Assembly: GCF_024298845.1 (NCBI RefSeq)
Contig: NZ_CP101156.1
Span: 806,001-870,000, forward strand
Origin: Natronosalvus amylolyticus
Lineage (GTDB): Archaea > Halobacteriota > Halobacteria > Halobacteriales > Natrialbaceae
DNA length: 64,000 bases
Direction of reading: 5' to 3'
In this document: positions 1 through 64,000 of the stretch, in pieces
How positions within the stretch are numbered: position 1 is the first letter of the stretch
How the letters are laid out: every line of letters starts with the position of its first letter
Translations under genes and position numbers: made by a program
Notes under the pieces: model-generated
What the model saw: only the letters and a program-made list of their open reading frames with translations
The model's database searches: none
Told to the model about the DNA's origin: nothing

Positions 1-49
1 TTTACGACTTTTTTCCGAACGGCAGGTCGTGGATATCTGGCGTCGAGGG

Positions 50-78
50 CTATAGTAGCCATCGGAACGGTTTATACG
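50..78 (+). repeat. Possible decayed left end of the 84-bp hairpin element
   Basis: Twelve bases (CTATAGTAGCCA) match the left terminus of the three complete 84-bp hairpin elements found elsewhere in this window. After four variable bases, AACGGTTTA follows at the spacing seen in those copies. No matching right arm is visible downstream, so this is at most a half element. The rest of bases 1-187 is AT-rich non-coding sequence in which I see no gene. Confidence 0.3.
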
Positions 79-168
79 GCCATTGTGATACAATATTGAA
101 CGTTTTCGTTATCACAGTCCAGTGATGTTCGTCACGCCTGCGCGTATGAGCCGAGGATGGGTTACCCG

Positions 169-186
169 TCGACGCATGACGGAGTA
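169..186. repeat. Copy 1 of a dispersed 18-bp motif
   Basis: TCGACGCATGACGGAGTA ends two bases before the cupin stop codon. Two further copies at 49893-49910 and 53458-53475 are identical to each other and differ from this one at a single base. Origin unknown; possibly a relic of an insertion-sequence terminus. Confidence 0.4.
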
Positions 187-187
187 C

Positions 188-565
188 TCAGCCTGCAAAC
201 CCACTCAAAAGCCACTCACCGTCACCGCCATCGTCAGTATCGAGTCCCGGAGCACTCACGAGGACGAACGCGCTTTCGGTCTCACCGTTTCGAATCTGGC
301 GGGTAGACGTCGGTGGAATCCAGAGAGCATCGCCGGCTTCCATCTCGACTGGCTCATCGTCGACGACGACGGTGGCCGCACCTTCGATTAACACATACAC
401 TTCTTCGTGATCGTTATCCGTGTGGTCGTGTGGCTGGCTATTCCACCCGGGGTCACAGCGAGCAATCGTCACGCCGACCTGTTCGGTCTCGAGTGGGTCA
501 CTGAGAAAGTGCATCGCACTCGAGACCTGTTCGACGTCTTCGTAGTTGACTTTGCGATAACTCAT
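188..565 (-). CDS. Single-domain cupin protein
   Basis: This 125-aa protein is one small beta-barrel (cupin_2 type), probably cytosolic. The first metal-binding motif is intact: H46-D-H48, E55 and G62 follow the G(X)5HXH(X)3-4E(X)6G pattern. The second motif starts with G78 and P84, but the histidine expected near residue 89 is Arg/Gln, so one metal ligand is missing. Enzymatic function cannot be inferred; small cupins include isomerases, dioxygenases and non-catalytic sensors. It stands alone, with an IS element behind its promoter side. Start chosen at the ATG giving the SYRKVNYEDVEQV amino terminus; no upstream extension is needed. Confidence 0.88.
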   Translation of the reverse strand: MSYRKVNYEDVEQVSSAMHFLSDPLETEQVGVTIARCDPGWNSQPHDHTDNDHEEVYVLIEGAATVVVDDEPVEMEAGDALWIPPTSTRQIRNGETESAFVLVSAPGLDTDDGGDGEWLLSGFAG

Positions 566-825
566 ACGGGGACATTACGCCGTGGGGATAGTAAAGGTAT
601 ACCGCGATTCCGAAAAAGTATATGAAGGGACAGGCCGCGCCAGCGAACGGATATGGAACTGCTCGTTCGGAACGCACCCTCACTATCTTTAGACAGCGAG
701 AGAATCCCGCCGTTCACGGCGGGCGTGAATCGCGTCACTCCACTACGCCAACTGCGAACTACAGCACTCTGAATACCCGACGCAGTCAGAACACATAAGG
801 TACATAATATCGTACGAAGAAACGG

Positions 826-963
826 ATGCGAGTTGACATCGCCATCGAACGTGGAAGCGACCTTCACGAACGAGTCAAAGAATACTCTCGTGAGAACGGC
901 CTGCGAATGGACTTCGCCTACGCCGAACTCATCGAACAAGGACTTGACGCTGCTGAAGAATGA
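826..963 (+). CDS. 45-aa protein encoded upstream of and overlapping tnpB
   Basis: The ATG at 826 opens a 45-codon frame (MRVDIAIERGSDLHERVKEY start, LDAAEE end). Its TGA overlaps the tnpB ATG in an ATGA arrangement, so the two are probably translationally coupled. The predicted protein is a short, acidic, helical peptide with an MDFAYAELIEQGL stretch resembling the second helix of ribbon-helix-helix proteins. No catalytic motif is visible. From memory, small ORFs of this kind precede tnpB in other haloarchaeal elements; I could not check this. Possible roles are a regulator of tnpB or a structural cofactor, both inferences. Confidence 0.65.
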   Translation: MRVDIAIERGSDLHERVKEYSRENGLRMDFAYAELIEQGLDAAEE

Positions 964-2279
964 GCGAAGAGTGCAAGACACCCGAAGCGTATCTTGCCCC
1001 ACCCACTCAGCACAAACAGCGCAAGCTCCACGACGAACACGCCCGATACGAATCATTGCTCCGTCGCAGTTTCAACAACGAATGCGACACGATGAGTGCC
1101 GTTAACGAGGTCGTCAGCGGTGAAGACCTCAACTGGCACTCGAAAAATGCACTCAAACAATACGTTCCCAACTTGCTCGATGCGGGCACGTATGGCGCGA
1201 CGCAACTCGCAGACGATCATCCAATTCGCTACGCGAACACCGCAGCCGTCTTCGACGTTGATGAAAACCGCCACCACGAAATCTGCTGGGAGGTTCCCCT
1301 TCCCGGTCGCGGGACGAACTTTTGGATTCCACTCCAACTGAACCCCGAGCAAGAAGACTGGTGGCATCCACTCATCGACGACGATGATGAGAGCGTGTGG
1401 GCGGGCGAGATTCGCCTGCAACGCGACGGGACTCGCTGGGTGTTGCACGTCACCGCGAACTACGAAGTCGAAGCAGATCACTCGTGTTCGTGTGAAAGTG
1501 ACGACGTAACGCCCGTCGGGTTCGACGTGGGCGAGTCGAAACTCTTGGTGGGCTGTGCCCTCCGAGACGACACGCCCGTCGACCCGTTGTTCGTGGATGG
1601 AGGTTGCGTCCGACACCTCCGACAAAAACAAACCTCTGCCGAAGACCGCTTGAAACAGCGGTATGCCTCAAACCTCTTGGACGACCTCGTGTGGGGTACG
1701 TGGCAAGACGCCATCGAAGACGAAATCGAGAAAGCTTCCACACGAGCCGTTGAATACGCCTCCCAGTTCGAGAACCCGATTATCGTCCTCGAATATCTCG
1801 ACGGTATCACGGACGAGGACCTCGGGAAGTACTGGAATCGGCGCCTCGGCAAATGGCTGTTCTCTCGGTTACAGTCACGTATCGAGGAGAAGGCAGCGGA
1901 ACGCGGTATTTCTGTGGAATACGTGTATCCGCATCACACGTCGAAGACGTGTCACGCTTGCCAACACATCGGGTACAGGCCGCATCAGGGCACGTTCAAG
2001 TGTACGAACGAGGAGTGCTGGGTGTCGGAGTATCAGGCGGATTTGAACGCAGCAGCGAATATAGCCAATCGGTTGAATCCGTGGGGAGAGAGTCTGCCTT
2101 GGAAATCGGCAGGCGATGACTCGCTACGGAGTGGGGGCCAGTGGCAGGCCCACGAAGACACGTCACCGAGGGAGGGACTCCCGTCCGAGAGGCGGGCTTC
2201 CGATGACAAGGTTTCGTCTAGCTCACCATCGGTGGAAGCGGGGGCGAAGCCGGAGACCGGTGACGCGCACACGTCTTGA
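960..2279 (+). CDS. tnpB: TnpB RNA-guided nuclease of an IS1341-type element
   Basis: This 439-aa protein is an OrfB/TnpB-family protein, the ancestor group of Cas12. The RuvC catalytic triad is complete by eye: D189 in FDVGES, E278 in IVLEYLDG and D361 in ADLNAAAN. The C4 zinc ribbon is also complete (C331, C334, C348, C353). Known TnpBs cut DNA next to a transposon-associated motif, guided by RNA made from the element's right end. The region after residue 375 is a polar, disordered extension that is also the template for the right-end RNA. The protein appears intact and potentially active. It overlaps the upstream 45-aa ORF by four bases. Confidence 0.93.
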   Translation: MSEECKTPEAYLAPPTQHKQRKLHDEHARYESLLRRSFNNECDTMSAVNEVVSGEDLNWHSKNALKQYVPNLLDAGTYGATQLADDHPIRYANTAAVFDVDENRHHEICWEVPLPGRGTNFWIPLQLNPEQEDWWHPLIDDDDESVWAGEIRLQRDGTRWVLHVTANYEVEADHSCSCESDDVTPVGFDVGESKLLVGCALRDDTPVDPLFVDGGCVRHLRQKQTSAEDRLKQRYASNLLDDLVWGTWQDAIEDEIEKASTRAVEYASQFENPIIVLEYLDGITDEDLGKYWNRRLGKWLFSRLQSRIEEKAAERGISVEYVYPHHTSKTCHACQHIGYRPHQGTFKCTNEECWVSEYQADLNAAANIANRLNPWGESLPWKSAGDDSLRSGGQWQAHEDTSPREGLPSERRASDDKVSSSSPSVEAGAKPETGDAHTS

Positions 2280-2283
2280 AACC

Positions 2284-2353
2284 TCAATCCCAGTCAGTCT
2301 GGGTATTCCCTCTGTGAGGGAAGCCCCGGCGTTCACGCCGGGCGAGGATGTCA
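2284..2353 (+). ncRNA. Putative omega-RNA (reRNA) 3' scaffold at the right end
   Basis: Directly behind the tnpB stop lie three consecutive hairpins: CCCAG/CTGGG (2289-2303), TTCCCTC/GAGGGAA (2306-2322) and CCCGGCG/CGCCGGG (2325-2342). In IS200/IS605 elements the guide RNA overlaps the tnpB 3' end, folds into such hairpins and ends in a guide copied from flanking DNA. Sense-overlapping transcripts of IS1341-type genes are known in Halobacterium. The 5' end, inside tnpB, and the exact border are not determinable here. A guide would start at about 2350 and read into the sequence beyond the nikR stop. Confidence 0.5.
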
Positions 2354-2374
2354 CCGTTCACGTAACCGTCGCAT

Positions 2375-2803
2375 TCAGTGCTGACTCGACAGCGGATCGA
2401 ATCCGTCAACTGGGTTTACCGAGTAGTCGACGGATAACACGTTCTGCGTGGCTCTGATTTTCCCAACGAACGTGGAAATGTCGGCGAGTTCGCCCTCGAG
2501 AACGAACAGTTCCATACAAAAATGATCGCCGACGTGCGTATGAAAGTTCGAGGCGACGAGCGATTCGTGTTCGTGACGCAGGTGCATCATGCGTTCTTCA
2601 ACGCTCGTCGTTTCGTAATCGAATAACACCGTGACGATGGCCATGAGTTCGCGGTCCTCGAGTCGAGTGTCTTCGAATTCCCCAAGCAGATTCCGCGATG
2701 CTTCCCTGACTACCTCACTCCGTCCTGTGTACCCGTGCTCGTCGGCAAACTGATCGATTCGCTCGAGGAGTTCATCGGGCATCGAAACGCTGACTACGGC
2801 CAT
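2375..2803 (-). CDS. nikR: NikR-family nickel-responsive regulator
   Basis: The 142-aa protein has an amino-terminal ribbon-helix-helix (residues 3-40: [28 protein letters not shown]) and a carboxy-terminal ACT-like metal-binding domain. All four nickel ligands of E. coli NikR are present at matching spacing: H77, H88, H90 and C96. NikR binds DNA as a tetramer when nickel is bound and represses nickel uptake genes. No nickel transporter lies in this window, so its target is elsewhere. An upstream extension to 2914 is open but lacks homology; the start at 2803 gives the canonical length and has a TTAATAG-like box 25-31 bases upstream. Confidence 0.93.
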
Positions 2804-3235
2804 ATAATAAATTGGACCAGGTTTGCTATTAACCCTTACTATCTGTTCCCCCACGTTAGCACCGTTGGTTCCAACTCTCGCGCGCATAATTGCCCTAAAG
2901 ATCTTGTAGCCCATCTAAAGCCTTTTGAGATGGTAGAACAAAATAATAATTTATTCCCCTCACCTCGAGATGACCGGGACGAACCGTGTACGACACCCGC
3001 GGGTGGTAGATAATGGTAGTATCACTAACAGTTATCCGCGATCCTAACTACAGACTGAGTAAACAAAAGAAAACGTGTGTCCGGTGGGTATGGAATAAAT
3101 ATGCTAGATAAATATTTGATGTGGTAATTGTCGTTCATTCGTCTGTTGCCGCCCGGTTACAGTAGGCAGTGCTAATTAACAACACCCGTTGTAATCTCTC
3201 CATTAACTATAAGTGCCCCTCACTCACACGTATGA
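2804..3235. promoter_or_regulatory. Divergent intergenic region between nikR and the ABC operon
   Basis: This is 432 bases of AT-rich DNA with no gene. A TATA-like TTAACTATAAG at 3203-3213 sits 23-33 bases before the ATG at 3236, indicating a leaderless start for the transporter operon. A TTAATAG box for nikR lies near 2828-2834 on the other strand. An inverted repeat CCATCT-N11-AGATGG at 2911-2933 could be an operator or a remnant. I see no copy of the E. coli NikR operator. Confidence 0.6.
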
Positions 3236-4723
3236 ATGGCTATGGTTGCTAACCATTCACAGGGGTCGGACACGAATAGCTCGAGCGTCTCTCGACGGAC
3301 GTTCGTCAAAGCAGCAGGTGCGTCAGGCGCAGCAGTGGGCCTGGCAGGCTGTATTTATGGAGACGATGGGGATGGAGATGAAGTGGTTATCTCCATGGGT
3401 GCACAGACGATCGAAGACGTCGAAGGCGCCATGCCAGATTTGCTTCGCGAAAACGGATTGGATGACGATATCTCCCTGCGATTCAGTTCGCAGTCAGACG
3501 ACTCCGGCGACCAGCGTGATACGTATATGCAGTTGCTCGAGTCGGGCGAAGCGGAACCCGACTTGATGATGGTGGACACCGGGTGGACGAACGTCCTCAT
3601 CGAGCGAGGGCATCTCGCTAATCTCTCAGAAGAACTCGATGACGATACACTCGATTTAATTGACAGCGACTACTTCGACGCGTTTACCGAGACGGCCCGT
3701 GATCCGGATGGTGATCTGTTCGCGCTGCCGTTGTTCCCGGATTACGCGGTGATGTTCTACAACAAGGACTACGCCCGTGACGCCGGATATGACGACAGTG
3801 ACTTCGACGACTGGTCGACGAACCCGATGACCTGGTCGGAGTGGGCGGAAGTCACCGAAGAGATCGTGGAAGCCTCCGACGCCGAGTTCGGTCTGGCTAC
3901 CCAATGGGACATCTACGAAGGAACCGCTTGCTGTACCTGGAACGAGGTAATGACCTCGTGGGGTGGCGCATACTTCGGCGGAATCGACAACCTCGCCGGC
4001 CCGGTCGGCGACCGACCCGTCACTGTCGACGAGGAGGAGTTCATCGAGGGACTCCGCATGATGTACACGTTCGCCGCCAGCGAGGAGGACGAAAACACCC
4101 ATCCGGACTACCCGACCGGTATCGCCTCGGACAGCATTACCTCCTGGACGGAAGAGGGTGCTCGAGAGCCGTTCTCCTCCGGCGACGCAGCCATGTTGCG
4201 CAACTGGCCGTACACCGTGCCGTTGACCCTCGACCCGGACAACGAGGAGTACCCGTTCGAGAGCGCAGACGACCTCGGCGCAATGCCGATTCCATACGCC
4301 GTCGAAGAGGGCGAGGGTGCCTACCCAGGCACTGGCGGTACGACGTCGGCGCAGGGTGGCTGGCACATCGCCCTCAACCCGAACTCCGAGCGAAAGGAAG
4401 AAGCCCTCGAGGTCATGCGAGCGATGACGGAAGACGACTTCAACCTCGGGATGCTCGACGTGATCGCGTGGCTCCCACCGAAACCGGCACTGTTCGATGC
4501 TGATGAGGCAACCGACCCCGACGCAGTCGGGGAAATTGCGAACTACATGGATACGCTCCGTGTAGCCGGTGAAGGCGCAATGCCTCGTCCGGTCACCGAG
4601 CAGTGGCCATCACAGGTTGACATTATCGCAGAGCAGGTCAACCAATCGGTTGCCGGTGACAAATCACCAGAGGATGCCGCTGCAGACTTACAGACGGCAC
4701 TCGAAGACTCCGAATCAGTATAA
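3236..4723 (+). CDS. Sugar-type ABC transporter substrate-binding lipoprotein
   Basis: This 495-aa extracellular binding protein is of the bacterial family-1 (maltose/glycerol-phosphate) type. It carries a Tat signal (R20-R21-TFV) and a lipobox ending at C39 (LAGC), so it is exported folded and lipid-anchored. The mature part is acidic with long aromatic-rich stretches, as in sugar binders. It heads a co-oriented operon: its TAA overlaps the ATG of the first permease by one base, followed by a second permease, ATPase and small membrane protein. The substrate cannot be read from sequence. The oxidoreductase and isomerase downstream suggest a sugar or polyol. Start at 3236, since the ATG at 3232 runs quickly into a stop. 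Confidence 0.92.
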   Translation: MAMVANHSQGSDTNSSSVSRRTFVKAAGASGAAVGLAGCIYGDDGDGDEVVISMGAQTIEDVEGAMPDLLRENGLDDDISLRFSSQSDDSGDQRDTYMQLLESGEAEPDLMMVDTGWTNVLIERGHLANLSEELDDDTLDLIDSDYFDAFTETARDPDGDLFALPLFPDYAVMFYNKDYARDAGYDDSDFDDWSTNPMTWSEWAEVTEEIVEASDAEFGLATQWDIYEGTACCTWNEVMTSWGGAYFGGIDNLAGPVGDRPVTVDEEEFIEGLRMMYTFAASEEDENTHPDYPTGIASDSITSWTEEGAREPFSSGDAAMLRNWPYTVPLTLDPDNEEYPFESADDLGAMPIPYAVEEGEGAYPGTGGTTSAQGGWHIALNPNSERKEEALEVMRAMTEDDFNLGMLDVIAWLPPKPALFDADEATDPDAVGEIANYMDTLRVAGEGAMPRPVTEQWPSQVDIIAEQVNQSVAGDKSPEDAAADLQTALEDSESV

Positions 4724-5742
4724 TGAGTACCGAGGGTCAGACGTCAGTCGCCGACCGCGAATCGAAACGGTCGGGACCGATCGTCGCATTTACCAGATGG
4801 CTGGAGAACCTGGGCGAGACAGCATTCGCGTACCTGCTGTTGTTGCCAGTGTTTCTCTTGCTCGGCTCGGTCGCGCTCTATCCACTGTTGCGGACGTTCG
4901 AGCTGTCGCTGTACGTAAACATCCTCGGAACTGGTACACCCGAATTCGTCGGGCTCCAAAACTACATCGACCTGCTCACCGGGGCCAGTAATCCACGGTT
5001 CCCCGGCTCGACTACGTTCCTCCCCTCAATGGAAACGTCCTCGAGTTTTCCTTTCGTTCACGTCGAGGGGTGGCTCCGTAGTGCGTTGATCGTCACGTTG
5101 CTCTTTACGTTCGTGAGCGTCTTCTTCGAGACTATCATCGGCTTCGGACAGGCCCTGATCCTCGATCAGGATTTCCGCGGCCGAAGCTGGGTCAGAACGG
5201 CGATCATTATCCCGTGGGCGATCCCAATCGTTATCCAGGGGATGATCTTTTACCTGATGTTCCATCCCAGCACCGGCTTCCTTACCGAGTATCTGGCACG
5301 ATGGGGTATCGTCGCCGGGACGAACACGCTCAACGATCCGTGGAGTGCGGTGTTGATCATCATCGTTGCCGACATCTGGAAAACGTCGGCGTTCATGGCG
5401 CTTTTGATCCTCGCCGGCCTCCAGAGCATCGATCGAAGTCTCTATGACGTAGCCAGAGTCGCCGGTGCCACACGCTGGCAACAGTTCAAGATGATCACGT
5501 TCCCACTGGTGTTGCCCGCCGTCGGTATCGCAGTGCTCTTTCGAACCATCGACGCGATGCGAATCTACGGACTGATCGATTCGGTCTCGAGCTGTACGGT
5601 CGTCCCGTCGTTATCGTGTATGGTTGTCGAGACGTTCAACACCAATCGTGGCCTGTCATCAGCGGTCGCGTTCGTCACCGCGGCGATTATCGGGGTTCTG
5701 GTCACGATCGTGATCTACCAGCAGTACAAGGAGGGAATCTAG
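4723..5742 (+). CDS. Sugar ABC transporter permease, MalF/UgpA type
   Basis: This 339-aa inner-membrane permease (binding-protein-dependent transport component) has about six membrane spans. The cytoplasmic EAA loop that contacts the ATPase is YDVARVAGATRWQQFKMITF near residues 245-265. An amino-terminal extension of about 30 polar residues precedes the first span, as is common in MalF-type subunits. It overlaps the binding-protein stop by one base and is followed after one base by the second permease, so all are surely one transcript. It pairs with the MalG-type protein to form the channel. Confidence 0.93.
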   Translation: MSTEGQTSVADRESKRSGPIVAFTRWLENLGETAFAYLLLLPVFLLLGSVALYPLLRTFELSLYVNILGTGTPEFVGLQNYIDLLTGASNPRFPGSTTFLPSMETSSSFPFVHVEGWLRSALIVTLLFTFVSVFFETIIGFGQALILDQDFRGRSWVRTAIIIPWAIPIVIQGMIFYLMFHPSTGFLTEYLARWGIVAGTNTLNDPWSAVLIIIVADIWKTSAFMALLILAGLQSIDRSLYDVARVAGATRWQQFKMITFPLVLPAVGIAVLFRTIDAMRIYGLIDSVSSCTVVPSLSCMVVETFNTNRGLSSAVAFVTAAIIGVLVTIVIYQQYKEGI

Positions 5743-5743
5743 A

Positions 5744-6742
5744 ATGGCTACAGAAACGAACACGGGAACCGATTCGGACGACAAGAACCTAGGTCCGCTC
5801 CAGACGTGGACGCGCGGTGTCCTGACCGATCAGGATAAACAGGACCGATTGTACCGGGCCCTGTTTTACGTCGCCGCAGTGTTCTTCCTTGCGACCACCC
5901 TGTTCCCGTTCTACTGGCTGTTGGTGCTCGCGCTAACGCCAAACAGCGCAATCTTGACCGGTGACTGGTCGCTGCCAGTGCTCGGCTTCGAGTTCCCACA
6001 TCCACAGGGGTTCAACGTGTACGCGTTCGTCGAGGTGTTCCAGCAAGTGCCGTTCCACCTCTACGTGTTCAACAGCTTCGTGCTCGCGACGACGACGACG
6101 ATCATCGTCATCATGATCGCGAGTCTCGCCGGCTACGTCTTCGGCCGACTCGAGTTCCCGGGACGTGGCGGACTGATGCTGGCAATCCTGATGGTGTCGT
6201 ATTTCCCCCCAGCAGCGTTCCTGATTCCGCTGTTCGATGCGTTCCTCGGGAATCCCGTTGCGATACCGTTCCTCGGTATCGAGGTATTCGAACCGCCACG
6301 GCTGGTCAACACGCCGGGCGCGTTGCTGTTGCCATTTAGCGCGCTCATGTTGCCCCTGTCGATTTTCATCCTGACGACGTTCTACGCCCAGATTCCGGAC
6401 GGCCTGGAAGACGCGGCTCGCGTCGAAGGAACGACACGACTGGGAGCACTCGTTCGCGTGATCATGCCGCTATCAGCACCCGGTATCGCCACCGCGGCAG
6501 TGCTGACGTTTATTGCGGTGTACAACGAGTACTTCTTCAGCGAGATCATGGCGCTCGAGAACGTGCCACAGAACTGGTCGCCGCTGGTGGGTGGTATCCT
6601 GAGCTACCAGACCCAGTACACGACGGATTTCAATCTGATGGCAGCAGCGAGCGTCGTCGGGGTGCTCCCCATGCTGATCATCGTGGTTTTCGCCCAGGAA
6701 AAGATCGTCAGCGGCCTGACCGCCGGCGCACTCAAGGAGTAA
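5744..6742 (+). CDS. Sugar ABC transporter permease, MalG/UgpE type
   Basis: This 332-aa protein is the second permease subunit. It has a polar amino terminus of about 40 residues, roughly six membrane segments and the EAA loop LEDAARVEGTTRLGALVRVI before the penultimate span. The final GLTAGALKE is the typical carboxy terminus of MalG-type proteins (G-L-t-a-G-a-v-K-G). It starts one base after the TAG of the first permease and is followed six bases later by the ATPase gene. With the MalF-type partner it forms the translocation pore for the substrate delivered by the lipoprotein. Confidence 0.93.
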   Translation: MATETNTGTDSDDKNLGPLQTWTRGVLTDQDKQDRLYRALFYVAAVFFLATTLFPFYWLLVLALTPNSAILTGDWSLPVLGFEFPHPQGFNVYAFVEVFQQVPFHLYVFNSFVLATTTTIIVIMIASLAGYVFGRLEFPGRGGLMLAILMVSYFPPAAFLIPLFDAFLGNPVAIPFLGIEVFEPPRLVNTPGALLLPFSALMLPLSIFILTTFYAQIPDGLEDAARVEGTTRLGALVRVIMPLSAPGIATAAVLTFIAVYNEYFFSEIMALENVPQNWSPLVGGILSYQTQYTTDFNLMAAASVVGVLPMLIIVVFAQEKIVSGLTAGALKE

Positions 6743-6748
6743 ATAGAT

Positions 6749-7939
6749 ATGGCAAACGTAACACTCGAACACGTCACGAAACGATACGAAGACGTCACCG
6801 CAGTCGACGACATGAACCTCGACATCCGAGACGGCGAATTCGTCTGTCTCGTTGGTCCATCCGGCTGTGGGAAGTCGACGACGATGGAAACGATTGCAGG
6901 ATTAACCAAACCGACCGAAGGAACGATCAAAATCGGAGAACGAGACGTCACGAAACTGCCACCGAAAGACCGTGGCGTCGCGATGGTCTTCCAGAACATC
7001 GCATTGTTCCCGCACATGGACGTCTACGACAACATCTCCTTCGGGCTTCGGCTGCGAAAATACGAAAAAGACGAGATCGACCGTCGCGTCGAACACGCTA
7101 CCGAAGTCGTCCAACTCGATGGAATGCTCGACCGGATGCCAGACGAGATGTCCGGCGGGCAGCGCCAGCGCGTTGCTATCGCTCGCGCAATCGTCCGAAA
7201 TCCGGACGTCTTCCTGATGGACGAACCGCTAGCGAACCTCGACGCGAAGCTCCGTGTGCACATGCGAACGGAGCTCCAGCGTCTGCACAAGGAACTGGAT
7301 ACGACGATCATCTACGTCACTCACGATCAGGCTGAGGCGATGACGATGTCCGATCGAATTGCCGTCATCAACGCCGGTGAACTCCAACAGATCGATCCGC
7401 CACTGGTCTGTTACAACGAGCCAGCCAACCTGTTCGTTGCTGGATTTATTGGCTCGCCATCGATGAACCTCATCAACGGCGAACTGACCAGTAGCGGGCT
7501 TCAGACAGACTCATTCAGCGTCGAATTCGATCCTTCGATCCTCGATGGCGTTTCTGCTGGCGATCAGGTCACGCTCGGCATCCGGCCGGAAGACGTCTAT
7601 CTCACAGAACAGGCAGAGGGTGTTGGAAAGCCGACACAGCCGATGCACGTCGAAACCGACGTCCTCGAGCCGATGGGCAATGAGATATTTGTCTACCTCA
7701 ACCTGGATGGGAGTGGTGAACGAACGATGGCTGACGCCGAGGGCGCGGCCAAAGGTCAACTGCTGATGAGTGTCGATCCGGACACAGATATCGACGAGGA
7801 TCAGCCGGTGGACATCGTCCTCGATCGCTCGAGTCTCCACCTGTTCGACACGGAATCTGGAGAAGCACTTCTCCATGGCCTCGAGAAGCCGGTTGCCGTC
7901 AGTGACGAAACTGGAACCGTTGCTGAATCCGATAGCTAA
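6749..7939 (+). CDS. Sugar ABC transporter ATPase, MalK/UgpC type
   Basis: This 396-aa nucleotide-binding subunit drives the importer. Walker A is GPSGCGKST (36-44), the Q-loop glutamine is Q82, the signature is MSGGQ (134-138) and Walker B is VFLMDEP ending at E159/P160. The H-loop lies in VTHDQAEAMT. After about residue 235 comes the TOBE/OB-fold regulatory domain typical of MalK/UgpC. It carries IRPEDVYL, matching the usual GIRPEDI motif. It lies six bases behind the permease gene and two bases before the next small gene. MalK-type ATPases are often shared between importers, but here a full set is encoded together. Confidence 0.95.
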   Translation: MANVTLEHVTKRYEDVTAVDDMNLDIRDGEFVCLVGPSGCGKSTTMETIAGLTKPTEGTIKIGERDVTKLPPKDRGVAMVFQNIALFPHMDVYDNISFGLRLRKYEKDEIDRRVEHATEVVQLDGMLDRMPDEMSGGQRQRVAIARAIVRNPDVFLMDEPLANLDAKLRVHMRTELQRLHKELDTTIIYVTHDQAEAMTMSDRIAVINAGELQQIDPPLVCYNEPANLFVAGFIGSPSMNLINGELTSSGLQTDSFSVEFDPSILDGVSAGDQVTLGIRPEDVYLTEQAEGVGKPTQPMHVETDVLEPMGNEIFVYLNLDGSGERTMADAEGAAKGQLLMSVDPDTDIDEDQPVDIVLDRSSLHLFDTESGEALLHGLEKPVAVSDETGTVAESDS

Positions 7940-7941
7940 CG

Positions 7942-8145
7942 ATGAGTTCACTGGTCCCCATCGTGTACTACGGCGGCCTGACGATCCTGTTTTTCTTCTG
8001 GATCTACGGGATCGTCTCGTTCGTGCTGGATTTGAAGAATAAAGTCATTCCGGGAATAATCCAGTACCGTCGGGGACGAAAAGCACAGAAAGAGAAAAAG
8101 GAACACGAAGAAGAACGGGACGAGCACGAACGACAACTGTACTGA
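7942..8145 (+). CDS. Small single-span membrane protein at the end of the transporter operon
   Basis: This 67-aa protein has one hydrophobic segment (about residues 5-28, VPIVYYGGLTILFFFWIYGI) followed by a highly charged Lys/Glu/Arg helix to the end. It starts two bases after the ATPase stop, so it is co-transcribed. No domain is recognised. By position it could be an accessory or stabilising subunit of the importer, but that is inference. Confidence 0.75.
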   Translation: MSSLVPIVYYGGLTILFFFWIYGIVSFVLDLKNKVIPGIIQYRRGRKAQKEKKEHEEERDEHERQLY

Positions 8146-8281
8146 CCGTACCGATTCAGGAAGTACAGAAACGTTCTCGATTCAGGTCGTTCGAAATGAA
8201 TCCGCGATCGAACGGAGATGGAAATCAATACCAGAGTACACCAACAATGAGTAGAACAAACATACGCTCGAGGGAGATTCG

Positions 8282-9352
8282 ATGACAGAATCCGAATACT
8301 CGTCGATACGAACCGGTGTGATCGGGCTCGGCAACATCGGACAGTATCACGCCGAACGCCTTCGAGACCTTGGAGTTCAGCTCGGTGGTGGACTCGACGT
8401 CTCCAAAACCGCTCGAGACCGGTTTCAGACGCGGTACGACGTTCCCGTCTACGAAGCGGGCGCCCCCCTGTACGAAGACTGTGACGCGGTGATCATCACC
8501 ACACCAAATACGTTTCACGAGCCGTACGTCATAGAGGCGCTGGAGGCTGGCTGTCACGTGCTCGTCGAAAAACCGCTCGCACACTCACTCGAAAGTGCAG
8601 AACGGATCGCCGAAGCTGCCGACTCGAGTGATCGCGTCTGTATGGTCGGATTCAACAATCGGTTCCTCAACACGGTGCAGATCGTGCGGAACCGTATCGA
8701 ATCCGGCTTTTTCGGCGACATCACTCACATCGAGGCAAACTACGTACGACGCCGTGGCGTCCCCGGACGCGGTTCGTGGTTCACTCGTCGTTCCGTCGCC
8801 GGTGGCGGCTCGTTGATAGACCTCGGCGTCCACGCGATCGATCTCGCTTTGTACATCTTCGATTTCCCGCAGGTTACGGAGGTCAACGGAGTCACTCGTT
8901 CGGAGTTCGGCTCCAGAGATGACTACGCGTTTCTCGAGATGTGGGGTGATGACGGCGGTTCAGACGAATTCGACGTCGATGATTCCGCAAGTGCGTTCAT
9001 CCGATGTGCTGATAGCCGAACCGTGTCGCTCGAGGTCGCCTGGGCGACGAACCGGCCAGCCAATCACGACTTCATCATCCGAGGTACTGAAGCCGCTGCC
9101 AGATTCGACATCATGGAGGGCGATCTCACGCTTTATTCGGTGAAGGCTAACGGTCCGAATCACTTCGAGGATACGACTGTACAGACCACACACAACGACA
9201 CCCACGCCGACGAACAACGGGCATTTTTCCAGGCAGTCATAGACGGTCGAGGCTTCGAAGAAAGCGTCGAACAGGGTGTCACTGTCCAGCGCGTGATCGA
9301 TGCTATCTATCGATCGAGCGAATCGGGTGGCTGTGTCACGAGCCTCGAGTAA
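8282..9352 (+). CDS. Gfo/Idh/MocA-family NAD(P)-dependent oxidoreductase
   Basis: This 356-aa dehydrogenase has an amino-terminal Rossmann fold with VIGLGNIGQYHAERL (about residues 13-27). The family catalytic Glu-Lys-Pro appears in HVLVEKPLAHS near residue 98. The carboxy-terminal alpha/beta domain carries GGGSLIDLGVHAIDLALY, which holds the catalytic Asp/His of this family. Members oxidise sugars, inositols or sugar acids, often at C3. It lies 136 bases behind the ABC operon in the same direction, which suggests it acts on the imported substrate. The exact substrate is unknown. Confidence 0.92.
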   Translation: MTESEYSSIRTGVIGLGNIGQYHAERLRDLGVQLGGGLDVSKTARDRFQTRYDVPVYEAGAPLYEDCDAVIITTPNTFHEPYVIEALEAGCHVLVEKPLAHSLESAERIAEAADSSDRVCMVGFNNRFLNTVQIVRNRIESGFFGDITHIEANYVRRRGVPGRGSWFTRRSVAGGGSLIDLGVHAIDLALYIFDFPQVTEVNGVTRSEFGSRDDYAFLEMWGDDGGSDEFDVDDSASAFIRCADSRTVSLEVAWATNRPANHDFIIRGTEAAARFDIMEGDLTLYSVKANGPNHFEDTTVQTTHNDTHADEQRAFFQAVIDGRGFEESVEQGVTVQRVIDAIYRSSESGGCVTSLE

Positions 9353-9584
9353 CCCTCTCACAGCCTGCAGAAAGCTGATCGTGATTCGAGGAACTATCAA
9401 GGCGCTCGAGCGATCCCGCCTCCACTCGACTGTCCCGGAGCTTCCACGAATCGCTATGAGAAAAACGATACGGACAGTCGATCGAAACGCTCTGCCAACC
9501 CACAGTTCAACTGGACGAAGAAGTGCCCGTCTGCGTCCTCCCGTTGTATTGTGACTCTCACGGGCGCGGAAACCACGACCCCGA

Positions 9585-10367
9585 TTACAAAAATAGCGTT
9601 CCAGCGACGAACACGACTACCACAAAAACCGCCAGTAACCCGCCGGCTACACGGGGGAGGCCAGCCAACAGCAAACGTCGAACGGTGCCGGATTCGTCGG
9701 TGTCGCTGATAACGAACACGGGTGTCGCATTACCGGCGTGCAAAATTGCGTCTACCTGTGAACTCCCCCACTCTCTGTCTCCAGACGTGTCTCGACTGAC
9801 TTGCCCGAACGCGTACACCTCGCTTCCGATATCGAGCCGTCGCTCGGTAAAGCGTTGTCTGTTTCCGGTTTTCAATTCGGTGATGAACAGGTTGATCGTT
9901 CCATCCTGGGCATCCACTTCGTCGGTCGTCGCGACGTATTTCGCTAGCGAATCGGGAAGTTCCTCGCCGGGATCGACCGTAATGGTGTGTGTTTCGAGAT
10001 GCATATCACTCCCATCAGGGTCGACGCGAACCCGTCCAGAGTCGTCTTCGATGAAGAAATCGACTCCGCCCATGCCGCTATCGAGCGTCTTCCAACTCCC
10101 GTTATCGTTATTCGATCGATACTCTTCGACCTCGTATTCGTACGCGAGGCACGTCTTTCCCGTCAACGGAGCGGTAACTGTCCTTTCGTCGACGCGAGCG
10201 GTTCCCTCGACGTCCACCGGCCCCGTGTGCTGATGAAGTGACCAGACGGGGACCGGATCGTGCTGGCGAATCGTATGTGCCGCACGGAGATCCCGGCCGC
10301 CGGTGACCAACAGATACCCACCAATTGGCACCGCGACGAGGGCAACGAGCAGTAGGCCAACGTTCAT
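9585..10367 (-). CDS. GIDE-domain membrane protein (MUL1-like without RING)
   Basis: This protein of about 260 aa has one hydrophobic segment at the start (NVGLLLVALVAVPIGGYLL) and another at the very end (LLAVFVVVVFVAGTLFL). Between them is a soluble domain with the GIDE-family pattern: PLTGKTCLAYEYEVEEY, then SWKTLDSG, FFIEDDSGRVRVDPDG and IDIGSEVYAFGQV (ISO: LDIGSEVYAFGQV). In eukaryotic MUL1/MAPL this domain sits between two membrane helices ahead of a RING finger. No RING is present here. Molecular function in archaea is unknown. Start taken at 10367, just ahead of the first membrane helix; an extra 20 residues to 10427 are open but charged. Confidence 0.85.
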   Translation of the reverse strand: MNVGLLLVALVAVPIGGYLLVTGGRDLRAAHTIRQHDPVPVWSLHQHTGPVDVEGTARVDERTVTAPLTGKTCLAYEYEVEEYRSNNDNGSWKTLDSGMGGVDFFIEDDSGRVRVDPDGSDMHLETHTITVDPGEELPDSLAKYVATTDEVDAQDGTINLFITELKTGNRQRFTERRLDIGSEVYAFGQVSRDTSGDREWGSSQVDAILHAGNATPVFVISDTDESGTVRRLLLAGLPRVAGGLLAVFVVVVFVAGTLFL

Positions 10368-10446
10368 GGGGTATTTTGGAGAGTCGACGGCTAATCGTTT
10401 CCGTTTTTCGACACGAGTGAGGGGCAACGACCGCGGCTATCCACGG

Positions 10447-10455
10447 CTTTATTTT
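10447..10455 (+). promoter_or_regulatory. TATA box of the isomerase gene
   Basis: CTTTATTTT lies 25-33 bases before the ATG at 10480. This spacing fits the leaderless transcription common in haloarchaea. Confidence 0.5.
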
Positions 10456-10479
10456 CCCAGCCCGTGATACACAGAACGT

Positions 10480-11448
10480 ATGGATATTGGCGTTCACACA
10501 CCACCACTGTACGGTGAATCGTTCGAGGAGGCCGTCGCCTATCTGGCCGACCAGGGCGTGAGTGCGATCGAACCCGGCGTCGGTGGTTTTCCCGGCGACA
10601 CGCACCTGAATCGTAACGAGTACCTCGACGACGAGGCTGCACAGGCCGAGTTACAGGCGCTGCTCGAGAACCACGACATGCACATCAGTGCGCTGGCGAC
10701 CCATAACAATCCGCTCCATCCAGACGAGGATCGGGCAGCAAACGCAGATACCGAACTGCGCGAGGCAATCGAACTGGCCGCCCAACTCGAGGTCGGTACC
10801 ATAACGTGCTTCTCCGGTCTGCCTGCTGGCGGTCCGAACGACGAAGTTCCGAACTGGATTACGGCCCCCTGGCCGAGCGAACACGCTGACGCCCACGAAT
10901 ACCAGTGGGAGGTCGCCATCGAGTACTGGTCCGACATCGCGGCTTACGCCGACGAGCACGACGTCGATATCGCCATCGAGATGCACCCGAACATGCTGGT
11001 GTACGAACCCACAGGGCTCGCACGACTTCGCGAGGCCACCAACGAGCGTGTCGGTGCTAACTTCGATCCATCCCACCTCTACTGGCAGAATATCTCGATC
11101 ACTGATGCAATACGCTTCCTCGGCGAGGACGATGCTATTCACCATTTCCACGCCAAAGACACCCGTATTTACGACGAACAGGCGAACGTCAAGGGCGTCC
11201 TCGACAACACGCCCTACGACGATGAGATCAACCGCTCGTGGATCTTTCGGTCGGTCGGCTACGGCCATGGCGAAAGTCACTGGAAAGACATCGTTTCGAC
11301 GCTTCGCATGGTCGGGTACGACGGCACGCTGAGTATCGAACACGAAGATTCACTCACCAGTTCGAGGGAGGGACTCGAGAAAGCGATCGAACTACTCCAG
11401 CGGGCGATTTTCACCGAACAACCGGGCGAAGCGTACTGGGCTGAGTAG
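10480..11448 (+). CDS. Sugar phosphate isomerase/epimerase (AP-endonuclease-2 fold)
   Basis: This 322-aa TIM-barrel protein belongs to the xylose-isomerase-like family. Likely metal ligands are visible in IAIEMHPN, in NFDPSHL and in the HFHAKDTR motif, and the final Glu in SIEHED completes the usual Glu/Asp/His/Glu set. Family members isomerise or epimerise free sugars, keto-sugars or inosose derivatives. Together with the Gfo/Idh/MocA gene about 1.1 kb upstream it resembles two-enzyme catabolic pairs in which a sugar is oxidised to a keto form and then rearranged. The GIDE gene on the other strand separates them, so they are not one transcript. Confidence 0.9.
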   Translation: MDIGVHTPPLYGESFEEAVAYLADQGVSAIEPGVGGFPGDTHLNRNEYLDDEAAQAELQALLENHDMHISALATHNNPLHPDEDRAANADTELREAIELAAQLEVGTITCFSGLPAGGPNDEVPNWITAPWPSEHADAHEYQWEVAIEYWSDIAAYADEHDVDIAIEMHPNMLVYEPTGLARLREATNERVGANFDPSHLYWQNISITDAIRFLGEDDAIHHFHAKDTRIYDEQANVKGVLDNTPYDDEINRSWIFRSVGYGHGESHWKDIVSTLRMVGYDGTLSIEHEDSLTSSREGLEKAIELLQRAIFTEQPGEAYWAE

Positions 11449-11465
11449 GTCGATTAGCCGTTGGG

Positions 11466-12875
11466 TCACTCGTCCTCCCCTCGAGCGCGTTCGAACATCG
11501 CGAGAGCCTGTTCGCGACGTTCCGAATGATCGACTATCGGGTCGGGATATTCGGGGGCGAGCTCACGTCGTTTCGAGACGGAGAGTTCGTGCCAGTCGTG
11601 GATATCGGCGGCATCGACATCGGCTAACTCCGCGACGTGTGTTTTGATGTACTCGGCTCCCGGGTCGTAGTCACGTCCCTGTTTCATCGGGTTGAAAACC
11701 CGAAAGTACGGCTGTGCGTCGGTGCCGGTGGACGCTGCCCATTGCCACCCGCCGGTATCGTTTGCCGTATCGTGGTCGGCGAGGCGGTTTCGGTACCAGT
11801 CGTAGCCCTCTCGCCAATCGATCAGCAGATCCTTCGTCAGAAACGAGGCGACGATCATCCGAACTCGATTGTGAACCCAGGCTTCCGTCCGTAGCTGTCG
11901 CATCCCGGCATCGACTATGGGATAGCCGGTTTCGCCGGCTTTCCAGGCCTCGAGTTCATCGGGATCGTTTCGCCACTCGATAGGATGGGAATAGCCGGAG
12001 AAGTTTTCCGTCACGACCTCGGGGTTGAACGCCAGCACGTGAGCGTAAAACTCGCGCCAGGCCAGCTGTTGCTGGTACGTCTGAACCGATTCTCGGGCGG
12101 CCTCGTCGGGTGCTTGCTCGTGAGCCGTCTCGGTTGCTTCGTAGAGTTCTCGTATCCCGATCGTACCATATTTCAAATCGACTGACAGCCGCGACGTGGT
12201 GTTCCGTGCAGGATAATCGCGTTCGTTCTCGTAGCGATAAATCGGGCCATCACAAAAGGTGGTTGCTCGTTCCCGGGCACACTCGAGTCCAACTGACGGG
12301 ACCGTCGCTTCGGGGTTCTCGAAGCCGAGATACTCGAGAGTCGGTAACGGATCGCCCGTAACAGCAGCGAGCTCGGACGCCGACGGGGCAGGGACCGAAT
12401 CGGGCTTGTCCCGGTCGCGCCACTTTTTCCAGAAATAGGTATAGACCGAGTAGTGGTTTCCCTCGTTCGTCGTGATGGAACCGGGCTCGAAACAGAGTGC
12501 GTCCTGCTGTTCGTGTACGGCAATCCCCGCATCCTCGAGTGCAGCGCTAACCGCCAGATCACGCTCGCCCGCGAGACCGCTGTAGTCGACGTTCCAACTG
12601 ACGGCCGTCGCATCGACTGCTCGAGCCAGATCAGGGAGTACCGCACTTGGGTCGCCGTGTAGCACGACGAGGTCACTGTCATGCTCTCGGTACCACGTCC
12701 GCAACGAGTCGAGAGCCTCGAGCAGACAGGCAACTCGAACCGGCGACCCGTGCTCGAGAATCCCTTTATCGAATACGAACACTGGGACGACCGAGTCATC
12801 GCCGACTGCGACAGCGTGGTGGAGGCCACGGTTATCCGTTGGACGCAGGTCCCGGCGATGCCAGTGGATATGCAT
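11466..12875 (-). CDS. phr: Deoxyribodipyrimidine photolyase (class I cryptochrome/photolyase)
   Basis: This 469-aa protein repairs UV-induced cyclobutane pyrimidine dimers using light. It has the amino-terminal alpha/beta antenna domain (MHIHWHRRDLRPTDN start) and the FAD-binding helical domain with the hallmark WVHNRVRMIVASFLTKDLL. That is followed by NDTGGWQWAASTGTDAQP and YFRVFNPMKQGRDYDP, all standard for active CPD photolyases. The open frame extends 72 codons further upstream, but without homology; the start at 12875 gives the canonical amino terminus. Strong sunlight exposure of haloarchaea fits such a gene. It is alone on its strand. Confidence 0.96.
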   Translation of the reverse strand: MHIHWHRRDLRPTDNRGLHHAVAVGDDSVVPVFVFDKGILEHGSPVRVACLLEALDSLRTWYREHDSDLVVLHGDPSAVLPDLARAVDATAVSWNVDYSGLAGERDLAVSAALEDAGIAVHEQQDALCFEPGSITTNEGNHYSVYTYFWKKWRDRDKPDSVPAPSASELAAVTGDPLPTLEYLGFENPEATVPSVGLECARERATTFCDGPIYRYENERDYPARNTTSRLSVDLKYGTIGIRELYEATETAHEQAPDEAARESVQTYQQQLAWREFYAHVLAFNPEVVTENFSGYSHPIEWRNDPDELEAWKAGETGYPIVDAGMRQLRTEAWVHNRVRMIVASFLTKDLLIDWREGYDWYRNRLADHDTANDTGGWQWAASTGTDAQPYFRVFNPMKQGRDYDPGAEYIKTHVAELADVDAADIHDWHELSVSKRRELAPEYPDPIVDHSERREQALAMFERARGEDE

Positions 12876-13023
12876 AGTCTCACTGTGACCGCCAGCCGTG
12901 AAAAAGCCGTGATGGCGGTGATCGATGCCTGTTTGCTGACGAAAGAGGCCACTTATTTCGTTGTGATGCGCAGCGAGCATCCTCCCGTTCGTCGTTGATC
13001 CGTAACAGTGACAACGATCCCAA

Positions 13024-13893
13024 TCAGGATCGGTCGGCTGTCCAGTTCCGGAGCCGAGAGCGAATCGACCGACCGATCTGTGACAGATCATTTACAGAGT
13101 ACGTGATGCCGATATAGGAGCTAATTCCTGCGAGAACAATACCTGCGAGCACGTCCGAAAACCAGTGAATACCGAGATACATTGTCGAGATGACGACACT
13201 CAAAGCCAGGAACCCGGAAATGGGAACCCATAGCGGATACTCGTCTCGAGTCCACCACGCGAGGGCAAAGACGGTCACAGACAGCGATGTGTGGAGCGAT
13301 GGAAAGACGTTCGTGTTCTGGTTCACCTCGTATGTGAGGAGACTGGATTGTGGATACACCTCGTACAGGAGCGGCGTGACGTCGATCGCGAGAATGTTCC
13401 GTGGACCATAAGCGATGAAGAAGACGTAACAGATCAGTCCAATAGCGTAATTAGCTGTAAACGCCAGGATGAGCGACGAAAGCGTATCCATTCGTTTGAG
13501 AGAAAAGTACGCGAGGATGGGAAAAACGAGTAAAAAGACGTAGCCGTACAGATAGATGAAGACGAAAAACGAGTTCAGCAATTCGGTTTCGAGAGATTGT
13601 AAGAAAACGACAGGGTTCTCCGGAAAAACGGTTCGCTCGAACCGTTCGATATCTGATGTAATATTCCGGCCAAGAACCCGAAACTGGAGGCGAATCGCGA
13701 CGTTTTGACTCGCAAGTCGGATCAGTAACACGGTCACGAGCAGCCCAATCACTGGCAGGATCTGACGAAGTCGCCAGCGGCTATCGCTGACGGCTCGAGC
13801 GAACCGTCGCGGACCGACGAGAACGACAGTCGCCGTCAGCAACATCGCGCCAACGACGAAGACGAGTTCTCGAAGGACCGCCTCAAGGGTCAT
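13024..13893 (-). CDS. PAP2-superfamily membrane phosphatase
   Basis: This 289-aa protein has about six to seven membrane spans and the phosphatidic-acid-phosphatase-type motifs: PSLHTS (motif 2 with the acid/base His) and YLGIHWFSDVLAG (motif 3 with nucleophile His and Asp). The usual Arg of motif 3 (SRxYLGxH) is replaced here (STMYLGIH), and motif 1 is weak (KRMD...YGPRN). This fits the inositol-phosphoceramide-synthase-like branch often seen in haloarchaea. Likely role is phosphate ester transfer or hydrolysis on lipids or isoprenoid phosphates; the substrate is not predictable. Confidence 0.88.
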   Translation of the reverse strand: MTLEAVLRELVFVVGAMLLTATVVLVGPRRFARAVSDSRWRLRQILPVIGLLVTVLLIRLASQNVAIRLQFRVLGRNITSDIERFERTVFPENPVVFLQSLETELLNSFFVFIYLYGYVFLLVFPILAYFSLKRMDTLSSLILAFTANYAIGLICYVFFIAYGPRNILAIDVTPLLYEVYPQSSLLTYEVNQNTNVFPSLHTSLSVTVFALAWWTRDEYPLWVPISGFLALSVVISTMYLGIHWFSDVLAGIVLAGISSYIGITYSVNDLSQIGRSIRSRLRNWTADRS

Positions 13894-13930
13894 ACCTAGA
13901 ATCGTAAGACGCCAACCAATTTAAGTGGTG

Positions 13931-15727
13931 TCACTCCACTAACTCACCCTCGACGTAGCTATAGCCGGCATCTTCGAACATCTCCCGGGCCTGGTCGGCA
14001 TCAACAGTACCGTCTTCCCCAGGAAAGTCGTGGTTTTGTGGAAACCGGGTGGTTTCCCACTGTTGATCCGGAATACCCACCAGTGCGTTGTGGGTTTCCG
14101 CGACGGTCGCATACCCCTCGAAGAACGTATCGACGACGTCATCTCGGTCTATCAGTCTCGAGATTGCTCCCCGAAACCGCCGATTCGTGAGTGTTGGGTG
14201 GCGCAGGTTGTAGCCGATCATATAGAACGTCCCGGTCGAACGAGTCAACGGACGAATCGATTCCGATTCGTCGATACGCTCGAGGCTGTCAACTGGAATT
14301 TCGCTTGCGATCAGGTCGATATCACCCTCGGTGAGCGCATCGATCGCCGAGCCGACATTAGGTGATATTTCATAGTTTAGTCGACCATCGTACCCATCTT
14401 CGGTCTCGAGCAAGTCGGGATCGAACGAAAGTTGATCGAACAGTTCGGGTGCCTCAGTGGACAGGAGTCGATGCTCATCGAACAACCGAAGATGCAAAAA
14501 CTCGTTATCGGCCGCATCGTCATAGCGAAAGAGACCGGAGCCGACTGGTTCCGGATTGTCCCACGCCAGTGCGTCTGTCCGGTGTTCACCGATGACCTCC
14601 GCTCGCGGGCGCCAGATGTGCTCAGGAAGAATCGGCAGGGTAAATGCCCACTGGGCGACCTCCTGTGACGACGATTCGAACGAGAACGAGACAGTCCGGT
14701 CGGATTCTATCGACACCCCCTCGATGAGTGACTGACGGCCTCGAAACCGCGGAGCGGGGATCGGGCTTTCTCCCTCACCGAGAGACGTGTCGGACAAAAA
14801 CCGGGTAGTAAAGGCGAGGTCTGCGGCGTCGACAGGTTCACCGTCGTGCCATCGAATATCCTCTCGGAGCGTGACGAGTGCCTCGAGATGGCCGTTTTCT
14901 TCCTGCCAACGGGCAGTCTGCGCTAACCACGGGACGTACTCGCCGTCGATTCGACGGTAGAGTGGATCGTACAACAGGTCGAACACAGATCGGATACTCG
15001 TCAAATCGACAGCAAGCGGATTGAGCCGTGAGACGAGTTGCTGACCAAAAAACCCCACATCGAGCGATGGTGGGTCACGATCCTCGAGTTCGTCGTCGGT
15101 TACGAACTGATCGGTTACCGAACCGAGGGCATTGAGGTAATCGATCGTATCGATCGGTAACGTCACGAGGTCGAGAGTAGCCCGACTCGCACCGATGTGA
15201 TCGTGGTGGGCAACGGTGGTAAACGGGGCCGTGTTCTCTTCGACCAGGTACTCGAACAACGAATCGAACGTCTCTCGACGCTCGTCGTCTGAGAGCTGTA
15301 GCTGTGTTTCAAGATAGTCATCAACCGTTGGATCGGAAAGGCTAAACGGGTTTTGCCATCCCTGCTCGCCGACGTAATCGGAGTGTAAAAGCGACCGTAT
15401 CGAATCCGGTTCCTCAATGCCAGGGTGGCGCATCACGAAGATATCGTAATCGCGGTCGATGAGGACTTCCCGGTTGAATTCGGCTTCGTCGATAGCAGTC
15501 TGATCAGTATCGATTCCGGCAGCTCTGAGGTTTTCAGTCAGCCGGTTTGCAATCATTGCCGCTACCTGATCGTCGTCAGTCGGTACGGATTTGACCTGCA
15601 GTGAGACGCGGTCCGGTGCCGTTCGCTCAGCACGAGACCAGAGCCGTTCAGTGCATCCCGCTAGGGCGGCGCTACCTGCGGCTCCAAGACCAGCCAGAAA
15701 GTGTCGCCGCTGCAGGGGACCGTCCAT
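13931..15727 (-). CDS. Family-5 (oligopeptide-type) ABC substrate-binding lipoprotein
   Basis: This 598-aa binding protein has a Tat signal (LQRRHFLAGLGAAG) and lipobox (ALAGC). Peptide-binding signatures include WHDGEPVDAADLAFTTRFL and a late IGYNLRHPTLTNRRFRGAIS, typical of SBP_bac_5 proteins that bind peptides, nickel or other solutes. It is orphaned: no permease or ATPase gene is adjacent. Haloarchaea often have stand-alone copies of this family. The start at 15727 places the twin arginines at residues 7-8; the frame is open to 15811 but the added residues would precede the signal peptide. Confidence 0.9.
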   Translation of the reverse strand: MDGPLQRRHFLAGLGAAGSAALAGCTERLWSRAERTAPDRVSLQVKSVPTDDDQVAAMIANRLTENLRAAGIDTDQTAIDEAEFNREVLIDRDYDIFVMRHPGIEEPDSIRSLLHSDYVGEQGWQNPFSLSDPTVDDYLETQLQLSDDERRETFDSLFEYLVEENTAPFTTVAHHDHIGASRATLDLVTLPIDTIDYLNALGSVTDQFVTDDELEDRDPPSLDVGFFGQQLVSRLNPLAVDLTSIRSVFDLLYDPLYRRIDGEYVPWLAQTARWQEENGHLEALVTLREDIRWHDGEPVDAADLAFTTRFLSDTSLGEGESPIPAPRFRGRQSLIEGVSIESDRTVSFSFESSSQEVAQWAFTLPILPEHIWRPRAEVIGEHRTDALAWDNPEPVGSGLFRYDDAADNEFLHLRLFDEHRLLSTEAPELFDQLSFDPDLLETEDGYDGRLNYEISPNVGSAIDALTEGDIDLIASEIPVDSLERIDESESIRPLTRSTGTFYMIGYNLRHPTLTNRRFRGAISRLIDRDDVVDTFFEGYATVAETHNALVGIPDQQWETTRFPQNHDFPGEDGTVDADQAREMFEDAGYSYVEGELVE

Positions 15728-15897
15728 TGACCGAGGGTTTCGCTGTGGCCATGTATAGGACTTTCTACTCAGACGATACCTTTCGATACCTCTCGTAGCG
15801 TACCGATTCACTCATCGGTCCAGCAACATACAACGTTAAGAGAGTTGACTGTGTATTTGGCCATGTTCCCACCACCCATGATACGGAGTGACTGTCG

Positions 15898-16674
15898 ATG
15901 ACGACCGATCAGTACCGGGTTGATGGAGACGTCGCACTAATTACGGGAGCCTCGAGCGGTATCGGTGAGACCATCGCCGAGCGGTTCGCCGCCGACGGCG
16001 TCGACGTTGTCATCTGCTCACGCGAACAGGCTGCCGTCGATACGGTCGCAGACCGAATCAACGAAAGCGACCGGCCGGGGCGGGCACTCGCCGTCGAGTG
16101 TGACGTCACTGATAACGCGGCCGTCGAGGCGATGATCGAGGCGACCCTCGAAACGTTCGACGGGCTAGATGTTCTCGTCAACAACGCAGGAGCGAGTTTT
16201 ATGGCGAATTTCGACGGTATCAGCGAGAACGGCTGGGAGACCATCGTCGATATCAACCTGACGGGGACCTATCGCTGCACCCACGCCGCTGCGGAGGCCC
16301 TCAAAGACGGAGGTGGCATCGTTGTCAACCTCTCGAGCGTCGCCGGCGTTCAGGGCGCACCATACATGAGCCACTACGCCGCGGCGAAATCGGGGGTGAA
16401 TGCGCTAACAGCCTCACTCGGCTTCGAATGGGCGAACGAAGGCGTCCGCGTTAACGCCATCGCTCCCGGTTTCGTCGCGACCAAGGGCGTCGAGGCCCAG
16501 ATGGGAATCGCCGCCGAAGACGTCGATCGTTCCGAACTCAATCGTCGAATGGGGACCGTCGAAGAAATCGCCGACGTCGCTCAGTTCCTCGCGAGCCCCG
16601 CCGCATCGTACATCGTTGGACAGACGCTCGAGGTCGCCGGCAAGCCGGCGATCATGGAAGACCCTACCGTATAA
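15898..16674 (+). CDS. Short-chain dehydrogenase/reductase (FabG-like)
   Basis: This 258-aa classical SDR has the NAD(P)-binding GASSGIG (17-23), NNAG (95-98) and catalytic S147, Y160, K164 (YAAAKSG). CDVTD at 68-72 follows the second half of the Rossmann fold. It starts divergently from the binding-protein gene and is followed four bases after its stop by an LLM-class oxidoreductase, so the two are one operon. The pair suggests two-step oxidation/reduction of a common substrate, but which one is not evident. Confidence 0.92.
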   Translation: MTTDQYRVDGDVALITGASSGIGETIAERFAADGVDVVICSREQAAVDTVADRINESDRPGRALAVECDVTDNAAVEAMIEATLETFDGLDVLVNNAGASFMANFDGISENGWETIVDINLTGTYRCTHAAAEALKDGGGIVVNLSSVAGVQGAPYMSHYAAAKSGVNALTASLGFEWANEGVRVNAIAPGFVATKGVEAQMGIAAEDVDRSELNRRMGTVEEIADVAQFLASPAASYIVGQTLEVAGKPAIMEDPTV

Positions 16675-16678
16675 ACAC

Positions 16679-17692
16679 ATGACCCAGACACCAATTCGAA
16701 CGCTGCATTTACCGGTCGCTGCACAGCCAACCGTCGACTCGCTCGTCGACATCGCCAGAACGGGCGAAAAACATGGATACAAACGCGCGTGGCTTCCCGA
16801 AACCTGGGGGCGTGATGCCGTCACCGTGCTCACACAGATCGCCGCCGGCACCGAGGAAATCGGTATCGGCCCGAGTATCGCCAACGTCTACTCGCGGTCA
16901 CCCGCGTTACTGGGCCAGACCGCAGCAACCTTACAGGAGGTCTCGGATGGCCGAATGCGACTCGGGATCGGGCCGAGCGGTCCTGCGGTCATCGAAGGCT
17001 GGCACGGTGTCGACTTCGACCGCCCGCTCCGGCGCACGCGTGAGTACATCGACATAGTCCGCGCGGTCACCTCGGGTGAGACGCTGTACTACGATGGCGA
17101 CATCTTCTCACTGGCTGGCTTTCGCCTTCGCTGTGATCCGCCGGAAGAACAGATCCCGATAGACGCCGCCGGGATGGGGCCGAAATCAGTCGAACTGGCT
17201 GGCCGCTTCGCCGACGGCTGGCACGCTATCGTGTTCACCCCCGAAGGCATGAAAGAACGGCTCGAGGACCTTCGGCGAGGCGTCGAACTCGGTGACCGCG
17301 ACCGGGACGACGTGCGTGTTACCCTGTCGCTGACCGCCTGTGCCCTCGAGGACGGCGACCGCGCCAGGGAACTCGCACGGCAACACCTGGCGTTCTACGT
17401 CGGGGCCATGGGAACGTACTACCGCGAGTCACTGTCCCGACAGGGCTACGAGCAGGAAGCGACCGACATCGCCGCTGCCTGGTCGAGCGGCAATCACGAC
17501 GAAGCCCTCGAGTTGATCTCAGATGAACTGCTCGACGACCTCGGCGCAGCCGGCACGCCCGAACACGCTCGAGCGGAACTCGAGAAGTTCGAAGCTATCG
17601 ACGGCGTCGACTCGCTCGCCATCGGCTTCCCCCGTGGCGCAACCACGGACGAGATTCTACAGACAATCGAGGTCCTCGCGCCGGAGCCCTGA
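16679..17692 (+). CDS. LLM-class F420-dependent oxidoreductase
   Basis: This 337-aa protein is of the luciferase-like monooxygenase fold. The amino terminus (TPIRTLHLPVAAQ), the nonprolyl cis-peptide region GIGPSIANVYSRSPALLGQT, RLGIGPSGP and the late GTPEHARAELE are typical of F420-dependent members such as methylene-H4MPT reductase or alcohol dehydrogenase relatives. Haloarchaea do contain F420. The gene lies four bases behind the SDR gene and probably forms an operon with it. Start at 16679 is chosen because upstream codons overlap the SDR gene. Confidence 0.9.
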   Translation: MTQTPIRTLHLPVAAQPTVDSLVDIARTGEKHGYKRAWLPETWGRDAVTVLTQIAAGTEEIGIGPSIANVYSRSPALLGQTAATLQEVSDGRMRLGIGPSGPAVIEGWHGVDFDRPLRRTREYIDIVRAVTSGETLYYDGDIFSLAGFRLRCDPPEEQIPIDAAGMGPKSVELAGRFADGWHAIVFTPEGMKERLEDLRRGVELGDRDRDDVRVTLSLTACALEDGDRARELARQHLAFYVGAMGTYYRESLSRQGYEQEATDIAAAWSSGNHDEALELISDELLDDLGAAGTPEHARAELEKFEAIDGVDSLAIGFPRGATTDEILQTIEVLAPEP

Positions 17693-17782
17693 CCGGGAGG
17701 TTCCAAGTTTTACGAAAAACTGCTCGAGGTAGTCTCAAACCCGACTTCTCAGGCGTCTACGAGACGAGTACGGACGCCGACC

Positions 17783-18220
17783 TCACTCCGTTTCGGATGG
17801 GCGAACGACGTCGTCGACAGCCGAACGGAAGCCATCACTGGTGCCATACCAGAGCCACAGGCCGGCGACGGCACTCACCAGCGAGCCGACGACGACGGCG
17901 ATGGTCGCGTACAGATAGGCACCTGAACCGGGGCCGCTCACCGCGCCGACGTTTGCCGGATTGTCGTGGATCAGGAAGAAGTAGATCACGAACCAGCAGT
18001 TAGCCGTGGTCGTTGCGAACAACAGCGGTGCGCCGTAGGCGTAGTTTTTCAGCCAGATAAGTCCCATCGCGATCAGCGGTCCTCCGTAACCGATCAGCAC
18101 CAGGAACTCGAGTTGCCCCTCGGTAAAATTGACACCTGCCGTCGACTGGGCGATAGCAAGCATACCACCGCCAAGTAGGTGGGTCATGAACGCAGCCGTC
18201 ACGATAAGTCGTCGATCCAC
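17783..18220 (-). CDS. Four-span membrane protein of unknown function
   Basis: This protein of about 145 aa has four hydrophobic segments (LIVTAAFMTHLLGGGMLAIA, FLVLIGYGGPLIAMGLIWL, PLLFATTTANCWFVIYFFL, LYATIAVVVGSLVSAVAGLW). No domain is recognised. It follows the ModE/TOBE gene on the same strand after 64 bases. The start is uncertain: a GTG at 18220 opens directly before the first span, while the first ATG in the frame would add 67 implausible residues that overlap the regulator gene. A link to tungstate uptake is possible by position only. Confidence 0.7.
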   Translation of the reverse strand: MDRRLIVTAAFMTHLLGGGMLAIAQSTAGVNFTEGQLEFLVLIGYGGPLIAMGLIWLKNYAYGAPLLFATTTANCWFVIYFFLIHDNPANVGAVSGPGSGAYLYATIAVVVGSLVSAVAGLWLWYGTSDGFRSAVDDVVRPSETE

Positions 18221-18284
18221 GTGATTCTCTGGCCGCTTGAAACGCTTAACTGTTATCGCCGACCGCACTCGAGGGATTTGGTTT

Positions 18285-19025
18285 TCACGCGTCGTCCGTC
18301 CTCTCCTCGTCACCGCCCGTCTGTGACTGGGTTCCAGGCGAGGCCGGAACCGCCCGCGCTGCCGTTGCCTTGAACGAAGCCACAATGTGACGCCCCGGCT
18401 CGAGCCCGAGTCGCTCTGCACTCACCCGGGTAACGACCGTCTCGAGTTCAACACCCTCGGCCACCTCGAGAGTTACCTGCACGACAGACGTTCCCGCTCT
18501 TCGCTGTGTCACCCGGCCGTGCAAACGGTTGCGTAGACTCGTCCCGTCGCTATCCGGAACGCCTGCTGGGTCCGTGAGGACGACGGCGTCGGATCGAATG
18601 CCGATCTCCACCTGCATAGCGCCCTCGGGGACGATGGCTACGACTGGGCCGGCAGCCGTTTCGACCGTCGCGAGTTCGCCATCTCGGCTGTCGACCGTTC
18701 CCGTAAGGACCGACTCAGTCGCGTTGACGATTCCCTCGAGGTCGGTTCGGTGGCGCTCGAACTGACTGATGAGGTCGAACGCAGCCTCGGTGAGATCAGT
18801 CCCGCCACCCTGGGAACCGCCACGGCGGCGTTCGGTTACCGGACCGATTGCGTTCTCGAGGGCGTCGAGTCGGCGCTGCATACGAGCGTACGACCGGCCC
18901 AATGCGTCGGCAGCCGCGTGTATCGAGCCGTGAGTTCCGATGGTCTCGAGCATCTCTACGTCGCGGCGATCGATCGTGAGCGAGCCAGCGGTCAATTCGG
19001 TTCGGTAGCTTCGTTCGGTCGTCAT
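18285..19025 (-). CDS. ModE-type regulator with winged helix and TOBE domain
   Basis: This 246-aa protein has a ModE-like winged-helix amino terminus (about residues 18-90: VEMLETIGTHGSIHAAADAL, GRSYARMQRRLDALE) and a carboxy-terminal TOBE domain (about 165-230: LRNRLHGRVTQRRAGTS, ERLGLEPGRHIVASFKATA). TOBE folds bind molybdate or tungstate. The ATG overlaps the stop of the tungstate ATPase gene by one base. The likely role is oxyanion-dependent regulation of the tup operon of which it is the fourth gene. The final 20 residues are polar and probably disordered. Confidence 0.9.
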   Translation of the reverse strand: MTTERSYRTELTAGSLTIDRRDVEMLETIGTHGSIHAAADALGRSYARMQRRLDALENAIGPVTERRRGGSQGGGTDLTEAAFDLISQFERHRTDLEGIVNATESVLTGTVDSRDGELATVETAAGPVVAIVPEGAMQVEIGIRSDAVVLTDPAGVPDSDGTSLRNRLHGRVTQRRAGTSVVQVTLEVAEGVELETVVTRVSAERLGLEPGRHIVASFKATAARAVPASPGTQSQTGGDEERTDDA

Positions 19026-19798
19026 TAGTAGATCAGTTCCCCATCGATGAACTGACGCGTTCGGTCGTCGCGAGGGTGTTCGAAAATCTGGTCGGTCGGC
19101 CCGAGTTCGATGATGCCGTCGTCGAGCAAGACGCCGACCCGATCGGCGATCCGTTTGGCCTGATTCATATCGTGAGTTGCCATGACGATACCGATATCTC
19201 GTCGGCTCGCCTCGAGGACAGCCTGTTCGATCAGGTCGGTGTTTCGGGGATCCAGGTCCGAGGTGGGTTCGTCGAGTATCAGGACGTCCGGTTCGTAGGC
19301 CAGGGCTCGAGCGAACGCGATCCGCTGGGCTTCCCCACCGGATAGTGAATCTGCTGACCGGTCGATCGCGTCTTCGAGTTCGACGACCGCGAGGGCATCT
19401 ACCGCCGGGCCGGTTCCGTTTTTGCTCCCGAAGAAGTCGGCAACGTTTCGCCGGAGCCGTTCGGGCCAGGGTTTCCGTACGTGCACGCCATACTCGACGT
19501 TGCGTCGAACACTCGCGTCGAACAGGCTCTGGTCCTGAAACACCATTCCAAGTCGGCGCCGACAGGTAAGCCGTTGGCTCTCACTCGCCGCCCAGACGTC
19601 GACACCGTCGTAGGTAATCGTCCCATCACTTGGTGGTTCGAACAATGCGAGCAAGCGAAGCAGCGAGGTCTTTCCGACCCCCGATGGCCCGATGAGTGCG
19701 ACGACTTCCCCTGACTGCACAGACAGGTCGACGCCCTCGAACACCGGATCGGCGTCGTAGCACTGCGTTACGTCACGGGCGGTAATGACACCAGTCAT
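19025..19798 (-). CDS. tupC: Tungstate ABC transporter ATPase
   Basis: This 257-aa nucleotide-binding subunit has Walker A GPSGVGKT (about 37-44), signature LSGGEAQR, Walker B VLILDEPT and H-loop ATHD. It sits between tupB, whose last bases overlap its start (ATGA), and the TOBE regulator. Single-domain phosphate/tungstate-type ATPases of this size lack the MalK TOBE extension. Assignment to tungstate rests on the TupA-type binding protein in the same operon. Confidence 0.93.
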
Positions 19799-20523
19799 CG
19801 TCCACGCACCCCTCCACGATCTCCATCATCGCCAAGGCGGAGAACGAGTGCGTTCACGAGCAAGACCAGCACGACCAATATCGCGCCGAGGATCATCGCC
19901 AGTTCGAACTGGCCCTGGCGAGCCTCGAGTTGAATCGCCGTCGTCAGGGTTCGCGTCTTCGAGGTCCCATCCGGACCGGCGATGTTTCCACCAACGATGA
20001 GGACACCACCGACTTCGCTAATCGCGCGGCCGAAACCGGCCAGAACTGCCGTGGCGATGCCGTACCGTGCCTCCTTGATCGTCACCAGTGCAACGTCGAG
20101 TCGGGTACCACCCATCACGTACGCCGCGTCGTGCACGTTCTGGTCGATGCTCGAGACCGCGGCGAGGCTGACACCGGTAATCACCGGAGCAGCGAGGACG
20201 ATCTGTGAGAGAATCATCGCCTCACGCGTAAAGACGAGATTCAAGGAGCCGAGTGGACCCTGATTCGAGACGGTGAAAAGAACGACAAGCCCAACGACGA
20301 CGCTTGGAAAGCCCATTCCGGTCGTAATTATTGCAGTCATTGCACGCTTTCCTCGAAATTCAGTAAAGCCAAGCGCGAGCGCGATGGGGAGGCTGAGGAG
20401 CGTGCTGATGAGGACTGCGGTGACGCTGACGTACAGCGAGACCTCGATAATGGTTCGCACGTAGTTCCACTCGAACGGGAACGTTGGCAAAAGCGCCGAG
20501 AGCGTGTGTAGCCACATCACCAT
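19795..20523 (-). CDS. tupB: Tungstate ABC transporter permease
   Basis: This 242-aa permease has about five membrane spans and the ATPase-contact loop [26 protein letters not shown] followed by [21 protein letters not shown], a pattern of tungstate and anion permeases (TupB/WtpB-like). It overlaps tupC by four bases (ATGA). The start was put at 20523 (MVMWLHTL); an in-frame ATG at 20577 would add 18 polar residues. It forms the homodimeric channel of the importer. Confidence 0.92.
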
Positions 20524-20739
20524 GGAGTCATCACCATTTCTTCCAGGCCGGGCGGCTCGTCCGTCGCTCGAGGCCACGCTCTACCCGTGTCGATTCCTGT
20601 TGGTACCCCAGGAAAGGTCGACCCGTTCGTGGCTACCGAGCGTCGGTGTATCTTCACGGATACAACGAGATCGTGACACAACATAGCTATGTCGGATGGC
20701 AGCGTACGCATGGCGGGTATCGATCAGACGAGGTTCCGA

Positions 20740-21678
20740 TTACTGGTCCGCATCGTTCTCCTCGTTACGCCAATCTTCAGGGACGTACTGGCCGAAATTG
20801 GGGTTTTCCGAGAGCGATTCCGGGAAGAACAACTGCTCGCCGTTGACGGTGTACTCTTCGATGATTTCCTGGGCCACGGGTCCGGTAATGAACCCGATGT
20901 ACGCCATCGCCAGGTCGTACGAAACGTTCTCGTGGACGGCCGGATTGACCGCGACGATACCGTACGGATTCATGAGCGCTTCAGGCCCGCCTTCGACGGG
21001 CCCCTCCACGAGAATCTCGAGGCCGATATCGGCACGCATCGAGAGGTACGTTCCCCGGTCGGCCAGCGTGTAAGCACCCTGTTGGTCGGCCTGAGTGAGT
21101 ACTTCGCCCATTCCCTGACCGGCCTCGAGGTACCATTCGCCGCCGCTACCGATTTCGACGCCGGCCGCATCCCAGAGCCCCAACTCTTTGGTGTGGGTCC
21201 CCGAATTGTCACCGCGGGAGATGAACATCGACTCCGTCTCGGCGATCGTCTCCAGCGCGTCGGTGGCCGCTTCCATGCCCGCTATTCCGGCCGGATCGTC
21301 CGCCGAGCCAACGATGACGAAGTCGTTAAACATCAGATCGCGCCGGTTGACGCCGTATCCTTCCGAAATAAACTCGTCTTCGAGCGATCGGGCGTGGACC
21401 ATCACCACGTCGGAGTCGCCGTTTCGAGCCGTCTGCAGGGCCGCACCGGTGCCCTGCGAGACGGTATCGACGGTTACGCCAAATCGGTCTTGAAACGGGG
21501 CGTTGACTTCGTCGAGTAACCCGGTGTCGTAGGTACTCGTCGTCGTCGTCAGCGTCAGTTCCTCACCGGTGATAGCACCCTCAGCAGTATCATCTGTGAA
21601 CGAGCCCAGACACCCAGCAGTGCTCGCCGCGACACTCCCGCCAAGCGTGGCCAGGAACGTTCGTCGTTGTATCGACAT
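20740..21678 (-). CDS. tupA: Tungstate-binding lipoprotein TupA
   Basis: This 312-aa extracellular binding protein has a Tat signal ([11 protein letters not shown]) and lipobox (STAGC at C21-22). The mature part shows the TupA signature: [35 protein letters not shown] and NDFVIVGS, and later [12 protein letters not shown]. TupA binds tungstate with high selectivity over molybdate in characterised relatives. It is the first gene of tupA-tupB-tupC-regulator, with 216 bases to tupB. Tungsten would serve aldehyde ferredoxin oxidoreductases and formate dehydrogenases encoded elsewhere. Confidence 0.94.
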
Positions 21679-21866
21679 AGATACCACGACATAGCGAACC
21701 CACAAATAGGTGTGGATTCGAGTAAATTATATTCAGTTACTAATGCATCTACATGGAACGTCCCGTTGTTGCCGGCGAACACATTCTCGAGGCCCATTTA
21801 GCCCAGTAATACGCCATCGCTGGCGAGTGGAAAACAGGTTAAAAGATAACCAGAACCAGTTATTTT

Positions 21867-22565
21867 CTATTCCGTCTGAAGCGGGAGCAAATCAATCGCT
21901 TCGCGACGTCCGTCGAGTACGTCGAAGCGTTCGCCTCGCCGACGTTCGAGCCAGTACAGGAGTCGTTCGGCCCACTCGAGTTTGGCTGCCTTCATCGGGT
22001 CGACGGCCGGATCCTCGAAATCCCACCCGACGAACCCGAGGGTGGCCGCTCCGAGGTGGTCGGCCAGAAACGCCGCCCGGTCGCCGTCCGTGAATCCACC
22101 GAGATTCTCGACGGGGCCGACCGGACGGGCCTGGGTTGTCGGCACCACGAACGCCCCACGACAGTCGGGGACGACCGTTCGGACGCTCGGGATGTTGTCG
22201 CCATGAGCATGGACGGCCACCGGCGTCCCACGCTCGGTCAGTTCGACGACGGTTTCCGGGTTTTTGTCCAGATCGGTTACCATGCAGTCGACGACGATAT
22301 CGTTCGCCTCGAGTACGTCGACGGCCGTAGACGCGGCGATGATCACGTCCGCCCGTCGCGCCGTCTCGAGTGCGTCGGTCGATTCGAGTGAGGGGCCAGC
22401 ACCCGCAATCACAACGTGTGCGTTTTGGACGTGCTCGAGGCAGTCCCACTCGAACGGGGAGGACAGTGCAGCGAGTACGTCACGGGCGCGTTCGTCAGCA
22501 CCGCGCTCGAAGCCGAAATCATCCAGGATTCGCTCGTATACGGGCTCCCACTCGTCGAACTCCAT
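21867..22565 (-). CDS. mptE: 6-hydroxymethyl-7,8-dihydropterin pyrophosphokinase (archaeal MptE)
   Basis: This 232-aa protein is of the DUF115 family, shown in methanogens to be the archaeal pyrophosphokinase making the activated pterin for tetrahydromethanopterin or folate. Motifs include VIAGAGPSLES, the DxD-like CMVTDLDKNPETV, VHAHGDN and GFVGWDFEDP. The start at 22565 (MEFDEWEPVYERIL) is canonical. It lies 224 bases downstream of, and on the same strand as, the dihydropteroate synthase, the next enzyme in the pathway, so the two are functionally linked. Confidence 0.93.
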   Translation of the reverse strand: MEFDEWEPVYERILDDFGFERGADERARDVLAALSSPFEWDCLEHVQNAHVVIAGAGPSLESTDALETARRADVIIAASTAVDVLEANDIVVDCMVTDLDKNPETVVELTERGTPVAVHAHGDNIPSVRTVVPDCRGAFVVPTTQARPVGPVENLGGFTDGDRAAFLADHLGAATLGFVGWDFEDPAVDPMKAAKLEWAERLLYWLERRRGERFDVLDGRREAIDLLPLQTE

Positions 22566-22789
22566 ACTCCGTAAAGAACCTCCGGGCGTCATGGGCCTGT
22601 CGCTACGGCACTTCCAGAGGGGGCCGGTGTCATTCCTTATCGGCGTCTCGAGTCGACACAGCAGTCGCTCGCCGTTTTGTCGTCACAATAATCCGGTAGT
22701 GGGCCAGGCGATGCCTCGCAAGTACCCCTACCCGTGAGGCGACCTGGCTTCCAGTCCCTTCTTTCGAAGCCGTTGGCATAAGCTTTCTC

Positions 22790-23983
22790 TTACTCAACCA
22801 CCCGCACGAGATGGTCGCGCAACAGTCCAATATCGCCGTCTCCGGCGTCGAGATGGCGAGAAACGCTGGATATGGCAGTGCTCGAACCAAACAGCAGTGA
22901 GCGACCGTCGGCGAAGTCGACCCAGCCGGCCCCCTGTTTCTGGGCGAGCTGTCCCAGGCGATCACGCGCAGAGGGGTCAAGGCCGTCGATTTCGAGGGTA
23001 TGCTGGACCCAGTCATCGGCCTTCGCCGGGTCGACACCACCTTCGCGCAGGTGAGCGCGTAGCTCGCGCGTAGACTGAATCTCGAGATGGGAGATCCGGA
23101 CACCGTTCTGGGTGCAGGCTGCCCGTTCGGTAAACGCCGACCCGATCAGGGCAGCGTCTCGCGTCTCCGCGACGTCGTGCGTTCGAATCACGTGTGCGCC
23201 CCGTTCGACGGCCATCGACGTCGCAGCCAGACTCACTGGTAACCGCTCGTCGGTGTCTCGTTCGGCGAGTTCTCCCAGGAAGTTCTTCCGATTGATCGAG
23301 ACGAGCATCGGCCGCCCCAGGGCACGAAACTCTCGGAGTCGTCGGAAAGTCTCGCGGTCGTCCTCGATCGTCTTCGCCTCGCTCCACCCGCCGAATGCCG
23401 GGTCGATGATCGTCTTGTCCGTCAGACCGTTCTGTTTGAGCGCTTCGTACACCTGATCGACGTAGTCTGCCGACGCCGCCCACTCCGGTGACCGTCGCTC
23501 GGCCCAGTCGGTTTCTTCGACCGCGCCGGGGCGTTCGAGGTCCGGCGGACTGGCCATCTTGGCAACGGCAACGTCGTAGTCCTGACAGACGACGGGCATC
23601 TCGGGATCGGCAAACCCACAGATGTCGTTGACCATATCGAAGCCCTGTGAAAGCGCTTCGTCGGCGACCGACGCGTAGCGCGTTTCGATAGAAAAGACCG
23701 CGTCCCCAGAAACACTCTCGATCGTATCTAACGCGACGTGCAGGCGCTCGAGTTCCTCCTCGGCGCTCAACACTTCGAAGCGTTTGTTGGCGGACTCGAG
23801 TCCGATATCGACGATGTCCGCTCCCTCGTCGATGAGTTGTTCGTCGACGTACTGGGCGGCCTCGCCATGGTCGTCAAACACGCTGGGGTCGTATGGCGAT
23901 TCTTCGCTCACGTTCAAGACGCCCATGATTCGTGGTGGGTGCTCGTCGCCGATACCCAGGCCCGCTGCGTCGACTCGTTCCAT
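22790..23983 (-). CDS. folP: Dihydropteroate synthase, long haloarchaeal form
   Basis: This protein of about 397 aa joins the activated pterin to p-aminobenzoate (or an analogue) in folate synthesis. Signature 1 is IMGVLNVSEESPYDP and signature 2 GADIVDIGLESAN; VNDICGF, SINRKNFLGEL and the late VIRTHDVAETRDA complete the TIM-barrel sites. It is about 120 residues longer than bacterial FolP, with a carboxy-terminal domain of unknown role after residue 280. The frame is open far upstream (to 24262), but the ATG at 23983 gives the proper amino terminus. Paired with mptE. Confidence 0.94.
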   Translation of the reverse strand: MERVDAAGLGIGDEHPPRIMGVLNVSEESPYDPSVFDDHGEAAQYVDEQLIDEGADIVDIGLESANKRFEVLSAEEELERLHVALDTIESVSGDAVFSIETRYASVADEALSQGFDMVNDICGFADPEMPVVCQDYDVAVAKMASPPDLERPGAVEETDWAERRSPEWAASADYVDQVYEALKQNGLTDKTIIDPAFGGWSEAKTIEDDRETFRRLREFRALGRPMLVSINRKNFLGELAERDTDERLPVSLAATSMAVERGAHVIRTHDVAETRDAALIGSAFTERAACTQNGVRISHLEIQSTRELRAHLREGGVDPAKADDWVQHTLEIDGLDPSARDRLGQLAQKQGAGWVDFADGRSLLFGSSTAISSVSRHLDAGDGDIGLLRDHLVRVVE

Positions 23984-24203
23984 ACACCCTCTGTGGCTGG
24001 GACGCAAAAAGGACCCTCGGTACCGGCGAACGGGACGGTTACTCACACGAGATACACAACCCTCGAGTGTGTTGGCCTCGAGTATGAATCGGTAACGTAT
24101 CACATGACGACTCTGCCAGTGAAAATGTTTTTCAAAACCCTGGAGGTAATGGACGATTGTTACATATAACCCGATATTCCCACACAATGGGAACGATTGT
24201 CCC

Positions 24204-24244
24204 CTTATACGTGGGTAGCCACCGAAGCTGTACCTGTAACAGGT
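24204..24244 (+). promoter_or_regulatory. TATA-like box and perfect palindrome before the DoxX gene
   Basis: CTTATAC at 24204-24210 is TATA-like. About 25 bases downstream lies ACCTGT-A-ACAGGT (24232-24244), a perfect inverted repeat that ends eight bases before the DoxX ATG and covers the predicted transcription start. This position is typical for a repressor operator in archaea. Confidence 0.45.
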
Positions 24245-24252
24245 GACCGACA

Positions 24253-24810
24253 ATGTCCACAAACACTCAAAACCGACTTGAAAGCCGCTACGGCGGTATC
24301 ACACTCGAAGGCTACCCACACGCACTCTCCGCCTGGTTCGTCGTGGCATTGCGGTTCGTCATCGGCGGGATGATGCTGTTCGCCGGCATTAGCAAATATA
24401 CCGGTGAAGGGTTCGACGCAAGCGGCTACCTCGTCCACGGTGTCGACGCTGCCAGCCCCGTCAGCGGCCTCTACGCCTGGATGGCCGGCAGCGGCATGTT
24501 GATGGAATTCATCAACGTCATCATCCCACTCACGCAGGTCCTGATCGGCGTCGCGCTGATCGTCGGCGGCTTCGTCCGCCTCGCGGCACTCGGTGGCGCG
24601 CTCCAGATGACCGCGTTCTACCTCGGTGGCTGGGAAGGCGAAATACTCGCCCTGTTCGACAGCACCCTCATCTACGCAGTGGTGTTCCTGGCAGTGGCCG
24701 CATTCGGTGCCGGCCGCATCCTCGGCGCGGACCGCTACATCGAACAGATGCAAGTCGGCGGCGAAAAACTGGTCGAGAAGTACCCCAAGATGCGGTACCT
24801 CCTCGGCTGA
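24253..24810 (+). CDS. DoxX-family membrane protein
   Basis: This 185-aa protein has four membrane spans. The DoxX signature is LRFVIGGMMLFAGISKYTGEGF at about residues 36-57, followed by VIIPLTQVLIGVALIVGGFVRLAALGGA. The family includes the DoxD subunit of archaeal thiosulfate:quinone oxidoreductase and many uncharacterised proteins linked to redox stress or quinones. No DoxA partner is adjacent. A palindrome between its TATA-like box and start suggests specific repression. Confidence 0.9.
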   Translation: MSTNTQNRLESRYGGITLEGYPHALSAWFVVALRFVIGGMMLFAGISKYTGEGFDASGYLVHGVDAASPVSGLYAWMAGSGMLMEFINVIIPLTQVLIGVALIVGGFVRLAALGGALQMTAFYLGGWEGEILALFDSTLIYAVVFLAVAAFGAGRILGADRYIEQMQVGGEKLVEKYPKMRYLLG

Positions 24811-25027
24811 ACTACACCCCACGCCAGAATCGGATTACCGGCACTCGAGTTGGGATTTCGAAAACCGAACGATTTCTAAAACGCAACCGGAATCGATAGT
24901 GTTTGTTGTAGTCTCTTCCCGATCAGTGACCGACACGGTCCGTCACTGACCGCTAATCAGGTCCACCAATCCTTGTAACCAAACGACGAACATGCTCTTT
25001 TTACTCTCGCGGCCGAAATCCACGTCC

Positions 25028-25585
25028 ATGGGAAAAGTCAGCATCGGCATGCTCGGCTGGCGCTTCGACGAGGAGGAACTGCTCGACGAGAACGGAGAGT
25101 TCCGTCCCCTCGAGGAGATGCCGCCAGGTATCCGCGATCGACTGATTCGTCTCGACGTGATCTACAACGCCCCGTGTAACGCCTGCTGGCTGATTCACGG
25201 CGACGAAAACATCGACGAATGCAACCGATCGAAGTACGTCTACGGGGAGCCGCTCTCCGAGATTATTCTTTGTGAGGAACACGAGCCGGATTTCGTCTAC
25301 TGGTTCCGCGAAGACGGTGGTGACGCGTATCGGGGCACCGACGAGTTCGAGGAGTCGTTTTACGAGTGGTTCCTCGAGGGGAACCGTGCACCGGAGGGAT
25401 ACGAGGGCATGGAATACGTCTCGACCGACCCGGACGACCTTCCGGAACCGCCGAAGGCTGACCCTGACGAACACGGAGACCTGATGGGAGACGATGTGGC
25501 AGAGCGCGTCGGCCTCTCGGACGAAGAAATAGCCGCCTCGGGGGTCGACTTCGGGGCCGAATATCCCGGTTCGAGCGAGGAATGA
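25028..25585 (+). CDS. Conserved protein of unknown function with Cys/His pairs
   Basis: This 185-aa acidic protein has C-x2-C (CNACW, about residues 47-50), a further Cys in DECN and CEEH, which could bind zinc. The carboxy-terminal third is disordered and acidic. No domain is recognised. Its TGA overlaps the ATG of the TrmJ-type methyltransferase by four bases, so the two are translationally coupled and may act together on RNA. The ATG at 25028 fits best; a frame extension to 24992 adds 12 residues. Confidence 0.83.
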   Translation: MGKVSIGMLGWRFDEEELLDENGEFRPLEEMPPGIRDRLIRLDVIYNAPCNACWLIHGDENIDECNRSKYVYGEPLSEIILCEEHEPDFVYWFREDGGDAYRGTDEFEESFYEWFLEGNRAPEGYEGMEYVSTDPDDLPEPPKADPDEHGDLMGDDVAERVGLSDEEIAASGVDFGAEYPGSSEE

Positions 25586-26355
25586 CGAAACCGGAGCCGG
25601 CAGACGACGACACGCCCGCAAGCCGTTCGATTCCGGCCGTTGCCATCGTCGACGCCCAGACGCCCGGCAACGTCGGAACAATCGCTCGAGCGATGAAGAA
25701 CTTCGGCTTCGAGGAACTCCTCTTGGTCGATCCGCCCGAACTCGACCCCGATGGTGAGGCGTACGGCTTCGCCGGGCACGCTCGAGAGGACGTGTTACCG
25801 AACGCCCAAGAGATATCCTTCGACGAACTCGTTTCTTCCTACCACACCATCGGCTGTACGGCCGTCACGAACGAGGGCGACCACAACCACGTCCGGTTTC
25901 CGTTTTCGACGCCGCGTGACCTCGCACAGCGGCTCCCGACCGTCGATGCCGACACCGCCATCGTCTTCGGGCGTGAGGGCGTCGGCCTCACGAACGACGA
26001 ACTGGCTCGCATCGACGAAATCTGTTCGATTCCCGCGAGTGCCGACTATCCCGTCTTGAATCTCGGACAGGCCGCGACGATCACCCTCTACGAACTCCGG
26101 GAGATGACGCTGTCACCCGCAGGGACACAGCTACCGGATCTCGAGCGCGTCCGAGCCTCCCAGCCGTTACTCGAGCGACTGTACGACCAGTGGAACGAGT
26201 TGCTGGTCGAGATAAATCATCCCGAAGAGAAACGCGAAAAGACCGCTCGGATGATTCGACGTGTCTATGGACGAGCCGATCCGACGACTCGAGAGGTGAA
26301 CACGTTTCTCGGTGTCTTGCGGCGGGCGACCGAGCGCCCGGATCAGGAGGAGTGA
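25582..26355 (+). CDS. trmJ: SPOUT-family tRNA/rRNA 2'-O-methyltransferase (TrmJ-like)
   Basis: This 257-aa protein has the three SpoU motifs: QTPGNVGTIARAMKNFGF (motif 1, residues 30-47), IVFGREGVGLTNDEL (motif 2) and LNLGQAATITLYEL (motif 3, trefoil knot), followed by a carboxy-terminal helical tail. Archaeal TrmJ methylates the 2'-OH of C32 in tRNA using SAM. The assignment to tRNA rather than rRNA rests on overall similarity. It is coupled by ATGA overlap to the upstream conserved gene. Confidence 0.92.
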   Translation: MTKPEPADDDTPASRSIPAVAIVDAQTPGNVGTIARAMKNFGFEELLLVDPPELDPDGEAYGFAGHAREDVLPNAQEISFDELVSSYHTIGCTAVTNEGDHNHVRFPFSTPRDLAQRLPTVDADTAIVFGREGVGLTNDELARIDEICSIPASADYPVLNLGQAATITLYELREMTLSPAGTQLPDLERVRASQPLLERLYDQWNELLVEINHPEEKREKTARMIRRVYGRADPTTREVNTFLGVLRRATERPDQEE

Positions 26356-26520
26356 CCTGGCACAAAGCGTCTGAGATCGAACGAGAATACCATCTCATAG
26401 GAATTGTTGTAGTCACGTACCCCGAGTGCAACCCCGTGGAGAGCGCTCGGCGGTACATTGTTGCAATACTCTCTATCAGTGGCCAGTAGTATCTTGGACC
26501 TCGAGTGACCAGCAGTAGTA

Positions 26521-27600
26521 ATGACTGAGACGTACAGACGCCACTTACTGGGATTGATAGGGGCCGGCACCGCAGCACTCGCAGGGTGTTCGGAGGCCGA
26601 TGACGACGAACTCCTCGACGATGGAACGGACGACACCGACGACGATTCGGACGCCGACGGTACGACCGACGAAACGGAACCGACGGACGACGAAAGCACC
26701 GACGACGAAAGCGAGGTCGAGGGGTCGCTCCCGCCGTACAGTTCGACGCTCGCCTCGATGGACGACATCTCGGATACCGACTATTTCTACACGGCGGCTG
26801 ACCTCGGAACAATCGTGGAAACACTCGACGATGACCCTGGCGACGGTGAGATGCCCAACGATCCGTTGTTGATCAATCCCATCGCGACCGTCTCACTCGG
26901 TATTTACGGGCTGTTCAATCTTGGCCTCTCCCCTGTTGCCGAGGCACAGGCTGCCGCCGAACAGGAAGCTGAACATCCGACCTTGCTGTACCTCGAGGGC
27001 GTGTACGTTCTCTACGGTTCCTACGACCAGGACCTCGCAGCGAGTGAACTCGAAAGTGCAGGATACGACCAGACTGGTGGCGGCAACGACGCGGGCTACG
27101 TCGTGTTCACCGACGACACCTCGAGCGAGGTCATCGGCGTCACCGACGAGGCGTTCATCTACAGTTTCGGTAACGACGAAGCTCGAGCCGAGCGTGTCGT
27201 CACGACCATTGGACGGGCAAACAGTGGCGGAGGGTCGCCGAAACACGACACCGACGATGAGTTCGAGTCACTGCTTCGAACGAGTGAGGAAACGGGAATT
27301 ACCTGTGGACTCTACGGGAACGGCGAAACACTCTCCGACCTCGAGACCGAGCAGGTCGACGAGGACGACATCGATTTCGACTTCGGCCCCTACGAGGGAG
27401 CCACCGGGGTTGTGCAGGGACTCACTGTCGACGGCAATCGGTCGACCGCTCGAGCGACGGTCATCTACGAGACCCCCGACGACGTCGACGACGACCGCCT
27501 CGAGAACCGACTCGGCACCGAAGCCGAAAGCGTCGATATCGAGGTCGCTGAAAAGACGGCGACTGTAACCGCGACGTACGAAACCGACGTCATCGACTGA
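26521..27600 (+). CDS. Acidic Tat-exported lipoprotein of unknown function
   Basis: This 359-aa protein begins with a short Tat signal (YRRHLLGLIGAG) and lipobox LAGC (Cys22). About 40 residues of nearly pure Asp/Glu/Thr linker follow, then a folded domain from about residue 75. The folded part has repeats of the form VYVLYGSYDQDL and QGLTVDGNRSTARATVIYET. No family is recognised with confidence. It is monocistronic, between trmJ and the convergent gatE, and presumably sits on the outer face of the membrane. Confidence 0.85.
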   Translation: MTETYRRHLLGLIGAGTAALAGCSEADDDELLDDGTDDTDDDSDADGTTDETEPTDDESTDDESEVEGSLPPYSSTLASMDDISDTDYFYTAADLGTIVETLDDDPGDGEMPNDPLLINPIATVSLGIYGLFNLGLSPVAEAQAAAEQEAEHPTLLYLEGVYVLYGSYDQDLAASELESAGYDQTGGGNDAGYVVFTDDTSSEVIGVTDEAFIYSFGNDEARAERVVTTIGRANSGGGSPKHDTDDEFESLLRTSEETGITCGLYGNGETLSDLETEQVDEDDIDFDFGPYEGATGVVQGLTVDGNRSTARATVIYETPDDVDDDRLENRLGTEAESVDIEVAEKTATVTATYETDVID

Positions 27601-27655
27601 TCGAAGGCTGCGTTGATTGGCTCCGTGATCAGGAAAACAGTCGTACTCGAGCGCC

Positions 27656-29527
27656 TTACGCTCGCTTTTGAATCTCTTCGCGCAGTATCTGACTAACGAG
27701 GTCCCCATCGGCTTTGCCACGGAGGGCACCCATACACTCGCCCATCAGACCCGAGAAGGCAGCCATTCCTTCGGCTTCGACCTGAGCTTCGTTGCGCTCG
27801 ACGACCTCGAGCACGGCCTCCCGAACGTCGTCTTCGGCTGCCGAACCGAGTCCCGCTTCCTCGGCGACGGTCGCTGCATCACGGTCGGGTTCGGCCGCCA
27901 GCGCCGAAAGCAGATCCGGAACCCCTTCCCGAGCCAGGTCGCCCCCATCTGCCATACCGAACACTTGCTCGAGGTGACCGCTGGTCAGGTTCTCGACGGG
28001 AACGTCGTCGCGGCGAAGTTCGGTCAGCGTCGACTCGAGCGTCGTCGCGGCAAATGTGGGGTCGATCCCGTCCTCGACGACCGATTCGAACAGCGGCATT
28101 CGCCGTCCGTAGGCTACCTGTTCGGCGAGTCCGGCATCCAGGTCGAAATCGGCCTGGTACCGCTCGACTTTCTCGGTCAGTAACTCCGGCACCGGAACGT
28201 CGCTCGGGTCCGGTTCGACCGGCGGCACGTCCGTCTCAGGATACATGCGTGCGGCACCCGGAAGCGGTCGGAGATAGCGTGTCGTTCCGTCCTGATTTGC
28301 GCCGCGGGTTTCCTCGGGGACGCCCTCGAGTGCGGTCCTCGCTCGCTCTGTGACCGCATCAATCGCGGACGACGCAATCTCGGTGTCAGCAGCGACGATG
28401 GCGACGGCGTCGTCCGGACTCGCGTCGACGGCATCACGCAGGGCTGCCACTTCGTCGTCGGTGACGCCGTAGGCTGGCAGTTCGTCGGTGTGGAAGATCC
28501 CGCCTGCGCCGTGTCGTTTCGCGTGATCGGAAAACTCCGTGCCGAGGCGACGATCCGGCGCAATTTCGCGTCCGACCAGGCCATCGAATCCCTCGAGTCT
28601 GACCCCGAACACGGACCCACCGTCGTTCAACGCGCCCGCAATCACGCCGCTGTCGGTCCCTTCGAAAACCGCGGTGACGTCCTGTGGCTCGTCGACTGCT
28701 CCGTCGCGAGCCTCGAGTTCGTCCCGAATCTCGACCAGTTCGGCCTGCCGGCCGACCTCCGTGCGGACGATGTCGGCGATGTCGTCCAGGCTCTGGACAC
28801 CTTTGATCTCGACGCGAGCCCCATCCGCGATGGAGACGTTGACGTCCTGTCGGATCGTGCCGAGTCCGCGTTTCACTTTGCCCGTCGAGCGTAGCAACAT
28901 CCCGATTCGTTCGGCCGCTTCCTGGGCCTGCTCCGGGCTTCGGATATCGGGACCGGTCCCGATTTCGACGAGCGGAATTCCGAGTCGGTCGAGGCTGTAG
29001 ACGACGCCGTCGTCTGTCTCTTCAACTCGCTGTGCGCTTTCCTCCTCGAGCATCATGTCCTCGATGCTGACGGGACCGTCGCTGGTCTCGATTGCGCCGC
29101 CGGTTGCTACCAGCGTCGACCGCTGGAAGCCCGAGGTGTTCGAGCCGTCGACGACGATCTTTCGCATGACGTTAGCCTGGTCGACCGGCGTCATGTCCAT
29201 CAACTGGGCGATCTCGAGGACCGTTTCGAGGGCTTCTTCGTCCAGTCGGTGTGGCGGTTCGTCGTCCGCTTCGACGAGACAGGTGGTGTCGTAGGCGAGG
29301 TAGGTAAACTCCCGCTCGACTTTGCTCTCCTCGACGGCCGCGTCGTCGAGTTCGCCCAGTTCGCTCCGCGTCGGATGGAGATATCGGGTGAACTGGTGGG
29401 TCGCTTCCTCGGGTTCTCGAAGCGTCGTCGGGCAGTTACAGAACAGTTTGGTCGCCGTATCGAGTTGCTGGTGTATCTCGAGGCCGGCGACGAGGCCGAG
29501 TGCCTCGTAGTCGTAGGCTGCAGTCAT
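27656..29527 (-). CDS. gatE: Glutamyl-tRNA(Gln) amidotransferase subunit E
   Basis: This 623-aa subunit of the archaeal GatDE complex binds Glu-tRNA(Gln) and activates the Glu side chain for amidation. It has the GatB-type signature (LGLVAGLEIHQQLDTATKLFC, residues 10-30), HPTRSELGELD and the kinase-like core with RQDVNVSI. An inserted AspRS-like GAD domain spans about residues 280-400 and a YqeY-type tail forms the end. GatE is restricted to archaea. gatD, the amidase, is not in this window. The start codon lies near the 18-bp tandem repeat. Confidence 0.96.
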   Translation of the reverse strand: MTAAYDYEALGLVAGLEIHQQLDTATKLFCNCPTTLREPEEATHQFTRYLHPTRSELGELDDAAVEESKVEREFTYLAYDTTCLVEADDEPPHRLDEEALETVLEIAQLMDMTPVDQANVMRKIVVDGSNTSGFQRSTLVATGGAIETSDGPVSIEDMMLEEESAQRVEETDDGVVYSLDRLGIPLVEIGTGPDIRSPEQAQEAAERIGMLLRSTGKVKRGLGTIRQDVNVSIADGARVEIKGVQSLDDIADIVRTEVGRQAELVEIRDELEARDGAVDEPQDVTAVFEGTDSGVIAGALNDGGSVFGVRLEGFDGLVGREIAPDRRLGTEFSDHAKRHGAGGIFHTDELPAYGVTDDEVAALRDAVDASPDDAVAIVAADTEIASSAIDAVTERARTALEGVPEETRGANQDGTTRYLRPLPGAARMYPETDVPPVEPDPSDVPVPELLTEKVERYQADFDLDAGLAEQVAYGRRMPLFESVVEDGIDPTFAATTLESTLTELRRDDVPVENLTSGHLEQVFGMADGGDLAREGVPDLLSALAAEPDRDAATVAEEAGLGSAAEDDVREAVLEVVERNEAQVEAEGMAAFSGLMGECMGALRGKADGDLVSQILREEIQKRA

Positions 29528-29633
29528 TGTGCAACGTTCGGAGTCGAGGGGGTAAAAAACCGTTCAGTCTGACTGGCGGCCACAGGAGGGTATTTCTCAC
29601 CGGGATCGGGATCTCGAGCACGGTGACCGAGCA

Positions 29634-29796
29634 GGGGCAGTGAGTTGAGTAGGGGCAGTGAGTTGAGCAGGGGCAGTGAGTTGAGTAGGGGCAGTGAGTT
29701 GAGTAGGGGCAGTGAGTTGAGCAGGGGCAGTGAGTTGAGTAGGGGCAGTGAGTTGAGTAGGGGCAGTGAGTTGAGTAGGGGGCAGTGAGTCGAGCA
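29634..29796. repeat. 18-bp tandem repeat (VNTR), nine units
   Basis: The unit is GGGGCAGTGAGTTGAG(T/C)A. Eight consecutive copies from 29634 to 29777 differ only by T or C at position 17. A ninth copy (29778-29796) has an extra G and one substitution. There are no spacers, so it is not a CRISPR array. The repeat lies in the 330-base gap between gatE and btuD, which otherwise has no gene. The 18-bp period keeps frames open on the minus strand (LLNSLP or TQLTAP repeats), but these frames lack coding character. Confidence 0.95.
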
Positions 29797-29857
29797 GCGA
29801 CAGTGACTCACCCAGGAACACGGGTTACTCGAGGGACGAGAGCCGGGTGAAAACCGG

Positions 29858-31255
29858 TTAGTCGTCCGAGGACGTCTCGACCGACTGCCTTTCCTCCCTA
29901 GTGGACTCGTCCCCTTTCGACACGGTTCGGTCCAGCGTAGCGTGTTCCGGCCCATACTCACTCTCCTCGATGGTTCGAACGATGCCGTCGAGTACGCCCG
30001 CACGCGTGGTGATCACGCTCTTTTCGAGGAGCGCCGCGTATCGGTCGTTGGCCTCCGCACCCACGAACTCACCGGCGTCCTCCGACGACTCCACAGCCAC
30101 GAACGTCGTCTCCGGCAACTCCTCGAGCAGGAGTTGCGATCCGGTCGTAATCGGGAAATCGGCAAAAACGGTGACGTCGGCCGCCTCGACCAGAGAAACG
30201 ACCCGTTCTCTGTCGACTGCCGTAATGGGCGCGAAGGGCTCCGTTTCGACGCACTGGAGATCCTGTCGTCGAGCGGTTTCGGCAGCGATTGCGTTTTCCG
30301 GGATTGGTCCGATGGTGACCGACGCGCCCTCGGCTGCGAGGCGAAGGGAAACACCCGCAGCGGTTTCCCCGGTTCCCAGTACGTGAATCCTCAGATTGGT
30401 CGGCTCGACGCGTACCGAGTCGACTGCAGCCGTCGACGGTGGAAGGGCCGTCACCGTCGGCGTCCCTGTCACCGGGTTCGACCCGATAGTCGCCGTCGTG
30501 TCGAAGGCGTCCTCGAGTGCAGCCCCGGTCAGCACCGTTTCGGGGCGCCCGTCTGCACGTATCGACCCGTCGGCGAGCAATAGCAATCGGTCGCAGTAGC
30601 GGGCTGCCAGGTCCAGATCGTGAATCGCAGCCACAATCGCTCGACCGTCGCTGACCAGCTCTCGAGCCAACTCGAGGGTTTCGACCTGATGGTTTACGTC
30701 GAGACTCGCCGTCGGTTCGTCGAGCAACATGAGCGGCGTATCCTGAGCGATAGCACGAGCGAGGAGGACCCGCTGGCGCTCCCCGCCGCTGACCGCATCG
30801 ATCGAGCGGTCGGCAAACTGGGCCGTTCGGGTTCGTTCCATGGCCCGTTCGACCTGGTTTCGGTCGGCAGCTGATGGCGGTGAAAACCGTGAACGGTGCG
30901 GATGGCGTCCCATCTCGACGACGCTTCGAACGTCGAACGAAAACGAGAGGGCGGTATCCTGTGGAACCACGCTGACGAGTCGGCTCGAGGCTTTCGAAGT
31001 CAGGTCGCCGATCGCCTCTCCGTCGATGACGACGCGGCCGTCTGCTGGAGACAGAGCCCCACTCAGTGCCCGAAGGAGCGTCGTTTTCCCCGCACCGTTT
31101 GGACCGACGAGGCCCACGAACTCGCCCGGGTACACGTCGAACGACGCGTCATCGAGGACGGATAGGTCGCCGAACGTGACCTCGACCCCATCGACCGTGG
31201 CGATGGCATCGTCGTGATGGCACCGGTCTCGAGACGCGGACCGTTTCTCGGTCAC
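29858..31255 (-). CDS. btuD: Cobalamin/corrinoid ABC ATPase with a carboxy-terminal extra domain
   Basis: This 465-aa protein has an ABC ATPase of the iron-siderophore/B12 family in residues 15-250: Walker A GPNGAGKTT (51-59), signature VSGGERQR (155-162), Walker B LMLLDEPT and H212. From about residue 288 follows a domain with a Rossmann-like start, IHVLGTGETAAGVSLRLA, that ordinary BtuD (about 250 aa) does not have. It starts with GTG and overlaps btuC by four bases. It energises uptake of corrinoids with BtuC and the divergent BtuF. Confidence 0.92.
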   Translation of the reverse strand: MTEKRSASRDRCHHDDAIATVDGVEVTFGDLSVLDDASFDVYPGEFVGLVGPNGAGKTTLLRALSGALSPADGRVVIDGEAIGDLTSKASSRLVSVVPQDTALSFSFDVRSVVEMGRHPHRSRFSPPSAADRNQVERAMERTRTAQFADRSIDAVSGGERQRVLLARAIAQDTPLMLLDEPTASLDVNHQVETLELARELVSDGRAIVAAIHDLDLAARYCDRLLLLADGSIRADGRPETVLTGAALEDAFDTTATIGSNPVTGTPTVTALPPSTAAVDSVRVEPTNLRIHVLGTGETAAGVSLRLAAEGASVTIGPIPENAIAAETARRQDLQCVETEPFAPITAVDRERVVSLVEAADVTVFADFPITTGSQLLLEELPETTFVAVESSEDAGEFVGAEANDRYAALLEKSVITTRAGVLDGIVRTIEESEYGPEHATLDRTVSKGDESTREERQSVETSSDD

Positions 31256-32346
31256 AGGGAGTGCACCTCCTGGCGCAGTAGCAGGTACAGGAAAAACGGC
31301 GCACCGAGTGCGGCCGTTACGATGCCGACGGGGACCTCGGCCGGTCCGACGCGAGCGATGGTGTCGGTGATGACGAGAAACGAGGCTCCCGCGAGCGCGC
31401 TCGTTGGAAGCAAAATCCGGTGATCAGGACCCACGATGAGCCGCATAATGTGAGGGACGACGAGGCCAACGAAGCCAATGACGCCGGCGACGGCCACCCC
31501 CGCGGCGGTAATCACGCTCGCGATGACGAGCAAGAGCAGTTTGGTCCGTTCGACGTCGACCCCGAGGTGGTGTGCGTCTTCTTCCCCGAGCAACAGGACG
31601 TTCATCTCTCGCGTGTACGCAGCGAGGACCACGACCCCGATCAGGGCGACGGGGAGAGACATCCAGACGTCGCCCCAACTGCTGTTGTTCAGATGTCCCA
31701 TCAGCCAGACGACGGCCTCTCGAAGGCTCTCGCCGCTGTGGACGAGCATGTACGAAATCATCGCGCCCAGAAACGCCTGGACAGCGACGCCGGCCAGGAG
31801 CAGCGTGGCGACGGGTGTTCGTCCGCCTTCGGTGGCGATCGCATAGACGAGTAGCGCCGTACCGATCGCGCTGATGAACGCAGCAGGTCGAAGCCCAATG
31901 GGGACCAGAGTGGGGAACGCGAGCGCGGCGACGGCACCGGCAGCGGCGCCCGTGGAGACGCCGATGATCGAAGGATCGGCCAAGGGGTTACGGAAAAATC
32001 CCTGCATTACCGTTCCAGCGGCAGCCAGGGCAAAGCCGACCGTCGCCCCCAGCGCGATCCGCGGCAACCGAATCGTGCCGACGATGGCCTGGTGACTCTG
32101 TTTGACTTCGAACGCGAACACGGACCGGTACTCGAAGCCTGGCCACGGAACGGACACATCGAGAAGCCAAACCGGCCGCGACTCGAGCACGATTGCGGAG
32201 GGGACGACGACTTCGTTCAATACCGCAGCTGCGACGGTAAGCGGGTCGATGCGTACCGGACCCAGCGCGGCACTCACGATCGTGGTTACGACGAGCAACG
32301 CCGTTAACGCCGCCGACCACACGAGGACCTGACCGGGCCTATCCAT
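31252..32346 (-). CDS. btuC: Cobalamin/corrinoid ABC permease
   Basis: This 364-aa FecCD/BtuC-family permease has about ten membrane spans. Signatures include LPRIALGATVGFALAAAGTVMQGFFRNPLADPSIIGVSTGAA and the cytoplasmic VAGVIGFVGLVVPHIMRLIVGPDHR, the family-specific ATPase-contact segment (given here in pieces: VIGFVGLVVPHIMRL). An extended periplasm-side loop follows the first span. It is the first gene of btuC-btuD and starts 60 bases from the divergent btuF. Confidence 0.93.
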   Translation of the reverse strand: MDRPGQVLVWSAALTALLVVTTIVSAALGPVRIDPLTVAAAVLNEVVVPSAIVLESRPVWLLDVSVPWPGFEYRSVFAFEVKQSHQAIVGTIRLPRIALGATVGFALAAAGTVMQGFFRNPLADPSIIGVSTGAAAGAVAALAFPTLVPIGLRPAAFISAIGTALLVYAIATEGGRTPVATLLLAGVAVQAFLGAMISYMLVHSGESLREAVVWLMGHLNNSSWGDVWMSLPVALIGVVVLAAYTREMNVLLLGEEDAHHLGVDVERTKLLLLVIASVITAAGVAVAGVIGFVGLVVPHIMRLIVGPDHRILLPTSALAGASFLVITDTIARVGPAEVPVGIVTAALGAPFFLYLLLRQEVHSL

Positions 32347-32406
32347 GATAACAAGCTCGCTTGCTTTAGATAAATATTTGTTGGGGTATCGGCGTAGGTC
32401 CAGTCG
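32347..32406. promoter_or_regulatory. Divergent btuC/btuF promoter region
   Basis: Sixty bases separate the two starts. AGATAAATATTT at about 32368-32379 is AT-rich and could be the TATA element of btuF, 28 or more bases before its ATG. Expression of both sides is probably co-regulated. No cobalamin riboswitch is visible and none is known in archaea. Confidence 0.45.
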
Positions 32407-33594
32407 ATGAAACGGTTGTCAGTGCTGTTGATCGCAACGCTCGTCGTCACCGCTATCGTCGCCCCTGCCATGGCAGGCGGTGTCGCCGCAACATCCGCGC
32501 AGGCGGAACCCGCCTGTGAGTACCCGGTTTCGCTTACCGATGCGACCGGAGAAACCGTAACGCTCGAGGAGCCACCAGAGCGCATCGTGACGTTGAACCC
32601 CAGTGACGCGAATACGATCTTCGAAATCGGCGCTGACGACAGACTCGTGGGCATGCCCGTCGGAGACGGCACCTCGAGACTCGACGCCGAAGGTCAGACC
32701 GATATCACCGAAGACGACGGCTTCACCGTCGATTCCGAAACCGTGGTCGGTCTCGAGCCAGATATCGTGCTCGCCGCGAACGTCAGTTCCGTCGAACAGG
32801 TCGATCAACTGCGAGACGCGGGACTCACCGTCTATCACTTCCCCGAAGCAACGTCGCTCGAGGACGTCGCGGAAAACGTGGCTATCACCGGCACACTGAG
32901 CGGCGAGTGTGATGGCGCGACTGAAACCCTCACCTGGATGGACCAGCGACTCGACCTCCTCGAATCGGCGGTGGCGGATGCCGAGCACCCGACAGTCTAC
33001 TACAAGATGGGTGATGGCTTCACTGCAGGTAGCGGAACGTTCCAACACGAGACCATGACCGCGGCGGGACTCGACAATATTGCAACCGCCGCCGACATCG
33101 AGAAGTGGGGGATCATTAGCAACGAAGTCGTCGTCGAGGAAGACCCGGACTGGATACTTCGGACCAGCGGACCGTTCCAGCCTGAGATTCCGGAGAGCCT
33201 CGAGGACACGACGGCCGTCCAGAACGAGCAGTTCGTGACGGTCGATTCGAACGACTTCAGTCAACCCGCGCCACGCATCGTGTTCGCTATGGAGACACTC
33301 GTCGAAACCGTCCATCCAGAGGCGTACGATGAGATTGCGAACGATCTGGAGACGCTCGATGCCGACTACGAAGCCGGCGAGTTCTTGCCCGCAACGGAGG
33401 AAGAGACTGACGACGATGGTGCCGACGACGATATGAGTGACGACTCGTCAGCGGCCGACGATGACGAACCAGCAACGACGGCGGATGACGACTCTGGAGC
33501 GACCGACGACGCGGACACCATTCCCGGCTTCGGCGTTCCCGTTGCTGTCGCCGCAGTGTTGAGCCTCCTCGGATTCACTCTCCGTCGACGATAA
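32407..33594 (+). CDS. btuF: Corrinoid-binding protein with PGF-CTERM anchor
   Basis: This 395-aa protein has a Sec signal peptide (residues 1-32, ending in an Ala-rich stretch) and a TroA/BtuF-type binding domain (YPVSLTDATGETVTLEEPPERIV... given as VSLTDATGETVTLEEPPE). A long Asp/Glu/Ala-rich stalk (about 330-370) precedes a PGF-CTERM signal: PGFGVPVAVAA...LRRR. PGF-CTERM proteins are cut by archaeosortase and lipid-linked at the carboxy terminus. It captures cobalamin or cobinamide outside the cell for BtuCD. Divergent from btuC. Confidence 0.93.
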   Translation: MKRLSVLLIATLVVTAIVAPAMAGGVAATSAQAEPACEYPVSLTDATGETVTLEEPPERIVTLNPSDANTIFEIGADDRLVGMPVGDGTSRLDAEGQTDITEDDGFTVDSETVVGLEPDIVLAANVSSVEQVDQLRDAGLTVYHFPEATSLEDVAENVAITGTLSGECDGATETLTWMDQRLDLLESAVADAEHPTVYYKMGDGFTAGSGTFQHETMTAAGLDNIATAADIEKWGIISNEVVVEEDPDWILRTSGPFQPEIPESLEDTTAVQNEQFVTVDSNDFSQPAPRIVFAMETLVETVHPEAYDEIANDLETLDADYEAGEFLPATEEETDDDGADDDMSDDSSAADDDEPATTADDDSGATDDADTIPGFGVPVAVAAVLSLLGFTLRRR

Positions 33595-33822
33595 TGACCA
33601 GCGTATAGAGACGCTCAACCCGTCTCACAAACGGTTTTTCGACTTTATACCGATACGCCTCGAGCAACCGTCCGTTTTCGTCTCCCCGGGGCCCGCAACA
33701 GAAACCGAACCTCCATCCGGTTCTAGCGATCGCTGAGAGCGGCCGTTTGCCATCCCAAAGCGTTCCCAACTACCCGTCTCGTTTTGAAAAGCGTTTACTG
33801 ACCCGCCCGCAGAGACACGGGT

Positions 33823-34104
33823 ATGGTCGAGAACGTCATCTGGCCCGCGTACCTCGATGCGGATCGAACGCGGGCCGAGGGGCGACGCGTTCCCCTCGAG
33901 TTGGCCGTCGAAGAGCCCACCGTCGAAGAGATAGCTAAAGCCGTCCAGCAGATCGGGTACGATGCCATCGTCGAACGCGATAAGGCTTACTCCCGCGAAC
34001 ACTGGCAGCCCCGTGGCCGCGTCGTCGTCCGGGGGACCGACGATTCGACGAAAAACGACCTGGTCCAGGCCGTGGCGGCATACGTCGTCGCGCTCAGAGA
34101 GTGA
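33823..34104 (+). CDS. srp19: Signal recognition particle protein SRP19
   Basis: This 93-aa protein binds 7S RNA in the archaeal signal recognition particle and helps assemble SRP54. The family pattern is clear: [20 protein letters not shown] at the start, then [13 protein letters not shown] and [16 protein letters not shown]. It overlaps the gar1 start by one base, so the two are co-transcribed. The 228 bases upstream of it hold no gene. Confidence 0.95.
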
Positions 34105-34340
34105 TGCACCGCGTTGGCCAGGTCGTCCGGACGGCCCAGGGACTCGCCGTCTTGCGTGCCGAACCGGACGGCGAAGACCACCGCCACGTGATCGGCACGA
34201 TGGTGCTCGACGACTCGCTCGAGGAAGTCGGCCGCGTCGTCGACGTGTTCGGTCCGGTCGAGCAGCCCTATCTGGCGGTCACGCCCGACCGAGGTGTCCA
34301 CCTGCCCGCGCTGGTCGGTTCGACGCTGTACGCTCGCTAG
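34104..34340 (+). CDS. gar1: H/ACA ribonucleoprotein protein Gar1
   Basis: This 78-aa protein is a subunit of the archaeal H/ACA pseudouridylation complex with Cbf5, Nop10 and L7Ae. It forms the small beta-barrel that helps product release. Typical parts are GTMVLDDSLEEVGRVVDVFG and EQPYLAVTPD. The ATG at 34104 overlaps the srp19 TGA; a GTG three bases upstream is also possible. The srp19-gar1 order is common in haloarchaea. Confidence 0.93.
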   Translation: MHRVGQVVRTAQGLAVLRAEPDGEDHRHVIGTMVLDDSLEEVGRVVDVFGPVEQPYLAVTPDRGVHLPALVGSTLYAR

Positions 34341-34460
34341 GGTGGCACCCGCTTCCTGTCTGTTTACGAACCCCTCGAGGAGCGAGTATACACTCAGCAC
34401 CGAAATCCGACCCACCTCGAGAGCGCAACACCAATACCACGGGCCGCCAAAAACCGGGAC

Positions 34461-35549
34461 ATGAACGAACGGGCCCGGTTGCTGGCCGCCATCTGCGGGA
34501 CGTGTCTGTTGTTTATCGCCGTGCAACTCGGTTCGCTGACCCTCATCGAGCCGTTTACCGCCGCCGACATGCAGGCCGTCGAAGATCCCCAGGACCCTAC
34601 CTATAGCCTGTTTTACGTCGGGGCAATTCTGGTGATGACCGCGTTTATGCTCGCGGCGTTCAAGTACAACCTCCAGTGGATTATCCGCGCGCTGATAATC
34701 GGTGTCAGCGTCATGCTCGCCTGGTTCGTCTTCGCCGAACTCTTCCCGCCACTGGTGATCGTGGATGGCATCGGTCTGTTTCCGCTGGTAGCAGCGCTGG
34801 CGGTCGGTGTAGGCTTACTCGTCTATCCCGAGTGGTACGTCATCGACGTCGCGGGCGTGGTCATGGGGGCTGGTGCAGCCGGGCTATTCGGCATCAGTTT
34901 CGGCCTGTTGCCAGCCATCGTCCTGCTCGTCGTCCTCGCCGTCTACGACGCGATTAGCGTCTACCGGACCGGCCACATGCTCGACCTCGCGGAAGGTGTC
35001 ATGGACCTTCGTATTCCAGTCTTGCTCGTGATCCCCACCTCCCTCTCGTACTCCTTTCTCGAGACGCCGCCGATGCCCGACTCGAGCGAACCACCGGAGC
35101 AAGAACCGAGCGAGTCATCGGAGCAAGAACCGAGCGAACCATCGGCACCAGACTCCAGTGAGCCAGCGGAACCCGAGAACGAAACGGGAGCCACCGTTGA
35201 CGATGAATCGCTCGAGGAGGATGGAGAGCTTCCGGCAGCGGAACACCCCGAAGGCGTCCGTGACGCCCTCTTTATCGGCCTCGGGGATGCCGTCATCCCG
35301 ACGATACTCGTCGCGAGTGCCGCCACGTTTATCGACGAAGGGATGCTCGAGGTGCCACTGATTACGCTCAACGTCCCCGCACTCGGCGCGATTGTGGGTA
35401 CCCTCGTCGGCTTGCTCGTCCTGCTGTCCATGGTCCTTCAGGGCCGGGCACACGCCGGCTTACCGCTGTTGAACACGGGCGCAATCGGCGGGTATCTCAT
35501 CGGGGCGCTCTGGGCCGGTGTCCCGTTGCTGACGGCGCTTGGATTGTAA
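34461..35549 (+). CDS. Presenilin/SPP-family intramembrane aspartyl protease
   Basis: This 362-aa protein has about nine membrane spans and both catalytic aspartates of the archaeal PSH family: D163 in VYDAISVYRTGHM and D276 in FIGLGDAVIP. The PAL-type motif appears as GLPLL (333-337). Between the two catalytic helices is a loop of about 60 residues (206-265) made almost entirely of Ser/Glu/Pro/Asp repeats, where human presenilin has its autocleaved loop. It would cut transmembrane peptides, perhaps signal-peptide remnants. Confidence 0.94.
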   Translation: MNERARLLAAICGTCLLFIAVQLGSLTLIEPFTAADMQAVEDPQDPTYSLFYVGAILVMTAFMLAAFKYNLQWIIRALIIGVSVMLAWFVFAELFPPLVIVDGIGLFPLVAALAVGVGLLVYPEWYVIDVAGVVMGAGAAGLFGISFGLLPAIVLLVVLAVYDAISVYRTGHMLDLAEGVMDLRIPVLLVIPTSLSYSFLETPPMPDSSEPPEQEPSESSEQEPSEPSAPDSSEPAEPENETGATVDDESLEEDGELPAAEHPEGVRDALFIGLGDAVIPTILVASAATFIDEGMLEVPLITLNVPALGAIVGTLVGLLVLLSMVLQGRAHAGLPLLNTGAIGGYLIGALWAGVPLLTALGL

Positions 35550-35551
35550 AA

Positions 35552-36094
35552 TCAATCTAGTTCTTCGGCCCCTGTGCGGAGTTGAATTTCGTGCGTACAC
35601 TCATACGGCTCATCCCACGCTTCCGATTGGAGTATGACCGTCACTTCTGCTGGCAGGGCCGCACGGGCTGTCGGAACCGAAAAATCCGGGTCAGGACAGT
35701 TATATACACTCCCATCACGATCCAGAGTGTATCCGATAAAGATCCACGCGCCAGCTCCCTCTTCGCCGTAGCTCGATCCATATCTGGCCCAATTCTTCCC
35801 GTCGATATCAATCTCGAGGCGGTCGTTTAGCTCATCGAACGCAGCCCCAGCAGCCACACTCGCACACTCTCGTTCGATTCTCCATCCCTCCCTGTCGAAC
35901 TGTGCAGCGTCGTCTTTATCCAGTTCCACTTTCGTGGAAATCGCTTCTCCCTCACCCTGCCAGCGCCCGGATTCAATATCGCACTCCTCGTTTGTCTCTT
36001 CCTCATCCGTCTCATCCTGTTCGGAGAGACAGCCTGCAACCGCACTGAGAGAAAGCGTCGCAAGGAGGGCACGACGTGACCGAAAACGTCTCAT
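35552..36094 (-). CDS. Small Tat-type lipoprotein of unknown function
   Basis: This 180-aa protein has a signal with RRALLATLSL and lipobox VAGC, a short Asp/Glu linker and a beta-rich domain that includes two further cysteines (RECAS and YECTHE, YNCPDP). No family is recognised. Its stop lies two bases from the convergent presenilin stop. The ATG at 36094 gives a proper signal peptide; the frame upstream is open but has no signal character. Confidence 0.82.
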   Translation of the reverse strand: MRRFRSRRALLATLSLSAVAGCLSEQDETDEEETNEECDIESGRWQGEGEAISTKVELDKDDAAQFDREGWRIERECASVAAGAAFDELNDRLEIDIDGKNWARYGSSYGEEGAGAWIFIGYTLDRDGSVYNCPDPDFSVPTARAALPAEVTVILQSEAWDEPYECTHEIQLRTGAEELD

Positions 36095-36253
36095 ACCGTG
36101 GTTAATGTGACAGTCGTAATAGGTTTTGGGGCGAGAAAATACCCACTCGAGGCGGTTTGGACACTCGAGTAGCGTCACCCACTCGAGACGCAGGCTCGAG
36201 AAGACTGATTGATTAAAACGGAAAACGGGTCCTTCCTGAACACTCGAGACAGT

Positions 36254-37771
36254 CTACGGCAGCCGGTAGGTCGCTCCGTCGTCCGTATCCTGGATTTCGA
36301 CACCCAGCGCCGACAGTTCGTCTCGCAGTTCGTCCGCTCGCTCGTAGTTGCCCGCCTCGCGCTCACTCTCGCGAACCTCGAGTACCAGTTCGACGACCTC
36401 GCCGGCGAGTTCGACGTCGCCCGTAGGCTCCTCGCCGCCGAAAGACAGGCCGAGCACGTCGCCCAGTTCCTCGAGCGTGTTCACGGCCCGATTGAGTCCA
36501 CGGTAGTCGTAGCCGTCGGCCGACGCGGTCCCATCGTCGCTCATCTCGTTGTCGGCATCGGCGAGGTGCCGATTGATCGCGCTCGCCACCTCGAGCAGTG
36601 CCGACTGGGCCTCTCGAGTGTTGAAATCGTCGTTCATCGCGTCGACGAACGCTGCTCGAGCCTCCGCGACCGAGTCTCGAAGCGCTCGGTCCTCGACTTT
36701 CGAGTGCGCACGCGGGGAGTCGATGGTGTCGACGGCACCCTCGTAGGCGCGCTCGAGCCGTCCCCAGCGTTCTTTGGCCTCGCGAATCGTCTCGTCGGAA
36801 TACAGTTGCGAGCTGTTGTACGACCCGGCAGTGAGGAACGTTCGGATAACGTTGGTGCCCCACTCCTCGACGGCTTCCTCGACGGTGACGAAATTGCCCA
36901 AACTCGAGGACATCTTGGTTTCGCCCATCTGGAACAGTTCACAGTGCAGCCAGTACCGAGCGAAGCGCTGGCCGGTCGCCGCCTCGCTCTGGGCGATCTC
37001 GTTTTCGTGATGCGGGAAGACGAGGTCCCGACCGCCGACGTGGACGTCGAGGGTTTCCCCGAGGTGGGTCATGCTCATCGCCGAGCACTCGATGTGCCAG
37101 CCGGGTCGTCCCTCCCCCCAGGGCGACTCCCAGGTCTGGCCACCCGGTGGCCGCTCCCAGGTCGCGCCTTTCGCGTGTTCGCGAACCGCATCTGGGGCTA
37201 CCGCACCAGCTTTCCAGAGTGCAAAATCGGCCGGGTGCCGTTTTTCGGACTGTTCGTCCGGGTCACCCTGCGCCTCGATCGCCTCGAGGTCCTGGTTCGA
37301 CAGCCTCCCGTACTCTTCGAAACTGGTCACGTCGAAGTACACCGAACCGTTCGACTCGTATGCGTAGCCCCCGTCGATCAGCGTTTCGACGAGTTCGATG
37401 ATCTCGGGAACGTGTTCGGACACGCGAGGATACACCTCCGCGCGCAGGAGGTTGAGCGCCCGCATGTCGGCTATCGTCTGCTCGATGTACGTATCGGCGA
37501 CCTCGTTCTCGCTCTCGCCCAGTTCGTCCTGGCCGATTCTAGCGACGATTTTCTCGTTGACGTCCGTAAAGTTCTCGACGTGGCGAACGTCGTAGCCCAG
37601 GAACTCGAGCCAGCGATGCATCACGTCCACGTGCACCCACGAGCGGGCGTGGCCGAGGTGGGGCGGGTCCGAAACCGTCAGGCCACAGTAGTACAGAGAG
37701 ACGTTTTCGGGGTCCTGTGGCTCGAACGGCTCCGTTTCGCCCGTCAACGTGTTGCTCACGTGCAGGGTCAT
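36254..37771 (-). CDS. cysS: Cysteinyl-tRNA synthetase
   Basis: This 505-aa class I synthetase charges tRNA-Cys. The HIGH box is HLGH (38-41), the KMSKS box is KMSSS (286-290), and zinc ligands are C29, C229, H254 and the following His/Glu. An insert of about 25 residues (around 195-222) contains a Trp/Pro/Gly-rich loop. The carboxy-terminal DALR-type helical domain is complete. The start at 37771 (MTLHVSNTLTGETEPF) is preferred over the 39-codon extension. A long antisense frame (36209-37801) is only a shadow of GC codon bias. Confidence 0.96.
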   Translation of the reverse strand: MTLHVSNTLTGETEPFEPQDPENVSLYYCGLTVSDPPHLGHARSWVHVDVMHRWLEFLGYDVRHVENFTDVNEKIVARIGQDELGESENEVADTYIEQTIADMRALNLLRAEVYPRVSEHVPEIIELVETLIDGGYAYESNGSVYFDVTSFEEYGRLSNQDLEAIEAQGDPDEQSEKRHPADFALWKAGAVAPDAVREHAKGATWERPPGGQTWESPWGEGRPGWHIECSAMSMTHLGETLDVHVGGRDLVFPHHENEIAQSEAATGQRFARYWLHCELFQMGETKMSSSLGNFVTVEEAVEEWGTNVIRTFLTAGSYNSSQLYSDETIREAKERWGRLERAYEGAVDTIDSPRAHSKVEDRALRDSVAEARAAFVDAMNDDFNTREAQSALLEVASAINRHLADADNEMSDDGTASADGYDYRGLNRAVNTLEELGDVLGLSFGGEEPTGDVELAGEVVELVLEVRESEREAGNYERADELRDELSALGVEIQDTDDGATYRLP

Positions 37772-37955
37772 TACCCGAGAGTATCCGCGACCGAACGTTA
37801 AAGCGTCGGATGTCCCTCGAGAACTGAATCCCAGTGAGTGGCCAAAGATCTTCGGTTTGTAGTATGTGAATATTGAATTGGTAGCCACTACGGCCCTGGT
37901 ACTAAAACTAAAATATAATATCCATAGCTACTATTGTTCCTGTATTGAAATACTC

Positions 37956-38483
37956 TCACTCTAGCACCGTCTCGAGACTGTCTTCGACGGTTCGGACCGC
38001 GTTGGCTCCTTCGAGTCGTTCGACGACCACGACCATTGTTTCACCCTCGAAACCAGCCGCGACGACGTCGATTTCTTCGAGCGAGAGTCCAGCTATGGCG
38101 TTTGCCAGCGATCGTCCATCCACGGTGCCGGTCGCGATGATAGCCGTGTACGTCGGAGTGTCAACCCCGGATTCGTCGGTGGTAGCACCGTCGGTATCAG
38201 GGAAGCCGAGGGCCGTCGTCCCAACGACGATGAGTGCCTCCTCGAGCGATTCGACTGGTCCGAGTCCGCTTTGCATACGAACCCGAACGGACGAGTCGCG
38301 AGGGGCCGGTTCCTCGAGTGAGTCGGCATACCGTCTGAGCGCGGAGGCGACGGCATCGACTTCGCCGTCGACATCGAGAAACCGAGCGACTGCCGTGTAG
38401 TTCGCGGTTCCGGTCCGGAGGGCCATGACCAGAAACGGATAGCGCCGCGCGGCGGTCCGCGTCCGGGCAGCGAGTGATGTCAT
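37956..38483 (-). CDS. Conserved haloarchaeal protein, two beta-alpha-beta repeats
   Basis: This protein of about 175 aa has no recognised domain. Two similar modules with alternating strands and helices are visible (SSVRVRMQSGLGPVESLEEA with ALIVVG, and TYTAIIATGTVDGRSLANA with MVVVVERLEG), which suggests a ferredoxin- or ACT-like fold. An amino-terminal helix contains MALRTGTANYTAVARFLDV. It is probably cytosolic. The start could be 38483 or 38492. It stands alone, 184 bases from cysS. Confidence 0.78.
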   Translation of the reverse strand: MTSLAARTRTAARRYPFLVMALRTGTANYTAVARFLDVDGEVDAVASALRRYADSLEEPAPRDSSVRVRMQSGLGPVESLEEALIVVGTTALGFPDTDGATTDESGVDTPTYTAIIATGTVDGRSLANAIAGLSLEEIDVVAAGFEGETMVVVVERLEGANAVRTVEDSLETVLE

Positions 38484-38617
38484 GGTGATCATAGGTCGCC
38501 TCGGGCGCTTAAAATCGACGGCTCGCTCGAGTGTCCGTGAACCGAACGGGATTGCAAACCACATTTTCCGATTCGAAGACCGCGTCGTTTTTTACCGACT
38601 CGCCCCAGTGAACGGAC

Positions 38618-38872
38618 ATGGAACCTGCTGCCGTCGAAGCACTCATCGAATCGGGACTCGAGGACGCCGAGGCAACCGTTCGCCGAGCACGGGGCGAACA
38701 CGACGACGACCACCTCGCGGCGACAGTCGTCTCCCCGGCCTTCGAGGACACCCCGCTAGTCCAGCAACACCAGTTGGTCTACGACGCACTGGGCGAACAC
38801 ATGACGACGGATATTCACGCCCTCGAGTTGTCGACGTTCACCCCGGCAGAGTACGCCGACCGAACCGAGTGA
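38618..38872 (+). CDS. BolA-family protein
   Basis: This 84-aa protein has the BolA helix-turn-helix-like core: VVSPAFEDTPLVQQHQLVYDALGEHM and DIHALELSTFTPAEYADR (quoted in part: LVQQHQLVYDALGEHM). BolA proteins bind 2Fe-2S clusters together with monothiol glutaredoxins and take part in iron homeostasis or stress responses. No glutaredoxin gene is adjacent. The usual cluster-binding His of the family can be matched to the His in QQHQLVY or DIHALEL. Confidence 0.88.
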   Translation: MEPAAVEALIESGLEDAEATVRRARGEHDDDHLAATVVSPAFEDTPLVQQHQLVYDALGEHMTTDIHALELSTFTPAEYADRTE

Positions 38873-38954
38873 GGGAGCCTCGGAAGCATCGCCAGCAACG
38901 CCGAACCATCACGCAATCCGCACTTTTATCGTTCTCTCCTCGTTTCATCCGGGT

Positions 38955-39416
38955 ATGGAATCGTTGCACCCGCGAATCCGACTGGTGTGGGTCGCCCAGT
39001 GGGCTCTGACAGCCATTATTCTGGGCGTCGTGATCGCCGCCGTAGATCGGTGGATCGTCGAAATCCCAACCGTCGGCATCGTTGCGGTCGCCGCCGGAGC
39101 CCTGCTTCTGGGCGTCGTGTACGCGCTGTTGCTCTACAATCGCTGGCAGTTCGAACTCCAGGACGACGCCCTCTACCTCGAGCGCGGCGTCATCACGTTC
39201 GTCGAAACGGCCGTTCCCTTTGTCCGCGTCCAGCACGTCGACACCCAGTTCGGCCCGCTCGAGCGAGTGCTCGGGCTCTCGAGCGTGGTGGTCTACACTG
39301 CTGGCTCGCGAAACGCCGACGTTCGGGTCCCCGGATTGACTCCCGAACGCGCCAGGAAACTCCAGGATACGCTCCGCAATCTCGCCGTCGAGAGCGAGGC
39401 TGACGACGCCGTATGA
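38955..39416 (+). CDS. Bacterial PH-domain (bPH2) membrane protein, YdbS-like, copy 1
   Basis: This 153-aa protein has two membrane spans (about residues 13-60) followed by one bPH2 domain with the family pattern LYLERGVITFVETAVPFVRVQHVDTQFGPLER (here in pieces: VPFVRVQHVDTQFGPLER) and RNADVRVPGLTPERA. Bacterial YdbS/YdbT proteins act together in the envelope and confer resistance to antimicrobial compounds in Bacillus. It overlaps the next gene by four bases (ATGA). A paralogous pair lies at 43304-45294. Confidence 0.88.
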   Translation: MESLHPRIRLVWVAQWALTAIILGVVIAAVDRWIVEIPTVGIVAVAAGALLLGVVYALLLYNRWQFELQDDALYLERGVITFVETAVPFVRVQHVDTQFGPLERVLGLSSVVVYTAGSRNADVRVPGLTPERARKLQDTLRNLAVESEADDAV

Positions 39417-41077
39417 ACACGCCACATCGTCTCCATCCGTTGAGTGCTGTCACGATAATGCTTCGAGGCGGGTTTATCGGCTTCACCATCCCGTTTTTCC
39501 TCGTCAGCATAGCCAGCGGTATCTTCGAGATCGGCTCACCCGCATGGGGCCTGTATCTTGGCCCGGTCGGTTTCGCCATCGGTGCCGGCTACGGTATCGC
39601 CTACTACTACCGATTCGAGTACGAACTGACCGAGAACACCTTCGACGTTTCCTCAGGCGTCATCTCACGCCGCTCGAGGGAAATTCCGTACCGGCGAATT
39701 CAGAACGTCGACGTTCGTCAGGGGGTACTCGCCCGTCTTCTCAACCTCGCGACGGTCTCGGTCGAAACCGCCGGTGGCGGCGATACCGAAGCGACGCTTT
39801 CGTTCGTCAGTGAGGCTGAAGCAAATCGACTCCAGCGAGACATTCGTCGCCGAACCGCCGGCCGTGGTGACTCGAGCAGACCGACAAGCGGCCGTGCCGC
39901 CGAGTCAACCACCGCGCTATCGGGGCTTCGCGCAGGCGACCCACTCCCGGAGCCCCGTAGTGCCCACGTTGGCGAACTTCGGTCGAACGAAGAGGCGTCT
40001 GTCGAAGTGAGCGAACCATCGTTCGACCAGGGCAAACCCGAGCTATTGTTCGACCTGAAGCCTCGAGAGTTGCTGCTGTATTCATTTACCACGCTCCGTC
40101 CGGCGGCAGCAGCCGGGCTCTTTGCCCTGTTTTTCTTCTTCAGCGAGGCTGCCATCGACGTTCTGTTGACGACCGCGAGACCCTTTGGTGGGCCTGCGGA
40201 GCTGACCGAGGGAACCACGACGAGTTACGGTATCCTCGGTCTGGTCTCGATCATCAACGGGATCGTCGTGACCTACGCCGTCAGCGTCGCCTATACGTTT
40301 GCGACATATTATGGGTTCCAGCTGGGACGCGCTGATGACGATTTCGTCTACGAACGCGGTCTCCTCCAGCGCTACAGTGGATCGATTCCCGCCGAGAAAG
40401 TCCAGTCGGTCACCGTCACCGACAATCCGGTTCAGCGCGCTATCGAGTACGCCGGTCTCTGGGTCGAAACCGCAGGCTACGGCCCGGATACCAGCGGTGG
40501 CAGTAAGTCTGCAGTCCCGCTTGCCCGATCCCGTCGCGTCTATACCTTCGCGGAGAACCTGACGAACGTCGAAACACCGAGGTTCACCAGTCCACCAGCC
40601 CTCGCCCGGCGACGATATCTGGCTCGCTACAGTATCGTCGCCGGCGTCTTCGTCGCGCTGGCGTTTGGCCTGACACAGGTGAGTCCGCTCGAGCGCTGGT
40701 ATCTCGCGGCCATCGTGTTCGTCGTCGTCCCGCCAGCAGCCCACCTCAAGTACGTCCATCTGGGCTACTACGTGGGCGAAGACCACCTCGTGATTCGGCG
40801 CGGCTTCTGGCGACGCCGAACCACCGTGATTCCGTACTATCGCATCCAGACGATTTCGAATCGCCGCTCGATATTCCAGCGACGGTTGGGACTCACCTCC
40901 GTCGTAGTCGACACCGCCAGCTCACGGACGTTCGCCTGGGCAGCCCCGACGATTTACGATGTCGACCTTGCGGATGGGCGGGGCGTCGCTCAGACGGCCA
41001 GAGAACGCCTGCAGACTGCACTGGCCGAACGTGGTGTCGGTGACGATGAGACGGGCTTTTCGGTGGATTTTACCTGA
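39413..41077 (+). CDS. Three-domain bPH2 membrane protein, YdbT-like, copy 1
   Basis: This 554-aa protein has three bPH2 modules, each preceded by a pair of membrane spans. Module 1 contains SRRSREIPYRRIQNVDVRQG, module 2 YSGSIPAEKVQSVTVTDNP and module 3 RRTTVIPYYRIQTISNRRS. A polar linker of about 80 residues (150-205) follows module 1. Coupled by ATGA to its YdbS-like partner. The function in archaea is unknown; a lipid- or envelope-associated complex is likely. fumC follows 20 bases later. Confidence 0.9.
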   Translation: MNTPHRLHPLSAVTIMLRGGFIGFTIPFFLVSIASGIFEIGSPAWGLYLGPVGFAIGAGYGIAYYYRFEYELTENTFDVSSGVISRRSREIPYRRIQNVDVRQGVLARLLNLATVSVETAGGGDTEATLSFVSEAEANRLQRDIRRRTAGRGDSSRPTSGRAAESTTALSGLRAGDPLPEPRSAHVGELRSNEEASVEVSEPSFDQGKPELLFDLKPRELLLYSFTTLRPAAAAGLFALFFFFSEAAIDVLLTTARPFGGPAELTEGTTTSYGILGLVSIINGIVVTYAVSVAYTFATYYGFQLGRADDDFVYERGLLQRYSGSIPAEKVQSVTVTDNPVQRAIEYAGLWVETAGYGPDTSGGSKSAVPLARSRRVYTFAENLTNVETPRFTSPPALARRRYLARYSIVAGVFVALAFGLTQVSPLERWYLAAIVFVVVPPAAHLKYVHLGYYVGEDHLVIRRGFWRRRTTVIPYYRIQTISNRRSIFQRRLGLTSVVVDTASSRTFAWAAPTIYDVDLADGRGVAQTARERLQTALAERGVGDDETGFSVDFT

Positions 41078-41097
41078 CAGACACAGACGCTCTAGGT

Positions 41098-42507
41098 ATG
41101 GCAGACGAGTTCAGAACGGAATCCGACAGTCTCGGCGAGATGCAAGTGCCAGTCGACGCCTACTGGGGCGCACAGACCCAGCGCGCCATCGAAAACTTCC
41201 CCATCTCGGGGATCACGTTCGACCGGCGCTTCATCAGAGCGCTGGGCGTCGTGAAAAAGGGTGCTGCACAGGCCAATCGGGACCTCGGCCTGATCGAAGA
41301 AGACGTCGCAGATGCGATAATCGAGGCCGCAGACGACGTCATCGCTGGTGAACTCGACGATCAGTTCCCGGTCGACGTGTTCCAGACCGGCTCCGGAACC
41401 TCCTCGAACATGAACGCGAACGAGGTCATCGCCAACCGGGCAGCCGAAATTATGGGGGCAGCTATCGGTGACCGCGTCGTTCACCCCAACGACCACGTTA
41501 ACTTCGGACAATCGAGCAACGACGTGATTCCGACGGCGATGCACGTCGCCGCCCTCGAGGCCGTCGAAAAAGACGTCACACCTGCACTCGAGACGCTCCG
41601 ACAGGCGCTCGAGGCAAAAGAAGACGAGTTCGACGACGTCGTCAAAACCGGACGTACTCACTTGCAAGATGCGACACCGGTCACGCTGGGTCAGGAATTC
41701 GGCGGCTACCGAACCCAGATCGAAAAAGGGCTGGCACGCGTCGACCTCGTGCGTGACCACCTGAGCGAACTCGCCCTCGGCGGTACGGCCACGGGAACGG
41801 GCCTCAACACTCACCCGGAGTTCCCCGAACTCGCGGCGTCGTACATCAGCGAGGAGACGAACGTTGGGTTCCGAGAAGCCGACAATCACTTCGAGGCCCA
41901 GGCGGCCCACGATGCGATGGCGGAAGCACACGGGGCGCTCCGGACGGTCGCCGGCTCGCTCAACAAAATCGCCAACGACCTCAGACTGCTGGCCTCGGGG
42001 CCACGAAACGGCCTCGGAGAGATAGAACAGCCGGAAAACCAGCCGGGGTCGTCGATCATGCCGGGGAAAATCAACCCCGTCGTCGCCGAAGCCGTCAATC
42101 AGGTCCACAAACAGGTCGTCGGCAACGATGCCGCCGTGGCCGCTGGCGCAGCCGAGGGACAGATCGATCTCAACCTCTACAAGCCCGTCCTCGCACACAA
42201 CTTCCTCCAGTCGGCCTCGTTGCTCTCTAACACGAGCAGTGTCTTCGCGGAGCGATTCGTCGCGCCACTCGAGGCAAACCGCGAGCACTGTGAGGACCAG
42301 GTCGAACAGTCGATGGCACTCGCAACGTCGCTCAACGTCCACATCGGCTACGACAAGGCCAGCGAGGTCGCGAAGACGGCGCTCAAAGAAGGGAAGACGG
42401 TTCGCGAAGTCGTCCTCGAGAAGGGGTATCTCACCGAGGACGAAGCCGACGAAGTGCTCGATCCACGCAAGATGACCGAGACGGGTATTCTCGGGCAGGA
42501 TCACTGA
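41098..42507 (+). CDS. fumC: Class II fumarate hydratase
   Basis: This 469-aa enzyme of the TCA cycle converts fumarate to malate. The fumarate-lyase signature GSSIMPGKINPV is at about residues 319-330, and GRTHLQDATPVTLGQEFGGY, TGSGTSSNMNANEV and NDHVNFGQSSNDVIPT are all standard. It is a homotetramer without metal. It lies only 20 bases behind the PH-domain gene, so may share its transcript. The long frame on the opposite strand (41092-42561) is a codon-bias shadow. Confidence 0.96.
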   Translation: MADEFRTESDSLGEMQVPVDAYWGAQTQRAIENFPISGITFDRRFIRALGVVKKGAAQANRDLGLIEEDVADAIIEAADDVIAGELDDQFPVDVFQTGSGTSSNMNANEVIANRAAEIMGAAIGDRVVHPNDHVNFGQSSNDVIPTAMHVAALEAVEKDVTPALETLRQALEAKEDEFDDVVKTGRTHLQDATPVTLGQEFGGYRTQIEKGLARVDLVRDHLSELALGGTATGTGLNTHPEFPELAASYISEETNVGFREADNHFEAQAAHDAMAEAHGALRTVAGSLNKIANDLRLLASGPRNGLGEIEQPENQPGSSIMPGKINPVVAEAVNQVHKQVVGNDAAVAAGAAEGQIDLNLYKPVLAHNFLQSASLLSNTSSVFAERFVAPLEANREHCEDQVEQSMALATSLNVHIGYDKASEVAKTALKEGKTVREVVLEKGYLTEDEADEVLDPRKMTETGILGQDH

Positions 42508-42767
42508 TACGGTCCCCTGTAACTTTTTACCGGAGATCGCTCGTACGGGGGTAGCGATCAATGCTATCGATTTACGTTCAACGTCTGAAAACGTCTAGCG
42601 TCACTCGAGTGCGAGGCGTTCACCTGAGAAGCCGTCGAATCGCCAGGCTGAACGGAGTTCGACAGGTTTCGAATATCGAAAACGACTAGCTAAGACGTGA
42701 TTCAACGGTGAAATGGCGGAATAAACGAACCCAAGCAGTTTTGTCTGATGCTCACGTCAGACGAAAT

Positions 42768-43001
42768 ATGTACACCTGTCGTGACTGCAACCAGTCGTTT
42801 CAGACCGAGTTAGCACTCGAGATACACCGAGACTCGTGTGAACAGGGTGGCCTCTACTGCCAGGTCTGTGGCGACCGGTTCCGTGAGGCCGATGCAACAC
42901 AAGACGGGTGGCACTACGCCTGTCCGAGCGAAGATTGCGACGGCGAAGGATTGCAAGAAGACCTGTTCCAGGTCGATGAAATGCGCGTCGCAACGCACTG
43001 A
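42768..43001 (+). CDS. Small protein with C2H2-type zinc finger and second Cys cluster
   Basis: This 77-aa protein starts with a C2H2-like finger (YTCRDCNQSFQTELALEIHR, ligands C4, C7, H20 and then C24 in RDSC) and continues with CQVCGDRF, HYAC and DC, a second possible zinc site. It could bind nucleic acid or protein; small zinc-finger proteins are frequent in haloarchaea. The 260 bases before it have a T-run after fumC (CTTTTTACC) that may terminate that transcript. The ATG at 42768 starts directly at the finger. Confidence 0.8.
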   Translation: MYTCRDCNQSFQTELALEIHRDSCEQGGLYCQVCGDRFREADATQDGWHYACPSEDCDGEGLQEDLFQVDEMRVATH

Positions 43002-43068
43002 GTTTTTTCGAAGACTGAGATTGTCCCTGCGGACCGATCAGCCACCTGTCCCTCGTCGACCACGACAA

Positions 43069-43152
43069 TATAGTAACCAGTGAAACGGTTTACACACCTA
43101 CCGCGATGCAGTCTTGCGATAGGGTGTGCAATGACGTTCACTGGCTACTATA
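43069..43152 (+). repeat. 84-bp hairpin element (MITE-like), copy A
   Basis: The termini TATAGTAACCAGTGAA and TTCACTGGCTACTATA are inverted repeats with one mismatch. Inside them lies a second inverted pair, ACACACCTACCGC and GCGATAGGGTGTG, so the element could fold over almost its full length. Two further copies are at 49747-49830 and 54524-54606 in the same orientation. It encodes nothing. It sits in the 300-base gap before the second PH-domain cassette. Confidence 0.85.
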
Positions 43153-43303
43153 CATCCGCTGACCCCTCGAGCGAAATCGAGCGAAGACGGTCGAATACGT
43201 ACAGGCCTGCCAGAAGACGGCGGCCCACATCGGATCGTGGGGCAGTTTCAGGAACTGTCGAGCGTCACATCGTTTATCCGGGGTTTTGTTGTGTCTGCAG
43301 GTG

Positions 43304-43789
43304 ATGGAACGACTCGAGCCCCGGGTTCGAACGCTGTGGATACTCAGTGCGCTCGGTAGCTCGACGCTGATCGGCGTTGGTTTCGTCCTGATAGCGACAC
43401 TGCTGTATGGCCGTTTCGCCTCACCCGATTCGCGGTGGATGGTTCTCCTCCCGGCGCTACTCCTTTGTTGTCTCGCCGCCGGTTTGGTCGCGTTCGCCTG
43501 GTATCGGTACAGCAGGTTCAGGTTCGACTGTCGAGACGACTCGTTGTACGTCGAACACGGCGTTCTAACACGACACAAAACGATCGTTCCCTACAACCGA
43601 CTCCAGCACGTCGACGTTCGTCGACGTCCACACGAGCGAGTCGCCGGCGTAGCTACGATCGTGATACACACGGCTGGGACCTGCCGAAATCAGGTGCAGA
43701 TCCCCGGGCTTACTCCATCTCGAGCATGGATGTTACAGGATCACCTCCGTCACCTCGTCACGGAAAAGGGGGACGACGACCCACGATGA
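43304..43789 (+). CDS. bPH2 membrane protein, YdbS-like, copy 2
   Basis: This 161-aa paralogue of the gene at 38955 has the same build: two membrane spans, then one bPH2 module (IVPYNRLQHVDVRRRPHERV and QIPGLTPSRAWMLQDHLRHL). It starts at the ATG 43304 (MERLEPRVRTLW, compare MESLHPRIRLVW in copy 1), and overlaps the next gene by four bases exactly as copy 1 does. Cysteines in the second span region (LLLCCLAAG) are unlike copy 1. Confidence 0.87.
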   Translation: MERLEPRVRTLWILSALGSSTLIGVGFVLIATLLYGRFASPDSRWMVLLPALLLCCLAAGLVAFAWYRYSRFRFDCRDDSLYVEHGVLTRHKTIVPYNRLQHVDVRRRPHERVAGVATIVIHTAGTCRNQVQIPGLTPSRAWMLQDHLRHLVTEKGDDDPR

Positions 43790-45294
43790 AGCTTCATCCC
43801 GCAACGATCCCGCTCAGGTCGCTTGGGCGTGCAGCGAGTCTCGGGTTCGTGTGCTTTCTAGTGGGCCTCTTCCTCTCGCCGGGTGCGAACGCCTCGACAG
43901 CACTCGTCGTTCTCTGGAGCTCTCTCGGAGTCTGCGTGGCTCTCCTGTACGAAGGAATTCGGTATTTCCGCGTCGGTTACACCCTCACTCCTGAAACCCT
44001 GAGGATAACTGCAGGCATCCTCTCGAGACGCACTCGCGAGATTCCCCGCCATCGGATCCAATCGGTCGACATTCACCAATCGCTCTTCTTGCGCCCGGCC
44101 GGCCTCGCCACAATCAGGGTCGAAACGGCAGGCGGCAGCCACGGCCCGTTCACCCTCGAGTACGTCTCAATGGGAGAGGCGACCAGAATACGGGATTGGC
44201 AATGTGGGGTTCCGGAGCGACAGTGTACTACCACAGTTCACGGGAGGGAGCAGTCGAGCAATGCCGGACATCGCGGTTCCGCCACCGAAAGCGAGACGAT
44301 CTTTACCCTGAAACGAACCGAACTCATCGCCTACAGCATCACGTCGGTCGGACCTGGGGCCGTGATTCTCTGTGGGATCGCGCTCTCTTTTATCAGTGGG
44401 CGCTATCCCCGGGGCCTCGTCGCGCCCGAGGTATACCAACTTGGAGCGACGCTGCCAAAAACGATCCAAACGGAGGTGCTTGTTGTCGCATTTCTGGTCA
44501 CTGCCTGGGCACTTAGTGCCGGTCTCCACACCGTTCGATTCACCGGGTTTCGTCTGACCAGATCCCAGGACGTACTGCACTACGAGCATGGGTTGTATGG
44601 CCGCTACAGCGGAACGATTCCGCTCGAGAATCTGCAACGGATCACGATAGCGGAGCCGATTCCGTTGCGATGGCTGGGCTATGGTTCCCTGCAACTGGAA
44701 ACGGCCGGTTCGGACGGCAGTCAACAGGCCACGGAAACGCACGCGCTGACCATCCCGCTTGCGAGCCGAAAGCGGATCGACGTGCTTCTCGGGAAAATAG
44801 CACCACTAGGGGGACTCGATTCGGAATCCATCGAGTCACCGCCACGACGAGCCAAAACGCGGTACATATTGACCTATCTCGTCGCGGCTGGACTCGGTCT
44901 CGTCGTTGCCTTCTCGCTGTCCGTCACGACACCCGTGGTCCGGGACTGGTATGCCCTCGCTCCCGCGGTGTTGATTGCTCCGATAGCTGCACACTTGAAG
45001 TGGTCGAACAGAGGCTACCAGTTACAGCGACAGTATCTGCTCACTCGAGACGGTTTCTGGCATCGGCGTACCTGTCTCGTCCCCTACCAGCGAATCCAGT
45101 CGCTTGCCTATACCCAACGGCCACTGCAGCGCCACCATTCGCTGGCGACGCTGACGGCCGATACCGCGAGCGTTTCACCAGCCATCCTAACGGCGTACGA
45201 CGTCGATGCGGAACGTGGAAACGAGGTCTGTCGACGTCTCGAACGACAGATGTGTGGTCGATCAGGGACGACAGAACCCTCGTCGACTACGTAA
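43786..45294 (+). CDS. Three-domain bPH2 membrane protein, YdbT-like, copy 2
   Basis: This 502-aa paralogue of the protein at 39413 has three bPH2 modules: SRRTREIPRHRIQSVDIHQS, YSGTIPLENLQRITIAEPIP and RRTCLVPYQRIQSLAYTQRP, each following membrane spans. The linker after module 1 is shorter than in copy 1, which accounts for the difference in length. The open frame extends to 43435, but the ATG at 43786 aligns with copy 1 and overlaps the partner gene (ATGA). It ends eight bases inside the convergent kynureninase gene. Confidence 0.88.
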   Translation: MKLHPATIPLRSLGRAASLGFVCFLVGLFLSPGANASTALVVLWSSLGVCVALLYEGIRYFRVGYTLTPETLRITAGILSRRTREIPRHRIQSVDIHQSLFLRPAGLATIRVETAGGSHGPFTLEYVSMGEATRIRDWQCGVPERQCTTTVHGREQSSNAGHRGSATESETIFTLKRTELIAYSITSVGPGAVILCGIALSFISGRYPRGLVAPEVYQLGATLPKTIQTEVLVVAFLVTAWALSAGLHTVRFTGFRLTRSQDVLHYEHGLYGRYSGTIPLENLQRITIAEPIPLRWLGYGSLQLETAGSDGSQQATETHALTIPLASRKRIDVLLGKIAPLGGLDSESIESPPRRAKTRYILTYLVAAGLGLVVAFSLSVTTPVVRDWYALAPAVLIAPIAAHLKWSNRGYQLQRQYLLTRDGFWHRRTCLVPYQRIQSLAYTQRPLQRHHSLATLTADTASVSPAILTAYDVDAERGNEVCRRLERQMCGRSGTTEPSSTT

Positions 45295-46561
45295 CGCCAC
45301 GCTTCTCGCTGTTTTCGAGTGACTCCGAATCGAGAATGTCGACCATTGCGTCGACGAACGACCACACGTCGTGGAATCCAATATACAGCGGTGATGGACA
45401 CACGCGGACGACGTCGGGTGGTCGAACGTCCACGATGTATCCTCGCCCACGGAGGGCGTCGCCGAGGGCATACGCGCAGTCGTGCTCGAGAGCGACGTGA
45501 CCACCTCGCTCGGCCGGCGCTCGAGGCGAACCGATACGTACTCCCCGCTGTGCGAGTCGTTCGTCAGAGAGCGCGATGAGATACTCGGTCAGGGCGATCG
45601 ATTTCTCTCTAATGGCCGCCATGCCGACCTCCTCGAGCACCGACAGTGCGCCGTCGAGTGGGGCGGCGGCAAATATAGGAACCGTTCCGATCTGCCAGGC
45701 CCCAGCCGATTGTGCAGGTGTGTACTCGAGTGCCATCTCGAACTGCGTCTCTTTGTCGTGGCCCCACCACCCGGCGAGTGCTGGCGTGACTCCGTGGTGT
45801 CGTTCGTTGACGTACAGCCCGGCAACTGCACCCGGTCCGGCGTTGACGTATTTGTAGTGACACCAGACGGCAAAGTCGACGTCGAGTGCGTGCAAGTCGT
45901 GTGGAACGGCTCCTACGGAGTGTGCCAGATCGAATCCCGCAAACGCGCCGTACTCGTGAGCGATCTTCGTGAGGGTCTCGATATCGAAAAGTTGTCCGCT
46001 GCGGTACAGTATCGACGGGAAAAAGAGGATTGCCACGGTCGAATCCATCGCTTCACGGACATCGTCTTCCGAGATCGTTCGCCCGTCGTCGCTCTCGACG
46101 ACGACCAGGTGTTCGTCAGGGTCGAGGCCACGAGCTCGAAGTTGTGAGCGGATCGCGTAGTGATCGGTCGGAAAATCGAGTTCGTTGACGACGACTTTAG
46201 TACCGTCGGCATGGTCGAGGAACGTCCCGATGAGGGTGTGGATATTCACCGTGGTCGAGTTGCCGACGACCACTTCGTCCCCGTTCGCGCCGACGAGGTC
46301 GGCGACGCGATCACCCAGTCGCTCGCCGTACCAGAACCACGGTGGATTCGCCTCGGTCCAGCCACGAATGCCGAGCGTGCGCCACTCCTCGATGACGTGC
46401 TCGAGGGCGGCGACCGATTCGACACTCGCCGGTCCAAGGGAGTTACCATCGAGATACCACTCGTCGGGCAGGTCGAATCGTTCTCGTAGCGAGGATAACG
46501 GATCTTCGTCGTCGAGCGTTTCCGCCGCTGTCGCTGTCGCGTCGATCCCATCGATGTCCAT
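45287..46561 (-). CDS. kynU: Kynureninase
   Basis: This 424-aa PLP enzyme cleaves kynurenine to anthranilate and alanine in tryptophan breakdown. The PLP lysine is K237 in WCHYKYVNAGPG, the cofactor Asp is D211 in GFDLAHSVGA, and early family parts are YLDGNSLGP and IRGWTE. Length fits the family (about 415-465). Start 46561 (MDIDGI) is preferred; an ATG at 46591 would add ten residues. No other kynurenine-pathway gene is adjacent. Divergent from the esterase. Confidence 0.94.
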   Translation of the reverse strand: MDIDGIDATATAAETLDDEDPLSSLRERFDLPDEWYLDGNSLGPASVESVAALEHVIEEWRTLGIRGWTEANPPWFWYGERLGDRVADLVGANGDEVVVGNSTTVNIHTLIGTFLDHADGTKVVVNELDFPTDHYAIRSQLRARGLDPDEHLVVVESDDGRTISEDDVREAMDSTVAILFFPSILYRSGQLFDIETLTKIAHEYGAFAGFDLAHSVGAVPHDLHALDVDFAVWCHYKYVNAGPGAVAGLYVNERHHGVTPALAGWWGHDKETQFEMALEYTPAQSAGAWQIGTVPIFAAAPLDGALSVLEEVGMAAIREKSIALTEYLIALSDERLAQRGVRIGSPRAPAERGGHVALEHDCAYALGDALRGRGYIVDVRPPDVVRVCPSPLYIGFHDVWSFVDAMVDILDSESLENSEKRGVT

Positions 46562-46615
46562 ACACACCCGTTCGGAGCCACCGACATTCATCTTTACGCC
46601 CCGGCAAGGGAGTCT

Positions 46616-47566
46616 ATGGAACCATCGACGCTTCGAACTCCACTCGATGCGGAGGTCCAGACGCTGCTCGAGGAGCCGACATATCGAACGCTTCCTCCCT
46701 GGCACACCCTCTCGGTGGATGGCGCACGGAAACTCGAGGATACCGTGTTCGGCGGAGAGCCCACACGGCCACTTCCCATGGTGCGGGACACGACAATCTC
46801 CGGGCCGGCAACCGAAATCCCGGTTCGGCTGTACTACGGATCGACCGATAATTCACTACCCGTGTTGCTCTTCTTTCACGGCGGCGGGTGGACGCTCGGC
46901 ACGCTCGATTCGGCCGACGATATCTGTCGCGAACTTGCCTCTCGTACCAACTCACTTGTCGTCTCCGTCGCCTATCGACTCGCCCCCGAACACCCGTTTC
47001 CGGCCGCGCTCGAGGACGCCATTGCAGCGCTCGAGTGGCTAGAAACTGTGGCCGACGGTATCGGCGGAGACAGTACCCGAATCGGTGTCTGTGGCTCGAG
47101 CGCCGGTGGGAATCTTGCAGGGGCACTCGCTCGATGGGACGCGAACCGGAAGTCACCAACAATCCTCCAGCAAGCCCTTTTGTATCCGATCACGAACCAC
47201 TCCTTCGAGACGGATTCCTACGACGAACAGGCCGATGGCCCGTTACTGACGCGGAAGGATATGCGCTGGTTCTGGAACCAGTACCTTCGACATCCGGTCG
47301 ATGGGGAAAATCCGTACGTATCCATACTCCAGGGCGATCACGTCGGCCTGCCAACGACGACGGTCGTCACCTGTGGCCACGACCCACTTCGTGACGAGGG
47401 CCTCGCCTACGCTCAGCGTCTCGGGGAAAGCGGAGTGTCCGTACGGAGCCAACACCATCCCTCGCTGTCACATGGTGCACTGAGTCTCGCAGACTCGGTT
47501 GCGATGGCGGATCAGGCGATGGACGACCTGACGGGGGTGATTCGAGCGAATTGGGGACTCGAATGA
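46616..47566 (+). CDS. Alpha/beta hydrolase (hormone-sensitive-lipase-type esterase)
   Basis: This 316-aa protein has the HGGG oxyanion motif (88-91), nucleophile S162 in GSSAGG, probable acid D256 in GHDPLRDEG and catalytic H286 in LSHGALS. It therefore belongs to the HSL/acetyl-hydrolase family that cleaves short-chain esters. The kynureninase gene starts divergently 54 bases away. Kynurenine formamidase activity is tempting by neighbourhood, because some formamidases share this fold, but this is inference. Confidence 0.9.
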   Translation: MEPSTLRTPLDAEVQTLLEEPTYRTLPPWHTLSVDGARKLEDTVFGGEPTRPLPMVRDTTISGPATEIPVRLYYGSTDNSLPVLLFFHGGGWTLGTLDSADDICRELASRTNSLVVSVAYRLAPEHPFPAALEDAIAALEWLETVADGIGGDSTRIGVCGSSAGGNLAGALARWDANRKSPTILQQALLYPITNHSFETDSYDEQADGPLLTRKDMRWFWNQYLRHPVDGENPYVSILQGDHVGLPTTTVVTCGHDPLRDEGLAYAQRLGESGVSVRSQHHPSLSHGALSLADSVAMADQAMDDLTGVIRANWGLE

Positions 47567-47593
47567 GGGCTCGACGAAAGGAAACCGCCTCAG

Positions 47594-47655
47594 AGTCAAG
47601 TGAATCACCCCGAGGTCAAGCCTCGGGGTATTCTCCTGTACCGCTGACAAATCTC
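47594..47655 (+). mobile_element. Solitary right end of an IS200/IS605-type element
   Basis: A perfect 8-bp hairpin CCCCGAGG-tcaag-CCTCGGGG (47608-47628) is followed by TATTCTCCTGTACCGCT. A related end with ATTCTCCTATACCGCT lies at 50716-50775. Such sequences are the 3' ends of tnpB-type elements in haloarchaea, as I recall. No transposase gene is attached here. The 332-base gap 47567-47898 holds this end, an inverted repeat at 47762-47808 and no gene. Confidence 0.5.
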
Positions 47656-47761
47656 GTCAACCTAGTCTTTCGTCGAACAACGAGTAGCAAACGACCCAGA
47701 TCTCCTCGGAAGTTGATATAGCATTATGCGATATATCTGCCCCGTACAAACCACGACCGCA

Positions 47762-47808
47762 AATGTGTGTTATTATCAAACACAGTGTCGGGGCGACAAT
47801 AACACATT
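47762..47808. repeat. Imperfect inverted repeat next to the recombinase gene
   Basis: AATGTGTGTTATTATC (47762-47777) faces GACAATAACACATT (47795-47808), an inverted pair with one mismatch and a 2-base bulge. It lies about 90 bases beyond the 3' end of the recombinase gene. It may be an attachment-site core, a terminator or chance. Confidence 0.4.
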
Positions 47809-47898
47809 GCAAATCAACCGGTACGAGGACCGAGAGACACACGGCTTAGGGGCTTCGAAAAATCACCACCCACTACTCTACACCTCGAGAACACGAAC

Positions 47899-48942
47899 TC
47901 AACAGATTGAGTAGATATTGGATTCGTACACCGTCCGGACCTGGTCACCCCAGTCGTGGGTATAGGTGTCGATGATATCGCTCGCGACGTCGCCACGAAG
48001 GTACTTTACAACGCCTCTATCACCCGTTCTATCCCGCAAATGCGTCGTGAAAAAGTGCCTGAAGTAGTGCGGCGTCACGTTTTCGCTCGCCCCACCACCG
48101 GTTCGGTACCAGCCCTGCTCTCGAGCGTGTCGTTCGACGATATACCGAATGTCGGAAGGCTCGAGACGGTGTCCCCAGTCCCCGCCTGTATCGACGAAGA
48201 GGGGGTCAGCCGGCGAAACCGGGTCAGGACGGATCGCGAGCCACTCGAGGAGGACTGTCGCAACCTCCTGATCAACGGGAATCACCGTCTCTCGCTTGCG
48301 TTTGTTCGATGCAGACCGCTTTTCTCCGTTGTAGACGGACCCGCGTGCCGGTTTCGAATCCACGTACAGCGATTGGGGCCGGCTCTCGAGGGCGACCCTG
48401 GGAGTCCAACCCAGGTCGAGGCCGAACTGATCAGCGTCGACGTGGAGGTCACGCAGATCCAGATTGCAGAGTTCACCCACACGAACGCCGGTTTTGAGCA
48501 GTGTCACGACGACTGCTCGCTCGAGTGGATGGGTAATCTCGTCGACGAAATCCCGCATTTCAGGTATCGATATCTCTCGTCGAGTCGGATTCGTGTCGAT
48601 GGATTCGCCCATCTCTTCCATGACCAGCGCCATCGGGTTCCCCTCGAAGGCTTCGACGCGCGTCATGTACTCGTAAAACCGATGGACGTAGGACGCATAC
48701 GAGGCGATTGTACTGCTCTCACGCCGCCCTCGCAACGAGTGGACCCAGGCCATACACTCTCGGCGCGTCGCGTCTGCCGGGGTCGACTCTTCTGCACGAA
48801 CGAAGGTCTCGAACTGTCGGAGTACCCGTTCGTAGGCGTCGATGGTCCGTTCGGATTTCCCGTGATAGCGTTGCTCCTCGAGGAAGTACGCGATGGGATC
48901 GTCGATAGTTGTCCCATCCTCGACGCCGGATTCAGTCGCCAT
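47899..48942 (-). CDS. Tyrosine recombinase / integrase
   Basis: This 347-aa protein has an amino-terminal SAM-like core-binding domain (residues 15-110) and a catalytic domain with R154 (TGVRVGELC), box II H292-x-x-R295 (PHYFRHFF) and the nucleophile Y327 (IDTYTH). The usual box II His/Trp of LGH appears as Asp (YLRGD), a variation to note. It is of XerC/XerD-like haloarchaeal type and probably serves an integrated element. It follows the RHH-like gene after a 2-base gap on the same strand, so both are one operon. Confidence 0.92.
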   Translation of the reverse strand: MATESGVEDGTTIDDPIAYFLEEQRYHGKSERTIDAYERVLRQFETFVRAEESTPADATRRECMAWVHSLRGRRESSTIASYASYVHRFYEYMTRVEAFEGNPMALVMEEMGESIDTNPTRREISIPEMRDFVDEITHPLERAVVVTLLKTGVRVGELCNLDLRDLHVDADQFGLDLGWTPRVALESRPQSLYVDSKPARGSVYNGEKRSASNKRKRETVIPVDQEVATVLLEWLAIRPDPVSPADPLFVDTGGDWGHRLEPSDIRYIVERHAREQGWYRTGGGASENVTPHYFRHFFTTHLRDRTGDRGVVKYLRGDVASDIIDTYTHDWGDQVRTVYESNIYSIC

Positions 48943-48944
48943 CG

Positions 48945-49370
48945 TCAGACATCACCGCCAACGTAAATGTACCCGCCATCGCGCCCGCTGTATCGAACCT
49001 GGTCCTGGCTTTGTAGCGAATCGAGCGCATCCTCGAGTTGTGTTTCGATATCGTCACTGACCGCCTCGAGGAGTTCATTCCAGGAGTATGTTTCTGAACG
49101 AAGCAACTCGAGGACCTGTGTTTCGAGACCGCTACCCCCAGGGGTAGCGTCCGGAGAAGGGGGTTGCTCAGATGACGACTCGAACCCATTTCGACCCGCT
49201 TGTACCATACTTCTGACAAACTCACTTTGGCTCATATCGAGATCCTCAGCGTGTGATTCCCAGGCTTCTTTCTGGTAGGCAGGGACGTACGTTCTGACGA
49301 CGACAGTCTCCGTGTCGGGATCGTCGGGCATGGATGAGAGTTCTAACTCCGTGACCTTCACTTTTGCCAT
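48945..49370 (-). CDS. Ribbon-helix-helix-like DNA-binding protein coupled to the recombinase
   Basis: This 141-aa protein has an Arc/MetJ-like segment at residues 22-60 (ETVVVRTYVPAYQKEAW, LDMSQSEFVRSMVQAG), a Ser/Pro/Gly linker and a carboxy-terminal winged-helix-like part (SWNELLEAV, LEDALDSLQSQDQVRY, DGGYIYVG). From memory, proteins of this layout often precede haloarchaeal integrases. A perfect palindrome between its TATA box and start suggests it represses itself and the recombinase. It could also be a directionality or accessory factor for recombination. Confidence 0.85.
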   Translation of the reverse strand: MAKVKVTELELSSMPDDPDTETVVVRTYVPAYQKEAWESHAEDLDMSQSEFVRSMVQAGRNGFESSSEQPPSPDATPGGSGLETQVLELLRSETYSWNELLEAVSDDIETQLEDALDSLQSQDQVRYSGRDGGYIYVGGDV

Positions 49371-49374
49371 GATT

Positions 49375-49404
49375 CGAGATAAAAGACCTTATCTCGATTT
49401 ATAG
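49375..49404 (-). promoter_or_regulatory. Palindromic operator and TATA box of the RHH/recombinase operon
   Basis: CGAGATAA-aagacc-TTATCTCG (49375-49396) is a perfect inverted repeat with 8-bp arms. It is five bases from the ATG (49370) and directly next to a TATA-like CCTATAAAT on the minus strand (about 49396-49404), which is about 30 bases from the start. A protein bound here would block transcription initiation. Confidence 0.65.
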
Positions 49405-49746
49405 GACCACACAACGAAGCTAACTAGACCCATTAGTCGGGATATCGTGTATAAAATGACTGCGAGTCGAGATACAATTCATTCAAAGGTAAGTATGCCA
49501 GTTGAGATATTATTTAGATTGTAATCACAAGACGTTCGAGAGCAGAAACCCAGGCACAGGTCAGGTTTGTGTGCTTGGGCTTGTTGACAGCAAAAGCGAG
49601 CGTCGCTCACTGCGGCCAGACCGTTCCCTGTACTAGCGGAATTATCTGAAAATCCTCATAACGCACGTGACGATGAATATCCCTGTATAGCGGTCCTGGA
49701 AAACGAGCTAATTTCTCCCTGTACCCAGGAACGACTTCCAACGATC

Positions 49747-49830
49747 TATAGTAGCCAGTGACTCGATTTACACACCTATCGCGACGCTGTATTGCGATAG
49801 GGTGTGCAATGACGTTCACTGGCTACTGTA
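49747..49830 (+). repeat. 84-bp hairpin element (MITE-like), copy B
   Basis: TATAGTAGCCAGTGA at the left and TTCACTGGCTACTGTA at the right form the outer stem; CACACCTATCGC and GCGATAGGGTGTG form the inner one. It is the same length and orientation as copy A, with high identity over its whole length. It is in the gene-free region behind the recombinase operon's promoter. Confidence 0.85.
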
Positions 49831-49847
49831 GTGGCTTCCCAACCAGT

Positions 49848-49893
49848 ATCCGTGGGTGAATGCAAGCGGTGCGATTCGATTTTACCCACGGAT
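49848..49893. repeat. Perfect 10-bp inverted repeat with 26-base loop
   Basis: ATCCGTGGGT (49848-49857) and ACCCACGGAT (49884-49893) are exact inverted copies. The right arm runs straight into the 18-bp dispersed motif. The structure starts 17 bases after hairpin element B. It may be a terminus of an unrelated insertion sequence. Confidence 0.55.
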
Positions 49894-49910
49894 CGACGCT
49901 TGACGGAGTA
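49893..49910. repeat. Copy 2 of the dispersed 18-bp motif
   Basis: TCGACGCTTGACGGAGTA is identical to the copy at 53458-53475 and differs by one base from that at 169-186. Here it abuts a perfect inverted repeat. Confidence 0.5.
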
Positions 49911-50260
49911 GAGTCGAGCGGACATTACCCACGACGATTGACCGTGTTGGCAGGCCGACTGTTTCGAAAACTGTCGCCTGGTAACTCACGAAAGTCCATC
50001 GTTCGGGAGATTCTGGAACGGTGTGTGACCGCCTCAGAAGGCCCTGAAGGCGGTTGGTGCAACCAAGGGCCCCCGTGGCTGATAAAACGAAAAAAACGGT
50101 ACTACTGACTAATACGGGATACTGCCGCCTCCCCCCGGTGATTGGCCTCACGGCGTCGACAATCATCGGGAAACAGTTACACAAACCGTATGAGAGGGTT
50201 CAGGAGATCGTACTCGAGAGAAACGGTGAGGGTCTGTGAAAGGCGAGCTCGAGCAACCCA

Positions 50261-50284
50261 GCTCGTGGCGCTATCGCCACGAGC
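50261..50284. repeat. 10-bp hairpin in the accessory region
   Basis: GCTCGTGGCG-ctat-CGCCACGAGC is a perfect stem with a four-base loop. No gene ends directly before it, so a terminator role is not obvious; it may be part of a decayed mobile element. Confidence 0.5.
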
Positions 50285-50715
50285 GTTCGGTCGCCACTGT
50301 GGACGTCCGGGTGCTGCCGGGGTGTTTCGAAATGATTGACACGGCGTTTCTGAGCGTTCGTAGTCCGGCAGCCGTTCACGGGTTGCAGTGGTGGCTCGCT
50401 TGGACTCTTGTGCCGTTGAGGACCGTTTCTGAGCGCATAGGCGGGCCCTACAGTGGCGGTTCGATCACCCCAACTATCGGGGGAAGGCCTCTCGTTGGGT
50501 GTCCGTACGCATTCAACTCGCGATAGGGAAACCCAAAAACAATCAGCCACAGTGACCGTTGTGACCACGAAGGTATTTGTGATGGTGAACGTCGATGTGA
50601 TAGTCCAGTCGCTCCGCTACCTGTTGTGTCGGGTATACAGCGTAGCGGTGACTGTACTCAATCGCCGTCTCTTGAGTAGAGATGTGTGCACGAAATGGTC
50701 TGTATCCCTGCCTTT

Positions 50716-50775
50716 GTGATTCAACCTCGGGGGCAAGTCCCGGGCTATTCTCCTATACCGCTTGTAAACCGCCTG
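50716..50775 (+). mobile_element. Second solitary IS200/IS605-type right end
   Basis: GATTCAACCTCGGGGGCAAG..CCCGGGCTATTCTCC (written in two parts) followed by TATACCGCT matches the end at 47594-47655 in hairpin layout and in ATTCTCCT(A/G)TACCGCT. The stem is imperfect (one U-G type pair). No intact tnpB lies upstream, although about 500 bases of non-coding sequence there could be its remains. Confidence 0.45.
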
Positions 50776-51674
50776 AAAACGAAGCCAGTTACGTCCCGTG
50801 GCTGTGGGAGATTACGATAGCTCAGAGCCAGTCGTTGAACGACCACCTGTTTGTCGGGACGACGTGAGGTGTGGGGCGTGATAATACGCCTGTCGAGATA
50901 GGTCGGTTCATCCCACTCGTGGGCCGACCATGTGGCGGTGACCCGTAGACATTGAGACGACGGAGTGGCTATACCGTTGTTTCACTCGACGTCGAAATTC
51001 CCAGACGAGTTCGGCTGTGGGCTCGAGGAAGAGGGCCGTAGAAACCCCATAATCGACTAGTCAGCAGTGATTCATCGCTCCCGAGTACCCTCCCAAACGT
51101 CGGCGTGTACGCCGCCAACCGCTATCGGTTTGGTCCACACGCGTAGGCCTGAGGAGCCACTGAGTACCCTCTCAACCGCCGACCGATGTGTGAAACGGAA
51201 GAACCGCAATCGGTTTTACGTATCCGTTCAGGCTTGGCAAAGCACTGAAGCACTGAAACACACCCATGACCGTCGTGTTCCCGTACCCAACGTCGGTGGC
51301 CATCGTCTCAATTGTAAAGAGTGGGTATTGGTGAATCACGAGATGGATCTGACTTTTGGAGAATTCACCTCGCTCGAGGCATCCCGGAAACAGTGGTTAC
51401 CACACCCTCGAGACATCCAGTGATATCGAATCAGCTGGACGCGCTCAAAAGGACAACGAGCTACTACACCGTGACGCACTATAGCGATTCACCCCCTCCG
51501 CGGAGAGCGGTAGTAGCCCGAAAGCACATAGTAAATTCGTTGTTAGTGGTAGCTATTAGCCGGTTGAAATCTACCTTGTAAACCATATCTCGCTATACTA
51601 AATAGGCATGCTATCTGGCCAAAAAGACCGGAAATCAGAACCTAACAATGAGGGTGTCTATCCACACACAGGAC

Positions 51675-52685
51675 ATGACTCCGCCGCGGGACGCGTCACT
51701 CGTCTACGTCGGGTGTACCGCCCCAGCCAAAGCCGTTCTCGAAACGCTCATCGACCACGAGTATCCCATCGAGGCCGTGGTCACCATCGGTCCGGAGATG
51801 GCTCGAGCAAACAGCGTTTCCGGCTACGCCTCACTCGAGGGTGTAGCAAGCGAGCACGACATCCGGGTGTACCAGCCCCAGGGATACTCGATGGAAGATT
51901 CGGCCGACCTCGATTTCTTCCAGACGGTCGACCCGGACCTCCTCGTCGTCAACGGGTGGCAACGACTCATTCCTGAGTCAATACTCGAGACCGCAACCTA
52001 CGGCGCACTCGGCAACCACGGGAGCGCGTTCGGGTTGCCAAAAGGCAGGGGGCGCTCACCGCTCAACTGGTCACTGATCGAAGACCGGGACCGATTTTTG
52101 CTTTCGGTTATCCACCTGGACCCCGGTGCAGATTCGGGCGACGTCCTTCTCACACGCAAGTTCGACATCACCGGTTTCGATACCATCGAAACCCTGTATT
52201 ACAAGGTCACGCTCTTACTCGAGGAAATGCTCCTCGAGGTGGTGCCACAGATACTGGCTGGGACGCTCGAACGAGCGCCTCAGCGTGGAACGCCAACCTA
52301 CTATCCGAAGCGCAATCCAGAAGACGGAGAGATCGATTGGCGCAACGGCACCAGGTCGATTTACAATCTCGTCCGGGCGGTGGCCGACCCGTATCCAGGG
52401 GCGTTCACGTTTGCGGATGACCAGCAGGTGATGATCTGGGAGGCGATCCCGTTCTCGAGTGATATTGCAGTGGACGCGCCCGCAGGAACCATCGTCGCCG
52501 TCTTCTGGACCGACGAGTTCGTCGTCGCAACGGGAGATGGGACGGTGCTCGTCCGTAACTGGGACGCAGACGACTGGACACCGACAGAGGGCAGTCAGTT
52601 CGACACGCCAAGCGCTCCCCCAACGGATCGTATCGACAGCCAAGACCATCACACGAATCTCTCGAGCACCACCGACGATGCCTGA
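51675..52685 (+). CDS. Formyltransferase-family protein (ArnA/Fmt-like fold)
   Basis: This protein of about 336 aa has the formyl-transferase Rossmann domain with HGSAFGLPKGRGRSPLNW near residues 115-132 and the catalytic Asp D153 in GADSGDVL. A carboxy-terminal part resembles the Fmt/ArnA C domain (TYYPKRNPEDGEIDWR, NLVRAVADPYPGAFTF). In ArnA and Fmt an Asn sits two residues before the His. Here that place is Gly and an Asn is adjacent instead (GNHGS), so the active site is altered. Likely substrate is an amino-sugar nucleotide for surface glycans, by analogy. Start at 51675 or 51648. Overlaps the next gene by eight bases. Confidence 0.87.
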   Translation: MTPPRDASLVYVGCTAPAKAVLETLIDHEYPIEAVVTIGPEMARANSVSGYASLEGVASEHDIRVYQPQGYSMEDSADLDFFQTVDPDLLVVNGWQRLIPESILETATYGALGNHGSAFGLPKGRGRSPLNWSLIEDRDRFLLSVIHLDPGADSGDVLLTRKFDITGFDTIETLYYKVTLLLEEMLLEVVPQILAGTLERAPQRGTPTYYPKRNPEDGEIDWRNGTRSIYNLVRAVADPYPGAFTFADDQQVMIWEAIPFSSDIAVDAPAGTIVAVFWTDEFVVATGDGTVLVRNWDADDWTPTEGSQFDTPSAPPTDRIDSQDHHTNLSSTTDDA

Positions 52686-53388
52686 ACTCGCTGCACTCGG
52701 TCGGTTGTCCTACACGTTTGGAGAGTACGAGCAACTCCTCCAGTCATTGCTGGCCGATGGCTTCTCGTTTATCCCGTTCAAGGGATCGGTCGACGACGAC
52801 GAAATCGTCCTTCGCCACGACGTGGACCTCTCACCTGCACGAGCACTCGAGATGGCGAAAATCGAAGCGGCGATGGATATCCAGGCGACGTACTGCGTGC
52901 TCGTTACGACGCCGGTGTACAATTTACTCGAGGTGACGAACGCGTCGATTTTACACGAGATTCAGGCACTTGGCCACGACGTCGCGCTCCATTTTAACAC
53001 GCACCACTACTGGTCGACACAACCGAGTGACGACGAACTGTGCACGCAAGTCCGCGCCGAGTGTGACGTTCTCGGCACCGTTCTCAACAGACACGTCGAT
53101 ATCGTTTCGTTCCATCGACCCCCCGAGTGGGTCCTCGGCGTGGATTTCGATGGCTTCGAGAACGCCTATCAGCCAGCGTATTTTTCGGCGATTACGTACC
53201 GCTCTGACTCGAGTCACAAGTGGCGAAGGCAGCCACCGTTTCCGGACGGTCGACCCGACAGGCTACAGCTGTTGACCCACCCCGGACTCTGGGGGGAGAC
53301 GCCACGTCCGATGGACGAAATCGTCGCCGGGGTGGGCGAAGAACGGCAAAATCACGTCCGGACGTATCTCGAGGGGCTGGAATCGTAG
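52678..53388 (+). CDS. NodB-like polysaccharide deacetylase-family protein
   Basis: This 236-aa protein shows parts of the carbohydrate esterase 4 fold: VLRHDVDLSP (H47, D48, D50) as motif 1, HFNTHHYW (H105, H109) in the place of the zinc His pair, and SFHRPPEW as motif 3. No signal peptide, so it acts inside the cell. It overlaps the formyltransferase gene by eight bases; the pair probably removes an acyl group from, and formylates, an amino sugar of a surface glycan. That reaction order is inference. The ATG at 52678 lies within the upstream gene's end. Confidence 0.85.
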   Translation: MPELAALGRLSYTFGEYEQLLQSLLADGFSFIPFKGSVDDDEIVLRHDVDLSPARALEMAKIEAAMDIQATYCVLVTTPVYNLLEVTNASILHEIQALGHDVALHFNTHHYWSTQPSDDELCTQVRAECDVLGTVLNRHVDIVSFHRPPEWVLGVDFDGFENAYQPAYFSAITYRSDSSHKWRRQPPFPDGRPDRLQLLTHPGLWGETPRPMDEIVAGVGEERQNHVRTYLEGLES

Positions 53389-53457
53389 CGGAAGACAGGT
53401 GCCTGAGTTGTTCATCACGCCTGAACGTGGAACGAAAAAATGGGATCGGCTCACACC

Positions 53458-53475
53458 TCGACGCTTGACGGAGTA
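53458..53475. repeat. Copy 3 of the dispersed 18-bp motif
   Basis: TCGACGCTTGACGGAGTA, identical to copy 2. It lies in the 104-base gap between the deacetylase gene and the convergent HisG-like gene, 18 bases from the latter's stop. Confidence 0.5.
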
Positions 53476-53492
53476 CAAAGCGAGTGAGTCGA

Positions 53493-54440
53493 TCAGGAAA
53501 CAGTCAACGCAGTTTCGGTCTCGAGGGCACCAAGAAGGGTCTTGATCGCGTCGCTCTCCGGCGTGACCTCGGCTGCGTTTTCCATCAACACGGTTTCACT
53601 CGGAAAGAGCTGTTCACCGAGTACCAGTCCGTGGTCTCTTGCGGTCGAACCCGTTACGGTGAGGTAGACGCCAACGCCAGCGTCGGCGATAGCCTGTTCT
53701 TCATCGATATCCGCAGGCGGGTACTCGAAGTCGATGCCCTCGAGTGCGCCAGTTCCCAGAACGGCCTGAACGAGTCGTTCGTACCGTGGTGTGATACACA
53801 GCGAGCCCTCGTAGGCTTCGATAAACGACCTGTCAATCGGGTCGTTTGTCGGCGCACGCTCAGGCGTTGCCATCAGCGTGTGATACACCGTATCGCCGAG
53901 GCCGGTGACGACCTGAACGTCCGTATCGGTTGGGTTGATTCGGGCGTTGATGTCGGCTATTTTGCCAATTGGATCGGGGCGAAGTTCGACGACCTCCTCG
54001 AGCACGAGGTCGGCACTGTCGAACCCCAGGGCGAATTCGTGGGTTCTGAGTGCCCGAAACGGCTCCTCTCGACCGACCAGTACGAGGTCGGAACCCGAAG
54101 GGAAGGTTTCGAGTAACTGTCCGTCATCGGGTTCGACCTCATCGAGCGGGATACTGACGCTATCGAAGACGATCCGGCGCGGTTTGCCTGCCCGGTCGTC
54201 GCGGACGAGTGTGTACTCAGGTGCGGCGGGTTCGTCCGTGTTGGAGTAGGTGGCGAGTCGATGGTACAGGTCAGACGTTTCGGGTTCGACCGTTCCTTTG
54301 GTAATGGCTTTCTCGTGTCGAAGCGTCGAACTGACATCGTCTGCGAGATCTGTCACGCCGAGACGACGGGCCAGACAGTCGAGTACTGACTCGAGTGGCC
54401 GTCCCTTTCGCGGCACTGCAATCGGTATTCGCTCGCCCAT
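53493..54440 (-). CDS. HisG-like protein of unknown function
   Basis: This 315-aa protein begins RIPIAVPRKGRPLESVLDCL, much like the start of ATP phosphoribosyltransferase HisG. SDLVLVGREEPFRALRTHEF, FDSADLVLEEVVEL and TGLGDTVYHTLMATPERAP keep the order of the two-lobed periplasmic-binding-type fold. The HisG phosphate-binding loop is not obvious, and insertions differ from true HisG. No histidine gene is near. It may be a paralogue recruited for another nucleotide or small-molecule-binding role. It lies between the formyltransferase pair and hairpin element C. Confidence 0.8.
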   Translation of the reverse strand: MGERIPIAVPRKGRPLESVLDCLARRLGVTDLADDVSSTLRHEKAITKGTVEPETSDLYHRLATYSNTDEPAAPEYTLVRDDRAGKPRRIVFDSVSIPLDEVEPDDGQLLETFPSGSDLVLVGREEPFRALRTHEFALGFDSADLVLEEVVELRPDPIGKIADINARINPTDTDVQVVTGLGDTVYHTLMATPERAPTNDPIDRSFIEAYEGSLCITPRYERLVQAVLGTGALEGIDFEYPPADIDEEQAIADAGVGVYLTVTGSTARDHGLVLGEQLFPSETVLMENAAEVTPESDAIKTLLGALETETALTVS

Positions 54441-54523
54441 TGGCTAGTGAAGGCGGTTGCGACCACAAACCGATTGCGTTTCCCGCAGGACTCGGGAGAC
54501 GATACGCTCCATATACAGGCACC

Positions 54524-54606
54524 TATAGTCGCCAGTGAAACGGTGTACACACATATCACGACGCCGTCTTACGATAGGGTGTGACTGACTTTCACTGGCT
54601 ACTATA
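54524..54606 (+). repeat. 84-bp hairpin element (MITE-like), copy C
   Basis: 83 bases long; the most divergent copy. TATAGTCGCCAGTGAAA and TTTCACTGGCTACTATA form the outer stem, CACACATATCAC and ACGATAGGGTGTG the inner stem with two lost pairs. Same orientation as A and B. It lies between the HisG-like gene and the coiled-coil protein gene. Confidence 0.82.
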
Positions 54607-54648
54607 GAAGACCACGAATCGTACCCTGGCGCAAAAACCGTCGAGACG

Positions 54649-56523
54649 CTACTCTGAGAACATCGACCCGAGCTGGTCGCGCCACTCGGTGAGATCCGTC
54701 ACTGCCTCGTCGACGTCCTCGAGGTCGGATTCCAGCGTTTCGACGTCTGATTCAACGGCCTCGAGGCCAGATTCCAGCCCTCCGACGTCGTCTTCGATCG
54801 TCTCGACGCTTGCTTCGACCGTTTCCAATCCGTCGTCAAGCGTCTCGACGTCGCCTTCGAGGTCCGCCGTCCGACTGTCGACGCGGTCGACGTCCGCCGA
54901 GATCTCCTCGACAGAGGCTGAAACGTCACCGACATCGTCGCTGACGGACTCGAGTTCGGATTCCAGATCCACCATCTGAGACTCGATTGCGCTAACGTCG
55001 TTCGTTGTGGCCTCGAGCGTCGATTCGGTTCCTTCGAGACGGCTTTCGAAGGCGTCCAGGTCGGCCTCGAATTCCTCCACCTGTTCGCGGAAGGATTCGA
55101 TGACCTGTGTACCCGTCCCCTCCTCATCGAGGAACTCCTCGAGTGCGCCCGTGTAGGCCGCAACTTCCTCGATTCGAGCCTGGAGATGCTCGACTTTCGC
55201 GAGGTCGGTGCCAGCTGGCGTCGTGTCAGTCCCAAGTGCCGACTCGATCGCTCGTCGATCCGCTCTACTGACCTCGCCAGCCTCGAGCTCGGCGGCGAGT
55301 TGGGCGGCTATCGATTCCTCACCGGCCGTCGAGGCCGCAGCCGATTCTGTGGCGTGTTTGGCTTCGGTTTCGTCCGCTGTGGCCTCGAGATCGATGTCGA
55401 CGGTTGGTTCTTCTTCCTCGAGGGCTGCTTCGTCCGGAGTTTCGTCCGCAACGGGTTCGGTTTCCTCCTCGTCGTCCACGGTTTCTTCCACTTCCTCATC
55501 AGCCACAGCATCTGCAGCCTTCTCGTCGCCTGCAACTTCTTCCACACCCTCACCGGCCACGCCTTCTTTAGCCTCGTCGTCGGCTGCATCGTCTGCAGTT
55601 CCCTCCTCAGTAGCAGCCTCTCCGGCGGCTTCAGTCGCCGCCTCGAGGTCGAGTTCGATTTTGGGAACGTCCTCGTCGTCGTCCCCTTCCTCTGCACTGG
55701 CTTCGTCGGCTTCGAGACCCTCGTCCTCCTCGACGTCGTCGGCGGGTGGTATCTCTTCTTCGCCGAAATCAAGGTCTATATCTGGGGTGTCGTCTTCCGC
55801 TTCGTCGTCCACCGCCGTCGGCTCGGTGTCGACGTCGCCGAGGTCGAGATCGAGGTCTTCGTCTTCACCGAGGAAGCCAGCCCCCTCATCTACATCCTCG
55901 AGATCATCGTCTTCGTCGTACTCGAGGGTGTCCTCCGACCCAGCGTCCATCGCGTCCTCGCTCTGGGCGTCGCCGGCCTCTTCCTCGTCGGTTTCTCCGT
56001 CGTCGGTTTCCTCGAGTCCCGGGACGGAATCCGCTTCACCCGACAGCATATCTTTGACGACCTGGTTGCTGTCGTCGTCGATGATGTCGTCGATCATCGT
56101 CTCCTGGACGTGCTCGGCACCCTCACTATCGTCGTCTTCGGTGGCAGACGACTGCGACTCCGATAGGTTCGTCAGTGTCGGCTCTGTGAGGAACGCTGAT
56201 GGATCCGTCTCTTCATCGAGACGAATGCCGTACACCGTGACGAGCGACTCGTCGGGTTCGACCGTTCCGGAAAACTCGACGTGATTGTCCTGGAACGCCG
56301 TCCAGCTCTCGCTGTGGTACTCCGGATGGAAGCCAACGCTATCCATCGGGAACGATTCGGGAATATCTTCCGTGAGACGGATCGTTACCGGCTCGTCGTG
56401 ATCCGAGTCGATCTCGAACCGAATTGCCGGAACGGGGAACTCATCGGCAGTAAAAGATTTCTGGACGGTCACCCCATCGTCGTGCACCTCGACCACGTCA
56501 TCTGCGTCCGTAGTACTACTCAT
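54649..56523 (-). CDS. Large acidic protein with amino-terminal beta domain and coiled-coil tail
   Basis: This 624-aa protein has three parts. Residues 1-125 look like a beta-sandwich (VQKSFTADEFPVPAIRFEID, GFHPEYHSESWTAFQDN). Residues 130-400 are a disordered run of Asp, Glu and Ala. Residues 430-620 are heptad-rich helix (VESDVETLESDLEDVDEAV and similar), a long coiled coil. No signal peptide or membrane span. It is presumably a cytosolic structural or scaffold protein. No family could be named. Two long open frames on the opposite strand are shadows of its skewed codons. Confidence 0.87.
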   Translation of the reverse strand: MSSTTDADDVVEVHDDGVTVQKSFTADEFPVPAIRFEIDSDHDEPVTIRLTEDIPESFPMDSVGFHPEYHSESWTAFQDNHVEFSGTVEPDESLVTVYGIRLDEETDPSAFLTEPTLTNLSESQSSATEDDDSEGAEHVQETMIDDIIDDDSNQVVKDMLSGEADSVPGLEETDDGETDEEEAGDAQSEDAMDAGSEDTLEYDEDDDLEDVDEGAGFLGEDEDLDLDLGDVDTEPTAVDDEAEDDTPDIDLDFGEEEIPPADDVEEDEGLEADEASAEEGDDDEDVPKIELDLEAATEAAGEAATEEGTADDAADDEAKEGVAGEGVEEVAGDEKAADAVADEEVEETVDDEEETEPVADETPDEAALEEEEPTVDIDLEATADETEAKHATESAAASTAGEESIAAQLAAELEAGEVSRADRRAIESALGTDTTPAGTDLAKVEHLQARIEEVAAYTGALEEFLDEEGTGTQVIESFREQVEEFEADLDAFESRLEGTESTLEATTNDVSAIESQMVDLESELESVSDDVGDVSASVEEISADVDRVDSRTADLEGDVETLDDGLETVEASVETIEDDVGGLESGLEAVESDVETLESDLEDVDEAVTDLTEWRDQLGSMFSE

Positions 56524-56589
56524 GCTCGCAACGTTAACTGAGCATTACCTTAAAACGAACGGGCAATTTTCCCCTTCGTTACCTCCGAG

Positions 56590-57423
56590 TTACAGATCGA
56601 CCCGGTCACCGATCTCGACGATCTCGAGACGCCGTGGATATTCGAAACTCTTCGCGTGGTGGTGCAAGACCTTCGGGTCCGAGGTGAGTCCGCGCCACAT
56701 GTCCCAGTGACTCGGCAGTAGTCGGTCGATCTGTAGGGCACTCGCACACTCGACGATCTGGTTTTCGTCGTTGTACCAGCGCGTGCGGACCGGCTCTCGA
56801 GTCTCTTTGTCGGGCACGTTGCCAACGGTGCCGAAGGCGAAAATGCCGAGGTCGATATCGTAGCGCGCCCCGATATCCTCGAACTCGGGTGATGGCTTGG
56901 TGTCGCCACCGTGGAACACCGTCCCTGATTCGTGTTCGATGACGTAACTAACCGGGTGCGTCGCATCGGGGTCGTGTGCCGGTTCGACGGTGATCGTGAA
57001 CGCACCGATCTCGAGGGTGTCCCCTTCGGTTACTTCCTCGAGTTGCTCCTCGGAGACGTTCCACGTGTCGGTCCACTGTTCGTCTTCGCGAGCGACCGCG
57101 AGACTGTCATCGGGCGCGTACAGAGTTGCGTCGGATTCGGCGAGAATCGGTGCCTGAGAGGGGCCGTGGACGTGGTCGGTGTGCTCGTGGGTTGCGAGTA
57201 CCGCATCCGCGTGGTCGATATCGACGGGGTCGAACGGGACCGGTATCATGCGAACCGTCCGAGGCGGGTCGCCCAGTCCGATGTACGGATCGATGTAAAC
57301 CGTCGTACCATCGCTCGCTTTCAGCGCGAAGCCGTTGCAGCCGAGATACCAGACGGCGACGCCGTCGGGTGCTGCCGATTCGATCGCTCGAGGGAGCCAG
57401 TCTCCCCAGTCACTCGTAGCCAT
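56590..57423 (-). CDS. Metallo-beta-lactamase-fold hydrolase (UlaG-like)
   Basis: This 277-aa protein carries the metal-binding THEHTDHVHG motif (about residues 82-91), further ligands in VEPAHDPDATHPVSYVIE and FHGGDTKPSPEFED, and a final LLPSHWDMW, all as in UlaG/L-ascorbate-6-phosphate lactonase relatives. The reaction in haloarchaea is unknown. The ATG at 57423 gives the MATSDWGDWLPRAIE start; the frame is open to 57486 without homology. Its upstream neighbour on the same strand is dph2. Confidence 0.91.
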   Translation of the reverse strand: MATSDWGDWLPRAIESAAPDGVAVWYLGCNGFALKASDGTTVYIDPYIGLGDPPRTVRMIPVPFDPVDIDHADAVLATHEHTDHVHGPSQAPILAESDATLYAPDDSLAVAREDEQWTDTWNVSEEQLEEVTEGDTLEIGAFTITVEPAHDPDATHPVSYVIEHESGTVFHGGDTKPSPEFEDIGARYDIDLGIFAFGTVGNVPDKETREPVRTRWYNDENQIVECASALQIDRLLPSHWDMWRGLTSDPKVLHHHAKSFEYPRRLEIVEIGDRVDL

Positions 57424-57564
57424 ACTCGAGGGTGAGAGAGGCGACTGGGTAAGTGTTATCGTTTCTGCCGTTCGACCCCTCGGCACGAATCCGACCCGCC
57501 TTCAATATTGAAACAATAGTGTCATGGTACAACTATCGTACTCAAGAGGCTCGATGGGGCGCGA

Positions 57565-58620
57565 TTACCAGGTGCCGTGGAAGGTATCGAACTCGAGACT
57601 GTCGAGCGGTTCGTTTCCGACGGCGATTTCGTACTCGCCGGGGGTGAGCATCGGTTTGTGGAACCGTGGCCCGTCGTCGGTCGTGATTCGTGGACAGCCG
57701 GTGTTAACGAAAGCGTCCATATCGAAGTTCTGGAGTCGGTCGGGCGTAACTTCGTCCATCGTGATGAGATAGGCGTCGTCGTTGTCCGCGAGGATGTCCT
57801 GAGCGATTTCCCAGCGGCCCTGGCCGATTTTGGTGCAGAAGATGACGCCCCACTTTCTGGCGTCCATCGCTCGGTGGACTGCACCGTAGCGCTGTTTCAT
57901 AAATTTCTCCGTGTCTGCGACGGTGACGACGTTGTTCACGGGGTCTGCAATCACCACGTGCTTGTCGGGGTGTTCCATCGCCAGGCCGAGCGGGTGGAAC
58001 TTGCCGCCACCGACGTAGAGGACCTGGTCTGCAGGAACGTCCGCACTGGCGTAGTTACAGCCTAACACCTGTCCTTCGTGGGTCAGTCGTTCGTCCCCAC
58101 GACGGGTCTGGACCTCGTAACCCTGGTCCTCGAGGTAGTCGGCCATCTCGGAAAAACGGTTCATGTGCTGGGCAGTCGTGACGAGACCGACTTCGGGCGT
58201 TTCCTCGGGTGATTGCAGCGTCTCCAGTGACTCCTCGAGAATCGGGATGACCTCGACGTTCGAGAACAGGGGGACATAAATGACCTTATCCGTGTTTTTC
58301 ATCGGGGAGTGGCCGAAGTGAACGAACACGTCGGTCCGTTTCATCAGGTAGGTGTCGAGGTCACAGGCACCATAGCACGGCTGGCCCGAGAGCATGATAG
58401 TGACGTCGTCGGGAACCAGTTCGCGCAGGTCGTCCGCCACGTTCGGTCCGCGACGTTTCAGGCCCTCGGGGAACTGCAGACCGATCTTTTTGGCGTTTTT
58501 CTCCTCGACCTCGTCGACGATTCGTTCGAGTTCGTAGTCCCACTCGCGGTCGTGTTTGAGGGCCATCCCGGTGTTCCGGAGATCACCCTCGCTGTAGGAC
58601 GAATCCGACTCTTGACTCAT
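57565..58620 (-). CDS. dph2: Diphthamide biosynthesis protein Dph2 (radical SAM-like 4Fe-4S enzyme)
   Basis: This 351-aa enzyme makes the first step of diphthamide on elongation factor aEF2, transferring the 3-amino-3-carboxypropyl group of SAM to histidine. The three cluster cysteines expected for archaeal Dph2 are visible: C82 (or C86, GQPCYGAC), C188 (LGCNYA) and C309 (NTGCPRI). It is a homodimer in archaea. The frame is open to 58716, but the ATG at 58620 fits. The divergent YlbF-family gene starts 126 bases away. Confidence 0.95.
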   Translation of the reverse strand: MSQESDSSYSEGDLRNTGMALKHDREWDYELERIVDEVEEKNAKKIGLQFPEGLKRRGPNVADDLRELVPDDVTIMLSGQPCYGACDLDTYLMKRTDVFVHFGHSPMKNTDKVIYVPLFSNVEVIPILEESLETLQSPEETPEVGLVTTAQHMNRFSEMADYLEDQGYEVQTRRGDERLTHEGQVLGCNYASADVPADQVLYVGGGKFHPLGLAMEHPDKHVVIADPVNNVVTVADTEKFMKQRYGAVHRAMDARKWGVIFCTKIGQGRWEIAQDILADNDDAYLITMDEVTPDRLQNFDMDAFVNTGCPRITTDDGPRFHKPMLTPGEYEIAVGNEPLDSLEFDTFHGTW

Positions 58621-58746
58621 TACCACCGTTTGCGGCCGCTGACGTAAAACGCCGCGGGTTTTCGATACGGCCACACTGACCTGACCGCCCGCGTCACGGC
58701 CGTGGCGACCCGCCAAGTTGAAACACCCTGACTCCTAAGCAAAGAT

Positions 58747-59121
58747 ATGAGCGTCGAGACGACGTCAGTCGAGGAACTCGGTCGCGAACTGGGTGAGGCC
58801 ATCACTCACCTTCCCGAGTACGAGGCTTTCGAGCAAGCACAGCAGGCCGTCGAGGACGACCCCGCAGTGCAAGAACAGATATCGGAGTTCGAGCGGGTTC
58901 GCCAGCAGTTCATGCTGGCCCGACAGGCCGGCAGTGCCACTCAGGAAGACCTCGAAGAACTACAGGGGACGCAGGAGGAACTGCACGCCATGGAACCAAT
59001 GGCCGAGTTCTTGCAGGCCAAAAGTGAACTGGCGGCCCGACTCGAAGCCGTTAACGAGGCGATCTCTGAACCACTTGCTGTTGATTTTGGTGGCGAAGCG
59101 GGCGGATGTTGTAACGATTAG
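58747..59121 (+). CDS. YlbF/YmcA-family protein
   Basis: This 124-aa protein is almost all helix (residues 8-108) as in the YlbF/YmcA family, which in Bacillus forms a complex with YaaT that binds iron-sulfur clusters and modulates RNase Y. The carboxy terminus GGCCND adds a Cys pair that could bind a cluster or metal. It is preceded by AT-poor sequence and leads into the membrane protein and salactin genes in the same orientation, 99 bases ahead. Confidence 0.85.
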   Translation: MSVETTSVEELGRELGEAITHLPEYEAFEQAQQAVEDDPAVQEQISEFERVRQQFMLARQAGSATQEDLEELQGTQEELHAMEPMAEFLQAKSELAARLEAVNEAISEPLAVDFGGEAGGCCND

Positions 59122-59220
59122 CGTGGTTTCTCTCAACCTGAGAGGTATCGAATAAACTGACGGATTCGAGACTATTTTTCGACCCAACAGTCATAATACT
59201 GGAGTCGAAAGGGAGGCTCA

Positions 59221-60144
59221 ATGGCAGCGGAAAACCCTGCAGACGGGTACCTGTTCGATCTCTACCGAGAGTACATCGGGGAGCCGGACGACCGGACCGA
59301 CGTCTACGTCGGGTTCGGGTTGTTCCTCGGTGGAATCGGGCTGGCAGTCGTCGCACTCGTGTTATTTCTGTGGAGTACGACTCTCGAACCACGCTCCGAT
59401 GCATACTGGGCCTGGGTGCAACCCGCGTACGCTATCGGGATGATCTCACTGCCGGCACTCATGCTCGGCATTACGGTGTTGTTGCCCTCCGAACAGCGGA
59501 TGGTCTACATCTCGCTTGCTGGCGTGGCGCTCTCGGTCGTCGCCGCCATCGGCTTCGTCCTTGCTTACCCAGACAACTGGCTCTATGGGAACGATTACAG
59601 CGTCGCCGTCGTCGCCACCTACGCCATCGGCCTCGCAGGAGTGACCGCCTCGACCGGAGCAGCATTGATCGCACATTACCTGGACATGGCCCAGGCCGTC
59701 CAATCTGCCGAAATCGACGAATCAGACGACGAAGACGAGGGGCCATCGTACACCGACGAAGAAATCCAGTCAGATATCGACGACGCGATGGAAGGCGTCG
59801 AACTCTCCTGGGGTGGCGTTCGGAAATCGGAGAACAAACGCCTCAGTTTCAAAAACGACGAACTCGACGGCCAACACCTCGATTCGAATCTGGCGACGAA
59901 GAAAACACGCTCGAGCGGTGTAGACGCCCAGGTCGCAGGGCTCAAGGGCCTGAAAGGGGGCGAGAAAAAGACCGCAGTCTCACAGGGCGGAGTCGACGAC
60001 CAGACCCAGAAACTGAAGGAGCTTCGTAAACAGAAACAGGAAGAAGAAGCTGCCAAAGAGCGGGAAGCCGCTGCAGACGGGACTCGAGCGAACCCCGTTG
60101 CCGGCTTACTCGAGCGAATACGGGCGTTGATAAAACGGAATTAA
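59221..60144 (+). CDS. Four-span membrane protein with long charged cytoplasmic tail, next to salactin
   Basis: This 307-aa protein has four membrane spans in residues 25-160 (VGFGLFLGGIGLAVVALVLF, AYAIGMISLPALMLGITVLL, ISLAGVALSVVAAIGFVLAY, YAIGLAGVTASTGAALIAHY). A tail of about 145 residues follows. It is acidic at first, then has GLKGLKGGEKK and a Lys/Glu-rich helix (LKELRKQKQEEEAAKERE). No domain is recognised. It lies 97 bases ahead of the salactin gene, same strand. It could anchor the filament at the membrane, but this is inference. Confidence 0.85.
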   Translation: MAAENPADGYLFDLYREYIGEPDDRTDVYVGFGLFLGGIGLAVVALVLFLWSTTLEPRSDAYWAWVQPAYAIGMISLPALMLGITVLLPSEQRMVYISLAGVALSVVAAIGFVLAYPDNWLYGNDYSVAVVATYAIGLAGVTASTGAALIAHYLDMAQAVQSAEIDESDDEDEGPSYTDEEIQSDIDDAMEGVELSWGGVRKSENKRLSFKNDELDGQHLDSNLATKKTRSSGVDAQVAGLKGLKGGEKKTAVSQGGVDDQTQKLKELRKQKQEEEAAKEREAAADGTRANPVAGLLERIRALIKRN

Positions 60145-60211
60145 CGACACGTCTGCAGAGTTAATATATAATTATTCCCGGGTAAATTCTGATGCAATCT
60201 AATCACATAGA

Positions 60212-60220
60212 TTTATAATC
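60212..60220 (+). promoter_or_regulatory. TATA box of the salactin gene
   Basis: TTTATAATC lies 22-30 bases before the ATG at 60242, indicating a dedicated leaderless transcript even though the membrane-protein gene is just upstream. Confidence 0.6.
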
Positions 60221-60241
60221 CGTCACGGGAGTTGGACAAAC

Positions 60242-61267
60242 ATGGCCAAAGGCCTAGACGTTGGAACCATGAACATCCTGTCTGCACAGCAGGATGGTAC
60301 CGACACCGTATTCGTGCAGCAGCGCAACTCCTTCGTGGAAATCGAGTACTCTGATATGGCAGAACAGATGCTCTCACGAAGTGAAGTGCTCCACATCCGA
60401 AAAGACGACAAAGTGTACGTCGTCGGTGACGATGCGCTTAATTTCGCGAACATCTTCAACAAGGAGACCCGTCGACCGATGAAACACGGGATCCTTTCGT
60501 CGTCCGAGAAGAGCGCAATTCCGATGATGAAACTCATCATCGAACAGGTCGTCGGTGAGCCGTCTTACCCTGACGAGAAACTGTACTTCTCCACACCAGC
60601 CGATCCCATCGACGACGATCTCTCGACGCTCTATCACCAGAAGACGATCGAATCCTTCCTCAACGATATCGGTTACGACGCTGAACCGATCAACGAAGGG
60701 ATGTCCGTCATCTACTCCGAACTCGCGGACAACAACTTCACCGGACTCGGTATCAGTTTCGGTGCCGGGATGACGAACGTCTGTCTGGCGTACTACGCAG
60801 TTCCCGTGATGAAGTTCTCCGTTGCCCGCGGTGGCGACTGGATCGACGAGCAGGCCGCCCGCGCAACCGGCACGCCAGTCGACAAGGTCACTTCGATCAA
60901 AGAGTCCGACTTCGAACTCGACTTCACCACGGACGTCGGTGGCGTCGAAGGAGCGCTTTCGATTTACTACGAGAATCTCCTCGATTACGTCATCGAACAC
61001 ATCGTCAAGGAGGTCGACGAAAGCGACGTCGAAGAAGGACTCGACGTCCCAGTGGTCGTCACCGGCGGGACCTCGAGTCCCGACGGCTTCGAGGCACTGT
61101 TCCGTGACCACCTCAAAGATGCTGCCATTCCGTTCTCCATCAGCGGCGTCACTCACGCCGACGAACCGCTGTACAGCGTCGCTCGAGGTGGCCTCGTTGC
61201 TGCTCGCTCCGACGAAGACGTGGATACGCAAGAAGCAGAAGCCGAGGCACCGGCAGCAAGCGAGTAA
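60242..61267 (+). CDS. Salactin-type actin homologue
   Basis: This 341-aa protein has the actin-fold nucleotide motifs: phosphate 1 GLDVGTMN (4-11), phosphate 2 [11 protein letters not shown] (170-180) and the adenosine motif [13 protein letters not shown] (270-282). It is close by eye to salactin of Halobacterium salinarum, a dynamically unstable filament that grows from the poles and helps DNA distribution when phosphate is low. It was earlier annotated as MreB-like. The carboxy-terminal 20 residues are an acidic Glu/Ala tail. It has its own promoter and follows a membrane-protein gene. Confidence 0.93.
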
Positions 61268-61563
61268 GCGCGTTCACCTTTTCTCGTTTATCGAGGGATC
61301 GAGAGCAGTTCGTTTCCGGAATACGTGTGTCTGGCGGGTCCAGCCCTCCCAGGGCGAAACGCTGCCACCGTGACCGAACACCCCGTGGTTTCCAACGGCA
61401 ACGGTCGTTCGAAGGTGGGCACGATACCACGTTGACTCGAGTCAAAAAGCGCTATACGCCGGCCCACAGCAACAAATTGGTAGGCAGAAGAAAATAGTCC
61501 TATGTACCGCCGAACGGCGACCCTAACACGATTGGGGTGCGTGATAACAACGTCCCGTATCAG
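61268..61563. other. Intergenic region without recognised features
   Basis: These 296 bases lie between salactin and the convergent zinc-ribbon gene. I see no gene, tRNA or clear structure; the region is presumably the 3' ends of both transcripts. Confidence 0.5.
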
Positions 61564-61734
61564 TTACTCTTCGTAAAATCGATTGAAGGCATCCCGCCAG
61601 GACTCGTACTCTCGAGGTCGACTTTCGTGGTCGACAGGGACGTCCGCAAACCCACAATTGTTGCATGCGAGCGTCGTCACCTCACCCAGTGAGAGACGCT
61701 CGAGAGGTGTCTGGCACCGTGGACACTCGTCCAT
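61564..61734 (-). CDS. 56-aa zinc-ribbon protein
   Basis: The minus-strand frame encodes MDECPRCQTPLERLSLGEVT at its start, then CNNCGFADVPVDHE and an aromatic end (SWRDAFNRFYEE). The two CxxC pairs (C4/C7, C24/C27) form a zinc ribbon. Tiny zinc proteins of this kind are widespread in haloarchaea and some affect biofilm formation or motility. The ATG at 61734 is preceded by an AT-rich region. No downstream partner. Function unknown. Confidence 0.82.
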   Translation of the reverse strand: MDECPRCQTPLERLSLGEVTTLACNNCGFADVPVDHESRPREYESWRDAFNRFYEE

Positions 61735-61859
61735 GTTTACAGGTTGTAACGCCGTGTGCTTAAGTGTATACCCTCGAGAACCACGTCGACACTACGGCAC
61801 CATATATTACCATTGTGCATTTACAAAAGTATTTGTATGCGGCACATGTATGTGGTGGT

Positions 61860-62261
61860 ATGAGCGCTACCTCGCCGTCGCAGTTTGACCAGACGATCGA
61901 ACGCTGTCGACCAGCAGATGTCACCCCCGTCGAACTCGAGGCGGCCGACCTCGAGTCCACTGCGCCCGACTACCTCCGCGATCTGAAACGCGAATGCACC
62001 CGTAACGGGCTGTTCCCGGCCCGCCTTTCCGTCGATGCCTGTTTTGACGAGGATTGCTCGTTGCATACCCAACAGGAAGTCGACCGAATCCGTGGATACG
62101 TCCGCGCTGGCGCGTTCCTCGGCGTCGGAACTGTCACCGTCGACTGTGCGAACGTGACCAACCCTGAGAAGGTCTCACCAGCACTCGAGGCCTGTGCGGA
62201 GCGCGCCGAGCGTGAAGGGTTATCGTTCGAACTCGACGCACCCATTAGCCTCGAGCGGTAA
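61860..62261 (+). CDS. Conserved haloarchaeal protein upstream of a METTL5-like gene
   Basis: This 133-aa protein has no recognised domain. Notable parts are RLSVDACFDEDCSLHTQQEV and YVRAGAFLGVGTVTVDCANV, a Cys-containing acidic segment followed by a possible strand-rich core. It starts 97 bases behind an AT-rich stretch with AAAAGTATTTG (about 61825-61835), which may hold the TATA box of a leaderless gene. The methyltransferase gene follows nine bases after its stop, so the pair is an operon and a joint role is plausible. Confidence 0.8.
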   Translation: MSATSPSQFDQTIERCRPADVTPVELEAADLESTAPDYLRDLKRECTRNGLFPARLSVDACFDEDCSLHTQQEVDRIRGYVRAGAFLGVGTVTVDCANVTNPEKVSPALEACAERAEREGLSFELDAPISLER

Positions 62262-62270
62262 CCGCAGGAC

Positions 62271-63056
62271 ATGACCCGCGGCCCTGCTCGCCGAACGCTC
62301 GAACGACGACTCGAGTCAGTCGCTGATTTTTCCGATCCCCGAGCAGACCTCGAGCAGTATCTCACGACTCCGGCGATTGCGGCCCACATTGCCCACCTGG
62401 CTGCCATGCACGACGAGATAACGGGAACGACGGTCATCGACCTCGGAACTGGGACCGGGATGCTCGCGCTCGCTGTCGGCCAGTACGGCCCAGAACGCGT
62501 GATCGGCCTCGATATCGACCGGGAAGCCTTGCAGACGGCTCGAGCAAACGAACAGCGGGTTCGGGCAGCGGTCGAGGACAGCGGCCAGAGCGGTCCACAC
62601 GCCAACGCTGACTCAAACGGCCCAGCCTACGAGTGGGTACAGGCCGACGTCCGGAGCGTCCCGCTCTATCTCGACAGCAGTCGCCGGAGCCAGGCGACAT
62701 CGACGCGGGACCGTTCTGTCTCACGTACTGCCGCGACCGACGCGCACCGAGAGCCGGTCGTTGTCGTTTCGAACCCGCCGTTCGGCGCCCAGCGCGGGAA
62801 TCGACACGCCGATAGACCGTTTCTCGAGGAAGCCAGTATCCTGGCGGACGTCTCCTATACGATTCACAACGCGGGGAGCCAGGAGTTTGTCGAATCGTTC
62901 GCGAGAGACCACGGGGGTACGGTCACCCACGCGTTTCGAGCAACCCTCGAGGTCGGCCACCGATTCGAGTTTCACGACGATGCCCAAGTCGACCTCGAGA
63001 CGGAAGTGTATCGAATCGAGTGGGATCAGGCCCAAAACAGCGTAGAACTGCGCTAA
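62271..63056 (+). CDS. METTL5-like N6-adenine RNA methyltransferase
   Basis: This 261-aa class I SAM methyltransferase has the SAM-binding VIDLGTGTGMLALAVG (about residues 56-71) and GLDIDREAL. The catalytic NPPF (VVSNPPFGAQRG, about 165) is typical of N6-adenine enzymes. Archaeal METTL5-like proteins are thought to modify 16S rRNA A as METTL5 does human 18S m6A1832. An acidic/Ser-rich insert of about 45 residues (103-150) separates the halves. Its end overlaps the convergent gene by four bases. Confidence 0.9.
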   Translation: MTRGPARRTLERRLESVADFSDPRADLEQYLTTPAIAAHIAHLAAMHDEITGTTVIDLGTGTGMLALAVGQYGPERVIGLDIDREALQTARANEQRVRAAVEDSGQSGPHANADSNGPAYEWVQADVRSVPLYLDSSRRSQATSTRDRSVSRTAATDAHREPVVVVSNPPFGAQRGNRHADRPFLEEASILADVSYTIHNAGSQEFVESFARDHGGTVTHAFRATLEVGHRFEFHDDAQVDLETEVYRIEWDQAQNSVELR

Positions 63057-64000
63057 TTGTACGATTCCTTACTCGCGATTTGAACGATGGTGTCGTCCAC
63101 GTGGACGTACAGTTCGTCGTCGACACGAACGAACTCGAGGCCGTTTGCCGTCACTGATTCGTTGTGTTCAGGTATGGAGACTGTTGCCGTCTCCGTGTCA
63201 TTCCCGTGTACCTCGAGGAAGAATTCGCCGTCGCTTGGCGCGATTGTCACGTTCTGGCCGCTAATCTGTGCATTCGCGGTCGACTGATCGCTCGCGAAGG
63301 CGTGCCTTCGCTCGCTGCCTGTGTCGAGCCACACCTGATAGACGGTGTCGTTTCCGACCGGGGTCCAGCCCTGACGTTCAGCTCGCACGGTTTCGCGCCA
63401 GCCTGGACCACCGACGATAATCGTTTGCGAGCCCGAAAAGGCCAACCGCTGGGCGGAGACGGCCTCCGTCCAGAGCTGCCTATCTGGATTCGAGACGATC
63501 ACGCCACTGGACTGGACGCCTTCCGGATCGAACGCCTCGAGGTCGACCACTGACGCCATCGGGTTCTGCACACCCTCGGCGTACTCGACCGTGTATCCCT
63601 CGACGGTCACCGACGCCTCGTTGTCCGCCATGCCGTCGCCGATCACGAACAGGTTGACTGGAATTGCCGGCCCCGTGATGAGCGCAACGACGACGAGAAC
63701 GACGACGAACGCCGACCACTGGTGGGACGTTTCCGTGATGGCCGTCGGCAATTTCGCCTTCGGCCGCTGAACGAGGGTTCGAATACGAGCGACATCGAGT
63801 GCAGTCGTTCGACTTTGCATCGTCTCGAGCGTTCGACGGAGCGGGCGACCTGTCGTGTGAATAGTTGGTCGGGAGAGGCGATGCTCGAGCCACGGGGGAA
63901 CGATCGACCGTTCTGACCCGACGACGGCGACGGTGGCAACGAGGGCGAGAGCGGTGACGGCGATAACACCCGGCCCCTGAAACAGGATGTACTCGTTGGC
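63053..64000 (-). CDS. Membrane protein, 5' part outside the window
   Basis: The frame continues without a stop from the ATG at 63820 to the window edge, so the gene is cut at its 5' end. The part beyond 63820 contains a hydrophobic stretch (GVIAVTALALVATVAVVG), and a second span follows (AFVVVLVVVALITGPAIPV). The remainder to the end is a beta-rich extracytoplasmic domain (TVEGYTVEYAEGVQNPMASV). No family is recognised. At least two spans plus an outside domain are seen; the total length is unknown. Confidence 0.8.
   Translation of the reverse strand, partial: ANEYILFQGPGVIAVTALALVATVAVVGSERSIVPPWLEHRLSRPTIHTTGRPLRRTLETMQSRTTALDVARIRTLVQRPKAKLPTAITETSHQWSAFVVVLVVVALITGPAIPVNLFVIGDGMADNEASVTVEGYTVEYAEGVQNPMASVVDLEAFDPEGVQSSGVIVSNPDRQLWTEAVSAQRLAFSGSQTIIVGGPGWRETVRAERQGWTPVGNDTVYQVWLDTGSERRHAFASDQSTANAQISGQNVTIAPSDGEFFLEVHGNDTETATVSIPEHNESVTANGLEFVRVDDELYVHVDDTIVQIASKESYN

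Follow-up and report, generated by a model that had tools for sequence, protein, structure and literature searches.

A palindrome beside a tyrosine recombinase operon is probably a dif-like site of the Halobacteria

The 64,000 nucleotides of Natronosalvus amylolyticus considered here (NZ_CP101156.1, positions 806,001 to 870,000; the window) carry on their minus strand a gene for a DUF5805 protein and one for a tyrosine recombinase, and just before the first of these lies a palindrome (Table 1). It is a perfect inverted repeat at 49374-49397, with 9-bp arms TCGAGATAA and TTATCTCGA on either side of a 6-base spacer. The initial annotation was right about its perfection and its spacer, but the arms are 9 bp long, not 8. 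Read on the minus strand from 49399 to 49372, the perfect part, 9+6+9, is embedded in a sequence of form 11+6+11. Allowing up to 3 mismatches, the palindrome matches the window once, against 0.02 matches expected from dinucleotide shuffles, and in its exact form it is present as a single copy in the 4.2-Mb genome. A search of the genome allowing 2 mismatches finds ten further places, against three for a reversed-pattern control, a small excess. Elsewhere in the window, within a gene-poor stretch of 2 kb, there is an imperfect inverted repeat of 31 nt (49746-49831; 74% complementary, 24 nt apart) that resembles the remnant of a small non-coding mobile element of the MITE kind, and a second inverted repeat lies near it, at 49848-49893.

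Table 1. Features of the locus, in coordinates of the window
Feature	Position	Strand	Basis
XerA-like tyrosine recombinase of 347 aa; follows DUF5805 directly	47899..48942	-	Phage_integrase 3e-15
DUF5805 protein (PF19121); 128 aa when counted from the conserved, probable start	48945..49331	-	Pfam 1.6e-26
Stretch between site and likely start; matches the GGGNTAGATTGAAG box of relatives, degenerate here	49332..49371	-	Comparison with relatives
Probable dif-like recombination site, 11+6+11, AATCGAGATAA-GGTCTT-TTATCTCGAAT	49372..49399	-	Sequence, conserved dyad, four relatives with elements inserted there
Spacer GGTCTT, 6 bp, where the crossover is predicted	49383..49388	-	Length constant, sequence variable in relatives
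Upstream half-site-like repeat 1, right-arm type, degenerate	49431..49449	-	Sequence; similar clusters in relatives
Upstream half-site repeat 2 (CGAGATA near 49474)	49461..49479	-	Repeat family D1; clusters in relatives
Upstream half-site repeat 3	49496..49514	-	Repeat family D1; clusters in relatives

Where the palindrome lies relative to the operon depends on where DUF5805 begins. In the sister genome of N. hydrolyticus, whose DUF5805 protein is 96% identical, ATA stands in place of the ATG at 49370, and in an alignment the start codon of relatives falls on the ATG at 49331, which is probably the true start. The TATAAA at 49398-49403 is likewise without conservation in relatives. The palindrome had been placed between TATA box and start; with both of those landmarks unconserved, it is probably to be placed upstream of the likely start, at a distance of about 43-66 bp. 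Between dyad and start, most relatives have a box, GGGNTAGATTGAAG, placed some 25-38 bp ahead of the conserved ATG. The promoter of a haloarchaeal leaderless transcript would stand just there, and by its position the box is a probable promoter of this kind. It is strongly conserved across families of the class Halobacteria and is not a standard haloarchaeal TATA box.

The DUF5805 protein combines an N-terminal ribbon-helix-helix (RHH) with a C-terminal winged helix, as judged by alignment and an AlphaFold model. RHH proteins are among the best fold matches to it in the PDB, though the matches are weak, and a search of the PDB by sequence found no relative. The suggestion that the first gene encodes an RHH-type candidate DNA binder thus holds up. 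Of 125 genomes of the family 123 have the protein, as do 240 of 242 of the class, it is absent from all non-haloarchaeal control genomes, and the open literature library searched contained no paper on it. The recombinase gene lies directly downstream in every one of 134 loci, the window included. The two genes form a chromosomal core operon found throughout the class, not the operon of a mobile element. Some genomes (G094, G034, G065, G066, G078, G057) have a second, shorter gene, consisting of the winged-helix part of DUF5805 alone, divergent and just upstream of the operon, and in loci such as L113, L106, and L119 the dif-like site thus lies between two DUF5805-type genes.

The recombinase resembles XerA without being a standard member of that group. 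Against the XerA model NF040815 it scores 120.9 bits (E 6.7e-35), below the curated cut-off of 220 bits, and no protein in 59 haloarchaeal genomes rises above that cut-off. In some haloarchaeal genomes other recombinases score higher as XerA than does the one linked to DUF5805. The best PDB fold matches of its model (pTM 0.58) are the archaeal XerA structures 4a8e and 5hxy, with E about 2e-9. Residues R154, K214/K216, H292, R295, and Y327 are invariant amongst 23 aligned sequences, and the third residue of box II, usually His or Trp, is Asp318 in all 23 haloarchaeal orthologues, so the catalytic set R-K-H-R-H/W-Y is incomplete at the H/W position. The protein is therefore XerA-like by fold and falls outside the strict XerA equivalog. 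I use the names XerA-like and dif-like because a system that works in the manner of Xer/dif is at issue while the equivalog cut-off is missed.

If the palindrome matters to this operon, then it should recur upstream of orthologous gene pairs, as the initial annotation had suggested, and it does. A TAA-N6-TTA dyad precedes DUF5805 in 102 of 128 distinct loci, against a mean of 1.4 (maximum 6) in dinucleotide shuffles. In 83 loci the spacer has 6 nucleotides, and each other length from 2 to 11 occurs in at most one locus. Its sequence takes 49 distinct forms among 107 dyads, beginning with a purine in 106 and ending with a pyrimidine in 104. The arms vary jointly by clade: GAGATAA is paired with TTATCTC or TTAGCTC, CAAATAA with TTATTTG, CAGCGGATAA with TTATC.GCTG, and CCGGATAA with TTATCCGG. 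Outside the family, dyads with covarying arms are found in seven other families (f2, f3, f4, f6, f7, f8, f9).

Eight genomes of two genera (clade C) have no dyad close to the promoter. Theirs lies 278-367 bp upstream of the gene instead of about 68 (loci L111, L120, L124, L127, L128, and L133 of genus g2, L099 and L100 of g7). Shuffled stretches of 800 bp contain such a dyad with a probability of 0.023 each, and none occurs in 127 coding control stretches. The site is therefore separable from the promoter and need not be an operator. Where the dyad has moved away, the DUF5805 start has another palindrome close by, AACCCC-N-GGGGTT, whose flanks are conserved. The idea that this palindrome replaces the site in clade C was dropped, since the dyad was later found further upstream; possibly it is the real operator of the g2 and g7 loci.

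Then there is the evidence of natural insertions. Four relatives carry an element between two site copies with a common spacer. Two Natrinema-type genomes with an altered left arm have, by comparison with relatives whose site is empty, inserted DNA exactly at the dyad. The 1.6-kb insert of genome G064 lies between CCAACATTG-ACTCAC-TTAGCTCG and GATAGAGATAA-ACTCAC-TATGATC, and the 13-kb insert of G077 between GCATTG-ACTCAC-TTAGATCG and CTCGACATAA-ACTCAC-TTATCTCGG. In G064 the two partners share nothing but ACTCACT, so the crossover took place within the spacer. The other two occupied sites were spotted by the unrelated block of sequence upstream: G074 has a 38.9-kb insert between CTCAGAGATAA-ATATAC-TTAGCTCG and CTCGAGATAA-ATATAC-TGTTCTG, and G019 carries two copies of a 37-kb element in tandem, 99.9% identical, whose three junctions all have the spacer AATCCC. 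These insertions thus make recombination at the site evident, with crossovers in the spacer, and I regard it as very probable that the palindrome is a recombination site.

The elements of G074 and G019 are proviruses of tailed viruses, with portal and tail genes and with terminases of two different types. Neither the search of whole genomes with PF00589 nor that of the main ORFs with PHROGs finds an integrase in them. Both searches were needed, for PF00589 missed a short integrase in G077 that PHROGs found. A very divergent integrase is possible, but the lack of a recognizable one implies that a host enzyme inserted these proviruses. They are inserted in a dif-like site and have no recombinase of their own that could be found, as is the case with IMEX. 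The G077 element (L146, 1536-14640) has a compact integrase of 202 aa (phrog_1/216) adjoining the junction, and because it does, its insertion may have been independent of the host enzyme and need not involve it. Both proviruses (G074, L156+L208-L209; G019, L212-L213) carry an Orc1/clamp-loader-like ATPase (phrog_7998), to which that of G019 adds a large helicase (phrog_10371). Replication as plasmids is possible for both. Amongst the haloarchaeal viral contigs of IMG/VR, none contains the exact site patterns tried. Five exact matches in IMG/VR were set aside as chance, all of them on contigs of 30-43% GC and in unrelated context.

The place of the site on the chromosome can be judged in complete genomes, with the type A orc1 gene (N-terminally extended, one of two conserved orc1 genes) as the marker of the origin. 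In 32 chromosomes the site lies at a median of 159 degrees from this gene, and at 140 degrees or more in 30 of the 32 and in 18 of 19 genera, although within this family these distances are not independent of each other, as the region is syntenic and cysS is a neighbour of the site. In the present genome the distance is 179.4 degrees. Nine genomes of other families, where cysS serves as a good control for position, put the site at 151-178 degrees and cysS at 39-166; radA, at 11-48, is near orc1 and uninformative. If orc1 marks the origin, then the site lies in the terminus region opposite.

The palindrome does not stand alone. The initial annotation had noticed partial half-sites further upstream, and they are real: three imperfect repeats, all in one orientation, are spread over about 49431-49514. 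In clade A, half-sites of the right-arm type are concentrated around -50, -80, and -115 relative to the dyad, and clade B has half-sites near -90 and -45. They resemble the arms of their own genome. Right-arm half-sites in clade A match their own arm 55 times and that of the other clade 29 times; the corresponding figures in clade B are 21 and 4 for the right arm and 26 and 8 for the left. Since half-sites match the arms of their own genome best, whichever protein recognizes the arms probably binds upstream as well, so far as sequence can tell. Such binding would fit accessory sites for synapsis or for regulation.

I propose that the palindrome is the dif-like core site of an Xer-type system that Halobacteria carry on the chromosome, and that it resolves dimers beside the gene for its own recombinase, a reading that I consider likely. 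Each 11-bp arm would bind one monomer of the neighbouring recombinase, the presumed enzyme at this site, and cleavage of the strands would fall at either edge of the 6-bp spacer. Recombination between two such sites, for example in a dimeric chromosome, would then release monomers. DUF5805, with its two DNA-binding folds, would most likely bind the flanking repeats and help or control synapsis, and regulation of the operon may be a further task. The insertions speak for recombination and not for dimer resolution, and that resolution is the main role of the site is a good probability. That DUF5805 is an accessory factor of the recombinase is about an even proposition. A bolder and more tentative model, which I would put below that, supposes a resolution module contained in a single locus: dif and its array of half-sites, an Xer recombinase of the Asp type, and DUF5805 licensing resolution in place of the missing FtsK, the whole parasitised by tailed viruses that lack integrases.

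Regulation might be added to this role without displacing it. The recombinase or DUF5805, sitting on the dyad and the half-sites, could also control the adjoining promoter, to which the dyad is closely spaced in most clades, and the upstream half-site array does co-evolve with the arms. In clade C, however, the dyad is far from the promoter, and AACCCC-N-GGGGTT stands near the gene instead. Autoregulation besides the dif-like role is a serious possibility that falls somewhat short of even, and so does the dual use of the one site.

It is less easy to suppose that regulation is all there is. On this account DUF5805, through its RHH, represses its own operon by binding the palindrome and the half-sites upstream. 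The dyad does lie about 40-70 bp before the start and beside a conserved box in most loci, the protein has two folds fit to bind DNA, and the half-sites fit the arms of their own genome better than those of the other clade. But an operator should stay by its promoter, and in eight genomes the dyad is 278-367 bp away. A spacer held to 6 bp while its sequence varies is typical of recombination, elements cross over inside it, and an operator leaves the location opposite orc1 unexplained. The distant sites and the crossovers led me to reject the operator as the main function, and I regard it as improbable. What stands of the original reading is that the dyad is a selected site of protein binding, and DUF5805 may be among the proteins that bind it. 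The switch it was thought to operate, an autoregulated one for excision and integration of an element, is not needed and finds no support, given the class-wide presence of the gene pair, the Xer-like geometry of the site, the insertions within its spacer, and its distance from any promoter in the eight genomes.

Nor is it probable, and here I would be more doubtful still, that the site is nothing but a hot spot for integrases of mobile elements, with the recombinase next door occupied otherwise. Elements are indeed found there in four genomes, one with an integrase of its own. Yet a passive target would not be expected to keep such geometry in genomes that are empty, to be conserved beside a recombinase throughout the class with covarying arms, or to lie opposite orc1, and two of the proviruses have no recognizable integrase. 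As for an RNA hairpin in the operon leader, acting as attenuator or terminator, the covarying arms are compatible with a stem, but the idea is rejected as hardly credible, because the loop is constantly 6, the inner TAA/TTA is invariant, the crossovers are in DNA, and a leaderless transcript would start from a likely promoter downstream of the site.

The dif-like reading can be set beside systems already known. Recombination is proven at the dif site of Pyrococcus abyssi, ATTGGATATAA-TCGGCC-TTATATCTAAA (PMC2958812), to which the arms of the palindrome are identical at 16 of 22 bases. The Thermococcales system (PMC2958812) shares with the present one a 28-bp site with 11-bp arms, a 6-bp spacer, and inner ATAA/TTAT, as well as a single recombinase of XerA fold and a site far from the origin. 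It differs in that its dif is away from xerA, whereas the haloarchaeal site adjoins the recombinase gene, and the haloarchaeal enzyme is divergent (below the XerA cut-off, with Asp in place of the third His/Trp) and invariably accompanied by DUF5805. In Sulfolobales, dif is predicted near the xerA gene (PMC2958812), a point of likeness, but it lies away from termination zones (PMC7776575), whereas the haloarchaeal site is antipodal to orc1, and no DUF5805 partner is reported. Streptococcal XerS/difSL and epsilon-proteobacterial XerH/difH (PMC2731167, PMC5357621) likewise link a single recombinase to dif in one module, though with recombinases of other lineages, other site sequences, and no RHH/winged-helix partner in the operon. 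IMEX such as the vibriophages that use XerCD/dif (PMC4246890, PMC5357621) resemble the haloarchaeal proviruses in lacking an integrase, residing in dif, crossing over at its centre, and forming tandem copies; the archaeal elements differ in being 37-39 kb and akin to tailed viruses, with an enzyme that is presumed. Finally, the N-terminus of DUF5805 has the helix pattern of RHH autoregulators like CopG and NikA, but DUF5805 adds a winged helix and is coupled to a recombinase. Linkage of a recombinase to its dif is thus already on record for Sulfolobales, streptococci, and epsilon-proteobacteria (PMC2958812, PMC2731167); the novelty, within the open literature library searched, lies in the haloarchaeal version, the DUF5805 protein that goes with it, and the proviruses that use it.

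Haloarchaea were not treated by Cortez et al. (2010). A review of 2020 credits Haloferax volcanii with many XerC/D-like genes, considering both a role in termination and the location of dif undetermined (PMC7776575), and no paper in the open literature library searched describes a haloarchaeal dif site. The present reading assigns a single site, recombinase, and partner to the class Halobacteria as a whole. It offers a hypothesis for the function of DUF5805 and identifies an integration site used by haloarchaeal proviruses that lack an integrase, and with it the resolution of dimers in polyploid archaea with multiple origins becomes directly testable.
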